45,224 nucleotides of DNA from Oscillospiraceae bacterium (GTDB taxonomy: Bacteria > Bacillota > Clostridia > Monoglobales > Monoglobaceae): NCBI GenBank assembly GCA_015068655.1, contig SVKC01000012.1, positions 1 to 45,224 on the forward strand. The letters run 5' to 3'. The stretch's first letter is position 1, and each line of letters starts with the position of its first letter. Below, in pieces: positions 1-45,224 of the stretch. The notes beneath the pieces are model-generated. The model was given only the letters and a program-made list of their open reading frames with translations. It was not told where the DNA came from and did not search any database. Both the position numbers and the translations under genes were made by a program.

Positions 1-91
1 TTATTACCGCTTTTCTCACTGTGTACTTTTCAAACATCATCCCTCCGCTTTTTCGCGGGGTTTTTCGCTCCCTTTTTTAAGGAGCTTATCT

Positions 92-120
92 ACTATATCA
101 CACCATCTTCACTTTGTCAA
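92..120 (-). promoter_or_regulatory. Proximal promoter of leftward transcription unit
   Basis: On the minus strand, TTGACA (115-120) is followed after 17 bases by TATAGT (92-97). It is near-perfect sigma-A consensus. Together with the upstream copy this is the tandem arrangement typical of rRNA operons. The transcript would leave the window at position 1. Confidence 0.75.
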
Positions 121-185
121 GCCTTTTCTTAAAATTTTTTAAATTTATTTTTCGACTTTTTTGCTCCGCTTGGCGCAACTCGTCT

Positions 186-214
186 ATATTAACATACTTA
201 TTTCACTTTGTCAA
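186..214 (-). promoter_or_regulatory. Distal promoter of leftward transcription unit
   Basis: On the minus strand, TTGACA (209-214) is followed after 17 bases by TAATAT (186-191). The first spacer bases (AAGTGAA) match those of the promoter 94 bp downstream, so the two look like duplicated tandem promoters. Confidence 0.7.
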
Positions 215-328
215 CCCCTTTTTTTGAAAAATCTAAAAATTTTTTTCTTGTTATATTATTACCTTTTTTTTCATAATTATTCACTATATATTAATATTGA
301 AATAAAAACAAAGAAAGGTATGAATACT

Positions 329-1510
329 ATGAGATTTCTTTTCAAAGGTCTTTTGTGCATCTTCCTCTGTGTAACACTTCTTCTCCCATCTTCTGCAGGA
401 GCCGAAATTGTAAGTCAGGTTGCCGCAGATGTTGAGGCACAGTTGGTAACCGCTCCGTCCGCTATCCTCATTGAAAGAGACTCCGGTCAGGTTCTGTACG
501 AACTCAACGCAGACGAACGGCTTCATATAGCCAGCGTAACCAAGACTATGACAGTTCTTCTTGCAATGGAAGCAATTGATTCAGGAAAAATCACACTGAC
601 AGACACAGTGACAACCAGCGAATACGCTGCATCAATGGGCGGCTCTCAGGTTTTCCTTGAAGTCGGTGAGCAAATGACCGTTGAGGATATGCTGAAAGCA
701 ATTATAATTTCTTCCGGAAATGACGCCGCTGTTGCTATGGCAGAACATATCGCCGGAGCAGAATCCGCCTTTGTTGAGCTTATGAACAAACGCGCAAAGG
801 CTCTGGGCTGTAAAAACACACATTTTGTTAATTGCAATGGTCTGGATGAAACAGCTGAACACTATAGCTCCGCAAGGGATATAGCTATTATCTCCTGTGA
901 GCTTTTGAAGCATCCGAAGTTTACCGATTACAGTACTATTTGGATGGACACACTCCGAAACGGCGAGTTCGGACTTTCCAACACAAACAAGCTCATTCGG
1001 TTTTATAACGGCGCCAACGGCATCAAAACAGGTTTTACCTCCGAAGCAAAGTTCTGTCTTGCGGCATCAGCAAAACGCGACGGTATGCAACTTGTTGCAA
1101 CAGTCCTTGCAGCCCCCACCTCTGCAGACCGTTTTTCCAGTGCTACCAAGCTCCTTGATTATGGCTTTGCAAATTATTCCGTTGTGAATGCTGCTGAAAA
1201 AATAGGGGAGCTTGCACCGCTTTCGGTTGTCGGCGGCAAAACAGAAACAGTCATTCCTGCTGCTAATCCCGGATGCAGCTTTGTGGTAAAGAAAGGTAAT
1301 CAGGACAAAATTGAGATTTCAACCATCTATGATGAGCCAATCAAGGCTCCCATCAAGAAGGGACAGAAGATAGGTCAATCCACTCTTTTAATCAACGGTG
1401 AGAAAGTTGCTGTTTGTGATATAGAATCCACACAGGATATAGACCGTATGAACATCGCTACAATGTTTGGAAAGATTATGAAAATATGGCTTTGTGCAAA
1501 AGCCGATTGA
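329..1510 (+). CDS. dacF: D-alanyl-D-alanine carboxypeptidase (PBP5/6-like, DacF type)
   Basis: This is a low-molecular-weight penicillin-binding protein that trims the terminal D-Ala from peptidoglycan stem peptides outside the membrane. The 393-residue product has all three serine-peptidase S11 motifs: SVTK (Ser69, Lys72), SGN (129-131) and KTG (233-235). A C-terminal beta-domain of about 110 residues follows. Residues 1-25 are a signal peptide ending SAGA. The start at 329 was chosen because AGAAAGG at 312-318 lies ten bases upstream; the ATG at 320 is only one base from it. A C-terminal amphipathic anchor is plausible but not clear. The stop codon overlaps the -35 box of the next gene's promoter. 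DacF and DacA cannot be told apart from sequence alone. Confidence 0.92.
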   Translation: MRFLFKGLLCIFLCVTLLLPSSAGAEIVSQVAADVEAQLVTAPSAILIERDSGQVLYELNADERLHIASVTKTMTVLLAMEAIDSGKITLTDTVTTSEYAASMGGSQVFLEVGEQMTVEDMLKAIIISSGNDAAVAMAEHIAGAESAFVELMNKRAKALGCKNTHFVNCNGLDETAEHYSSARDIAIISCELLKHPKFTDYSTIWMDTLRNGEFGLSNTNKLIRFYNGANGIKTGFTSEAKFCLAASAKRDGMQLVATVLAAPTSADRFSSATKLLDYGFANYSVVNAAEKIGELAPLSVVGGKTETVIPAANPGCSFVVKKGNQDKIEISTIYDEPIKAPIKKGQKIGQSTLLINGEKVAVCDIESTQDIDRMNIATMFGKIMKIWLCAKAD

Positions 1511-1535
1511 CATTTTCTATATTATAATGTAGAAT
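1507..1535 (+). promoter_or_regulatory. Promoter of mtnN overlapping dacF stop codon
   Basis: TTGACA (1507-1512), a 17-base spacer and TAGAAT (1530-1535). The TGA stop of dacF lies inside the -35 hexamer. The expected transcript start near 1542 leaves a leader of about 27 bases, so mtnN is probably transcribed independently of dacF. Confidence 0.7.
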
Positions 1536-1568
1536 TATAATATGAAAATTTCCAAAGGAGTAATGCAA

Positions 1569-2255
1569 ATGATAGGAATAATCGGAGCAATGGATATTGA
1601 AGTCAACAGCTTCAAGGAGCTTATGACCGATAAAAAAGCTGAAACCATCAGCGGAACAGAATTTGTCTGCGGCAAGCTTTGGGGCAAGTCTACGGTTGTA
1701 GCAGTCAGCGGTGTCGGAAAAGTTAATGCCGCAATCTGCACCCAGACAATGTGCCTGCAATATAACCCTGATTTCGTAATAAACAGCGGTGTTGCCGGCG
1801 GGCTTGAAAAAACTTTGAATATCTGTGACGTGGTCGTTGCTGACGCTGTAATCCAGCACGATATGGATACCTCCCCCTTGGGCGACCCTGTAGGCTTTAT
1901 TTCCGGGATTGACATAGTAGAAATACCCACAGACAAAAACATTTCAGAAAAGCTTTTTGATGCATCCTCAGAAAACGGAATACATACCCTGACGGGAAAG
2001 ATTGTTTCCGGTGACCAGTTCATAAACAGTGCAGAAAAGAAAAAATATCTCGTAGACACCTTCGGTGCTTTTGCATGCGAAATGGAGGCCGCAGCAATTG
2101 GTCACGTAGCATACAAAAACAACATTCCCTTTTGTATTCTACGTTCTATTTCGGATAACGCTGACGGCAGTTCACATATTTCGTATAACGAATTTGTTGA
2201 TGCAGCCGCAAAAAATCTTGTGAAGGTTGTAAAAACATTTTTTGAAAAGATATAA
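1569..2255 (+). CDS. mtnN: 5'-methylthioadenosine/S-adenosylhomocysteine nucleosidase
   Basis: Cytosolic nucleosidase that cleaves methylthioadenosine and S-adenosylhomocysteine to adenine plus the thio-ribose, in the activated-methyl and methionine salvage pathway. The 228-residue protein begins MIGIIGAMDIEV with the conserved early Glu (Glu11). It carries the GVAGGL phosphate and ribose loop, the EMEAAA ribose-binding motif and the SDNAD segment with the catalytic Asp, all as in MtnN/Pfs. Length is normal for the family. The start at 1569 is preferred over ATGs at 1542 and 1563 because AAAGGAG at 1554-1560 is eight bases upstream of it. A bidirectional terminator follows, facing the convergent AraC gene. 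Confidence 0.95.
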   Translation: MIGIIGAMDIEVNSFKELMTDKKAETISGTEFVCGKLWGKSTVVAVSGVGKVNAAICTQTMCLQYNPDFVINSGVAGGLEKTLNICDVVVADAVIQHDMDTSPLGDPVGFISGIDIVEIPTDKNISEKLFDASSENGIHTLTGKIVSGDQFINSAEKKKYLVDTFGAFACEMEAAAIGHVAYKNNIPFCILRSISDNADGSSHISYNEFVDAAAKNLVKVVKTFFEKI

Positions 2256-2256
2256 C

Positions 2257-2294
2257 AAAAACGGTGCATCCCCCAAAAAAGGTTGCACCGTTTT
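2257..2294. terminator. Bidirectional terminator between mtnN and AraC gene
   Basis: Inverted repeat ACGGTGCA / TGCACCGT, flanked by an A-run on the left and a T-run on the right, so it can terminate both convergent genes. Confidence 0.8.
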
Positions 2295-2304
2295 CTATAA
2301 AGAA

Positions 2305-3225
2305 TTACTTTATCCGTTCAGGCTTCAGAAACTCCTGACTTGCGCTGTCAAGAGGCGACATTGCCTTTATGGAATTGGAATATTCACTCGGGGTCATTCC
2401 TGTGGTTTTCTTGAACTGTATGGAAAAATAGTGTATGCTTGAATAGCCCAAAAGCTCCGAAATCTGTGTTATGTTGTAATTGTCCTCACGGATGTATTTT
2501 TTTGCAAGCTCGATTTTCAGCTGAATAAAGTATTGAATGGGGCTTACGCCATAATGATACTTGAATAGCCGATTGACACCCATTCGGTTGAGACCGCTGT
2601 ATTTCATAAGCCGGTCAATTGACATTGTTTCCGAAATATGTGCCATCATAAAGTTTTCCAGAATATTCACCATTGAGCTGCTATTGTTCACAGTAAAGCT
2701 TTTGTGTTGAATAGCGGGAGCCTTTTGACGCAGGAACAAAATCAGAAATTCCCCAATATATTGCTTTATTAATTGCTCTGCACCTATATCGGGAGCTTCT
2801 TTCAACTTCAGCTCCTCAGTGAAAATATTTCCGAGAGGTGTTGAAAAAGCATTTGTGTACTCCGAAATAATCTTTGAAATGAGATTTTTCTGTTCCTGTC
2901 CAACCTTCAGCACCTTTCCTTCAAAAAACTTCATCGCGGGCGACTCGCACTCAAAACTGACGATAGCCACATTAGGAGCAATTTTCCCATTTGCACGAAC
3001 ATTGTGCCATTCGTCAGGCTTGTGAAAAATTACGTTTCCCTGCGATAAGACAATATCCTTTTCCCCTGCCGTTACAGTCACTTCACCTTTGTCTACATAA
3101 ACAAACTCCCAGAAATTGTGCTTTTCGCCGTGAAAACTGAAGTTTTTTGAGTATTCAAAATAATGTACCGAAAAAAGCTTTCCTATTTGTATAGCTATTC
3201 CGAGTTCAAATCCTTTGTAATTCAT
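2305..3225 (-). CDS. AraC family transcriptional regulator
   Basis: A 306-residue one-component regulator. An N-terminal cupin-like sensing domain (about residues 20-120, with NFWEFVYVDKGEV and HKPDEWHNV) is followed by a C-terminal double helix-turn-helix domain (about 190-290). The second helix-turn-helix has the family signature, ITQISELLGYSS through FKKTTGMTPSEY. The start is set by GGAGGG 9-10 bases upstream, and the gene has its own strong promoter. It lies 1.5 kb from the similarly oriented alpha-fucosidase gene, and the two promoters share a motif around the -35 box, so a role in fucoside or other plant/mucin glycan sensing is possible. The ligand cannot be read from the sequence. Confidence 0.88.
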   Translation of the reverse strand: MNYKGFELGIAIQIGKLFSVHYFEYSKNFSFHGEKHNFWEFVYVDKGEVTVTAGEKDIVLSQGNVIFHKPDEWHNVRANGKIAPNVAIVSFECESPAMKFFEGKVLKVGQEQKNLISKIISEYTNAFSTPLGNIFTEELKLKEAPDIGAEQLIKQYIGEFLILFLRQKAPAIQHKSFTVNNSSSMVNILENFMMAHISETMSIDRLMKYSGLNRMGVNRLFKYHYGVSPIQYFIQLKIELAKKYIREDNYNITQISELLGYSSIHYFSIQFKKTTGMTPSEYSNSIKAMSPLDSASQEFLKPERIK

Positions 3226-3259
3226 TTTGAACTACCCTCCTATAAATAACTTAATATTC

Positions 3260-3288
3260 ATTATATGCTCATGCGAGATTAGGGACAA
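3260..3288 (-). promoter_or_regulatory. Promoter of the AraC gene at 2305-3225
   Basis: Minus strand TTGTCC (3283-3288), 17-base spacer, TATAAT (3260-3265). The -35 region, TTTTGTCCCTAA, recurs in slightly altered form upstream of the fucosidase gene and at 3905-3918. Confidence 0.7.
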
Positions 3289-3296
3289 AATTTTTT

Positions 3297-3343
3297 AAAG
3301 GCTTCCCCTTGAGGGGAAGCTGTCACGAAGTGACTGATAGGTG
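3297..3343. repeat. Two-hairpin intergenic repeat, copy 1
   Basis: A perfect 8-bp stem with TTGA loop (3301-3320) is followed by GTCACGAAGTGAC (3322-3334), a 5-bp stem with GAA loop. A second copy, about 47 bases long with the first stem damaged, lies at 45076-45122. The type resembles dispersed non-coding palindromic repeats of Clostridia. Confidence 0.8.
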
Positions 3344-3351
3344 TAGATTGA

Positions 3352-3373
3352 GACACATAAGGTTTAGATGCAA
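3352..3373. repeat. Dispersed repeat B, copy 1 (core only)
   Basis: 22 bases beginning GACACATAAGG and ending TTTAGATGCAA, identical to cores at 3858-3879 and 4559-4580. The three copies bracket the two orphan genes between 3402 and 4498. Confidence 0.85.
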
Positions 3374-3401
3374 AAACCTTTTAGCCGTAGTTTATATCAA
3401 A

Positions 3402-3815
3402 TTAAGGCCAAAAATTTTCATTAGTTTTCTTATCTATACGCCTAATTTCTATAAATTGTAATACGATTAAAATAATATGCATTATTAGCGAAATTATTGA
3501 AAGCACTGTACCAAGATTACACATAAAATCATTTTCAATTAATCCGAAAAACATTCGAGTAGATAATTCATCCGAATCAGGGAAAAGAAGATTGCTAAAT
3601 ATGTATGTTATACAAAACATATAATTATACATCTGTATCTTTCTATAGGACGAATAATTAGATGCAACTACACTAATCGCAAACACAATTATAGCATGTG
3701 CAAAAGGAATTAACATCAATAAACAAAACAATCTTATAAAGCCAAAATTCATAAGATAGGATACCACCACTATCAATATCGACAGCAATGATAGCAATAT
3801 CATTTTTATTCTCAT
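3402..3815 (-). CDS. Hypothetical integral membrane protein
   Basis: I do not recognise this 137-residue protein. It is strongly hydrophobic, with about four predicted membrane segments: residues 5-22, 27-50, a weaker one near 68-82, and 100-123. It ends with a charged tail (RRIDKKTNE). The start at 3815 is chosen because AAAGGGGAG lies six bases upstream; the longer form from 3839 would include the ribosome site in the coding region. It is more AT-rich than the housekeeping genes around it, and repeat B lies on both sides. It could be a recently gained gene. Confidence 0.6.
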   Translation of the reverse strand: MRIKMILLSLLSILIVVVSYLMNFGFIRLFCLLMLIPFAHAIIVFAISVVASNYSSYRKIQMYNYMFCITYIFSNLLFPDSDELSTRMFFGLIENDFMCNLGTVLSIISLIMHIILIVLQFIEIRRIDKKTNENFWP

Positions 3816-3830
3816 GATTATCTCCCCTTT

Positions 3831-3879
3831 CGACAACATTCGACATTTCCATATTGCGACACATAAGGTTTAGATGCAA
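3831..3879. repeat. Dispersed repeat B, copy 2 (extended)
   Basis: About 50 bases including ATTCGACAT, CCATATTGC and the 22-base core (3858-3879). It matches 4531-4580 almost throughout. Read on the minus strand it places TTGCAT and CAATAT 17 bases apart, 16 bases or more upstream of the orphan gene starting at 3815, so it could serve as a weak portable promoter. Confidence 0.85.
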
Positions 3880-3922
3880 CTAATTTTCACGAAAAGTTCG
3901 TAATAAGTTAGGACAAAAAAGG

Positions 3923-4498
3923 TTATACATCTGCAACTGTATAGCATGCATCATCTTTAAGTTTTGATTTTTCAAGTTGAAAATGAACAATTTTATTTAA
4001 TAATTCGTTAGAAAAATTCTCGCTATTATATTGCTTGATAACTGCATCAAAATCTCCGCTTCTTCTTAATAAGTCCGCCTTTTGCAATCTCAAATTCTCG
4101 TTATTTTTATCATTTAAAATTAAAATTTCCAAAAACTCCAAAGCAATTTTTCTGCACAGTATTGCGTTTTCCTTATCATTTTTATCATCGCACGCCCACG
4201 CTGCATGAAGCGATGCATAAAATGATTTTTCCTCTGTGTGCTGAAATGATTCTTTAGAAATAAAATCTTTCACCTTGCTTACTTCCGTTACATCAATAGG
4301 AAGTTTTGAAATATCACTTGAAACATAGCCACAAAACGGACACTCTTCAACCCATAAGGGCATCGTACTTCTTCTCATCTCCGGAGGACGCAAATCTAAA
4401 TCACAAGCACCAAAAGCATTCGTGCTTGCAAGTTCACGATATTCATGTTCCTTATCGCAAATAATACATTTTTTTGTTATAGGAATAATTCTCGACAT
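3923..4498 (-). CDS. DUF2225-like zinc-ribbon protein
   Basis: A 191-residue cytosolic protein. The N-terminus has two cysteine pairs, CIIC (residues 12-15) and CPFC (53-56), spaced like a zinc ribbon. A helical region of about 110 residues follows, with a TPR-like run (ENAILCRKIALEFLEI, LRLQKADLLRRSGD). This order resembles the DUF2225 family of Firmicutes; that assignment is from memory of the family and not certain. Function is unknown. The gene lies between copies 2 and 3 of repeat B and is AT-rich. The start is the ATG at 4498, with AGAAAGGATG upstream. Confidence 0.6.
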   Translation of the reverse strand: MSRIIPITKKCIICDKEHEYRELASTNAFGACDLDLRPPEMRRSTMPLWVEECPFCGYVSSDISKLPIDVTEVSKVKDFISKESFQHTEEKSFYASLHAAWACDDKNDKENAILCRKIALEFLEILILNDKNNENLRLQKADLLRRSGDFDAVIKQYNSENFSNELLNKIVHFQLEKSKLKDDACYTVADV

Positions 4499-4530
4499 TA
4501 CAATTCAACATCCTTTCTTAAAATATTTTT

Positions 4531-4580
4531 TCAACAAAATTCGACATATCCATATTGCGACACATAAGGTTTAGATGCAA
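4531..4580. repeat. Dispersed repeat B, copy 3 (extended)
   Basis: It matches 3831-3879 over about 50 bases and ends in the identical 22-base core (4559-4580). It immediately precedes the half palindromic array at 4592. Confidence 0.85.
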
Positions 4581-4591
4581 GCCTATTTTAT

Positions 4592-4710
4592 CGATATGCA
4601 AACTAAAGCTTGCTCGATATATTTACTTCATAAATTCGATATGTTTTTCGTTTCACATAAAAACACGATATGATAAAAATTTCGTTACCGTAAGGCAATT
4701 CATTGCTCGT
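4592..4710. repeat. Half palindromic array (four CGATAT cores, right half missing)
   Basis: Core CGATAT occurs at 4592-4597, 4615-4620, 4637-4642 and 4666-4671. The spacers can each form a small hairpin: GCAA/TTGC, ATTTA/TAAAT and GTTTTT/AAAAAC. After core four the sequence GATAAAAATTTC then TTACCGTAAGG resembles the centre of the complete arrays at 34459 and 44617. The inverse cores expected next are absent, and the 3' end of the fucosidase gene follows instead. One CAATTCAT, the core word of the array at 44860, occurs at 4696-4703 and may be chance. Confidence 0.65.
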
Positions 4711-4741
4711 GCAAAAGCAATTATTTAATCGTTGCTTTTGC
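4711..4741. terminator. Inverted repeat over fucosidase stop codon
   Basis: GCAAAAGCAA (4711-4720) and TTGCTTTTGC (4732-4741) form a perfect 10-bp stem. The loop contains the fucosidase stop codon. No T-run follows on the minus strand, so termination is possible but not classical. Confidence 0.45.
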
Positions 4742-5962
4742 AACCCTTACCGGATATGATGTTCCGTATGGATGTCCTGTAAGATTCACAGCAAGCATAT
4801 CTTGACCTTGAACAAATGGTAGCTCCTCGTTATTGTCCATCCATTTTATAGATGTAATTTCCTCCGACACACCACCAAAAGCATAAACTCCTCTGTATTT
4901 TCTACCTACTGTTACATTACCGTCTCCGCGAGTTGCAAGATCGTACACGAAAAAGTAAAGATTCTCGCCGTCAACGCTCTTCAGTGCAAAGTTTTTACCT
5001 ATGCCGTTAACCCCACATGGTCTTCCATTATAGATTGCTTCGCCGAACAGTTCCATCCAACGTCCTAAAAGTCCCAAAAGTTCTTTTTGATAATTATTTA
5101 TTTTACCCTGTGCCTCAGGTCCGATATTTAAAAGATAATTTGCGCCCACCTTACGGCAGTCGCAGAGACTCTTGATAAGCTCAGTCGGTGATTTATAGCA
5201 TAAATCGTCATATCCTATTCCCCAGTGTTCGTTAAGCGTGTGGCACATTTCTGCAGAAACATACTTTGACATTCCTTCACGATTCATCGGCGTTGGTATA
5301 CCCTGCTCAAATGTAACGGAATCAATCTCGGGATTACCTATTTTGCCTCTGTCACTAAGTCCTGTGTTATTTATTATCATAGCTTCAGGCTGATACTTTC
5401 TGATTGTTGCATAAAGCTCGTCAACCTTCCAGTCCGAATCAGGCTTTGACCAATTGCCGTCAAACCATAATCCACCTATTTTGCCGTAGTTCTTACAAAG
5501 TATTTCAACACTCTTTCTCAAATACTCAAGGTATTCGTCAAATTTCTCGTTAAAGTCCTTGTTGTACCAGTCAAGTGTTGTATGGTAGAACATAGGCATC
5601 AGACCATATTTATTACAAGCATCAACAAACTCACGGATAAGATCCCTTCCCGCCGGGGTATGCACTGCATCAAAATCACTAAGACCGCATGTGTCATAAA
5701 GCGAAAAGCCTTCGTGATGTCTTGTTGTAAATGTTATGTACTTAAATCCCGCTTCCTTTGCTGTGCGGACAATTTTCTCCGCATCAAAGTCCTCGGCAGT
5801 AAATGTGTCTGCAAGCTTCTTATATTCATCCATGTTGTAATGTTCAAGATTGAAAACCCATTCTCCTCTGCCAAGCTGTGAATAGAGTCCCCAATGAATA
5901 AACATTCCAAGTCCCATCTGCTCGAAGTCAAGAATGTACTGTTTTGCTACAGGTATACTCAT
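4721..5962 (-). CDS. Alpha-L-fucosidase (GH29)
   Basis: Glycoside hydrolase of family 29 that removes alpha-linked L-fucose from glycans by a retaining mechanism. The 413-residue protein has the family features: GMFIHWGLYS near residues 19-28, TTRHHEGF near 79-86, and GGLWFDGNW with the probable nucleophile Asp168. A short beta-sandwich-like tail follows. No signal peptide is seen, so it probably acts in the cytosol on imported fucosylated oligosaccharides. The start at 5962 is set by AAAGGAGG at 5969-5976; the ATG at 5995 would read through that site. FucU at 39839 fits the same fucose route. GH29 also contains enzymes with other specificities, so linkage preference is open. Confidence 0.9.
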   Translation of the reverse strand: MSIPVAKQYILDFEQMGLGMFIHWGLYSQLGRGEWVFNLEHYNMDEYKKLADTFTAEDFDAEKIVRTAKEAGFKYITFTTRHHEGFSLYDTCGLSDFDAVHTPAGRDLIREFVDACNKYGLMPMFYHTTLDWYNKDFNEKFDEYLEYLRKSVEILCKNYGKIGGLWFDGNWSKPDSDWKVDELYATIRKYQPEAMIINNTGLSDRGKIGNPEIDSVTFEQGIPTPMNREGMSKYVSAEMCHTLNEHWGIGYDDLCYKSPTELIKSLCDCRKVGANYLLNIGPEAQGKINNYQKELLGLLGRWMELFGEAIYNGRPCGVNGIGKNFALKSVDGENLYFFVYDLATRGDGNVTVGRKYRGVYAFGGVSEEITSIKWMDNNEELPFVQGQDMLAVNLTGHPYGTSYPVRVAKATIK

Positions 5963-6092
5963 AATTTTTCCTCCTTTTTTATTTTTGAATGTCACACGTA
6001 CAATTCGTTACTAAATCAATAATATAATTACTAATCCTCAAATAAGTTTCTTCTTTTGTTATGTTTTTAAACAAGCTACTGTTTGTGCAATC

Positions 6093-6120
6093 ATTATAAT
6101 TCATTTCAAGTTAGGAACAA
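6093..6120 (-). promoter_or_regulatory. Probable promoter of fucosidase gene
   Basis: Minus strand TTGTTC (6115-6120), 16-base spacer, TATAAT (6093-6098), giving a leader of about 125 bases. The -35 context TTTTGTTCCTAACTT matches TTTTGTCCCTAATCT at the AraC promoter (3260-3288). Confidence 0.55.
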
Positions 6121-6133
6121 AAACCATTAACAA

Positions 6134-6979
6134 TCAGACATTTCTGAATCCACGTCCGATAATTTCGCTACTGGTAGTAACAATAACGAAGGAGGCTGGG
6201 TCGATTTCTTTGATTTTCTTTTTAAGTTTGACTGCCTCTGCTCGTCTACATACGGTATGAATCATTGTTCTTTGTTCCTTTGTAAAGTCTCCAATTGCAT
6301 CGCTAACAGTAACGCCATGATGCAATGCTTCTATAATATATTGCGAAATTTCTTCACGCTTTGTCGTTATAACAACAAAATATTTACAAGTATTTAAGCT
6401 TTCAATAACACTGTCTACTAAAAATGCTTTTGAAAACAGACCAAGCAATGAAAACAGCCCTGCCTGTGTATTAAAAACAAAAAACGAACTCACAGCAACA
6501 ACAAAATCAACAGCCAGCAAGGCTTTCCCAACATCAATATCCGTAAACTTTTTCATAATCAAAGCAGCAATATCCGTTCCTCCGGAAGACGCGTCACTAT
6601 TGAAAATCATTGCCGACCCAATGGCTGTGAGAAGCATAGCATATACTAATTCTAAAAGTGGCTGATTTGTAAGCGGAGCAGAAAGCGGTATAAACAGTTC
6701 AAAAAGATATGTAAGAGCTGAATAAAACATACTGCAATAAATTGTTTTAAGACTGTTTTTCCACCCCAAAAACCAAAAGCCCAACAACAAAAGTGCACCG
6801 TTCAATATCCATATCCAAACTGCAGGTGTGATAGGAAAAAGTTTGCCCAATATGGTACCAATACCAGTTACACCGCCTGTTGCAAACCCATTTGGAATCT
6901 TAAAGAAATATACTCCAACAGAAAGAAGGATACATCCAATATTCATAAATATAAAACTTTTAAGTTGCTTACTTTTCAT
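6134..6979 (-). CDS. YitT family membrane protein (DUF161/DUF2179)
   Basis: A 281-residue protein of the YitT family, common in multiple copies in Firmicutes, with no firmly established function. The N-terminal two thirds hold about five membrane segments with the typical GFATGGVTGIGTI near residue 32 and SDASSGGTDIAALI near 128. The C-terminal DUF2179 domain (about 200-281) is cytosolic, with YFVVITTKREEIS, HHGVT and ASFVIVTTSSEIIGRGF. Length is as usual. The ATG at 6979 is preceded by AAAGGAAG. It appears to stand alone between the fucosidase and the WG-repeat gene. Confidence 0.88.
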   Translation of the reverse strand: MKSKQLKSFIFMNIGCILLSVGVYFFKIPNGFATGGVTGIGTILGKLFPITPAVWIWILNGALLLLGFWFLGWKNSLKTIYCSMFYSALTYLFELFIPLSAPLTNQPLLELVYAMLLTAIGSAMIFNSDASSGGTDIAALIMKKFTDIDVGKALLAVDFVVAVSSFFVFNTQAGLFSLLGLFSKAFLVDSVIESLNTCKYFVVITTKREEISQYIIEALHHGVTVSDAIGDFTKEQRTMIHTVCRRAEAVKLKKKIKEIDPASFVIVTTSSEIIGRGFRNV

Positions 6980-7034
6980 CTATTTGTTCTTCCTTTTTAA
7001 TTATATTTATTTTTTTTCAAAATTCGACATTCTT

Positions 7035-7062
7035 TATATAAAGACCGTGTAATTTTAATGCC
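7035..7062. repeat. Dispersed repeat C, copy 1
   Basis: 28 bases starting TATATAAAGAC that match 45043-45070 at about 24 positions. The latter ends TTTAGATGCC, like the end of repeat B. The rest of the short gap 6980-7174 shows no gene. Confidence 0.5.
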
Positions 7063-7174
7063 CTGCATCATAGCCGAGGCAGACTTTCCTTTTCGAGCAA
7101 CACTCTCCGGTCAAATCAAGCTCAAAAACTCGTCCGATTCCTGTTGTGCACAGCATTTACAAATCAACACACCT

Positions 7175-8263
7175 TTATTTTGTTTTAAAAACCATCATTC
7201 CTCTATCAGAGTTTTCTAGCTTTTCTGCACCTAAAAAGCTATATTCTATTCCCAGCTCTTCCATTCCCTTTTGCCACAGCACCGGAATATAAACCACATT
7301 TTTATAGTGTATCAAAGGATAAGCCGTATCGCCGTATTCATAAAGCTTTCCGTTTATGGTAAGCTTCCCTTTATAAAAGTTTGCAAGCTCACATACTCCT
7401 TCAATCATACCATTATTTCCTTTAATATCTTCACTCGGCACACCACCCAAAGACAGCATCACGCCATCGCTTTCAGTCCAGTCGCAGTTTATTCCCAGCA
7501 TTCTTGCACCATAGTATGTAAGAGGCATATATGCATAACCAAGATAATTGATAAACGGGTATTCTATATCCGAATTTTTATATCTTACACCATTTAATTC
7601 AACAAGGTTCTGGCTGAGCTGAATTTCTATCGGTTCCTGCCAGAGATACTCATAATCCATGCCCAGGGCATAACCAAACTTAAAAGGCTCGATAACATTC
7701 CCCATATTATCAATTTTTCCATATTTCATTTTTGTATTGTAATTATACACATCTTCTCTTATGCCAACAGTGGCAACACCATTTTTAAAGGGCTCGGCAT
7801 GGTCGTATATAAACTCCGTTATTTCATTTCCTTCCCTATCTATATATCCCCATAACCTGTAATTATCATCATTCTTTTTTGGAACGGCACACAAGCCTTC
7901 GGAAAAGAAGACTTCAGAGGGAGAAGATACCATACCATCATATTTTGCTTCAATTGCAACCTCCCAATTCTCGTTAAAGAAACCAATTTTCCCATCAATG
8001 GAAAAAGCAGAAAGCCCCTCTGACGGTGACAAAATCCCCTGGTATTTTTGTTGTATAACAACATTGCCGGCTTTATCAACAACGCCGTAATTCCTATATG
8101 AATATACCGGACCGTCATATTCATGAGGCACTGCAACACGGACTCTTTCGCAAACTATTTTATAATCATCAAGATCATAAATAACATAAGGGGTCTCTTC
8201 ATTGGCAAAAGATTGAATACCAAAAACTGTTAAAAAAACTAATATAAGAGCTAATTTTTTCAT
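7175..8263 (-). CDS. Secreted WG-repeat protein with copper-amine-oxidase-N-like domains
   Basis: A 362-residue exported protein of unknown function. It has a clear signal peptide (MKKLALILVF to QSFA, residues 1-20). WG beta-repeats follow over about residues 40-200: YGVVDKAGN, IGFFNENWE, WGYIDREGN and YGKIDNMGN, each with a following K/IYD-type strand. The C-terminus has two copies of the 'stalk' domain seen in clostridial cell-surface proteins: ELNGVRYKN to PLTYYGARMLG to GVMLSLGG, and TINGKLYEYG to IPVLWQKGMEELG. The start at 8263 is chosen from AAAGGG nine bases upstream and the signal peptide. Probably surface-associated. Confidence 0.8.
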   Translation of the reverse strand: MKKLALILVFLTVFGIQSFANEETPYVIYDLDDYKIVCERVRVAVPHEYDGPVYSYRNYGVVDKAGNVVIQQKYQGILSPSEGLSAFSIDGKIGFFNENWEVAIEAKYDGMVSSPSEVFFSEGLCAVPKKNDDNYRLWGYIDREGNEITEFIYDHAEPFKNGVATVGIREDVYNYNTKMKYGKIDNMGNVIEPFKFGYALGMDYEYLWQEPIEIQLSQNLVELNGVRYKNSDIEYPFINYLGYAYMPLTYYGARMLGINCDWTESDGVMLSLGGVPSEDIKGNNGMIEGVCELANFYKGKLTINGKLYEYGDTAYPLIHYKNVVYIPVLWQKGMEELGIEYSFLGAEKLENSDRGMMVFKTK

Positions 8264-8531
8264 TTTTTCCATCCCTTTCGTTCCGCTCATGGTACAAAAA
8301 TCTCGTAGCACCTTTTTTTATGTATCGAAATCATTATATCAGAAAAATCAATATAATTCAATAAAAATGTGACTTTTGTTAAAAAAAAAGTTATTTTTGA
8401 GTAAATACAAAAAAAATTTTTCGAGTATAATAAAAAAAGAAGGAAAAAAGAAAATTTTGGCGAATTTGTATAAGAGGCTGTGCTGTGTCACAACCAACGT
8501 CAAATGAATAAAATGTCAGGAGATGCTAAAA

Positions 8532-9380
8532 ATGAATTCAAAAACAACACTTGTAGTTATGGCAGCAGGAATGGGCAGTCGCTTCGGCGGTCTCAAGCAG
8601 ATTGCTCCTGTAGGACCGAACGGAGAAATAATCCTTGATTTTTCGGTTTATGATGCAGCAAAGGCAGGTTTCGACAAAACAGTTTTTATTATAAGACGCG
8701 ATATTGAGAAGGATTTCCGTGAAATTGCAGGAAAAAGAATAGAAAAAATGATTGATGTTGATTATGTTTTTCAGGATATGGATGACCTTCCGAAAGGTTT
8801 TTCTGTTCCTGACGGCAGAACAAAGCCCTGGGGAACAGGTCACGCAGTATACTGCACAAGAAACACGGTTGACACCCCCTTTGCACTGATAAACGCTGAT
8901 GACTATTACGGACAGAAATCCTACAAAATTCTTCACGATAATCTGGTTGCAAACAACGAAAACTGTATGGTTGGTTTTTCATTGGGAAACACCATCACAG
9001 AAAACGGAACTGTGTCCCGAGGTGTTTGTGAGGTTTCGGACGGATTTCTCACAGGGGTTGTTGAGCATACCGCTCTTGACAAAAACAGCGGTATCCCTCT
9101 TGATACAATTGTATCAATGAATATGTGGGGTCTTCTCCCCTCTGTCTTTGACGATATAGCTTCTGACTTTGTAAAATTCCTCGAAAATCTTGATAATCCC
9201 CTGAAAGGCGAGTTTTTCATTCCCTTTGTTGTTGACAATATGATAAAATCAAAGGGTGAAAAGGTAAGAGTTCTGGAAACTGACGAAAAATGGTACGGAG
9301 TTACCTACAAGGAAGACAAGGAAACAGTTGTTGAAGCAATGAAAAAACTAGTAAAGGATGGATATTACGATGGAATTTAA
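8532..9380 (+). CDS. Sugar-1-phosphate nucleotidyltransferase
   Basis: A 282-residue NTP-transferase that should join a nucleoside triphosphate and a sugar-1-phosphate. The signature glycine-rich loop MAAGMGSRFGGLKQI lies at the N-terminus. PWGTGHAVYC (about 100-110) and the metal-binding INADDYYG (about 122) follow, and the rest is the usual Rossmann-like fold. The start at 8532 has AGGAG nine bases upstream; a TATAAT-like -10 lies near 8426. It overlaps the downstream NahK-like kinase by 11 bases, so the two are translationally coupled. I infer that the kinase supplies HexNAc-1-phosphate and this enzyme converts it to a UDP-sugar. The exact sugar and nucleotide are not decidable here. Confidence 0.85.
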   Translation: MNSKTTLVVMAAGMGSRFGGLKQIAPVGPNGEIILDFSVYDAAKAGFDKTVFIIRRDIEKDFREIAGKRIEKMIDVDYVFQDMDDLPKGFSVPDGRTKPWGTGHAVYCTRNTVDTPFALINADDYYGQKSYKILHDNLVANNENCMVGFSLGNTITENGTVSRGVCEVSDGFLTGVVEHTALDKNSGIPLDTIVSMNMWGLLPSVFDDIASDFVKFLENLDNPLKGEFFIPFVVDNMIKSKGEKVRVLETDEKWYGVTYKEDKETVVEAMKKLVKDGYYDGI

Positions 9381-10443
9381 TTTGAAGGACATATGTGCCC
9401 AGTTCAATATTGAAACCACTATCGAAGGCTACGGAAACGGTCATATCAACGATACATACCTCTGCGAGGCAGCACCGAGAGTTATTCTCCAGAGAATAAA
9501 CATTAATGTCTTCAAAAACCCCGAGGAGGTTATGGAAAACATTTACAACGTTACCGAACACGTGAGAAAGAAAATCGAAAAGGAAGGCGGCGACCCTGAC
9601 CGCGAAACACTCAACGTAATCAGAACCCGTGACGGAAAGAATTATTACAAGCTTGACGACGAAAACTATTTCAGAATGTACAAATTTGTTGAAGACAGCG
9701 TTAGTTATGAAATTGTTGAGAATCCTATTCAGCTTTATCACGCAGGCAAGGCATTCGGGAAGTTCCAGAACTGGCTTGATGATTTCCCTGCCGACAAGCT
9801 TTTTGAAACAATCGTTGACTTCCACAAAACTCCCGAAAGAGTAAAGCAGCTGGAAGCTGCAATCAGCAAAAACGCTGCAGGAAGACTTGCGGCTGTTCAG
9901 CCCGAAATTAGCTTCGCATTGGATTATGCAAAATATGCATCAAAAATCACTGACGAAATGGAAAAGGGAACTGTTCCGCTCCGTGTTACGCACAATGATA
10001 CAAAGCTCAACAACGTCCTCTTTGACAAGGATACAGGCAAGGGTGTTTGTGTTATTGACCTTGATACAGTTATGCCGGGTTCTGTTCTTTATGACTTTGG
10101 TGACGCATTGAGATTTGGTGCATCAAGCGGCACAGAGGACGAAGAAGACCTGAGCAAAATCTGGTTCGACCTTGAAAAATTTGAACAGTTTGCGAAAGGC
10201 TTCCTGTCGGAAACAGCATCCTGCTTGACCGAAATGGAAATTCAGCTTCTTCCTATATCTGCACTTCTTATGACATACGAATGCGGAATACGATTCCTTG
10301 CTGACTACCTGAACGGTGACACTTATTTCAAGGTTCACAAGGATAACCACAACCTATACCGTGCAAGAACACAGTTCAAGCTGGTTCAGGACATCGAAAG
10401 CAAATTTGATGAAATGCACGCTATTATCAAAAAATATTTGTAA
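9370..10443 (+). CDS. N-acetylhexosamine 1-kinase-like phosphotransferase
   Basis: A 357-residue kinase of the aminoglycoside phosphotransferase (APH/ChoK) superfamily, most like NahK, which phosphorylates GlcNAc or GalNAc at C1. It has GYGNGHINDTYLC as nucleotide loop near residue 20, the catalytic THNDTKLNNVLFD loop (Asp210) and CVIDLDTVMPG with metal-binding Asp232, followed by YDFGDALRFG. The start at 9370 overlaps the end of the nucleotidyltransferase gene; AAAGGA lies 11 bases upstream. A strong terminator follows. With its partner it forms a compact salvage route from free amino sugars to nucleotide sugars, useful to a mucin-glycan forager. NahK identity is inferred from motifs and pairing. 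Confidence 0.8.
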   Translation: MEFNLKDICAQFNIETTIEGYGNGHINDTYLCEAAPRVILQRININVFKNPEEVMENIYNVTEHVRKKIEKEGGDPDRETLNVIRTRDGKNYYKLDDENYFRMYKFVEDSVSYEIVENPIQLYHAGKAFGKFQNWLDDFPADKLFETIVDFHKTPERVKQLEAAISKNAAGRLAAVQPEISFALDYAKYASKITDEMEKGTVPLRVTHNDTKLNNVLFDKDTGKGVCVIDLDTVMPGSVLYDFGDALRFGASSGTEDEEDLSKIWFDLEKFEQFAKGFLSETASCLTEMEIQLLPISALLMTYECGIRFLADYLNGDTYFKVHKDNHNLYRARTQFKLVQDIESKFDEMHAIIKKYL

Positions 10444-10450
10444 TTGCAAA

Positions 10451-10480
10451 GGGTGTTGCAAAAAGCAACACCCCTCTTTT
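10451..10480 (+). terminator. Rho-independent terminator after kinase gene
   Basis: GGGTGTTGC (10451-10459) and GCAACACCC (10465-10473) form a 9-bp stem with an A5 loop, followed by CTCTTTTT. Confidence 0.9.
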
Positions 10481-10932
10481 TATTCTTTTATCCGGTTCAA
10501 AAGTCCTTTGCAGCCTCTCAATACATCCCTATAGGTTGCATCAAAATCACCTGTATACCAAGGGTCTGCAATATCCCCGTCCTCATCTGCAAAGCTGAGT
10601 AGCTTTGAAACCTTGTTTTCGGGGTCGTCTCCGATTATACGCATAATATTTCTTATATTTATGCTGTCCATTCCTATAATAAAATCATATTTTCCATAAT
10701 CAGTTTTTTCCATATGCACAGCCGTCTTTCCTGCAACCGAAATTCCAAGCTCTGCGAGCTTTTGCTTTGTTCCCCGATGAACAGGGTTGCCGATTTCCTC
10801 AAAGCTTGTGGCAGCAGACGCAACATATACATATTCCGAAAGTCCTTCTTTTTTCAGCAAATCCTTCATTACAAACTCAGCCATAGGAGAACGGCAGATA
10901 TTCCCGTGGCAGACAAACAGTATTTTCTGCAC
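10480..10932 (-). CDS. Low-molecular-weight protein-tyrosine phosphatase
   Basis: A 150-residue cytosolic phosphatase with the P-loop CHGNICRS (CX5R) directly after the first beta-strand and the general acid in DPWYTGDFDATY near the C-terminus. Both mark the LMW-PTP/arsenate reductase fold; the PTP type fits better because of the DPW motif. I place the start at the GTG at 10932, which gives the usual N-terminus (MQKILFVC) and an eight-base spacing from AAAGAGG (10941-10947). The ATG at 10938 is only two bases from that site. It is followed upstream by the 5-formyl-THF cyclo-ligase gene 18 bases away, probably in one transcript. Confidence 0.9.
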   Translation of the reverse strand: MQKILFVCHGNICRSPMAEFVMKDLLKKEGLSEYVYVASAATSFEEIGNPVHRGTKQKLAELGISVAGKTAVHMEKTDYGKYDFIIGMDSINIRNIMRIIGDDPENKVSKLLSFADEDGDIADPWYTGDFDATYRDVLRGCKGLLNRIKE

Positions 10933-10950
10933 AATCATCACCTCTTTATT

Positions 10951-11505
10951 TTATTGACACCTCAAAACGCCTTTTTCCGTTACGAGAAAATCCATTCTTA
11001 TGTCGTGGTCATCGGATGGAATTTCATCCATCACCTGAAAGTCATAACAAAACCCTATCTTCACTGCATTCAGCCCGTCCAGAAACATATCATAACATCC
11101 CTTGCCGAAACCGATTCTCGAGCCGGCTTTGTCGAAAGCAATTCCGGGAACAATCACCGTATCAATCTCGGATTTCTTCGCAATTTCTGCATTTTGCGGT
11201 TCAAGAACCGAAAAACTCCCTTTTTTCAAAGTTGCACCCCTTTCAAAAACAAAAGGTGTAATCCATCCCGTACTCCTTTCCGTAACAGGAAGAACAATTC
11301 TTTTCCTGTCTTCAAAAGCTTTTTTGACAATCTCCCCGGTATCCGTTTCATTCCCCAAGGGCATATACAGCATAATAGTATTTGCAGATAAGTAAAGCTC
11401 ACTGTTCAAAAAGCACCATGCGGCAGAAAAGCTTTTTTGTTTGGCATCATCGGGGTTCATTTCCTTGCGTTTGAGTTTTATTTCGTTTCTAATTTTATTT
11501 TTCAT
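10951..11505 (-). CDS. 5-formyltetrahydrofolate cyclo-ligase
   Basis: This enzyme (MTHFS) uses ATP to convert 5-formyl-THF to 5,10-methenyl-THF in one-carbon metabolism. The 184-residue protein has an N-terminal basic helix (KNKIRNEIKLKRKEM), a central IDTVIVPGIAFDKAGSRIGFGKGCYD motif region and the C-terminal DHDIRMDFLVTEKG, all characteristic of the family. The ATG at 11505 is eight bases from GAGGA; the in-frame TTG at 11520 precedes that site and was rejected. Length is normal. Confidence 0.93.
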   Translation of the reverse strand: MKNKIRNEIKLKRKEMNPDDAKQKSFSAAWCFLNSELYLSANTIMLYMPLGNETDTGEIVKKAFEDRKRIVLPVTERSTGWITPFVFERGATLKKGSFSVLEPQNAEIAKKSEIDTVIVPGIAFDKAGSRIGFGKGCYDMFLDGLNAVKIGFCYDFQVMDEIPSDDHDIRMDFLVTEKGVLRCQ

Positions 11506-11520
11506 AACTATATTCCTCAA

Positions 11521-11563
11521 ACAAAACGAGACCGTCTCTTTCTAACAAACAAAGACAGTCTCG
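11521..11563 (-). terminator. Terminator of esterase/uxa transcript
   Basis: On the minus strand, CGAGACTGTCTTTG pairs with AAAGAGACGGTCTCG with small mismatches, and TTTTGTTT follows. Confidence 0.8.
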
Positions 11564-11569
11564 CAAAAC

Positions 11570-12190
11570 TTACAGAGTATTAAACATTTTGAGCCATTCA
11601 CGCTTTATGTATTCATGACCCATTGCCGTAGGATGAACACCGTCAGAAAGCCAGTATCCGACTTCAATAGTCTTTGACATTTCATCAAGACCCGCCTGAA
11701 GAGGAATAAAGGGAAGTCCAAACTTGTCAGCTATCTTTTTTGCCATTTCTGCACGTTTTTCAACCTCGGGACGGAAAACATCATATTTTTCCGACGTACC
11801 GCTGGCGCTGAGCACAAACGGCTCCATAATCATAATCTTCAAATCGGGAAGTGCATCCTTCACCTCTTCAATAAGCATTGAATAAATTTTGAAGAACTTG
11901 TCCGCATCAACACCATTGGGGTTGTCGCCCAACTCGTGCCATACGTCATTAACACCAATCAGGAGGCTCATAACATCGGGTTTCAGGTTAATTATATCCG
12001 CCTTTATTCTTGCATAAACATCAACAATTCTGTTTCCACCGATACCACGGTTGAAGAATTCATATTCCCCCGGATTTTCAAAGCCCAAGGAAGCCTTGAC
12101 AAGAAGAGGATAGCCCGTACCCACATTCACATCATCTGTGCGTGAACGACCTGCATCTGTAATTGAATCACCTTGAAATAAAATTCTCAT
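11570..12190 (-). CDS. SGNH/GDSL-family esterase
   Basis: A 206-residue hydrolase with the four SGNH blocks: GDSIT (catalytic Ser8), the Gly block GGNRIVDVYAR, IGVNDVWHE (Asn) and DGVHPTAMGHEY (Asp and His). No signal peptide is present, so it should act inside the cell. It lies 72 bp downstream of uxaC on the same strand with no terminator between, so it may belong to the hexuronate operon. There it could deacetylate pectin-derived oligosaccharides; this substrate is an inference from position only. Family members act on many acyl esters. Confidence 0.85.
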   Translation of the reverse strand: MRILFQGDSITDAGRSRTDDVNVGTGYPLLVKASLGFENPGEYEFFNRGIGGNRIVDVYARIKADIINLKPDVMSLLIGVNDVWHELGDNPNGVDADKFFKIYSMLIEEVKDALPDLKIMIMEPFVLSASGTSEKYDVFRPEVEKRAEMAKKIADKFGLPFIPLQAGLDEMSKTIEVGYWLSDGVHPTAMGHEYIKREWLKMFNTL

Positions 12191-12262
12191 TTTGCGTCAC
12201 CTCAAAAAGTTTTTTTGACATCAAAAGTATATATCAAACTATTTCAAAAGTCAACCCAATCT

Positions 12263-13630
12263 CTAAAATCCGAAGTATGTTTTTGCGTTTTTATAACAAA
12301 CACCTTCAACAATTACTTTCAACGCGTCCATATCCTCCGGATATTCACCGTCTTCAACCCAGCCGCCTACAAGGTTACAGAATATTCTCCTGAAGTACTC
12401 ATGTCTCGGATATGAAACAAAACTTCTGGAATCGGTGAGCATACCTACAAAATTTCCAAGTATTCCGAGGTTGGCAAGAGCCTTCATCTGTTCTTCCATA
12501 CCGTCTCGGTTGTCATTGAACCACCAACCTGAGCCGAACTGAATTTTGCCTGCAATAGGAGCCTTCTGGAAGTTGCCCAGCATGGTACCAAGAACATAAT
12601 TATCCTTTGGATTGAGGGTATAGAGTATGGTTTTTGGAAGAATATCTGCACACTCCAGATTATTCAGAAAGGCAGAAAGCTTTTCAGCGATACAAAGGTC
12701 GTTGATTGAATCAAAGCCCGTATCAGCACCAAGGCTCTCAAACATTTTTCCGTTGTTGTTTCTGAGAGCACCGATGTGAAGCTGCATAGCCCAACCAAGC
12801 TCGGTATAATGCTTCGCACATTCCGCAAGAACAGCTGTTTTGAAGGTATCAATTTCATCAGCCGACAAGTCACCGCCGCTTAACCTTTTGTCAAATACCG
12901 CCTTTGCATCACCAAGAGCAAATGGAACGTATTCCAGGGCATGGTCAGAAAGTCTGCATCCGTTTTCGTGAAAGAATCTTATCTTTTCGCCCACGAAGGA
13001 AATTACTTTTTCAAAGCTGTCAATGCCGTTAGCCTCGATATAAGGCAAAAACTCAACCTTTTCAATATTAACCAGCTTGTCGGGGCGGAAGGTTGGGAGA
13101 ACCTTTGTGGGGAAGCCTGCGTCACGAAGCTGCTTGTGGTATCTCAAATCATCTGCCGGGTCATCTGTTGTGCAGATAACCTCAACATTGGAACGCTTGA
13201 TAAGATTCTGAGCAGAAAACTCAGGCTTCAAAAGACACTCATTGCACTTGTCCCAAATTTCCTTTGCCGTTTTTTCGCTGAGAGGTATGTCTATGTCAAA
13301 ATATCTTTTGAGTTCAAGACTTGTCCAATGATAGAGAGGGTTGCCAATGAGAAGCGGGAAGGTTTTGGCAAATCCCATCCACTTTTCAAACTCGTCTCCG
13401 TCGCCTGTAATCATTTTCTCGTCGATGCCGTTTGAGCGCATTTGTCTCCACTTGTAGTGGTCTCCACCGAGAAACAAGTCATAAGCATTTTTGAATCTGT
13501 AATCCTCTGCAATCATCTGAGGGGATAGGTGACAATGATAATCAATAATCGGCAAATCCTTCGCGAAATCATTGTAAAGCTTTCTTGCTGTTTCATTTTT
13601 CAGCATAAATTTTTCATTTATTATTCCCAT
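12263..13630 (-). CDS. uxaC: Glucuronate (uronate) isomerase
   Basis: Converts D-galacturonate to D-tagaturonate and D-glucuronate to D-fructuronate, the first step of intracellular hexuronate catabolism. The 455-residue protein shows the family hallmarks: DYHCHLSPQMIAEDYRF (about residues 29-45, metal-binding His pair), GGDHYKWRQMR, CTTDDPADDLRYH, LHIGALRNNN and GKIQFGSGWWFND. Length is close to the usual 465-470. AAGGAG sits nine bases upstream. It is the third gene of the uxaB-uxaA-uxaC operon, with 12 bp between it and uxaA. Confidence 0.95.
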   Translation of the reverse strand: MGIINEKFMLKNETARKLYNDFAKDLPIIDYHCHLSPQMIAEDYRFKNAYDLFLGGDHYKWRQMRSNGIDEKMITGDGDEFEKWMGFAKTFPLLIGNPLYHWTSLELKRYFDIDIPLSEKTAKEIWDKCNECLLKPEFSAQNLIKRSNVEVICTTDDPADDLRYHKQLRDAGFPTKVLPTFRPDKLVNIEKVEFLPYIEANGIDSFEKVISFVGEKIRFFHENGCRLSDHALEYVPFALGDAKAVFDKRLSGGDLSADEIDTFKTAVLAECAKHYTELGWAMQLHIGALRNNNGKMFESLGADTGFDSINDLCIAEKLSAFLNNLECADILPKTILYTLNPKDNYVLGTMLGNFQKAPIAGKIQFGSGWWFNDNRDGMEEQMKALANLGILGNFVGMLTDSRSFVSYPRHEYFRRIFCNLVGGWVEDGEYPEDMDALKVIVEGVCYKNAKTYFGF

Positions 13631-13642
13631 TTTCGTTTCTCC

Positions 13643-15013
13643 TTATAAAACTATTCCGTCCTTGAAAACAGAGATTTCTCTGTAACCGTTTTTCTCATTT
13701 GCTGTCTCTTTCCCTGATGCCACTTCAATTATATAATCAAAAAACTCATCTGTCAATGGATTTCCTGAAAGTGTTGGTGATGCATCAAAGTCAATCCACC
13801 CCTTCTTTTTCTCTGCAAGAGCGTGATTTGTTGCGACCTTAACCGTAGGAACAGGCGCCCCCACGGGCGTTCCTCTTCCCGTAGTAAAGAGTATCATATG
13901 TACCCCTGCGGTGGTGAGATTGGTTATTGCCACAATATCGTTTCCGGGTCCATCCATAAGGCTGAGACCGTTTCTTGTGAGTACATCACCCATTTTCAGC
14001 ACATCCACAACAGTTCCAAGACCACCCTTCTGCACACAACCCAAAGACTTTTCCTCCAAGGTAGTTATTCCGCCCTTTTTGTTTCCGGGCGAAGGATTTT
14101 CATAAATCACCTGATTGTGTCTTGTGAAGTAATCCTTGAAATCATTAATCAATGCAACAGTTTTGTCAAAAACCTCTCTTGTCTCACAACGCTTCATAAG
14201 AAGATGCTCCGCACCGAACATTTCGGGAACTTCGGTGAGAACACAGCTTCCGCCCATGGAAATCAGCTTGTCGGAAAGTCTTCCCACCAAGGGATTTGCG
14301 GAAATTCCGCTGTAACCGTCACTGCCGCCGCACTTGAGTCCAATCTTCAGCTTTGAAACGGGCACGGGAACACGCTGAAACTTCTTTGCATATTCCTTCA
14401 GTCCTTCAATAATCTTTACGCCCTCGGATATTTCGTCCTCAACATCCTGAGTATTCAAAAACTTCACTCTGTCAGAGTTATATTCTCCCAGAACCTTTTT
14501 GAATTCCTCAATATTGTTATTCTCGCAACCCAAACCCAGCACAAGAACTCCTGCCGCATTGGGATGGTTCACAAGACCCCGAAGCACAAGCTGTGTGTTT
14601 TTGTGGTCGTCACCAAGCTGGGAACAGCCAAATGGATGCTCAAATGTGTGAGCTCCCGTAAGCTCCGAAAGCTTTTTCGCAACCTTGTTGACACAGCCAA
14701 CGGTGTTGATTATCCATATCTCGTTTCTTATGCCTACATCGCCGTTTTCACGTACATAACCCAAAAAAGTTCTGTCGCATTCTGCTTTTGGAATATCATA
14801 GAACTCAGGCTCATACGTATACTCAAGATTTCCCGAAAGGTTTGTTTTCATATTGTGTGAGTGAACGTGCTCACCCTTTCTTATGTCACATACTGCATGT
14901 CCTATAGGATTGCCGTATTTGATTATGTTTTCGCCTGCGGCAATATCCTTGAGGGCATACTTGTGTCCGTCCTCCAGATTTACTTCAACATTGTCAAGCT
15001 TATTTATCAACAT
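13643..15013 (-). CDS. uxaA: Altronate dehydratase
   Basis: Dehydrates D-altronate to 2-keto-3-deoxy-gluconate, the third step of galacturonate breakdown. The 456-residue protein is the single-chain type. It has an N-terminal SAF-like domain (about 1-90, GNPIGHAVCDIRKGEHVHSH) joined to the large UxaA/GarD C-terminal domain (about 100-456), with Cys-containing motifs HPFGCSQLGDDH, GLGCENNN, KCGGSDGYSG and GRGTPVGAPVPTVKVATN. It overlaps the end of uxaB by 14 bases. AGAGGT lies upstream of the ATG at 15013 within uxaB. The KDG kinase and aldolase needed to finish the pathway are not in this window. Confidence 0.95.
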   Translation of the reverse strand: MLINKLDNVEVNLEDGHKYALKDIAAGENIIKYGNPIGHAVCDIRKGEHVHSHNMKTNLSGNLEYTYEPEFYDIPKAECDRTFLGYVRENGDVGIRNEIWIINTVGCVNKVAKKLSELTGAHTFEHPFGCSQLGDDHKNTQLVLRGLVNHPNAAGVLVLGLGCENNNIEEFKKVLGEYNSDRVKFLNTQDVEDEISEGVKIIEGLKEYAKKFQRVPVPVSKLKIGLKCGGSDGYSGISANPLVGRLSDKLISMGGSCVLTEVPEMFGAEHLLMKRCETREVFDKTVALINDFKDYFTRHNQVIYENPSPGNKKGGITTLEEKSLGCVQKGGLGTVVDVLKMGDVLTRNGLSLMDGPGNDIVAITNLTTAGVHMILFTTGRGTPVGAPVPTVKVATNHALAEKKKGWIDFDASPTLSGNPLTDEFFDYIIEVASGKETANEKNGYREISVFKDGIVL

Positions 15014-16298
15014 ACTTCTCTACCTCTTTCGCAAGATAACTCAAGTCCTCATCCCAGAGCTTTTTGTTGCCGAGAATGGTTTCTACGTCCGAAGCTTTCA
15101 TAAATTCACATATATCCTTGTCATCATTTGTCATATCTGTTTTGTAGAAGTCAATAAGCTTCCCAAAGGACATAAGAAGATGCTCCGGCATTTTTCCGGT
15201 TCTCTTTATGTATTCAAGAAGAGAGGGCAAAACTCTCACCTTGAACTTGCTCACGGAGTTAAGGGAAATTGATGCACAAAGATGTCTGATATAAGGATTT
15301 CTGAAACGCTCGAAAACATTATTTGCGTAATCTGTCAGTTCCTCTTCCGGAAGGTCAAGGGTTGGAATAATCTCTTCAAAAACACAAGCCTTCACAAAGG
15401 CAAATAGCTTTTCGTTCTCCATACAATCCTTCACAGTCTCGACACCTTCAAGCATTGCATAAGGAATCATTGAAGTGTGTGCACCATTGAGAATACGCAC
15501 CTTTCGCGTGCGATAACGTTCAAGATTGTCAGTAATTATAATATTGAGACCCGTTTTGTCAAAGGGCAGTTCATCACAGATACTCTTCGGTCCTTCAATA
15601 ACCCAAAGGTGAAAAAGCTCACTTGTGTTGAGCATATTATCTTCATATCCAAGGTCAATTTTCTCATCCTTCGGATAACCTGTCACAATTCGGTCAACAA
15701 GAGTATTACAGAAGATATTCTCTTCATTCACCCAAGCCTTGAAGTCCTCACCCAAAGCCCAGTCGTCCGCATATTTCAGAATAATACGTTTGAGATTTTC
15801 GCCGTTTTTGTCAATAAGCTCACAGGGCAGAAAAACAAAACCGCGAAGTCCCAGCGTGAAACGCTTGTAAAGAAGTGCCGCAACCTTTGCGGGAAAAGAC
15901 TTGGGCGGTGCATCGGTCAGCTTGTCACCTTCAACATATTCAATTCCCGATTCGGTAGTATTTGAGAATATAAATCTGAACTCGGGGTTTTCCGCAAGGG
16001 CAAGATATGAATTCCAATCCTCGTAAGGCTTCACACATCTGGAAATCACATCAATAACTTTCTTTTCAACGGTTGGTACGCCGTCCTGCATACCTCTCAT
16101 AATATGAGTATAAACACAATTCTGTGCGGAAAGCTTGTCACACAAGCCGTTTTCTATGGGCTGAACAACTACAACACTTCCGTCAAAATCCGTTTTTTCA
16201 TTCGTAAGCTGGAGAATCCAATCCACAAATCCGCGCAAAAAACCGCCTTCGCCGAACTGAATAACTCTTTCAGGTCTGATTGTTTTGTTACTTAACAT
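15000..16298 (-). CDS. uxaB: Tagaturonate reductase (altronate oxidoreductase)
   Basis: NADH-dependent reductase converting tagaturonate to altronate, between UxaC and UxaA. The 432-residue protein is of the polyol-specific long-chain dehydrogenase (mannitol dehydrogenase) family. The N-terminal nucleotide site VIQFGEGGFLRGFVDW is followed by CELIDKNGENL, and the catalytic Lys region lies around RKVRILNGAHTSMIPYAMLEG. UxaB is preferred over fructuronate reductase UxuB because of the operon with uxaA and the VLNGAHT-type motif. The start at 16298 (MLSNKT) has GGAGG seven bases upstream; the ATG at 16304 is too close. First gene of the operon, divergent from an AraC regulator. Confidence 0.93.
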   Translation of the reverse strand: MLSNKTIRPERVIQFGEGGFLRGFVDWILQLTNEKTDFDGSVVVVQPIENGLCDKLSAQNCVYTHIMRGMQDGVPTVEKKVIDVISRCVKPYEDWNSYLALAENPEFRFIFSNTTESGIEYVEGDKLTDAPPKSFPAKVAALLYKRFTLGLRGFVFLPCELIDKNGENLKRIILKYADDWALGEDFKAWVNEENIFCNTLVDRIVTGYPKDEKIDLGYEDNMLNTSELFHLWVIEGPKSICDELPFDKTGLNIIITDNLERYRTRKVRILNGAHTSMIPYAMLEGVETVKDCMENEKLFAFVKACVFEEIIPTLDLPEEELTDYANNVFERFRNPYIRHLCASISLNSVSKFKVRVLPSLLEYIKRTGKMPEHLLMSFGKLIDFYKTDMTNDDKDICEFMKASDVETILGNKKLWDEDLSYLAKEVEKYVDK

Positions 16299-16389
16299 TT
16301 TCATTCCTCCTTTTCTTTCATTCTACATCATTTTTATCTTGATTTCCTTTAAAATATTGCCTTAGTAATAAAAAAAAGAAAAAATATTG

Positions 16390-16418
16390 TTGACTATCAA
16401 TGTTTTTTCTGTTAGAAT
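16390..16418 (+). promoter_or_regulatory. Promoter of AraC gene, very short leader
   Basis: TTGACT (16390-16395), 17-base spacer, TAGAAT (16413-16418). The expected start near 16424-16426 lies on the AAGG ribosome site, so the leader would be about 10-12 bases. The leftward uxaB promoter must lie in the same 137-bp gap, but I cannot assign its boxes. Confidence 0.65.
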
Positions 16419-16435
16419 TCAATAAGGTGATGAAA

Positions 16436-17248
16436 ATGGCAGTATACAGCAGCGAGAACAACTGTTTTTTTGAACATAAAACACATACCGAGCCAATGAC
16501 AATGCAAAGCGCCCACTATCACGACAGTCATGAGCTTTACTTTTTGAAAAAGGGCAGAACGAAATACTTCGTTGACAACGAAATATTCATACTTGAACCG
16601 GGGGATATGGTTTTTATCCCCAAATTTGTGTTCCACAAAACAGACAACGGTCAATGTACCGAGGTGGAGCGTCTGCGCTTTTCCTTTGGAGACGATTTTG
16701 CAGGCAAGGATTTTCAGAAATACATTGATGAGTTGAAGCAGAAGCGTTTTATCCGTATGCCTGACGACAGTCTTTCGGAGCTTGAAAACATTATTAACCG
16801 TCTTGAGACCGAGGGAACAAAAAAACAGAAAAACTACGCTGAGATGCAAAGACTTTGCTTTATGCAGATGTTGGTTCTCATTTCACGATACTGTACCACG
16901 AACTCCTCACATCTTACCCCGTCCGAGCAAACAATTCAGAATATTGCAAAATACATAAGTGAAAATTGCGGAATGGAATTGAGTCTCGAAGCTCTGTCAC
17001 GAAAATACGCTATGAGTCCAAGCCATCTTTGCCGTCTTTTCAAGAAAACAATCGGCATCGGGCTTTCAGAATATGTGAATATATCCCGTATCACAGCGGC
17101 GGAAAAGCTGTTGCAAGCCACCGACAAAACCGTAACCCAAATCGCCACCGAATGCGGCTTCAACGACAGCAACTATTTCGCAGCAGTATTCAAAAAGTAT
17201 AAGGGTACAACCCCGAAAAAATATTCCATGGAAAAACGCAAAAGCTAA
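16436..17248 (+). CDS. AraC family regulator, probable uxa operon regulator
   Basis: A 270-residue regulator. An N-terminal cupin domain (about 1-130: HYHDSHELYFLKKGRTKYFVDNE, EPGDMVFIPKFVFHKT) precedes a C-terminal AraC helix-turn-helix pair (about 170-265: LSLEALSRKYAMSPSHLCRLFKK, VTQIATECGFNDSNYFAAVFKK, GTTPKKY). The start at 16436 has AAGG eight bases upstream; the longer frame from 16400 covers the promoter. Divergent placement from uxaB strongly suggests it senses hexuronates or pectin fragments and controls the operon. That is inferred from position, not shown. Confidence 0.87.
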   Translation: MAVYSSENNCFFEHKTHTEPMTMQSAHYHDSHELYFLKKGRTKYFVDNEIFILEPGDMVFIPKFVFHKTDNGQCTEVERLRFSFGDDFAGKDFQKYIDELKQKRFIRMPDDSLSELENIINRLETEGTKKQKNYAEMQRLCFMQMLVLISRYCTTNSSHLTPSEQTIQNIAKYISENCGMELSLEALSRKYAMSPSHLCRLFKKTIGIGLSEYVNISRITAAEKLLQATDKTVTQIATECGFNDSNYFAAVFKKYKGTTPKKYSMEKRKS

Positions 17249-17319
17249 TCATACTTTTTTATTAATCTCCGTTTTCTGCGAAAAACCAAAGAAAAACTTG
17301 TATTTTTCTTTGAAATATG

Positions 17320-17348
17320 TTGACATTTCTTTGTTTCTGTTGTAAAAT
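17320..17348 (+). promoter_or_regulatory. Promoter of class II aldolase gene
   Basis: TTGACA (17320-17325), 17-base spacer, TAAAAT (17343-17348). The leader is about 60 bases, ending with AGGAGGAG before the ATG. Confidence 0.8.
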
Positions 17349-17415
17349 AATGCTAGTATATTAAAATTAGCTTTTTCAACGGCTTGTTCAAGCTGTTTGA
17401 CAAGGAGGAGACAAA

Positions 17416-18363
17416 ATGTTAGTTAATATGAACGAAGTTCTGAGACCTGCAAAAAAAGGTCACTACGCAGTAGGGCTTTTCAATGCAGTGAATCTGGAGC
17501 TTGCTCGCGGTATTATTGCTGCGGCTGAAAGTACAAGATCACCGGTTATTATGGGTTCGGCGGAAATTCTTCTTCCTTATGGACCTCTGGAAGAGATTTC
17601 ATATTATCTTATCCCTATGGCAAAGAAGGCTTCTGTTCCCGTTGTTGTTCATCTTGACCACGGTCTTACATATGACACTTGTGTGAAGGCTCTCAAGCTG
17701 GGCTTCAGCTCGGTTATGTATGATTGTTCGACAGATTCGTACGAGGAAAATGTACGCAAGGTAAAGGAAATGGCAGACATTGCCCATTCCTACGGTGCAA
17801 CAATTGAAGGCGAGCTTGGTCACGTTGGTGACAACGAAGGTTCAGCGGAAGGCAGTGACCATATGGCAGACCCCTCTGCCTTCTTCACAGATCCCGCTCT
17901 TGCAAAAGACTTTGTGGAAAAAACAGGAGTTGATGCACTTGCAATTGCTGTGGGCAATGCACACGGAGCTTACAAGCTGCCCCCCAAACTGGATTTTGAA
18001 AGAATTCGTACAATTGCAAAAACAGTTGATGTTCCCCTGGTTCTTCACGGTGGTTCAGGTCTCACAGACAACGACTTCCGTCAGGCAATTCAGGACGGTA
18101 TAAGCAAGGTCAATATTTTCACAGACATCAACGTTGCAGCCGTTGAAGCTGAGTTCAAGAAGTTCTCCGATATGAACAAAGGTATCATTGACCTTATTCC
18201 TGCGGCTGTGGAAGCAGTGAAGCTTGCAACAATGGAAAAAATGAAGCTGTTCAGCAGTGACGGCAAGGCAGACTGCAACAACGGCAGTTCAATGTCGGCT
18301 GAGGATCTTGAAAAGATTACAAAGCTCGTTGCAGCAGAGGTTGCAAAGTATTTGAACAAATAA
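17416..18363 (+). CDS. fba: Class II fructose-1,6-bisphosphate aldolase (or tagatose-bisphosphate aldolase)
   Basis: Zinc-dependent aldolase of 315 residues that cleaves ketose 1,6-bisphosphates to dihydroxyacetone phosphate and glyceraldehyde 3-phosphate. It has zinc-binding histidines in VVVHLDHG, AIAVGNAHG and LVLHGGSGL, the EGELGHVG active-site loop, and a DINVAA phosphate site. It is transcribed alone from a strong promoter with a strong terminator, fitting a glycolytic housekeeping role. GatY/KbaY-type tagatose-bisphosphate aldolases share these motifs. The nearby sugar genes leave that option open, and the symbol reflects the commoner case. Confidence 0.88.
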   Translation: MLVNMNEVLRPAKKGHYAVGLFNAVNLELARGIIAAAESTRSPVIMGSAEILLPYGPLEEISYYLIPMAKKASVPVVVHLDHGLTYDTCVKALKLGFSSVMYDCSTDSYEENVRKVKEMADIAHSYGATIEGELGHVGDNEGSAEGSDHMADPSAFFTDPALAKDFVEKTGVDALAIAVGNAHGAYKLPPKLDFERIRTIAKTVDVPLVLHGGSGLTDNDFRQAIQDGISKVNIFTDINVAAVEAEFKKFSDMNKGIIDLIPAAVEAVKLATMEKMKLFSSDGKADCNNGSSMSAEDLEKITKLVAAEVAKYLNK

Positions 18364-18373
18364 AGAGAAATCG

Positions 18374-18404
18374 GGGGTGTTGCTCAAAAGCAACACCCCT
18401 TTTG
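18374..18404. terminator. Terminator after aldolase gene
   Basis: GGGGTGTTGCT (18374-18384) pairs perfectly with AGCAACACCCC (18389-18399), followed by TTTTG. It stands between convergent genes. Confidence 0.88.
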
Positions 18405-18418
18405 TTATGTAACTTATT

Positions 18419-18925
18419 CTATTTCGTTGTGCTTCCGAAGCCACCGTTTCTCACATCTGTCACATCGTCATCCACAGTAATTCCGTATTCGGAAAAGATT
18501 CCCTGTGCAAACGCCTCGCCTTCTCTGATGTAAACCTTTTTTCCGTCTTTTGAATCGTTTGTTATTTTTATAAAAATATGACCTTCATTGTCTGAATAAT
18601 AATAATCGCTGTCAATAATACCTACTGTATTTGCAAGCTGAAGACGGTATTTGAAGCCCAGACCGCTTCTGGGATAAAGCTTCAGCACCCATCCTTCATC
18701 AATCTGTACACGGACACCTGTTGCGATTTTTGCAGACTCGCCCGGAGCAAGCTCAATATCCCTGAGGGCATAAAAATCATAACCCGCAGAACCTGACGTT
18801 GCACGCTTCGGTAGCTTCACCTTGTCATAAGCATCATACACACCGATACCTGTATCAAAGGCATCCATCCACCCAAAAACAAATTGCTCACGGCTCACCT
18901 TTTCAAACTTTGCAATTCTTTTCAT
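18419..18925 (-). CDS. dut: dUTP diphosphatase
   Basis: Hydrolyses dUTP to dUMP, keeping uracil out of DNA and feeding dTMP synthesis. The 168-residue protein has the trimeric dUTPase motifs: SAGYDFYA (motif 1), PRSGLGFK (motif 2), NTVGIIDSDYY (motif 3, catalytic Asp) and RNGGFGST (motif 5 P-loop-like tail). It is about 20 residues longer than the shortest bacterial forms because of an N-terminal extension (MKRIAKFEKVSREQF), a form seen in some Firmicutes. Its ATG overlaps the stop of the DUF554 gene by four bases, with AAGGAG inside that gene, so the two are translationally coupled. Confidence 0.93.
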   Translation of the reverse strand: MKRIAKFEKVSREQFVFGWMDAFDTGIGVYDAYDKVKLPKRATSGSAGYDFYALRDIELAPGESAKIATGVRVQIDEGWVLKLYPRSGLGFKYRLQLANTVGIIDSDYYYSDNEGHIFIKITNDSKDGKKVYIREGEAFAQGIFSEYGITVDDDVTDVRNGGFGSTTK

Positions 18926-19638
18926 AACACAAACTCCTTCAAAACATAATTATATAACTCTATCCCCCAATAAAAAGCCATTGGAAGAAAAATCGCAGGC
19001 ACAAAATTCATAACCTTCAGTTTTGTTATTTTCAGCATATTCAGGCTCAAGCCCACAATCAAAAGAGACCCCACGCAGGTCATTTCAGCAATAATAACCT
19101 CCGTAAGCACAGGTTCAAGAAAGCCTGCACAAAGAGTAATCGTCCCCTGATAAACAAGGACAAATGCAGCTGAAAGCATTACTCCAAAACCCATTGTTGA
19201 AGCAAGCACCATTGCCGCAAAGCAGTCAATGAGCGACTTTGCAAAAAGCGTTTCGTGATTTCCCGAAATACCGCTTTGAAGAGACCCGACAATGGTCATA
19301 GCTCCTACACAAAAGAGAAGACTTGCGGCAACAAAGCCCTTTGACACAGAACCCTTTTCACCGTTTTTGCTGACCTTTGCTTCAAGAAAATCACCAAGGC
19401 GATTCAGTCTTTTGTCAAGGTCGAGTCCTTCTCCAATCAGCGTTCCGATAGCCATAGAAAGAATAACCACCAAAATATTCTGACATTCAAAAGCACCGCT
19501 TATACCTATATACATCACGCAGAGTGCCAGAGCGTTCATTACGGCTGTATTAACTCTTTCAGACAGCCCTTTTTTCACAATCAGTCCAACTGCACTGCCC
19601 AAAATTACAGCGGCACAGTTGACCCACGTTCCAAGCAT
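18922..19638 (-). CDS. DUF554 family membrane protein
   Basis: A 238-residue membrane protein of the DUF554 (YdfK-like) family, whose role is not established; transport has been proposed. About six to seven hydrophobic segments are visible. The typical N-terminus LGTWVNCAAVILGSAVG and the segment GTLIGEGLDLDKRLNRLGD mark the family. The start at 19638 has AGGAGG upstream. A longer reading from 19764 runs into the feoB 3' end and was rejected. It follows feoB by 35 bp on the same strand and is coupled to dut. Confidence 0.85.
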   Translation of the reverse strand: MLGTWVNCAAVILGSAVGLIVKKGLSERVNTAVMNALALCVMYIGISGAFECQNILVVILSMAIGTLIGEGLDLDKRLNRLGDFLEAKVSKNGEKGSVSKGFVAASLLFCVGAMTIVGSLQSGISGNHETLFAKSLIDCFAAMVLASTMGFGVMLSAAFVLVYQGTITLCAGFLEPVLTEVIIAEMTCVGSLLIVGLSLNMLKITKLKVMNFVPAIFLPMAFYWGIELYNYVLKEFVL

Positions 19639-19673
19639 AATTTTTCCTCCTGCCAAAAACTCTTTTCTTTTGT

Positions 19674-21713
19674 TTAAAAAGCAAGCAAGCTTCCGATTCC
19701 GAAAGCCGCAACTGCACAAATCCACGCTGCAGCAAGCTGAATCAAAACAGCAATAGCGGTCCATTTCGCAGACCGTGTTTCACGGTGAATAACACCAATT
19801 GTTGCCGCACAAGGTATGTAAAGAAGGCAGAAAACCATCATTGAATAACCATTCACCGCCGTAAAGCCTTGATTGCCGAGTATTGCCGAAAGTGCTGACA
19901 TACCTTCTGCCGAAGCAATATTTCCAACACCAAAAAGCACACTCATACTGGAAACAACCACCTCTTTTGCGGCAATTCCTGAAATAAGTGCCACAACAAT
20001 CTGCCAATAACCAAGTCCCGCGGGAACAAGAAGCGGAGCAAGTATCTTGCCTATTATTGCCGCAAAGCTGAGGGACATATCCTCCACCATTCCCGAAGGT
20101 CCGAAGTTGAGAAGTGCCCAGAGTATAACCGATGCAACAAAAATAACAGTTCCCGCCTTTGTGATATAATCCTTCACCTTTCCGCTGACATAAACATAAA
20201 CAGTTCTTGAGCTTGGCATCTTGTATTCAGGAAGCTCAATCACAAGAGTATTCTCCCCATCCTTTTTTGAGAAAAGTGAGAATATTTTTGCAACTGTAAT
20301 AGCTACAACAATTCCAAGTATGTACATAGAAAAAGCTGCCGCAGCCGCCCATTTTCCGAAGAACATTTCGGAAAACAGCACATAAACAGGCAATCTTGCG
20401 CTGCAAGACATAAAGGGCGTAACCACAATTGTTCTCAATCTGTCCTTCGGATTTTCAAGAGCTCTTGACGCCATAATTGCAGGCACCGTACAACCAAATC
20501 CCAGAAGCATAGGTATAAAGGCACGTCCCGAAAGTCCTATCTTTGACATAATATCATCCATAATATATGCAACTCTCGCCATATATCCGCTGTCTTCAAG
20601 GAAAGCGAGAGCAACGAACAAAATTACAATATTAGGGAGGAAAGTGAGAATACCGCCGACCCCTGCAATAATACCATCCACAATCAGAGAAACAAGAAGC
20701 TGACTTGCCCCGATTCCTTCAAGCATTTCCGCACATCCGCCGGAGAACCAATCAAGTGCTGTTTCAAGGTACCCCTTCAGCCAATCACCGACCGCAAAGG
20801 TCAAGAAGAAAACTACTGCCATAATCCCGGCGAAAACCGGAAGCCCCCATACTCTGTGGGTCAGTATTCTGTCGGCACGGTCGGTTGCCGCCTCACGTTG
20901 GGACTTGTTCACAAGCACCTCGGCAATAATTTCTTCGATAAAATCGTATCTTTGATTTATAATCTCTTCCTCATAGCTCCTTTCCGCAATACCCGCAAGC
21001 TTGAGAGGATATTTCTCCATAATTTCCCCGTCTGCTTCAAGATACTTTATTGCATACCAGCGACGGTTTTCGATTTCAGGATACTTCACTTCAAGAAGCT
21101 CCGAAATTCTGTCAATCTTGTCTTCAATATCATCGCTGTAAACCATTGCAAATTCACCATGATGGTCGTGCATATGTCCGCCCGATGCATGATGATGCTC
21201 AATGTGATGATTCACTCCGTCAATATGATGAGCGACTGCGTGCATAAGAATGTTTATGCCCGTTCTTTTTCTGGCACTGACAGGCACAACAGGAATTCCC
21301 AGCATTTCAGGAAGTCTGTGAAGGTCAATTTCCATTCCCCTTGCCGCAACAATATCCATCATATTGAGAGCCATTACCACGGGCTTTCCCAGTTCAATAA
21401 GCTGAAGAGTCAGGTAAAGATTTCTTTCAAGAGCCGAGGCATCAACCACATTCACAATCACATCTGCCTCACCGCTCAGAACATAGTTTCTCGAAAGCTT
21501 TTCTTCCATTGTATACGAGGTAAGAGAATAAATTCCCGGCAAATCAACAAGATTGAGCTTCTGACCTTCAAAGGTCATAGTCCCCTCTTTTTTCTCTACC
21601 GTAACCCCGGGCCAGTTTGCAACCTTGAGGTTTGCACCGGTATAAGCATTGAAAAGGGTAGTCTTTCCGCAATTGGGGTTTCCGGCAAATGCTACACTAA
21701 CCAAGTCTCTCAT
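19674..21713 (-). CDS. feoB: Ferrous iron transporter B
   Basis: Fe(II) uptake protein of 679 residues in the cytoplasmic membrane. The N-terminal G-domain has G1 GNPNCGKTT (11-19), G3 DLPG (57-60), G4 NMMD (117-120) and G5 SARKR. A helical GDI-like region follows (about 190-275), then a membrane part with two Gate motifs rich in Gly and Cys (LGFGCTVPAIMASRAL and the later GIAAKEVVVSSMSVLFG). Unusual is a histidine-rich insert at residues 162-185 (11 His in 24) between G-domain and helical region. The ATG overlaps the feoA stop by four bases. No FeoC is seen downstream. Confidence 0.96.
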   Translation of the reverse strand: MRDLVSVAFAGNPNCGKTTLFNAYTGANLKVANWPGVTVEKKEGTMTFEGQKLNLVDLPGIYSLTSYTMEEKLSRNYVLSGEADVIVNVVDASALERNLYLTLQLIELGKPVVMALNMMDIVAARGMEIDLHRLPEMLGIPVVPVSARKRTGINILMHAVAHHIDGVNHHIEHHHASGGHMHDHHGEFAMVYSDDIEDKIDRISELLEVKYPEIENRRWYAIKYLEADGEIMEKYPLKLAGIAERSYEEEIINQRYDFIEEIIAEVLVNKSQREAATDRADRILTHRVWGLPVFAGIMAVVFFLTFAVGDWLKGYLETALDWFSGGCAEMLEGIGASQLLVSLIVDGIIAGVGGILTFLPNIVILFVALAFLEDSGYMARVAYIMDDIMSKIGLSGRAFIPMLLGFGCTVPAIMASRALENPKDRLRTIVVTPFMSCSARLPVYVLFSEMFFGKWAAAAAFSMYILGIVVAITVAKIFSLFSKKDGENTLVIELPEYKMPSSRTVYVYVSGKVKDYITKAGTVIFVASVILWALLNFGPSGMVEDMSLSFAAIIGKILAPLLVPAGLGYWQIVVALISGIAAKEVVVSSMSVLFGVGNIASAEGMSALSAILGNQGFTAVNGYSMMVFCLLYIPCAATIGVIHRETRSAKWTAIAVLIQLAAAWICAVAAFGIGSLLAF

Positions 21714-21946
21714 CTTGCGTCTCCCCCTTTCTTCTCAACCTCAATACTATCCGCAAATGCACCTCCGAGTGCAAATCTTGTACCTCTCACCTTGACAATT
21801 TTCGTTCCCGATTTTTTTGAATTAAGAATCTCAAGCTTCGAACCGACAGTCATTCCAAGAATTTGAAGATGGCTTTTCGCCTTATGCTCAAGGTCAATAG
21901 CTTTCACTGTATACATTTCACCGATTTTTCCGTCACTAAGCTTCAT
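21710..21946 (-). CDS. feoA: Ferrous iron transport protein A
   Basis: A 78-residue SH3-like protein that supports FeoB, probably by contacting its cytosolic domain. It has the family pattern KIGEMYTVKAID, then HLQILGMTVGSKLEIL and FALGGAFADSIEVEK. The start at 21946 (MKLSDGK) has GGGAG six bases upstream; ATG 21952 directly abuts that site. It overlaps the upstream glycosyltransferase gene by 11 bases and feoB by four, so the group is tightly coupled. Confidence 0.92.
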   Translation of the reverse strand: MKLSDGKIGEMYTVKAIDLEHKAKSHLQILGMTVGSKLEILNSKKSGTKIVKVRGTRFALGGAFADSIEVEKKGGDAR

Positions 21947-23066
21947 CTTCATCTCCCTTTTCAATACCGAGCTTTATTACAAAATCAACAAAGTCTTTTG
22001 TAGCCTGCGGCTTTCCCAGACTTTTTACCATTTCACTCATATTCCTGAGCCGCACCTCATTGGAAAACATCTGAAACAGAGCCTCGTCAATGGGGAAGGT
22101 TGAGCTTATCTTGAACGCCGCACCATTGTTGAGAAGAAACTCAACATTTCTGTCCTCCTGACCGGGAATAGGATTTGCCATAATCATCGGAAGTCCCTTA
22201 GCAAGAGCCTCGCTTGTGGTAAGACCTCCCGGCTTTGTCACAATACAGTCTGCCGCATCCATAAACATATGAATCTGGTCTGAATAACCATAATTAAAAA
22301 TTTTGTGTTCGAACTCCATTTTGTCTATTCGTTTTTTTAGTCGCTCATTGTAACCGCAAACCGAAAGAATCTGAAAATCAAAATCAGCCTCATCCAGTTT
22401 TTTTATCATACTTCCGATTTTGCCGTAGCCCATACTTCCGCTCATAACAAGAATGGTGGTCTTGTCTTCAAGTCCCAGTATTTTGCGAGCTTCCTGCTTG
22501 TCGGTTTTCTTTGCAAATCTGGGATTTATGGGAATACCCGTAGGAACAATTTCATCCTCCGAAATCCCCTTTTTCTTCGCCTGATTGCACAAAAGCTCAC
22601 TGGCAAGAACATAATAATCCATAGGGGCTTCTTCCCAGTACGGATGCATAGTGAAGTCCGTAACAATTCCTACCGTCCTTATGCCCGCATCAAGCTTGTT
22701 TGCAACATAACTTACCATAATCGCCGCAAAAACATGGGTACAGACAATAACATCAGGTTTGTAATCCTCTACAAATTTCACAAGCTTTCTTGCAAGAATA
22801 CCGTTCAAAAACTTTGCAAACATACTGTCATGACTTTCCGTATCCCGTTTTTCAACCAAACGATATCCCTTTCCGTAAACCTTCGGAAGACGTTTTGTGG
22901 ACACAAGGTATCCTCGGTTTATGGTATCCTTGAGAACAGGCGTAATATACTCAAACGCATCAATGGAAACAGATTCTATATCCTTTTCCGAAAGGGCATC
23001 GCAAAGCACGTTCGCAACCTGATTATGCCCCTGACCTGTCGTAACCGTAAAAATAAGAACCTTCAT
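21936..23066 (-). CDS. Processive diacylglycerol glycosyltransferase-like protein (GT28, MGDG synthase family)
   Basis: A 376-residue glycosyltransferase with an N-terminal MGDG-synthase domain (about 1-165: VTTGQGHNQVANVLCDAL, DVIVCTHVFAA, GIVTDFTMHPYW) and a C-terminal GT28 domain (about 190-370: ILVMSGSMGYGKI, DCIVTKPGGLTTSEALAKGLPMI with the UDP-sugar site). These are features of UgtP/MgdA-type enzymes that glucosylate or galactosylate diacylglycerol at the inner membrane face for glycolipids and lipoteichoic acid anchors. The start at 23066 has GAGGAGG upstream, inside the 3' end region of addA. The exact sugar and acceptor are not certain. Confidence 0.85.
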   Translation of the reverse strand: MKVLIFTVTTGQGHNQVANVLCDALSEKDIESVSIDAFEYITPVLKDTINRGYLVSTKRLPKVYGKGYRLVEKRDTESHDSMFAKFLNGILARKLVKFVEDYKPDVIVCTHVFAAIMVSYVANKLDAGIRTVGIVTDFTMHPYWEEAPMDYYVLASELLCNQAKKKGISEDEIVPTGIPINPRFAKKTDKQEARKILGLEDKTTILVMSGSMGYGKIGSMIKKLDEADFDFQILSVCGYNERLKKRIDKMEFEHKIFNYGYSDQIHMFMDAADCIVTKPGGLTTSEALAKGLPMIMANPIPGQEDRNVEFLLNNGAAFKISSTFPIDEALFQMFSNEVRLRNMSEMVKSLGKPQATKDFVDFVIKLGIEKGDEDEA

Positions 23067-23070
23067 ATTG

Positions 23071-26000
23071 TTATTCCTCCTCATTGGGAATGGAAACTGC
23101 TTCTCCGCAGTTCAAAAAATAAAGATAACATTCATCAACAGCTCTTCCCGTAATCTCTTTGAGAGCTTTTTTGTAATACTTCATCTGAATCTTGTACTTT
23201 TCAGAGGCTTTTTCCGCCCCCTCACGATTGGCTACTCTGTCTGTCTTGTAATCCAACAAAACTATGCGTCCGTCCTCTTCTTCAAAAAAGCAATCTATTG
23301 TTCCCTGAAGAAGTATTTCCGCATCAAGGCCGTTTCCGAAAAGGTTATCTGACGTATCACTGGTATAAAAGCTGAACTCTGTTTCACGTCTTACTGCATT
23401 TTTCAGCCTTTTGCCAAGAGCCCCCGAAAAGAAATCCGAAAGCTTTCTGCAGTCCACAGCCTCAGCCTGACTTCTGCTCAAAATTTTTTCATTGAGAAGC
23501 CGCTGTACCGTCTTTTCCACATCCGAAGCCGTTTCAATCTCACATGGGTCAAGCATCTGCATAACAAAATGAACCACTGTACCACGTTCTGCACCTGTTA
23601 TTTTTTTTGGTTCTGCCATTTCACCGCTTCTGAGCGGCTCAATCAAAGGAACATAATCCCCGTCATCATCCTGCATTCTCTTCACCTCGCTGACCGACAG
23701 CTTCAACGGAAGTGTTGCCAGAGATTTTCGTGAATAATCAAAGTTAAGTCTTTTTTCCGCTTCCGCCCAAAGCTTTTCGTCATCTTTCGTGTCTTCAAAG
23801 GTCTCCGAAGCTCTGCACACATCATCAAATCTTACGTCATCTGCGTTTTCATAAAGGTACAGCTTCAAACCAAATCCTGCATCGTGCCGTACACCGTATT
23901 CCGAAATATCACAATATTCCCGAAGCTTTTTCATATCGGGATGCAGCATAAAAGCCGCCACAAGCCAATCTCTGTACGAATGAAGCTTTTTTACATACCC
24001 GGACGGAACTGTTCCGTCATCAAAAATTGCCGGACTTTTCCACTTTTTGTCATTTCGTTTGAAGGGAGCTGTAATAATGAGCTTTTCCCTTGCACGGGTA
24101 AGCGCAACATAAAGAAGTCGCATTTCCTCCGACAGCATATCCGCCTTGAGCTTTCCGCCCACAAGAGTTTTTGAAAGAGACGGATACCTCACACGCATTT
24201 TGGTATCAACAAATTCTGCGCCCAAGCCCCCTTGCTCATCCCACACAATTGCGCTGTATGCGTCCTTGAGATTGAACTCATTTGCTGTTCCCGTCAGAAA
24301 CACAACAGGAAATTCAAGACCCTTTGACTTGTGTATACTCATTATCCGCACAACATTTTCGCCTTCACCGAAAACCTTTGCCGGTGTCATATCCTTTTCT
24401 TCAAGTCGCATTGTTTCTATATAATTCATAAAGCTGAAAAGACCGCTCATCTTTGTATGTTCAAATTCGTTTGCACGCTCCAAAAGAACATCCAGATTTG
24501 CCTGACGCTCTCTTCCGTGGCTCAAAGAGCCAACATATGCATAATATCCGAAATCATAAAGTATGCGGCAAATAAGGCGGTCAACGCCCGCAGTTTCCGC
24601 TTCCTTCCGAAGAGCTTCAAGCTCACAAAGAAACTCTTTCGCCTTTTCGTTACCGTCGGTTGCCGCCCTTTGGACAGCATCAAAAAACATTCCTTCAGGC
24701 AGTTTTGTTCTCATAACCGCAAGGTCGTCGGGCGAAAAGCCCCATATAGGTGAACGCATTACGGCAATCAATGGAATATCCTGTCTGGGATTGTCAATAA
24801 TCTGCAAAAAAGCAAGCACCGTCTGGATTTCAAGAGCGCCTAGATAGCTGTGTCCCACCTCGGAATAAACAGGTATACCCTTTTCCTCGAACACCTGTTC
24901 GAAAATTGGTGCAACATCCTTGGTTTTTCGCATAAGAATAACCATATCCCGAAGCTGAACCGTTCTCATTTTTTCGGTTTCCTTGTCCCATATTTGAAAA
25001 CCGCTTTCCAGCATTTCGCATATTCTCGTTGCCGCAACCCGTGCTTCAAGCTCAGTCTTGTCAAAAAGCTCTTCATCACGGCTGTGCTGACAAATCATAT
25101 GCAGTTCTGTATCAAAACAAGAGGCATCTTCCGTATCAGGGTACTGTGCCCCCCGGATAAGAAATTCCTCTTCGGTATATTCAATATTTCCCACCTCAGG
25201 GGACATAACCGCCTCAAAAACAAAGTTAACCGTATCCACAACATTCTGACGGCTTCTGAAATTATTGAAAAGCCGTATGAGGTGTCCCTGTTCCTCACTT
25301 TTGCCATAAAGCTCATACTTATCCGAGAAAAGCTTGGGAACAGCGTTTCTGAACTTGTAAATACTTTGTTTCAGGTCGCCTACCATAAAAATATTTTTAT
25401 TTTCTCTTGAAACGGTCTTGAATATCAAGTCCTGAATATTGTTGGTATCCTGATATTCGTCAACCAGTATTGCCTTTATTTTTTCACGAAGCTTCAAAGC
25501 AACCTCTGTTTCACTGCCGTTTTTGCTTACAAGAAGATTCAGCATCTCATGCTCAAGGTCATTGAAATCAAGAAGACTTTTTTCCCGCTTTCTTCTTGTA
25601 TAACATCTGTCCAGCATCAGTACAAGGTTTTTGAGCGTTCTTATGCCGGGATAAATTTTCTGTATACGTTCAACAACCTTTTCGCTGTCTGTGCTGAAGC
25701 AATCCTTCAAATCATCCACAATTCCCGTAGCCGCACTACGGAGACACTTTATTCTGTTCTGTGCCTGTTCTATGTCCTTTTCAGGCTTTGTGGCACCCCT
25801 GAAGGTTGCATACTTCAATGTACCCAGTGCCGCCCTCACGGAATCATAATCATCTTTGTCCATATGGTCAAACATTCTCTTTGTGTTTGCAATCTCATCG
25901 TCAAAAAACGTAACATACTTGTGGTCCGACGGAAGAGTTTTTTCGACCAGCTCAACAATGCGGTCATAAATTCCAAGCACTTCCCTTTCTGCACGCTCAA

Positions 26001-26655
26001 CCGTTTGCCCAAGCTGCTGCGCCCACCATTCTCCTGACAATCTGCCGTTTTTCACCGTCTCTTTGTAAGGTCTCACAGCCTCGTTGAGCCAGATGGACGG
26101 ATAAGCCATACTACGGCTGAATTCATGAAGCTTCAACAGATATTTTCGGAGTATACTGTCGTTCTTTATACCGCCGTAACCCACAGCAAGCTCCGCAAAA
26201 GACCAATCTCTGTCAATATTGGCATAAAAACGCTCCAGAACCTCATCAAGAGCCTCTTTAAGCAAAATCTTGTTTTCCAGCTCGGAAACAAGTGTAAAAT
26301 CCACAGGCAGATTGGTGAGATGGATGTTGTTTTTCAAGGTATTGAGACAAAAAGCGTGAACAGTAGAAATGTTCGCCGAGTGAATAAGAAGTCTCTGTCT
26401 CTGCAAGTGAGAGTTTTCGGGGTTTTCACGCAAAGCCTTTTGAATTGCCTTCTTAATTTTTTCACGCATTTCTCCTGCCGCCGCTTCCGTAAAGGTCAAC
26501 ACAAGAAGCTCATTTACGGATACGCCGTCTTTTTCAATAAGCTCAATAATGCGTTGAACAAGAACAGCCGTCTTGCCTGAGCCTGCCGCCGCCGCAAGAA
26601 GGATATTGTTGTTTCTGTATTCAATTGCTTCTCTTTGTTGAGGTGTCCAATTCAT
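23071..26655 (-). CDS. addA: ATP-dependent helicase/nuclease subunit A
   Basis: A UvrD/PcrA-type helicase with a RecB nuclease domain, 1194 residues, that resects double-strand breaks for recombination (RecBCD counterpart). It has Walker A AAAAGSGKTAVLV (about 22-34), VDEYQDTNN (motif II), GDLKQSIYKFR (III), RIMSIHKSKGLEFPVVF (V) and RLLYVALTRAREKL (VI). The C-terminal nuclease shows VLLDYKTDR with a downstream Gln-Tyr motif (QMKYYKKAL). Length is typical. The ATG at 26655 has only a weak GAGACGG site. No addB, whose product carries the second nuclease and Fe-S cluster, is found beside it or in the window. Confidence 0.95.
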   Translation of the reverse strand: MNWTPQQREAIEYRNNNILLAAAAGSGKTAVLVQRIIELIEKDGVSVNELLVLTFTEAAAGEMREKIKKAIQKALRENPENSHLQRQRLLIHSANISTVHAFCLNTLKNNIHLTNLPVDFTLVSELENKILLKEALDEVLERFYANIDRDWSFAELAVGYGGIKNDSILRKYLLKLHEFSRSMAYPSIWLNEAVRPYKETVKNGRLSGEWWAQQLGQTVERAEREVLGIYDRIVELVEKTLPSDHKYVTFFDDEIANTKRMFDHMDKDDYDSVRAALGTLKYATFRGATKPEKDIEQAQNRIKCLRSAATGIVDDLKDCFSTDSEKVVERIQKIYPGIRTLKNLVLMLDRCYTRRKREKSLLDFNDLEHEMLNLLVSKNGSETEVALKLREKIKAILVDEYQDTNNIQDLIFKTVSRENKNIFMVGDLKQSIYKFRNAVPKLFSDKYELYGKSEEQGHLIRLFNNFRSRQNVVDTVNFVFEAVMSPEVGNIEYTEEEFLIRGAQYPDTEDASCFDTELHMICQHSRDEELFDKTELEARVAATRICEMLESGFQIWDKETEKMRTVQLRDMVILMRKTKDVAPIFEQVFEEKGIPVYSEVGHSYLGALEIQTVLAFLQIIDNPRQDIPLIAVMRSPIWGFSPDDLAVMRTKLPEGMFFDAVQRAATDGNEKAKEFLCELEALRKEAETAGVDRLICRILYDFGYYAYVGSLSHGRERQANLDVLLERANEFEHTKMSGLFSFMNYIETMRLEEKDMTPAKVFGEGENVVRIMSIHKSKGLEFPVVFLTGTANEFNLKDAYSAIVWDEQGGLGAEFVDTKMRVRYPSLSKTLVGGKLKADMLSEEMRLLYVALTRAREKLIITAPFKRNDKKWKSPAIFDDGTVPSGYVKKLHSYRDWLVAAFMLHPDMKKLREYCDISEYGVRHDAGFGLKLYLYENADDVRFDDVCRASETFEDTKDDEKLWAEAEKRLNFDYSRKSLATLPLKLSVSEVKRMQDDDGDYVPLIEPLRSGEMAEPKKITGAERGTVVHFVMQMLDPCEIETASDVEKTVQRLLNEKILSRSQAEAVDCRKLSDFFSGALGKRLKNAVRRETEFSFYTSDTSDNLFGNGLDAEILLQGTIDCFFEEEDGRIVLLDYKTDRVANREGAEKASEKYKIQMKYYKKALKEITGRAVDECYLYFLNCGEAVSIPNEEE

Positions 26656-26667
26656 CACAAACCGTCT

Positions 26668-27585
26668 CTATTCCTTTTTCTCTATTACCTTTCCCCCGAG
26701 ATATTCAAGCTCTCCCGAAGGTGTTTTGAAATCAAATTCTATTCTGTATGCCCTGAGCTGTTGGAAATCACGTCTGCCGTTTTTCTTTGCCCCGTACTTC
26801 ACATCCCCCACAAGGGGACATCCGAGATGTGCAAAGCTCGCCCTTATCTGGTGAGTACGCCCCGTAAGAAGTCGAGCTTCCACCAATCCTTCGCTGTCCA
26901 GCTTTTTGAAAAGGGTCTCGCTGTACTTTGAGCCTTTGACATCATTTTCGTAAAAATATATTTTCCGTTCCTCTTCATTTTTCAGAGTATAACCCGAAAT
27001 CCTTCCCGAACATGGCAAGCGTTCAGGATTTTCAACCTTCAGGAGATAAAACTTGTTTATCTCACGGTTTCGGATTTTTTCATTTATTATTCTGAGTGCC
27101 GCTGCATTCTTCGCTGCAATAACAAGCCCCGAAGTATTTCTGTCAATACGGTTGCAAAGGCTCGGTGCAAAGGTCTGTTCGGCAATTGGGTTATACTCCC
27201 CTTTTTGAAACAGGTATGCCTGAATATTGTCAAGAAGACAATCGTCCTCACCATGAGCTGCCATACCCGAAGGCTTGTCAGCCACAAGAAGATTCTCGTC
27301 CTCAAAAACAACCGCTAACCTTACGGATTTTTTCAGGAATGAGGGAATACTTTTTTCTTCATCAAAGAACTCGTCATTAATATAAAGCTCCAACACATCC
27401 CCCACCTGAAGTTGGTAGGAAATTTCCTGTTTTTTTCCGTTTATTTTGACCCGTTTTTTTCGAATCCACTTATAAATCATCCCCATTGAAGCACCTGACA
27501 AAAGCTTTGACAAATACTTATCCAACCTCTGTCCCGCATCATTGGAGCCTGCCACAAATTTTTTCATATCAATACTGAAACGCAT
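26668..27585 (-). CDS. RluA-family pseudouridine synthase
   Basis: A 305-residue rRNA/tRNA pseudouridine synthase with an N-terminal S4 RNA-binding domain (about 15-75: QRLDKYLSKLL, IRKKRVKINGKK). The catalytic domain contains NRIDRNTSGLVIAAK (catalytic Asp), then ARLLTGRTHQIRASFAHLGCPLVGDVKYG. These features fit the RluC/RluD/YlyB group; the exact uridine target cannot be told. The start at 27585 is provisional (GAGGA 12 bases upstream), and an ATG at 27567 is possible. It is 12 bp from addA and 27 bp from mnmG, apparently one transcript. Confidence 0.9.
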   Translation of the reverse strand: MRFSIDMKKFVAGSNDAGQRLDKYLSKLLSGASMGMIYKWIRKKRVKINGKKQEISYQLQVGDVLELYINDEFFDEEKSIPSFLKKSVRLAVVFEDENLLVADKPSGMAAHGEDDCLLDNIQAYLFQKGEYNPIAEQTFAPSLCNRIDRNTSGLVIAAKNAAALRIINEKIRNREINKFYLLKVENPERLPCSGRISGYTLKNEEERKIYFYENDVKGSKYSETLFKKLDSEGLVEARLLTGRTHQIRASFAHLGCPLVGDVKYGAKKNGRRDFQQLRAYRIEFDFKTPSGELEYLGGKVIEKKE

Positions 27586-27612
27586 TTTCTGCGTTTTTCC
27601 TCATGGTTTTGT

Positions 27613-29487
27613 CTAAACAATTTTCTTTTGCTTCAAATATACAACCAAAACAGCCACATCCGCAGGTGAAACCCCCGAAATACGTGATGCCTGACCGATT
27701 GACAAGGGACGAAGCTTTTCAAGCTTTTGTCTGGCTTCAAGTCTTAAACCGCCAATCTGCGAATAATCAATATCATCAGGAATTTTTTTGTTTTCCATTT
27801 TCTTGAATTGGTTTGCCTGAGCAATCTGGCGGTTGATATATCCCTCATATTTCAAGGTTATCTCAACCTGCTCCTTCACATCATTCGGAAGCTCGGGTCG
27901 GTTTTCGTCCAGAACCCTCAGCCCTTCATAAGTCACCTCGGGACGTTTCAGCATATCGCTTGCGTGCACTCCCGTAGAAATAAGAGTGCTTCCCACGCTT
28001 TCGAGATAAGCATTAACCTCCTTTGATGGTGGAAACACAATATGACTCAATCTTTCCAGCTCTTCATCAATCAATCTTTTCTTTTCAAGGAACTTCTGGT
28101 AACGTTCCTCGGAAATAAGTCCCAGCTCATAGCCCTTTGGCGTAAGTCTCAAATCCGCATTATCCTGACGGAGAATAAGTCTATACTCCGAACGTGAGGT
28201 CATCATACGATACGGCTCGTTTGTACCCTTCGTCACAAGGTCGTCAATGAGCGTTCCGATGTAAGCATCCGAACGGTCAAGCACAAAAGGCTCCTGACCT
28301 TTGATTTTCCGCACGGCATTGACGCCTGCCACAAGTCCTTGTGCCGCCGCTTCCTCATATCCCGAGGTTCCGTTGAACTGTCCCGCGCCGTAAAGCCCCG
28401 GAATATTCTTGAATTCAAGGGTCGCCCGAAGCTGCAAGGGATTACAACAATCATATTCTATTGCATAAGCATTTCTGCTCACATGGGCATTTTCAAGACC
28501 CGGAAGAGTATGAAGCATCTCAATCTGCACATCTTCAGGAAGACTGCTGGAAAAGCCCTGAATATACATTTCCTCGGTGTTTGTTCCCATAGGTTCAATA
28601 AACAACTGATGTCTGTCCTTGTCCTTGAAACGCACAATCTTGTCCTCAATGGAGGGACAATATCTTGGACCTATACCCTTTATGTCACCGCCGTAAAGTG
28701 GAGACCTGTGGATGTTGTCCAGAATTACCTTGTGGGTATTTTCGTTTGTGTATGTAACAAAACAGCTTACCGTATTTTCAAGCTTTTCCTCTGTTTCAAA
28801 AGAAAAGGGTGTTATTTCTTCATCACCAAACTGTTCTTCAAGACAGGAAAAATCAATAGTTCGTCTGTTCACTCTGGGAGGTGTACCCGTTTTGAAACGA
28901 ACAAGCTCCACTCCTATATCCCGAAGATTCTGCGAAAGCTCGGTTGCAGGGAAAACTCCGTCAGGACCGCTTTCCTGACTGAATTCACCAATTATTATTC
29001 TTGATTTCAAATAAGTTCCCGTACATACAATCGCCGCTTTGCAAAGGTATTTTGCTCCGGCTCTGGTTTCAACAGCCTCAACTTTTCCCTCATCATCTAC
29101 ACAAACCTTCACAATTTCGCCCTGACGCACATGAAGATTGTCACAAAGCTCAAGACGATGCTTCATTTCATTCTGGTATTCACGTCTGTCAATCTGCGCA
29201 CGCAACGAATAAACCGCAGGACCCTTTCCCCGATTCAGAATTCTTGACTGCAAAAGGGTCGCATCTGCCGCCTTTCCCATTTCTCCGCCCAGAGCATCAA
29301 TTTCACGTACAAGGTGCCCCTTTGCTGTTCCGCCGATACTGGGATTGCATGGCAGATTCGCCACACTGTCAAGGCTAATGGAAAAAATACAGGTTTTCGC
29401 CCCCAGTCTTGCCGCTGCCAAAGCCGCCTCAATTCCGGCGTGTCCGCCGCCTATAACCACTACATCATAACTGTCTGCCGTAAACAA
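27613..29487 (-). CDS. mnmG: tRNA uridine 5-carboxymethylaminomethyl modification enzyme MnmG (GidA)
   Basis: FAD-dependent partner of MnmE that installs carboxymethylaminomethyl groups on wobble uridine 34. The 624-residue protein has the N-terminal FAD site [19 protein letters not shown], then [23 protein letters not shown], the Cys-containing FKTGTPPRV region, [22 protein letters not shown] and the helical C-terminal MnmE-binding domain. The start codon is TTG at 29487, ten bases after GGGAGG; no in-frame ATG occurs nearby. No mnmE lies in the window. Confidence 0.96.
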
Positions 29488-29531
29488 GCTTCAATTACCT
29501 CCCGTCAATGCAAAATACCGTATGTCAAAAT

Positions 29532-30059
29532 CTATTTGTCCTCAGTGCATAATCTGAGAACCTCTTCGTATATTCTCTTTGAATTCTTTTTCATATATTC
29601 CGCAACACGCTCCGCATGGTTTCGTCTTCCCATGTTGATGCTGATTTCAAGCATAGGAACCTTGTCCTCCATAACAGTACACTTTGCCATATACTGATCC
29701 TCTGCCGCAAACACAACATCACAAATTGCAGCATCAGGGTCAACAAGTTCATCATACTTCACCCGTCCGATTGCATCGTCAATTCTGGTACGGATGCTTT
29801 TTGGAACACGCTGTTTGAAATAAAGGTATGCCGCCTCACCGCTTTGGGTCAACGAAAAAGCTTCCTCATCACGGTAAAACTTTTTCACTATATACCCGTC
29901 CTCAAGAAGCTCCTCCAGAACCTCCGCAAGGTCAAAGTATTCCATAATCTCCTTGTCCCATGTAAAAATCTCATAGGTAAGTCTCATACTTATGGGCGCT
30001 TTGTACTGTTTCACAGCATAAAGCACCGCAAATTTCATTTCTTCTTTTTCAAGATACAT
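29532..30059 (-). CDS. DUF4364 family protein
   Basis: A 175-residue cytosolic protein matching, by overall pattern, the DUF4364 family of Clostridia, whose function is unknown. The N-terminal half is winged-helix-like (KFAVLYAVKQYKAPISMRLTYEIF, DLAEVLEELLEDGYI, FSLTQSGEAAY), suggesting nucleic-acid binding. The C-terminal half is a mixed domain ending in RRNHAERVAEYMKKN. The ATG at 30059 has GAGG 11 bases upstream. It sits between DegV and mnmG in the housekeeping block, the position where this family is often found. Confidence 0.75.
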   Translation of the reverse strand: MYLEKEEMKFAVLYAVKQYKAPISMRLTYEIFTWDKEIMEYFDLAEVLEELLEDGYIVKKFYRDEEAFSLTQSGEAAYLYFKQRVPKSIRTRIDDAIGRVKYDELVDPDAAICDVVFAAEDQYMAKCTVMEDKVPMLEISINMGRRNHAERVAEYMKKNSKRIYEEVLRLCTEDK

Positions 30060-30085
30060 AAGTTATCAATCCTCAAACCGCAAAA

Positions 30086-30928
30086 TTACTTGTGACGGAA
30101 ATATGTGCCGAAAACCCCCACGCCTGCGTGACAGGTAATAATCGGTCCTACCGCACCCTGCCAGATGTTCTTTGTTGCAAGACGCTCCTCAATGGCTTTC
30201 TTCAGCATTTCCGCCTTTTCGGGACAATCCGCATTCATAATACATATTTCGGTATTTTCAGGGTCTTCAATATTTTCCTCAATACAATCCACAAGCTTCG
30301 CAATTGCCCGTTTCATTCCCTTCACCTTCGCAAAAGCCTCAACCTTTCCCTCGTTGGAATAAAGTATGGGCTTTATATCAAGAACAGCAGAAACCACCAT
30401 TGTAGTAGCCTTTATTCTTCCGCCTTTTTTCAAAGTTGTGAGGTCATCCACAATGAAATAAACCCTGTCCTTTTCAAAGCGCTCCTGCAGGAAACCGACA
30501 ATTTCATCCTTTGTTACACCGTTTTCAGCCATTTCAGCCGCCGCAACAACGTTCGCACCGATTCCGTAGCTGAACATACTTGAATCAATAATCGTAATGT
30601 CAAAGCCTTCCTCGGAAAGCTGGGATGAAATCATTCTGGCAGTATTCACAATGCCACTGCTGTTTGCGGGAATTGTTATATGAATAATCTGATTTTCTTT
30701 TCCAATACTGCGGTACATTTCTTCAAGAATATCGGGAGTAGCCTGACTTGTAGAGGGAATATTTTCAAGAGACTTGAACTTTTCATAAAACATCTCGGGC
30801 GTATAATCAATGTCTGCAAGAATACTTTCCTCACCGAAATTAATATAAAAAGGAAGAACCTTTATGTCATATTTTTCCGCTTGTTCCTTTGTTATGTCCG
30901 CCGACATATCTGTCATAATCTTAACCAT
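30086..30928 (-). CDS. DegV family fatty-acid-binding protein (FakB-like)
   Basis: A 280-residue protein of the DegV/FakB family, which binds a fatty acid and presents it to the kinase FakA for phosphorylation. It shows VKIMTDMSADI at the N-terminus, STSQATPDIL (typical PSTSQP-type loop), ITIPANSSGIVNTA, IIDSSMFSYGIGA, KKGGRIKAT and a C-terminal CHAGVGVFGTYF. Length is normal. It overlaps the trmL stop by eight bases. A DAK2/FakA-like gene lies 4.3 kb away at 35262 on the other strand. Confidence 0.9.
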   Translation of the reverse strand: MVKIMTDMSADITKEQAEKYDIKVLPFYINFGEESILADIDYTPEMFYEKFKSLENIPSTSQATPDILEEMYRSIGKENQIIHITIPANSSGIVNTARMISSQLSEEGFDITIIDSSMFSYGIGANVVAAAEMAENGVTKDEIVGFLQERFEKDRVYFIVDDLTTLKKGGRIKATTMVVSAVLDIKPILYSNEGKVEAFAKVKGMKRAIAKLVDCIEENIEDPENTEICIMNADCPEKAEMLKKAIEERLATKNIWQGAVGPIITCHAGVGVFGTYFRHK

Positions 30929-31421
30929 TTTTCAAAATTCCTTTCTCCTCGAGATTTTCAAAATCAAACTGTCTCAAAACCTCGTATGCCACGATAGCAA
31001 CCGAATTTGAAAGATTCAGAGACCTTTTGTTGTGCTTCATCGGTATTCTTATGGATGTTTTACGGTTCGCCCTGAGTAAATCCTCAGGCAGCCCCTTTGT
31101 TTCCTTTCCAAACACCAGAAAGATTTCTCTGTCGCCATAGGACGAAAAATCTACCTTGCTGTAATTATTTTCAGCCTTTGTGGTACAAAAGAAGAACAGC
31201 CCGTCGGGATATTTTTCTTTTACCTCCTCAAAGCTATTATATTCAAAAAGTCTGAGTTCATCCCAATAATCAAGTCCTGCACGTCTCACAGCTTTTTCAT
31301 CAATATCAAAGCCAAGAGGATGCACAAGATGCAACGCCGCATCAACAACCGAGCAGGTTCTTGAAATATTTCCCGTGTTTGACGGAATTTCAGGCTCAAC
31401 CAGAACAATATTAAGCTTCAT
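30921..31421 (-). CDS. trmL: tRNA (cytidine(34)-2'-O)-methyltransferase
   Basis: A SPOUT-class methyltransferase of 166 residues that 2'-O-methylates the wobble base of leucine tRNAs. The N-terminus is NIVLVEPEIPSNTGNISRTC, and the SAM-binding trefoil knot region has FLVFGKETKGLPEDLL and IPMKHNKRSLNLSNSVAIVAYEVLRQ, as in TrmL/YibK. GGTGAG precedes the ATG at 31421. The gene is coupled with the following DegV gene by overlap. Confidence 0.94.
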   Translation of the reverse strand: MKLNIVLVEPEIPSNTGNISRTCSVVDAALHLVHPLGFDIDEKAVRRAGLDYWDELRLFEYNSFEEVKEKYPDGLFFFCTTKAENNYSKVDFSSYGDREIFLVFGKETKGLPEDLLRANRKTSIRIPMKHNKRSLNLSNSVAIVAYEVLRQFDFENLEEKGILKNG

Positions 31422-31443
31422 TTTTGTGTCTCACCTTCATTCA

Positions 31444-32976
31444 TTAGTTAAAAAATTTCTTATCGAGTGCTCTGTACTGAATGGCCTCTGCAATATGCTC
31501 CATCTCAATATTCTCCGAGCCGGAGAGGTCAGCAATTGTTCTTGCAACCTTCAGGATTCTGTTGTGAGCTCTTGCACTGAGACCGAGACTTTCGAAGGCT
31601 TGTTTCAAAAGGGCACCTGCCTCCTGACCGAGAGCACAGTATTTCTGCATCAGTTCAGGTGTGAGACGGCTGTTTGAATAAACCGAGCTCCCACTATACC
31701 TTTCTGTCTGTATCCGTCTTGCCTCGTCAACTCTTTTCTTTATGCTTGCGGAGCTTTCACCTCTGGTCTTTGCTTCCAGCTCCTCAAAATCCACCGAAGG
31801 CACCTCGATATGCATATCTATACGGTCAAGAAGAGGACCGCTTATTTTTCTCATATATTTCAAAATCTGCGTCTGGGAACAGTTGCACTCCTTGTTCTTG
31901 TCACCGTAGTAACCGCAGGGACAGGGATTCATAGACGCCACCAGCATCACACTGCAAGGATAAGTCGCAGAGCCTCCGGCACGGCTTATGGTAATCTCGC
32001 CGTCCTCGAGAGGCTGACGCATAGCCTCCAAAGCATCACGTCTGAACTCGGGAAGCTCATCCATAAAAAGCACTCCGTTGTGCGAAAGACTGATTTCGCC
32101 GGGCTTTGGGTTTGTACCGCCGCCCGAAAGTCCCACCGAGGATATGGTGTGATGAGGATGCCTGAACGGACGCTCCGCCACAAGAGGACTGCTGTCAGTC
32201 AGCGTTCCTGCGATGCTGTGAATTTTCGTAACCTCCAGAGATTCCTCAAAGGTAAGCTCAGGAAGAATTGACGGTATTCTTTGTGCAATCATAGTCTTTC
32301 CCGACCCCGGAGGACCAATCATAAGAATATTATGTCCGCCTGCCGCCGCAATCTCAAGAGCACGCTTCACATAAACCTGCCCCTTCACGTCTGCAAAATC
32401 GTATTTTGAGCGTTCGGATGAGCCCAGCATTGAACGAACATCTACCACCGTGGGCTCTATACTTTTCCGTTCGAGGAAATGTTCAAGAATATCCTTGAGA
32501 CACTCTGCCCCGAAAACCTCCATTCCCGAAACAACAGCCGCCTCTTTTGCGTTGTCCTTCGGAAGAAAAACCCGTCTGATCCCCTTTTGGTATGCGGAAA
32601 TAACCATAGGCAAAACACCGCTGACACGTCTCAAATCACCATTCAGGGAAAGTTCACCGATGAAGACAGCATCCGAAAGGTGCTTTTTGTCCAGCTGTTC
32701 CGAGGACGCCAGTATTCCGAGAGCAATAGGAAGGTCAAAGTGTGCCCCTTCCTTCTTTATGTCCGCAGGAGCAAGATTGACCGTTATGTGCTTTGCAGGG
32801 AACACCAGCCCTGAATTTTTCACAGCAGCCCGTATTCTTTCCTTTGACTCCTTCACCGCCGCATCAGGCAGTCCAACAATGTCAAAGCCCGGCATTCCGT
32901 TTGAAATATCCGCTTCCACATCCACAATATATCCATCAATACCACAAAGAGCGGTACTGTTCAAAACCGAAATCAT
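31444..32976 (-). CDS. YifB/ComM-family Mg-chelatase-like AAA+ ATPase
   Basis: A 510-residue AAA+ protein. An N-terminal Lon-protease-like S5 domain (about 1-170: [34 protein letters not shown]) precedes an AAA+ module with Walker [22 protein letters not shown] (about 215) and Walker [13 protein letters not shown] cysteine-rich insert, [21 protein letters not shown] (Cys pairs), and a C-terminal Mg-chelatase-like domain follow. ComM homologues are helicases promoting branch migration in transformation recombination; whether this holds here is an inference. No other competence gene is in the window. Confidence 0.9.
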
Positions 32977-32990
32977 CTTCTGCCACCCGC

Positions 32991-33725
32991 CTAACCGATT
33001 CTCTGTCTCACCGCTTCATAAACAATCACACCTGTAGCAACAGATGCATTGAGTGACTCGGTCTGTCCGAGCATAGGAATTTTCACAAGGAAGTCGCATT
33101 TTTCACGAACAAGACGGCTCATACCCTCTCCCTCGCTGCCAATAACAATTCCCGTTGCGCCCTTCATATCACAATCATAAATGGGCATACTGCCCTCCAG
33201 AGCCGTTCCCACAATCCAAAGCCCCATATCCTTGAGCTTGTCAATACAGGAAGCAATATTAGTACACCTTGCAACCATAGTATGCTCAATTGCACCTGCT
33301 GATACCTTTGCGACAGTGGAAGTGAGCCCAACACTGCGGTTTTTTGGAATAATAACCCCGTGAGCCCCCGCCGCATTTGCGGTTCTGATTATACTTCCGA
33401 GGTTGTGAGGGTCATTGAGTCCTTCAGCAATAATCACAAGAGGTTTTTCGCCCCTTTCCCGTGCGAGGGCAATAATATCCTCAATCTCAACATAAGAATG
33501 CATAGCCGCAAAAAGAAGAACGCCCTGATGATTTCCGCCGTCTGACAGCTCATCAAGCTTCGCCTTGCTGACATTGGTGTATCGGATTCCCCGCTTCTTC
33601 GCAAGAGCAATAATCTGTCCCAGCCTGCTGTGTCGTGCACCCTCCTGAATGAAAAGCTTGTCAACCTCACGCCCAGAGCTAAGGGCCTCAAACACCGGGT
33701 TTGTACCAAAAATTCTGTCTTCCAT
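32991..33725 (-). CDS. rlmB: 23S rRNA (guanosine(2251)-2'-O)-methyltransferase
   Basis: A SpoU-family methyltransferase of 244 residues. An N-terminal L30e-like substrate-binding domain ([15 protein letters not shown], about 1-75) is followed by the SPOUT domain with motif 1 [20 protein letters not shown], motif 2 [12 protein letters not shown] and motif 3 [22 protein letters not shown]. The start at 33725 has GGAG eight bases upstream; the longer frame from 33797 is a hydrophobic, non-homologous extension. RlmB and other TrmH-group targets are hard to separate, but this length and layout fit RlmB. Confidence 0.92.
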
Positions 33726-33824
33726 AACAAAAACTCCGTTTTTCTGAAACTGTTTTAAAACAATTTCTAATATAGTAATAATTAGTGAGCATAACACAAA
33801 AAATCCTATTAAAAACTGATATTC

Positions 33825-34079
33825 TTATGTTACTCCAGGATGAAATACGACCCCATAATTTTTACGTGCTAAATACTCTAATACAATTCCAATTATTGAA
33901 CATACAAAAAGTATAAGATTATATGCTATCAAATTTCTCTTTGAAGTCGCAAAACTCGCATTCACTAATGACACTATAAATGCAAGTATAAAAACATATG
34001 TAAAGGGTAATATCCCTATATAAACAAAGAAACAAGGAATAATGAATGCTATATTAAACAACAGCAATTTTCTTTTCAT
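33825..34079 (-). CDS. Small hypothetical membrane protein
   Basis: I do not recognise this 84-residue protein. It is almost wholly hydrophobic, with three predicted membrane segments (about 4-20, 26-42 and 51-68) and a short tail, RKNYGVVFHPGVT. GAGGGG lies five bases before the ATG at 34079. It begins 22 bp after the four-helix-bundle gene, so it is probably its operon partner. Its AT-rich base use differs from the flanking rlmB. Confidence 0.6.
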   Translation of the reverse strand: MKRKLLLFNIAFIIPCFFVYIGILPFTYVFILAFIVSLVNASFATSKRNLIAYNLILFVCSIIGIVLEYLARKNYGVVFHPGVT

Positions 34080-34101
34080 TTTATCCCCTCGAGCAGGTTA
34101 A

Positions 34102-34443
34102 TTAGTTTTTCTTTGCCGTAATAACAGATGAGATAAGCATTCTGCGAATTGTACCACATTTTTTATTCAAATTATCGTATGTTATCTTATCTATTGCATT
34201 AACCTTGAATAAAATTTCTAACCAGTATTCTGTTTCAAAACATTCTTTAAGCGCAATTTCTAGCTTGTTTATAAAATCCGCTTTGCTCTGTGCATATTTT
34301 GCTTCATGAGAATTGGCACCTATCGACGAGCAAGAACGCAAGAGTTGATTTGTAAATACTGCTCTCCCCTTTATACTATCACATACTGCAGTTGTTTCAA
34401 CGGTTAATTCAACCGCTAATTCCTTAATAGTTTTATCGTTCAT
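34102..34443 (-). CDS. Four-helix-bundle protein, S23/Avd-like
   Basis: A 113-residue helical protein of the four-helix-bundle family (S23 ribosomal intervening-sequence protein; relatives include the Avd accessory protein of diversity-generating retroelements). Hallmarks are NQLLRSCSSIGANSHEA (32-48), KADFINKLEIALKECFETEYWL (54-75) and the last helix GTIRRMLISSVITAKKN (97-113). Family members form oligomers with a basic surface and, for Avd, bind RNA and a reverse transcriptase. No 23S rRNA gene, reverse transcriptase or variable repeat is present here. The AGAGG site (34449-34453) directly borders the palindromic array, so the array forms the 5' leader. Its function is not known; a link with the arrays is my inference. 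Confidence 0.88.
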   Translation of the reverse strand: MNDKTIKELAVELTVETTAVCDSIKGRAVFTNQLLRSCSSIGANSHEAKYAQSKADFINKLEIALKECFETEYWLEILFKVNAIDKITYDNLNKKCGTIRRMLISSVITAKKN

Positions 34444-34458
34444 TATAACCTCTTTTTA

Positions 34459-34660
34459 GCGATATACTCACTTCGTTCGTGCGATATATTTGTTTAACAA
34501 ATGCGATATAACTCCATTTCATTCCGTTGCGATATGATATAAATTTCTTATCTCGTTCCGAAGGGACATATCGCATTACGAAGTAATATATCGCACCGAA
34601 GGTATATCGTAAATTCCGCAAGGAATTTATATCGCTGAGTTTAATCTTTGATTAAACTCA
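34459..34660. repeat. Palindromic 4+4 array, copy 1, upstream of four-helix-bundle gene
   Basis: Forward cores GCGATAT: 34459-34465, 34481-34487, 34503-34509, 34529-34535. Inverse cores ATATCGC: 34568-34574, 34588-34594, 34604-34610 (last base T) and 34629-34635. Hairpins lie between cores: ATTTGTT/AACAAAT (34488-34502), ATTAC-GAA-GTAAT (34575-34587), ACC-GAA-GGT (34595-34603) and AAATTCC-GCAA-GGAATTT (34611-34628); two left-hand spacers are weaker. The array ends with an 11-bp stem, TTT loop (34636-34660). The opposite core sets can also pair with each other across the centre. Confidence 0.92.
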
Positions 34661-34688
34661 TTCTATCATATATATACCCAAAAATCAA
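34660..34688 (-). promoter_or_regulatory. Possible promoter reading through array 1 into four-helix-bundle gene
   Basis: Minus strand TTGATT (34683-34688), 17-base spacer, TAGAAT (34660-34665). Transcription would start inside the terminal hairpin and run through the whole array. The sequence TATAATGA occupies the same place at arrays 2 and 3, so this may be a conserved element end rather than a promoter only. Confidence 0.45.
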
Positions 34689-34762
34689 TAAAAACTTTTC
34701 GTACAAAACGCCGTATTTCCTTAAATTGGACATTCTTCAACATATTAATATTTTCAAAACTC

Positions 34763-34791
34763 TTGACCTGAAGGAAAAAATGATGTAATAT
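34763..34791 (+). promoter_or_regulatory. Promoter of Asp23-YloV-recG operon
   Basis: TTGACC (34763-34768), 17-base spacer, TAATAT (34786-34791); a second TATAAT-like box follows at once. The leader of roughly 85 bases contains an 8-bp hairpin GAGGTTTT/AAAACCTC (34799-34818), then GTATT/AATAC and CTC-GCAA-GAG hairpins before AGGAGG. Confidence 0.7.
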
Positions 34792-34798
34792 ATATAAT

Positions 34799-34850
34799 GA
34801 GGTTTTATGGAAAACCTCAAAAAGTATTTGTGAATACAAACTCGCAAGAG
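34799..34850 (+). promoter_or_regulatory. Structured 5' leader of asp23 gene
   Basis: Three consecutive small hairpins: 34799-34818 (8-bp stem, ATGG loop), about 34824-34837 (GTATT/AATAC) and about 34841-34850 (CTC-GCAA-GAG). No T-run follows, so this is not a terminator. It could stabilise the mRNA or bind a protein. No known riboswitch is recognised. Confidence 0.4.
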
Positions 34851-34885
34851 TGAAATAATAATCTCAAACGACAGGAGGAAAAACA

Positions 34886-35245
34886 ATGAGTGCTGAAATC
34901 AAAAACGAAAGAGGTATTGTTAGCATCTCTAATTCCGTAATAGCAAAACTTGCCGGTTCTGCCGCAACACAATGCTACGGCGTTGTTGGAATGTGCATCA
35001 AAAACGGCAAAGACGGAATAGCAAGTCTCTTGAAGAGAGAAAATATGGACAAAGGCATAAAGGTAAAAACCGAAGAAAACAAAATCGAAATCTCACTTTA
35101 TATTATAGTTGAATACGGTCTCAACATCGGAAGCATCGGTGAAACAATCCGCAAAAATGTCAGATACCACGTTGAAAAAATTACGGGTATGGAGGTATCG
35201 GCAGTAAAGGTGTATGTAGAAAGCGTGCGTATTGACCACGCATAA
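34886..35245 (+). CDS. Asp23/Gls24 family protein (YloU-like)
   Basis: A 119-residue cytosolic protein of the Asp23/DUF322 family, linked in Gram-positives to the envelope stress response and membrane association. It has NERGIVSISNSVIAKLAGSAA, GVVGM, IEISLYIIVEYGLNI and the C-terminal VSAVKVYVESVR, as in YloU. AGGAGG precedes the ATG. It is first in an operon with the DAK2 protein (16 bp downstream) and recG, an order conserved in Firmicutes (yloU-yloV-recG). Confidence 0.92.
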   Translation: MSAEIKNERGIVSISNSVIAKLAGSAATQCYGVVGMCIKNGKDGIASLLKRENMDKGIKVKTEENKIEISLYIIVEYGLNIGSIGETIRKNVRYHVEKITGMEVSAVKVYVESVRIDHA

Positions 35246-35261
35246 CTGACGAGGTGAACAG

Positions 35262-36911
35262 ATGAATAATTTTGATATAAATCAGCTCAGACTGATGATT
35301 GAATCAGCGGCGGCGAACCTGAAAAACAACCGTCAGCTCATTGATGACCTGAACATTTTCCCCGTACCTGACGGCGACACGGGAACAAATATGAGCCTGA
35401 CCTTCAGCGGAGCTGCATCGCAAACTCTTGCGGAGGATTATACCTCCTGTGGAAAGCTGGCTTCAAAGCTTGCCTCTGCCGCACTGAGAAACGCAAGAGG
35501 AAACTCAGGTGTAATTTTATCCCAGATTATCCGTGGCTTTGCAAAAGCCGTTGAAACAAAAGAAACCTTTTCGGTCACAGACCTGAAAAACGGTCTTGTT
35601 GGTGCAAAGGAAACAGCATACCGGGCTGTTATGAAACCCACAGAAGGAACCATTCTCACGGTTATCCGTGAAATGTCGGAATTTGCAGAAGAGCATTACA
35701 AAGAATTCAAAGAAGCTGACGATTTTCTTCGTGAGGTTCTGGAAGCCGGCAGAAAAAGTCTTGAAAAAACCACAAATCTTCTTCCCGCTTTGAAAAAAGC
35801 AGGAGTTGTGGATGCCGGCGGAAAAGGTCTTGTCACCCTTTTTGAAGGAGCTCTTTTCGCTCTCGAAAACAATGCGGCAATCACAGCCGAAGATCCTTCT
35901 GTTTCCGCTCTTGCTCAAACACGCAGCGAGAAAGTTGACATAAAGTATCTCTACTGTACCGAATTTATTATCAACAAAACCAACGACCGAAAGGTTGCGC
36001 AGTTCCGTAGTGCAATATGCGAAAAGGGTGACTGTATGCTTGTTATTGAGGATGATGACATTGTGAAGGTTCATATCCACACAAACAATCCCGGTTTTGT
36101 TCTTGAACAGGCAATTCGTCTTGGCGAACTGACAAATCTCAAAATTGAGAATATGAAATATCAGCACAGCGAGATTGTGGCAGGAAAAGAAGACAACTCC
36201 TCTGCTTCCGACAATACCGAAGCAGAACCAAAGCCCGTCAAGGCTGCTCCCGAAAAGCGTTACGGCTTTGCGGCAGTATCGGCAGGCGAAGGACTTTCGG
36301 AGCTTTTCCGCTCACTCAATGTTGACGAAATTATTGAAGGCGGACAGACAATGAACCCCAGCACACAGGATCTTTTGACGGCTGTCGAAAAGGTTCCTGC
36401 AGAAGTGGTTTATATCCTTCCCAACAACAAAAACATTATTCTTGCGGCAGAACAGGTTATCCCCCTTACGGACAAAAAGGTAATTGTTCTTCCAACCGTG
36501 AATATTCCACAGGGAATTTCTGCTCTTACGGCATTTGACGAATCAGCAGAGCCCGAGGACAACACCGATGCTATGATGGAAACAGCAAGCTATGTAAGCT
36601 GCGGGCAGGTCACATTTGCAGCACGTGACACAGTGCTTGACGGAATGGATATTCACCTCGGTGATTGTCTTGCAGTGTGCGGAAAGGAAATCTCCGCTGT
36701 TACCGCAACCCCCGAGGAAGCGGCACTGAAGGTTGTTGATACACTGGTGAATGACGAATCCGGTTTCATAACTGTTTATTACGGCGAGGAAACCTCGGAA
36801 GAAAACGCAAACCACCTTGTTGCCAAGCTTGAAGCAGCTTATGGCCATATGGACATCAACCTGATAAACGGCGGTCAGCCGGTATACTACTACATCATAT
36901 CGGTTGAGTAA
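35262..36911 (+). CDS. DAK2 domain fatty acid kinase-like protein (YloV/FakA)
   Basis: A 549-residue protein. The N-terminal DhaL-type kinase domain (about 1-200) contains NIFPVPDGDTGTNMSLTF with metal-binding Asp residues, LRNARGNSGVILSQIIRGF and GVVDAGGKGLV. A middle domain (about 210-300) and a C-terminal DegV-like domain (about 340-549, including GGQTMNPSTQDLL) follow. In FakA, this chain phosphorylates fatty acids bound to FakB (DegV) proteins, making acyl-phosphate for phospholipid synthesis. A DegV gene is present at 30086. GAGGTG precedes the ATG. Confidence 0.9.
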   Translation: MNNFDINQLRLMIESAAANLKNNRQLIDDLNIFPVPDGDTGTNMSLTFSGAASQTLAEDYTSCGKLASKLASAALRNARGNSGVILSQIIRGFAKAVETKETFSVTDLKNGLVGAKETAYRAVMKPTEGTILTVIREMSEFAEEHYKEFKEADDFLREVLEAGRKSLEKTTNLLPALKKAGVVDAGGKGLVTLFEGALFALENNAAITAEDPSVSALAQTRSEKVDIKYLYCTEFIINKTNDRKVAQFRSAICEKGDCMLVIEDDDIVKVHIHTNNPGFVLEQAIRLGELTNLKIENMKYQHSEIVAGKEDNSSASDNTEAEPKPVKAAPEKRYGFAAVSAGEGLSELFRSLNVDEIIEGGQTMNPSTQDLLTAVEKVPAEVVYILPNNKNIILAAEQVIPLTDKKVIVLPTVNIPQGISALTAFDESAEPEDNTDAMMETASYVSCGQVTFAARDTVLDGMDIHLGDCLAVCGKEISAVTATPEEAALKVVDTLVNDESGFITVYYGEETSEENANHLVAKLEAAYGHMDINLINGGQPVYYYIISVE

Positions 36912-36929
36912 AATAAAAAAAGTTATGGA

Positions 36930-36954
36930 GGATTTCCGGTTCTGCCGGAAATCC
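36930..36954 (+). other. Strong stem-loop between yloV-like gene and recG
   Basis: GGATTTCCGG (36930-36939) and CCGGAAATCC (36945-36954) form a 10-bp stem with a five-base loop. Only CCATTTG follows, with no clear T-run. It may reduce recG transcription or mark an mRNA processing point rather than end the transcript. Confidence 0.6.
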
Positions 36955-36978
36955 CCATTTGTTATAGGAGCAAAAACT

Positions 36979-39033
36979 ATGAAACCCGAAACATCAATCC
37001 AATACATAAAAGGAATAGGCGAAGCCCGTGCAAAAAGCTTTGCACGTCTCGGCATAAGCACCGTAAGAGACCTTTTGTATCATTTTCCCCGAGGTCTTGA
37101 AGACAGAAGTGAAATAAAGCCCATTTCCGAGCTTATGGACGGTGAGACAGTCTGCGTCCGCGGATGCCTTGCAGGTGATGTGAAAACCTACCGTGCAAGA
37201 GGCAGAAAGTCTGTAACTCAGGCACGAATTTCCGACGGCAGCAGTATTATGCGCATAACCTGGTTCAATGCTCCTTATATTTCCGAAACATTGCACAAAA
37301 GCCCCGAATTCACCTTTTACGGCAAAGTGGCATACAAGGGAAATTACTTTGAAATGACAAATCCCGTAACCGAGCCCGCAAGCGGTGAAAACAGGAAAAC
37401 CGGACGGCTGCTGCCTGTATATCCTGCTACCGCCGGTCTTTCTCAGGACCAGATTAGAAATGCCGCAAGCACTGCCCTCCTCACTCTTGACAAGCCTCTT
37501 GAAGACATTGTTCCCGAAAGTGTGCAAAAAAAGCTGAACCTGAAGCCCATTATGGAAGCCCTGATTGACCTGCATACACCCAAAAGCTTTGAAAGCTTTG
37601 AAGCTGCAAGATACCGTTTCGCCTTTGAAGAGCTTCTTGTTCTTCAAATGGGAATACGGCTTTCCGGAAACGAACGGAAAAACTATTCCGCAACGCCCAT
37701 AAGAAACGTAAAATGCATTCAGGAGTTTGCAAAAGCTCTTCCCTTTGAGCTAACCAACGCCCAGAAGCGTGTGATAAACGAAATATGCAAGGATATACAA
37801 AAAAACACACCGATGAACCGCCTTGTTCAAGGCGATGTAGGTTCGGGAAAAACTATGGTTGCGGCAGCGGCTATGTATGCCGCCGCAAATTCAGGCTATC
37901 AAGCCGTCCTTATGGCACCAACCGAAATACTGGCGATACAGCATTACAAAAATTTGTCAAAGCTCTTTTCCCTGTTTGGAATAGAAACAACTCTCCTTTG
38001 CGGCGGTATGTCAGCCTCCGAAAAGCGTGAGGCAAAAGAAAAAATCAAAAGCGGTTCTTCACCAATTGTTGTAGGAACACACGCATTGATAACAGATGAC
38101 ACCGTATTCAAAAATGCAGCACTGGTAATAACCGACGAACAACACCGCTTCGGAGTACGTCAGCGACTCAGCCTGACCGAAAAGGGAATCGGGGCTCATA
38201 CCCTTGTTATGACCGCAACACCTATTCCACGAACACTTTCACTTATTCTTTACGGGGATTTGGATGTTTCGGTAATCGACGAGCTTCCTCCCGGAAGAAA
38301 GCCTATTGAAACCTATTCCGTGGGAGAGAGAAAAAGAAAGTCTGCATACGCCTTTCTCAGGAAAAATATCGAAGAAGGCAGACAGGCATATATCGTCTGC
38401 CCCTTAATCGAAGAATCGGAAACCCTGACCGCAAAATCAGCTGTAGAATATGCGGAAAAACTGAAAGCAACCGTCTTTCCCGACCTTTCCGTTGAAGTAA
38501 TGCATGGACGGCTGAAGGCGTCGGAGCGTCAGGATATTATGTCACGATTTGCTCAAGGTGAAATCAACATTCTGGTCTCCACAACCGTAATCGAGGTGGG
38601 CGTGGATGTACCAAACGCAACAGTTATGCTGATTGAAAACGCAGAATGCTTTGGACTCTCTCAGCTTCACCAGCTTCGCGGCAGAATAGGCAGAGGCAGT
38701 CACGACTCCTACTGTATACTATTCTCACAAGGCGGCAGAATTGCCGATGAACGTATGAAAATTATGTGTGAAACCAACGACGGCTTCAAAATCTCCGAAA
38801 AGGATTTGGAGCTTCGTGGACCCGGCGAGTTCTTCGGAATCCGTCAGCATGGACTTCCCGAACTGAAAATTGCAAATCTTTCAACAGATATGCGGATTGT
38901 GAGCATGGCAGGAAAAACTGCAGAAGAAATCATCCTTTCGGACCCACAGCTTGAGCTTCCCGAAAACCAAAAGCTTTTGAGCTGTGTCAAAGCCCGTTTT
39001 CTGGAAGTATCCGAAAACGGCGTCTTGAACTAA
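36979..39033 (+). CDS. recG: ATP-dependent DNA helicase RecG
   Basis: Branch-migration helicase that regresses stalled replication forks and processes Holliday junctions. The 684-residue protein has an N-terminal wedge/OB domain (about 1-230: YIKGIGEARAKSFARLGI, VRGCLAGDVKTYRARGRKS). Helicase motifs follow: I GDVGSGKTMVAAAA, II DEQHRFGVRQR, III MTATPIPRT, VI QLRGRIGRG, and the C-terminal GPGEFFGIRQHGLPE. Length is typical. The start at 36979 has AGGAG eight bases upstream; the in-frame start at 36904 would extend through the stem-loop and was rejected. Confidence 0.96.
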   Translation: MKPETSIQYIKGIGEARAKSFARLGISTVRDLLYHFPRGLEDRSEIKPISELMDGETVCVRGCLAGDVKTYRARGRKSVTQARISDGSSIMRITWFNAPYISETLHKSPEFTFYGKVAYKGNYFEMTNPVTEPASGENRKTGRLLPVYPATAGLSQDQIRNAASTALLTLDKPLEDIVPESVQKKLNLKPIMEALIDLHTPKSFESFEAARYRFAFEELLVLQMGIRLSGNERKNYSATPIRNVKCIQEFAKALPFELTNAQKRVINEICKDIQKNTPMNRLVQGDVGSGKTMVAAAAMYAAANSGYQAVLMAPTEILAIQHYKNLSKLFSLFGIETTLLCGGMSASEKREAKEKIKSGSSPIVVGTHALITDDTVFKNAALVITDEQHRFGVRQRLSLTEKGIGAHTLVMTATPIPRTLSLILYGDLDVSVIDELPPGRKPIETYSVGERKRKSAYAFLRKNIEEGRQAYIVCPLIEESETLTAKSAVEYAEKLKATVFPDLSVEVMHGRLKASERQDIMSRFAQGEINILVSTTVIEVGVDVPNATVMLIENAECFGLSQLHQLRGRIGRGSHDSYCILFSQGGRIADERMKIMCETNDGFKISEKDLELRGPGEFFGIRQHGLPELKIANLSTDMRIVSMAGKTAEEIILSDPQLELPENQKLLSCVKARFLEVSENGVLN

Positions 39034-39140
39034 AGAAATTGCGTTTAATTTTACAATTAAGGGACGCAAAAACCCCACTTCTGTCCGTATTTTCGTACAC
39101 TTCTTTTTGTATACTTAAATTACAGAAAGGGGTTATGAAT

Positions 39141-39284
39141 ATGAAAAACATCTATGAAATAATCGCAAGAAACGGACATTACGAAGTATACAACGATAAA
39201 AACGAATTTATTTTGAGCGGAGATACTTACGCTGAGTGCGAGCAGGATATTGACGAATTGCTTGCAGACGGCTATGCCGCGTAA
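39141..39284 (+). CDS. Small acidic protein of 47 residues
   Basis: I do not recognise the family. The sequence begins MKNIYEIIARNGHYEVY and continues through FILSGDTYAECEQDIDELLADGYAA, predicting two beta-strands and a C-terminal helix with many acidic residues. AAAGGGG lies eight bases before the ATG at 39141, a TATACT -10-like box is at 39110-39115, and a strong terminator follows. These make a real, separately transcribed small gene likely. The longer frame from 39039 is less likely. Confidence 0.7.
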   Translation: MKNIYEIIARNGHYEVYNDKNEFILSGDTYAECEQDIDELLADGYAA

Positions 39285-39288
39285 AGTG

Positions 39289-39326
39289 AACGGGATGCAC
39301 CCTTATCCGGGGTGCATCCCGTTTTT
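39289..39326. terminator. Bidirectional terminator after 47-residue protein gene
   Basis: AACGGGATGCACC (39289-39301) pairs with GGTGCATCCCGTT (39311-39323), followed by TTTT. It separates convergent genes. Confidence 0.9.
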
Positions 39327-39331
39327 TCCAA

Positions 39332-39823
39332 CTACTTCACTATCTCAAACTGCTGTTCTTCACTCAAATCAACCACGGTACAGTCATTTGCGTATGTACA
39401 TTCAGGAAGAATAATCATAGCTGTGAGCTGTTCTTTGTTCGCCGGAAGAGGTGCCAGATGCCAGATTGCCGCATTCATTTTCACCAGTGTATGCTTTGGC
39501 ACAATAAACGCCTTTGCAAGGTCGGTTACAGGAGTGCCTGCCGAAGCCGGTGCACAATGAAGAATCATATCGTCATCAAGAGGAAGTATCATTTCCCAGG
39601 TTGTTGTGTGATATTCCTGCTGTGTAATAACCATTTTTTCAGGCTTTTTCACCACAATTGGTGAATAGCCTACTCTGTGGTTGCTGTCAGCATTAACTCT
39701 GTCAGGATAAAACTTGTGAAGCTCGCCACAAAGTGCATAACCTTCGGGCTTGTCCATAGTATAAAACTGACCAAAAGGCGCAAATGCTTCATTTGTAATT
39801 GGTTCTGCTTTTATTGTTTTCAT
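39332..39823 (-). CDS. Ureidoglycolate lyase-like cupin protein
   Basis: A 163-residue beta-rich protein. The N-terminus AEPITNEAFAPFGQF resembles the ureidoglycolate lyase family (IPLTPEAFAPFG pattern). The middle has HTTTWEMILPLDDDMILHCAPA and a His-containing AAIWHLAPLP, as in that cupin-like fold. AAGGAG precedes the ATG at 39823. No other purine or allantoin degradation gene is present. It directly follows fucU, 15 bp away on the same strand, so it may act on a sugar-derived compound instead. Function uncertain. Confidence 0.6.
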   Translation of the reverse strand: MKTIKAEPITNEAFAPFGQFYTMDKPEGYALCGELHKFYPDRVNADSNHRVGYSPIVVKKPEKMVITQQEYHTTTWEMILPLDDDMILHCAPASAGTPVTDLAKAFIVPKHTLVKMNAAIWHLAPLPANKEQLTAMIILPECTYANDCTVVDLSEEQQFEIVK

Positions 39824-39838
39824 AAAATCTTCTCCTTC

Positions 39839-40279
39839 CTAATCTGTAACTACGCCCTTTTGGAGCATAATATTTGCATAAATTGCAGTTTCGCCTGTTG
39901 CAATAACAGCATAAGCCTTCTTTGCTCTTTCATAGAATTCAAAGCGCTCAACCTCTGCAAACACGACGTCACCTCTGTCGTCCGCCTCCGAAACAAGCTT
40001 CTTGTAAACATCCCAGATAGGAGTTTCAACCGGGTCTCCGGGTGTAACCTGCATAAGTGACACAGGCTTTTCAACATAAGTATCCAGAGGGAAAACCTTG
40101 AGAATTGCTTCAAGAAGCTCAGGCACTCCATGTCCGTCTGCACGCACAACAATAGCATCTTTTCCTATGGTTTCCGATGGAAAATTTCCGTCCGCAATAA
40201 CAATTGTGTCACTGTGACCCATTTCACACAAAACCTTTAAAAGTTCCGGTGAAAGTATTGCCGGTATTCCTTTCAACAT
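39839..40279 (-). CDS. fucU: RbsD/FucU family protein, probable L-fucose mutarotase
   Basis: A 146-residue mutarotase that interconverts sugar anomers. MLKGIPAILSPELLKVLCEMGHSDTIVIADGNFP is the FucU-type N-terminus with the catalytic His in EMGHSD. VVRADGHGVPELLEAIL, the FAEVERFEFYERAKKAYAVIATGE region and YANIMLQKGV also match FucU better than RbsD. AAAGGAG is upstream of the ATG. With the GH29 fucosidase at 4721 it indicates L-fucose use, though the rest of a fucose pathway is not in the window. Confidence 0.88.
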   Translation of the reverse strand: MLKGIPAILSPELLKVLCEMGHSDTIVIADGNFPSETIGKDAIVVRADGHGVPELLEAILKVFPLDTYVEKPVSLMQVTPGDPVETPIWDVYKKLVSEADDRGDVVFAEVERFEFYERAKKAYAVIATGETAIYANIMLQKGVVTD

Positions 40280-40308
40280 AATAACATTTCTCCTTTATAT
40301 AAAATTTT

Positions 40309-40722
40309 TTATTTTTCAAGGTATTTACCGTCTTTTTCAACATCCCAGACCTGCTTGCTTTCTTCGCCGTTGGTTACAAAAACCGCCTTTAAATCCGAAA
40401 AATCATCCTCAATTTTGAAGGAAAAACCTCCATATCTTTCAAGAAAACCAAGAAGCAGATTTTGTTTTATACCAAGATACAAAGCATCATCCCTGACCTT
40501 GTAGGTAAAGCCTACATAAGCACTTGCACTTGACGCCGTATTACCACAAACGGAAACATTCTTATCCGTAACATAAATCGTATCAACATAGACAACCTTT
40601 GGGCTTTCGCACATTTTGAAGCCGAAAAGCCGCCAACCATATCTTGCTCCCAGAAACACAAAAATGCAGACAAGAACAATCACCGCTGCCGTTTTCCCTA
40701 TAATTCTCAAAGCCCTGAGCAT
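40309..40722 (-). CDS. Hypothetical membrane-anchored protein
   Basis: I do not recognise this 137-residue protein. It has one N-terminal membrane segment (ALRIIGKTAAVIVLVCIFVFLG, in parts, about residues 3-24), then an extracellular-type domain of about 110 residues with alternating beta-strands (KVVYVDTIYVTDKN, SAYVGFTYKVRDDALYLGI, GGFSFKIEDDFSDLKAVFVTN). The start at 40722 has GAGG upstream and overlaps the acyltransferase gene by 16 bases, so the two are coupled. A longer frame from 40869 was rejected as it lies in the acyltransferase. Confidence 0.65.
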   Translation of the reverse strand: MLRALRIIGKTAAVIVLVCIFVFLGARYGWRLFGFKMCESPKVVYVDTIYVTDKNVSVCGNTASSASAYVGFTYKVRDDALYLGIKQNLLLGFLERYGGFSFKIEDDFSDLKAVFVTNGEESKQVWDVEKDGKYLEK

Positions 40723-41780
40723 TTTTTTCGCCTCACAATATTCGACATAACTTTTTTCTTCAAAGATTTGTAAATCACACAGCAAGGTAATGTCAACCCA
40801 TAAGCCACCACGGCTCTGAGGAGAAACGCAGGACCCTGAGCCACAATTCCAAGCCTTTGTACAAGCCATTCACCGAGCAAAACCGCCAGCATATGATAAA
40901 GGTAAATATAAAAGCTTGCACCGTCAAGTTTCAAAAGAAAAGGTATTCTCAAAATCACGCTGTCAGGAATTTTCAGCACCAGAGCATACAGGAAAATACA
41001 AACCGCAAGCACATAAAGGTTGTGTACCTCATTGATGTACGGAATATACTCAATCTGATTAAACGCAAGATAACTGAAATATATCACCCCGACCAGAGCA
41101 ATGCCGAAAAAAGTGCAAATCACACGAAAATTTCTCTTCATTATTTCGCAGAACGCATCATAATTCTTTCCTACATAACAGCCCACAAGCCAGTAAGAAA
41201 GATAGGTTGTGAAAAGTCTGTCGTTGTACAAAAACTCCCATTGTGGGAAAATAGTTTTCAGCATTCCCGGGAAATAACCCTTTAGCAATTGAGAAATCAA
41301 TATAGCAAAGGGTATAACAATCAGGGGTGAGCATTTGTTTATCACCTTTTTCCACAAGGGAAACAAAAGGTCAAACTGAAACAGAAGGGGTATAAAGTAC
41401 ATATGACATACAAGCCCGCCAAAAACGAGATGCTTCAGCATAAACCAGGGGTCAAGGGGATAATCGTACACCACCATGTAGAAAACATAAAAAACCCCGA
41501 AGCATATCACATAAGGAAGTATAACGCCCTTCAATCTGCCCTTTATATACGTTCCCATGGGAAGCTTGTCTTTACCGTTGAGGAAAAGCTTCACTCCCGA
41601 AAGCAAGACAAACCCCGGAACCACAAAGGATGCAAGTCTCCACATCAGCATAAAAACGGTATATTTTGGGGTATTCACCTCAAAAGCCGAAACCGAATAA
41701 GAGTTGACGTGAATAAAAATCACAATCAAGCTGAACAGAACATTCAGCACCGAAATTTCAATCCTTCGTTTTCTTTCCAT
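40707..41780 (-). CDS. Acyltransferase 3 family membrane protein
   Basis: A 357-residue integral membrane protein of the acyltransferase 3 (OafA/YrhL-like) family, which O-acylates surface polysaccharides. About ten membrane segments are visible. ISVLNVLFSLIVIFIHVNSYS carries the early conserved His region, LASFVVPGFVLLSGVKLF and HMYFIPLLFQF are typical, and SFYIYLYHMLAVLLGEWL is the late membrane motif. The start at 41780 has GGAGGA seven bases upstream. It follows the secreted phosphodiester-glycosidase gene by 18 bp, hinting at a shared role in envelope polysaccharide. Confidence 0.85.
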   Translation of the reverse strand: MERKRRIEISVLNVLFSLIVIFIHVNSYSVSAFEVNTPKYTVFMLMWRLASFVVPGFVLLSGVKLFLNGKDKLPMGTYIKGRLKGVILPYVICFGVFYVFYMVVYDYPLDPWFMLKHLVFGGLVCHMYFIPLLFQFDLLFPLWKKVINKCSPLIVIPFAILISQLLKGYFPGMLKTIFPQWEFLYNDRLFTTYLSYWLVGCYVGKNYDAFCEIMKRNFRVICTFFGIALVGVIYFSYLAFNQIEYIPYINEVHNLYVLAVCIFLYALVLKIPDSVILRIPFLLKLDGASFYIYLYHMLAVLLGEWLVQRLGIVAQGPAFLLRAVVAYGLTLPCCVIYKSLKKKVMSNIVRRKKCSGL

Positions 41781-41798
41781 AACCTTATCCTCCGACAA

Positions 41799-44471
41799 TC
41801 AATAAAGACTTTTCCAGCCAAAAGTAACCGTTTCACCGAAATCAAATGCCAGGTATCTGTAATTCTCAAGCCGTGTCAGCGAAAGCAGTTCATTTCCCGA
41901 GCCAAGAGTGAAATAATGCACATCGCCGATTTTTCTGTATGTGTTTCTTGTACCTTGCGAAATCACATATACGTTTCTGTCAAGAGCTGAAAGATAATCC
42001 CGTATAACCCTGTTTTCAAAGTCAGAGCTTCCGAAAATTGAGCCTTCAACAAGCAGAAAAACATTTTCCTTGTTGCTTGCCCACAACGCATTGGCAAGCT
42101 GATTCCACTGATTTGCGTCCGTAGCACGAAGACCGCCCTTCGCACCATTCAACCTGATATAAAGGGCATTTTTGTCTTCTTTTGTCTCAAAGCCCTTTCC
42201 ACTTCCCAGAAGGAATCCTGCGGATGCCCATGACACAGCATCCTGAGCTTTCTTGTTTATCATTTTTCCCAGAAGTGTTCCCGTATCGCCTGAAAGTGCA
42301 GCCACCACAAGCTCACCGCGAACCCGACCGTCATCTATATCAAAAACATCCTGTTCAGCGGAAACAAATTTTGCCGCCTTGCTCACCTCAAGGGACAAGT
42401 CCTCAAGATAAACACATCCGCTGTCACGGTCCTCTCCCGAAAGATAGAGAACATAAATACTGTCAAGCTTCAGCGGACGAACAGCCGTATCGGGAATTGC
42501 GGCTGTCATTTTCTGCCACTGACCCGTCTTTATATCACGTCCAAAAGAGGTAATGAAGAGATTTCCGTTGCCGTCAACAAGCTGTGCCCGAAGCTCATGC
42601 TTGAAGTCCGACGGAGAAAAACAGTTCAAGGTCAATTCACGACAGCTATCCGCAAGACGAAGCTTGTCCGTGAGAGAGAAGTAAGCCCCCTTGTTCACAT
42701 CTGTTTCTGCCGTAAAATCAAAAGAAAGCTTCCCCGAATATTTCCCCGAAAGAACCTGCTCTGCACTAAGCTCAAAGCTTCCGGGCACATCCGAAGGATA
42801 TGCCTTGAACTTTCCCGACAGGTCATCAAATCCGTCGGTATAACGTTCGGGAGTACCGCCTACCGTAACAGATGCATAACTCACCGCTCCGTCACGTTTC
42901 ACCGAAATTACAGCCGTACCGCTTTTGTTTGCCCTTACCGTCTGCCCCGAAACAGATGCAACCGACGGGTCGGAGGATGTAATGTCAAATGATTCTGTAT
43001 TATTCACCTTTACATAATGCCCCACATGATCAAAAACGGCAATATCAAGATATTTCTCACCGCCTTTTTCCAGAGAAATGTGGGAATTGAGTTCAATCCC
43101 CGAAACCTCATCCACCACAAAAATTTCACAAGTGGCAGTTGCCTTGCCGCAGCTCGCAACAACAGTTGCTTCACCGCCCTTGAAAGGCACAAAAACATCT
43201 CCGTCAAAGGAACCTGAATCCGATGAAAGGACAATATTTCCGCTTATGGGACGTGAAAACTCGTCATATGCTGCCGCAGTTATTTTCACCCGTTCTCCGA
43301 CAAATACCGTATCAAATTCCGGTTTCAGCAAAATTCCTGCAACCTCTGTTCCTTTTTTGTCATAGGTCAGCCCCACTCCGTTAATAACTTTTCGGTTTTC
43401 GGTAGGAGAATTGACCGTATGCAAGCTTTCGTCAAGAACCGTTGATGCTACCATATTTGTTGAGCCGCCGCCGTCCAGATTCACCGCATATTCACAGCCC
43501 AAGGATACCATAAGCTCCGCAAGCTCGGACATATACATACCCTTGCTCATACTCTGACGTCCGTCCACAGCAACAAGAAAAAGAGTCTGTCCTGACTTGT
43601 CAATACCGATTGCACTTCTCGGGTTCTGTCCCGAAACAACGTGGGAATAGGTAGACACAGCCTTTCCCTCCGACACAAGCATAGCACCGCCGCCAAAAGC
43701 CGCATCCGCCTTGCTCACATCAGGAGTGATATAGTAGTCAAACTTTATTTCATCACCCACATTGAAGTTGTTGGCAAAGAACATATTTGAACCTTCCGAA
43801 ACCACAAGCACACACCCGTTTTCGGGAATTTCAACCGAAGGCATATTGCGACGGAATTCCTTTATTTTTCCGTCCTCAACCAAAACCTCCACAACCTCAC
43901 CGCCCGGAGCCGGAGACATACCGCCGTTGAAGTCCTTTGTGTACATAAGCACATCCCCGAAATATGAGGTATGCTTGTTCAAGTGTCTGATTTCCTGATA
44001 ATTCCAATTTGGTGCAACAGCCATAATATGAAAATCAAGATATGACATTAAAACCTGTTTGTCAATATAAGCTATCGTTGCCATAGTAGAAGGGTTTATG
44101 GGTGACTGCAAAAGCTCCCCGTCCTTCACCTCTATGCCAAGCGAAAAACCGGTATTACCCTTGAAAACAGAAAAGAAATCCGCATTGAGTGCCGCAACAA
44201 TCGAGGGTTCTGTTGCCGCAAGGCTTCCCACCGTTTCCAGAATATCCGATCCGGAATTTGATTTAAGAAGAGAAAGATTTGTATTTTCATCCGAAAGGTC
44301 AGCTCTTATATACGAATAACTGATATTTCTGTCACTGTAAAAGCTCTCTACTCTGGTAAGAGAAATACTCTCCGAGATAGGAATTGTCTCCTCATAAGAA
44401 TATATAGGAGCTGCATAAAGCTCCGTACACGAAATCAATAATGCCAAAGCAAAAACAATAATTCTTTTCAT
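41799..44471 (-). CDS. Secreted multidomain phosphodiester glycosidase (NAGPA) protein
   Basis: An 890-residue exported protein. Residues 1-20 are a signal peptide (MKRIIVFALALLISC to LYAA). The NAGPA-type domain (about 60-370) has ALNADFFS, GGGAMLVSEGK, NPRSAIGID, LVAVDGRQ and AVNLDGGGSTNM, as in phosphodiester glycosidases of sugar-phosphate polymers. Two Ig/Big2-like regions (about 370-540) and a carbohydrate-binding-like beta-sandwich (about 545-700) follow. The C-terminal domain (about 705-890) resembles an alpha/beta fold but is not recognised. The start at 44471 has AAAGGAG upstream. Array 2 lies 146 bp upstream. Probable role: processing of a cell-surface or exopolysaccharide. Confidence 0.85.
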   Translation of the reverse strand: MKRIIVFALALLISCTELYAAPIYSYEETIPISESISLTRVESFYSDRNISYSYIRADLSDENTNLSLLKSNSGSDILETVGSLAATEPSIVAALNADFFSVFKGNTGFSLGIEVKDGELLQSPINPSTMATIAYIDKQVLMSYLDFHIMAVAPNWNYQEIRHLNKHTSYFGDVLMYTKDFNGGMSPAPGGEVVEVLVEDGKIKEFRRNMPSVEIPENGCVLVVSEGSNMFFANNFNVGDEIKFDYYITPDVSKADAAFGGGAMLVSEGKAVSTYSHVVSGQNPRSAIGIDKSGQTLFLVAVDGRQSMSKGMYMSELAELMVSLGCEYAVNLDGGGSTNMVASTVLDESLHTVNSPTENRKVINGVGLTYDKKGTEVAGILLKPEFDTVFVGERVKITAAAYDEFSRPISGNIVLSSDSGSFDGDVFVPFKGGEATVVASCGKATATCEIFVVDEVSGIELNSHISLEKGGEKYLDIAVFDHVGHYVKVNNTESFDITSSDPSVASVSGQTVRANKSGTAVISVKRDGAVSYASVTVGGTPERYTDGFDDLSGKFKAYPSDVPGSFELSAEQVLSGKYSGKLSFDFTAETDVNKGAYFSLTDKLRLADSCRELTLNCFSPSDFKHELRAQLVDGNGNLFITSFGRDIKTGQWQKMTAAIPDTAVRPLKLDSIYVLYLSGEDRDSGCVYLEDLSLEVSKAAKFVSAEQDVFDIDDGRVRGELVVAALSGDTGTLLGKMINKKAQDAVSWASAGFLLGSGKGFETKEDKNALYIRLNGAKGGLRATDANQWNQLANALWASNKENVFLLVEGSIFGSSDFENRVIRDYLSALDRNVYVISQGTRNTYRKIGDVHYFTLGSGNELLSLTRLENYRYLAFDFGETVTFGWKSLY

Positions 44472-44616
44472 ACTCGCTCCTTTCAACCATTTTTTCATAC
44501 TTCATATCCTCCTGAGATTTTCATTTTTCTGTAACTTATTTACGTATTTTTCAAAACATCTCACGTTATCGAATTGATTATAGGATCAATGAACGATTTG
44601 GATGCCACGCTTTTTG

Positions 44617-44821
44617 GCGATATACTCACTTCGTTCGTGTGATATATTTTCACTCTGTTCAAATGCGATATAACCTCTCTCCGTTCGGTTGCGATATGAT
44701 ATAAATTCCTTTATCTCGTCCCGAAGGGACATATCGCATCCGTCAGGATATATCGCACCGCAAGGTATATCGCAAATTCCGTCAGGAATTTATATCGCTG
44801 ATTTCATCTTCGATGAAATCA
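44617..44821. repeat. Palindromic 4+4 array, copy 2 (GCGATAT core)
   Basis: Forward cores: 44617-44623, 44639-44645 (GTGATAT), 44665-44671, 44691-44697. Inverse cores: 44731-44737, 44750-44756, 44767-44773, 44792-44798. Hairpins include GTCCC-GAA-GGGAC at the centre, ATCC-GTCA-GGAT, ACC-GCAA-GGT and AAATTCC-GTCA-GGAATTT. The terminal stem GATTTCATC/GATGAAATC has a TTC loop (44800-44820). It aligns with array 1 end to end, with paired changes in several stems. No four-helix-bundle gene follows it on the left. Confidence 0.92.
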
Positions 44822-44859
44822 TTATATAATTAGGTGATAGAAAAGATGCGTCATTTTTA

Positions 44860-45041
44860 ATGAATTGACAACTGTCGTTGTCATGAATTGGCTAAAGCCA
44901 TGAATTGTTGCTATCGCAACATGAATTGAATTGCCTATATAATGTACGAAGTGCAATTCATGAGCCGCAAGGCTCAATTCATGAAATCACAGATTTCAAT
45001 TCACGCCGAAGGCAATTAATTGAGTTTGCTTTGCAAACTCA
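44860..45041. repeat. Palindromic 4+4 array, copy 3 (unrelated ATGAATTG core)
   Basis: Forward cores ATGAATTG: 44860-44867, 44883-44890, 44900-44907, 44921-44928. Inverse cores: CAATTCAT at 44954-44961 and 44975-44982, CAATTCAC at 44997-45004 and CAATTAAT at 45013-45020. Hairpins: ACAAC-TGTC-GTTGT, GGCT-AA-AGCC, GTTGC-TATC-GCAAC, GAGCC-GCAA-GGCTC, GAAATC-ACA-GATTTC and GCC-GAA-GGC. The terminal stem TGAGTTTGC/GCAAACTCA has a TTT loop (45021-45041). Same plan as arrays 1 and 2, but a different core. Confidence 0.92.
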
Positions 45042-45042
45042 T

Positions 45043-45070
45043 TATATAAAGACTGTATAATTTAGATGCC
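45043..45070. repeat. Dispersed repeat C, copy 2
   Basis: 28 bases matching 7035-7062 at about 24 positions. It directly follows the terminal hairpin of array 3 and ends TTTAGATGCC. Confidence 0.5.
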
Positions 45071-45075
45071 TTTCC

Positions 45076-45122
45076 AAAGGCTTCTCCTTGAGGGGAACTG
45101 TCACGAAGTGACTGATGAGGTG
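45076..45122. repeat. Two-hairpin intergenic repeat, copy 2
   Basis: It matches 3297-3343. The GTCACGAAGTGAC hairpin (45100-45112) is intact, while the first stem has lost pairing through a C-to-T change and a missing base. Confidence 0.8.
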
Positions 45123-45224
45123 TTAATACTATTCAGTATATTTTCGCAAAAACTCTCAAATCTTTGGTTAACATCCAAATTTGAATAATGGTGTATTTGT
45201 TTTGCATTTACTCTATTTGCTTAT

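Follow-up and report, generated by a model that had tools for sequence, protein, structure and literature searches.

A four-helix-bundle gene of the S23 family and its array of inverted seven-nucleotide words probably form one mobile element

A contig of an Oscillospiraceae bacterium placed in the Monoglobaceae (SVKC01000012.1 of assembly GCA_015068655.1, 45,224 nucleotides, hereafter the window) carries between rlmB and asp23 a small gene for a four-helix-bundle (4HB) protein, preceded almost immediately by an array of short words in both orientations. Is this array the leader of the gene, or do the array and the gene belong together, and what would such a unit be? The original prediction, made from the letters of the window alone, named both possibilities and proposed a unit in which structured nucleic acid is joined to a bundle protein that might bind it, process it or move it.

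The product of the gene scores 81.1 bits (E 8.2e-23) with the PF05635 (23S_rRNA_IVP) profile, whose curated cut-off is 33.8, and its best relative of solved structure is PDB 2rld_A (E 1.3e-22), from a structure with five chains. The predicted S23-like identity thus holds. On the gene strand, the 11-bp hairpin is followed by four GCGATAT cores, one of them ACGATAT, the centre of the array, four ATATCGC cores, five bases (34454-34458), the AGAGG motif and the ATG (Table 1). Most spacers between the cores are self-complementary, as in ATTAC-TTC-GTAAT or ACC-TTC-GGT. The arrangement of four plus four cores, the hairpins between neighbouring cores, the far-end hairpin and the closeness of the array to the ribosome site, all described in the original prediction, were found as described, except that one inverse core reads ATATCGT. 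There are 17 exact copies of GCGATAT in the whole window compared with 3.6 expected, and none of 100 shuffles reached this number. The array also folds more strongly than its shuffled versions (z = -5.8). Chance can be excluded as the origin of this array, because the same layout also recurs with other letters in relatives.

The location given in the original prediction was correct, but its extent was too narrow, since it omitted an 84-residue membrane ORF downstream of the 4HB gene, two arrays close to the end of the window and a half-array remnant. The native rlmB leader resumes near position 33790, and therefore the membrane ORF lies inside the unit. No Pfam family over cut-off was found for this ORF.

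Table 1. Features of the 4HB locus and of the other arrays in the window.
Feature	Position	Strand	Basis
Remnant: 3' half-array only, four ATATCG copies, with tail GCATCTAAACCTTATGTG	4566..4720	-	sequence
Approximate 3' boundary of the unit; native rlmB leader homology resumes at ~33790	33790..33824	.	by-eye comparison with L121-L127, +/- ~10 nt
84-aa membrane ORF, probable cargo	33825..34079	-	by-eye likeness to cargo ORFs behind the 4HB gene in L026, L050 and L052
4HB gene, S23 / 23S rRNA IVP, PF05635, 113 aa	34102..34443	-	Pfam and PDB matches
AGAGG ribosome-binding site of the 4HB gene	34449..34453	-	sequence
3' half-array (M3): four ATATCGC on the gene strand (GCGATAT on the + strand at 34459, 34481, 34503 and 34529) and three hairpin spacers	34459..34535	-	sequence
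Array centre: GTCCCTTCGG-type hairpin and a GAAATTTATATC-type stretch complementary to the 5' half at its outer start	34536..34567	-	sequence, fold
5' half-array (M5): inverse word exact on the + strand at 34568, 34588 and 34629, fourth copy ATATCGT (ACGATAT on the gene strand) at 34605-34611, with hairpin spacers; counterpart of Rfam Gut-1 RNA	34563..34635	-	RF01706 match
11-bp leading hairpin TGAGTTTAATC-TTT-GATTAAACTCA, 5' end of the unit	34636..34660	-	sequence, fold
Native rlmB promoter TTGATT-N17-TAGAAT, unit directly behind	34660..34688	-	comparison with empty sites L121-L127
Second array of this kind, a solo copy lacking a 4HB gene; its leading hairpin follows TATAAT	44617..44820	-	sequence
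Array built of a different word, TGAATTG/CAATTCA, and lacking a 4HB gene	44860..45040	-	sequence

The search for similar arrays upstream of other 4HB genes had been named beforehand as the refuting test of the original prediction. We collected 57 close relatives and, as an array-independent sample, all PF05635 matches from the family (38 genomes) and the class (243 genomes), with loci fetched for most. The score was core-agnostic: it counted 6-mers of whatever sequence that form runs with hairpin spacers, in both orientations. A score of at least 4 was found upstream of 76 of the 161 distinct 4HB genes, as opposed to 2 of 312 control stretches taken 800-1150 bp away (p ~1e-39) and none of 170 shuffles, a strong enrichment even though the score and the threshold were chosen after examples had been seen, which the control and shuffle counts offset in part. 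The class sample, which had not been picked by likeness to the window, had arrays at 20 of 84 loci. Arrays are concentrated in the clade nearest the window (67/100 vs 9/61). Some 4HB loci, and most of the distant clade, have no detectable array, and they count against the reading of array and gene as one mobile unit. Between 70 and 83% of the distinct inter-core spacers are self-complementary in four word families, compared with 4-5% after shuffling.

The letters of the core vary by group and shift in concert at all positions of the array, giving GCGATAT, TCGATAT, TGAAAT, GCTAAA, GTKATAT or ACGATAT. Mapped on a tree of 168 4HB proteins, which was built on few columns and whose bootstrap has not settled, the word changes 17 times, compared with a mean of 79.6 in shuffled assignments, none of 200 being as low. 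The TCGATAT loci make up one supported clade, and the GCGATAT loci nearly do, with two changes. Several words often occur in one genome, each with its matching 4HB clade (e.g. G111 and G154), and hence the coupling between word and protein is not an effect of the host. We regard it as shown, at the level of sequence comparison, that a word is inherited along with its protein clade. Nevertheless, the simple-repeat loci of Verrucomicrobia have their own word in nearly every copy. Strict recognition of the word by the protein can thus not be general, and the word can turn over and yet stay uniform within an element. Two Verrucomicrobia genomes (G271 and G272) harbour nine and seven 4HB copies, of both the hairpin-array and the simple-heptamer types.

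Because arrays are enriched at this gene family and the type of word tracks the protein clade, we consider the array and the 4HB gene to be one unit. The proposal of a structured nucleic acid joined to a bundle protein is therefore supported, and evidence for movement, presented below, adds to it.

We then have to ask whether the array is merely regulatory. In the GCGATAT clade, that of the window, the array is preceded by a good promoter and followed by the ribosome-binding site, no promoter was found between array and gene (0/23), and the array appears to be transcribed together with the gene. These features and the strong fold favour a cis-regulatory leader of the 4HB gene, i.e. an attenuator or an autoregulatory site, in which case the protein would bind the leader of its own mRNA. 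In contrast, 8 of 13 loci of the sister GTKATAT clade have a consensus promoter between the array and the ATG, with its -35 box overlapping the last core (control, 1/305). In addition, inverted half-arrays are found on both sides of the 4HB gene, and hence also downstream of it, in L041 and in two Verrucomicrobia loci (L063 and L078), and many arrays are solitary and precede unrelated genes. The promoters behind the array and the flanking half-arrays indicate that the array is not primarily a leader. The leader alternative of the original prediction thus stands for the window's own clade only; as a general account, a leader and nothing else is discarded, and we consider a cis-regulatory leader unlikely to explain the locus.

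Comparisons between genomes indicated that the unit moves. The rlmB-asp23 site is empty in seven relatives (G023-G026 and G028-G030), with a gap of ~210-250 bp as opposed to ~1130 bp in the window, and comparison with the empty sites (L121-L127) places the start of the window unit immediately after the -10 box of the native rlmB promoter. One tRNA-Glu locus of the family is empty in several genomes and occupied elsewhere by GCGATAT, TGAAAT, GTKATAT or simple heptamer units, so that at least four different word types are found there across genomes. L037 is inserted within a foreign array, after a hairpin (TGTTTTGTCTTCGACAAA) present on both sides of it; this duplicated hairpin of 18 bp is the only clean candidate for a target duplication, and that no more than one was found counts against a mobile unit. 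Typical units are also present on two contigs of a phage collection and in records labelled Akkermansia. Two general marks of a mobile element were thus found, namely sites that are empty in relatives and copies that are dispersed among unrelated flanks. Some insertions are common to close relatives (L040, L042, L043 and L069 at one site), as expected of ordinary drift, i.e. of immobile structured intergenic repeats inherited vertically with the neighbouring gene. However, drift is contradicted by the empty sites, and the dispersed copies with unrelated flanks, the differing elements at the tRNA-Glu locus and the insertion in a foreign array also speak against it; we give it almost no credence.

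A search of direct repeats for simple target duplications mostly returned repeats consisting of a hairpin and a 5' half-array rather than classical short duplications, and the long repeats found outside L037 are of this kind. They could also stem from local duplication or homologous recombination, which counts against a mobile unit. A second copy of the hairpin and 5' half-array lies behind the unit in L132, L200 and L214 (and in L033, L038, L040-L044, L054 and L069). These second copies form LTR-like direct repeats, of 42-117 bp in most cases.

The unit has preferred insertion sites. A tRNA gene precedes the unit in 37 of 155 loci. Within 420 bp upstream, 55 tRNAs are on the same strand and 2 on the opposite one, and a single tRNA was found downstream. 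Twelve loci, all on the same strand, are at the 3' end of genes that we take to be rlmD from their C-terminal motif. Many copies in the window's genus directly follow a TTGnnn-N17-TATAAT promoter, and Verrucomicrobia copies are placed between the genes of operons. At the tRNA, rlmD, promoter and operon sites, the 5' end of the unit coincides with a predicted transcript boundary or gene end. The hairpin ahead of the unit has the form of a terminator at tRNA genes. An identical hairpin sequence recurs behind different tRNAs of the window's genome (G000), and thus the leading hairpin may travel with the unit.

Two further observations concern these junctions. The terminator-like hairpin GCGTACTGAAAATTCAGTACGC is found behind different tRNA genes and is always followed by a 5' half-array (L296, L297, L298, L299 (G000), L300, L301), and the words that come after it differ between genomes. 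In L039 and L051, remnants of the rlmD 3' end are present downstream of the unit, and the upstream rlmD ends in a hairpin that encodes a new C-terminus.

The window's genome has arrays or parts of arrays at ~10 or more places (C1, C8, C10, C13, C23 twice, C39, C48, C52, C57, C67 and C69) but one 4HB gene, a count in which some copies at contig ends may represent a single split locus. The TGAATTG/CAATTCA array is directly upstream of the solo GCGATAT array, in tandem with it, and no matching 4HB gene was found for it in the assembly of this genome. The tail of the remnant listed in Table 1 recurs near other arrays. Another motif, GCATCTAAATCGTTC, was considered as a universal 3' tail and rejected, as a scan showed it to be largely confined to the window's close relatives. 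The cargo of the units is varied, in which it might resemble that of integron (attC) cassettes, and comprises GNAT, ASCH, nucleotidyltransferase, P-loop (AAA_18), DUF7225 and small membrane proteins, whose boundaries are in part provisional.

No recombinase, transposase or reverse transcriptase (RT) was found in the unit, and this counts against its being mobile. Other enzymes of the cell might move it. It could be a non-autonomous element mobilized by host Y1/HUH transposases, as in REP-RAYT systems, or by homologous recombination, with the 4HB protein as a passenger or stabilizer. Its hairpin-rich arrays, the long direct repeats around many units and the presence of Y1_Tnp in 9 of 12 array-bearing genomes are in keeping with this. 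However, no Y1_Tnp match was obtained in G016, G005 and G026, two of which are >90% complete, and the tight coupling between word and protein is unexpected for a passenger. The window's genome itself has only a weak partial match, with a stop. Y1/HUH mobilization is thus not universal, given the three genomes without a match; we retain it as a rival explanation, albeit a rather unlikely one.

The unit might also be a retroelement moved in trans by an RT, in the manner of the diversity-generating retroelement (DGR) protein Avd or of group II introns. The 4HB protein is presumably akin to Avd; insertion takes place beside hairpins and terminators, the order of hairpin and element resembles that of class C introns, and the ends of the element fall at RNA ends. 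Against this, RVT_1 had no match in 10 of the 12 array-bearing genomes searched, most of which are incomplete MAGs in which absence is not proof. The genomes without a match include G073, G104 and G154, which are 93-97% complete and have 6-8 4HB copies, two Verrucomicrobia with 7-9 copies, and the window's genome, whose assembly is ~82% complete. No ribozyme or RT family of Rfam matched the window locus. The absence of RVT_1 from 10 of 12 genomes argues against a retroelement and makes dependence on an RT improbable, and we hold this explanation to be very unlikely. In a different locus (L067), a match to the Rfam RT-5 RNA is present at 5416-5521, ~2 kb downstream of the 4HB unit.

The unit presumably shares the four-helix-bundle fold with DGR Avd proteins but has no RT, template or variable repeat, and no RT was detected in the window's genome assembly. 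Like class C group II introns, it starts directly 3' of a terminator-like hairpin and is co-oriented with transcription, but it has neither an RT/maturase ORF nor a ribozyme match. In common with REP/REPIN-RAYT and other solo palindromic repeats, it consists of dispersed non-coding palindromes with one coding relative in the genome; in contrast with REP/REPIN-RAYT and IS200/IS605, its coding partner is a 4HB protein and it contains no Y1 transposase.

One half of the array has been described before. Gut-1 was published as a candidate non-cis-regulatory noncoding RNA of unassigned function, found in 'Human gut only' (Weinberg et al. 2010, PMC2864571). Its Rfam model (RF01706) matches the 5' half-array of the window with 41.6 bits (E 1.9e-6), below the gathering threshold of 50, and it scores above that threshold at exactly the 5' half-array in 14 relatives with TGAAAT/TGAAGT-type words. 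Gut-1 RNA thus equals the 5' half-array of the unit. It was, however, described as free-standing and restricted to the human gut, and we did not find its link with a 4HB gene, the other, palindromic half or mobility described.

The other known relatives are the intervening sequences (IVSs) of 23S rRNA. In Nostoc, Planktothrix, Treponema, Bernardetia, Chitinophaga, Verrucomicrobia and other Clostridia, direct repeats that lack hairpins form runs of opposite orientation, and the 4HB gene is found close to these runs or enclosed by them. When the flanks were scanned for lags of 4 to 12, 30 of 190 loci had a period of exactly 7, no other lag was found in more than 1 locus, and 1 of 335 control flanks was positive. 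The heptamers that flank the Nostoc and Planktothrix genes presumably resemble the cyanobacterial heptamer repeats (STRR). On the Nostoc plasmid pNsp_b (L232), a 4HB gene with long heptamer runs adjoins genes for xisH/xisI-type excision factors. In one relative (L158), the 4HB gene lies within a 23S rRNA gene, on the rRNA sense strand (the Rfam LSU match spans the locus), between the inverted heptamers GGTTAGAAGTGAGAAGTTAGAGGTTAGAAG and TCTAACATCTGACTTCTAACTTCTAG and at a site that we take to be helix 45. L158 is, judging from its sequence, a genuine 23S rRNA IVS with inverted heptamers. Similarly, the Coxiella IVS has tandem GACAGAT heptamers ahead of its S23p ORF (PMC4990558). Mobility of IVSs has been proposed earlier, but as a guess only (Ralph and McClelland, cited in PMC4990558).

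The unit shares its protein family and complementary repeats with the S23-encoding IVSs of Leptospira, Coxiella, Brucella and Xanthomonas. In L041, L063, L078 and L158 such repeats are found on either side of the gene, whereas both half-arrays of the window are upstream of it. The window unit differs in being outside rRNA, in carrying cargo, in having hairpins between its 7-nt words and in following promoters or, elsewhere, tRNA genes. Because the window copy lies between rlmB and asp23 and L158 is the only relative in 23S rRNA, we file the unit as an IVS-like S23 element rather than an IVS proper. A literature search among open-licence papers for Gut-1, mobility of 4HB genes or IVSs, short tandem repeats and palindromes at tRNA genes returned no description of the unit. 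The statement that no named system of this kind is known was thus nearly right, except that Rfam already lists one half of the array as Gut-1 and that the protein and the layout belong with 23S rRNA IVSs. Its hairpin-array form, its targets and its cargo make the unit new; its protein family and its Gut-1 half were known before.

Altogether, we put the probability that the array and the 4HB gene form one mobile element of the S23/IVP kind at about 0.7. The sequences show a unit composed of a leading hairpin, a 5' half-array, a 3' half-array, the 4HB gene and optional cargo, the array being a 7-nt word in both orientations, with hairpins between the words in this lineage and a direct period of 7 in others. 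The 4HB protein is the only one that the units have in common. The unit is inserted in the direction of transcription at transcript boundaries: it follows a -10 box or a tRNA gene, adjoins the rlmD 3' end, separates the genes of an operon or interrupts a helix of 23S rRNA. Insertion at transcript ends and between genes would keep host genes intact. An element RNA with defined ends might be freed by the start of transcription, by processing of a tRNA 3' end or by RNase III. A 4HB oligomer would bind the array as folded nucleic acid, either RNA or single-stranded DNA, and would serve as the element's own mobility or maintenance factor, with joining possibly performed by host functions or by an unrecognized activity. 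Units that occur without a 4HB gene, as solo arrays, may be mobilized in trans.

More tentatively, and with somewhat less than even odds, these units may represent a phylum-spanning class of minimal mobile elements, made of an S23/4HB gene and inverted arrays of 7-nt words, with the 4HB protein as the only mobility factor encoded by the element and with transcript boundaries as targets. The rRNA IVSs, Gut-1 and the heptamers that flank 4HB genes would then be forms of it. What S23 proteins do and how 23S rRNA IVSs arose have been open questions for ~30 years. The locus and its relatives tie rRNA insertions, the orphan Rfam Gut-1 RNA and the 4HB-flanking heptamers of several phyla to one layout. 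They predict that the bundle protein would bind arrays of 7-nt words and hairpins, and that movement of the units would involve no known transposase or reverse transcriptase.
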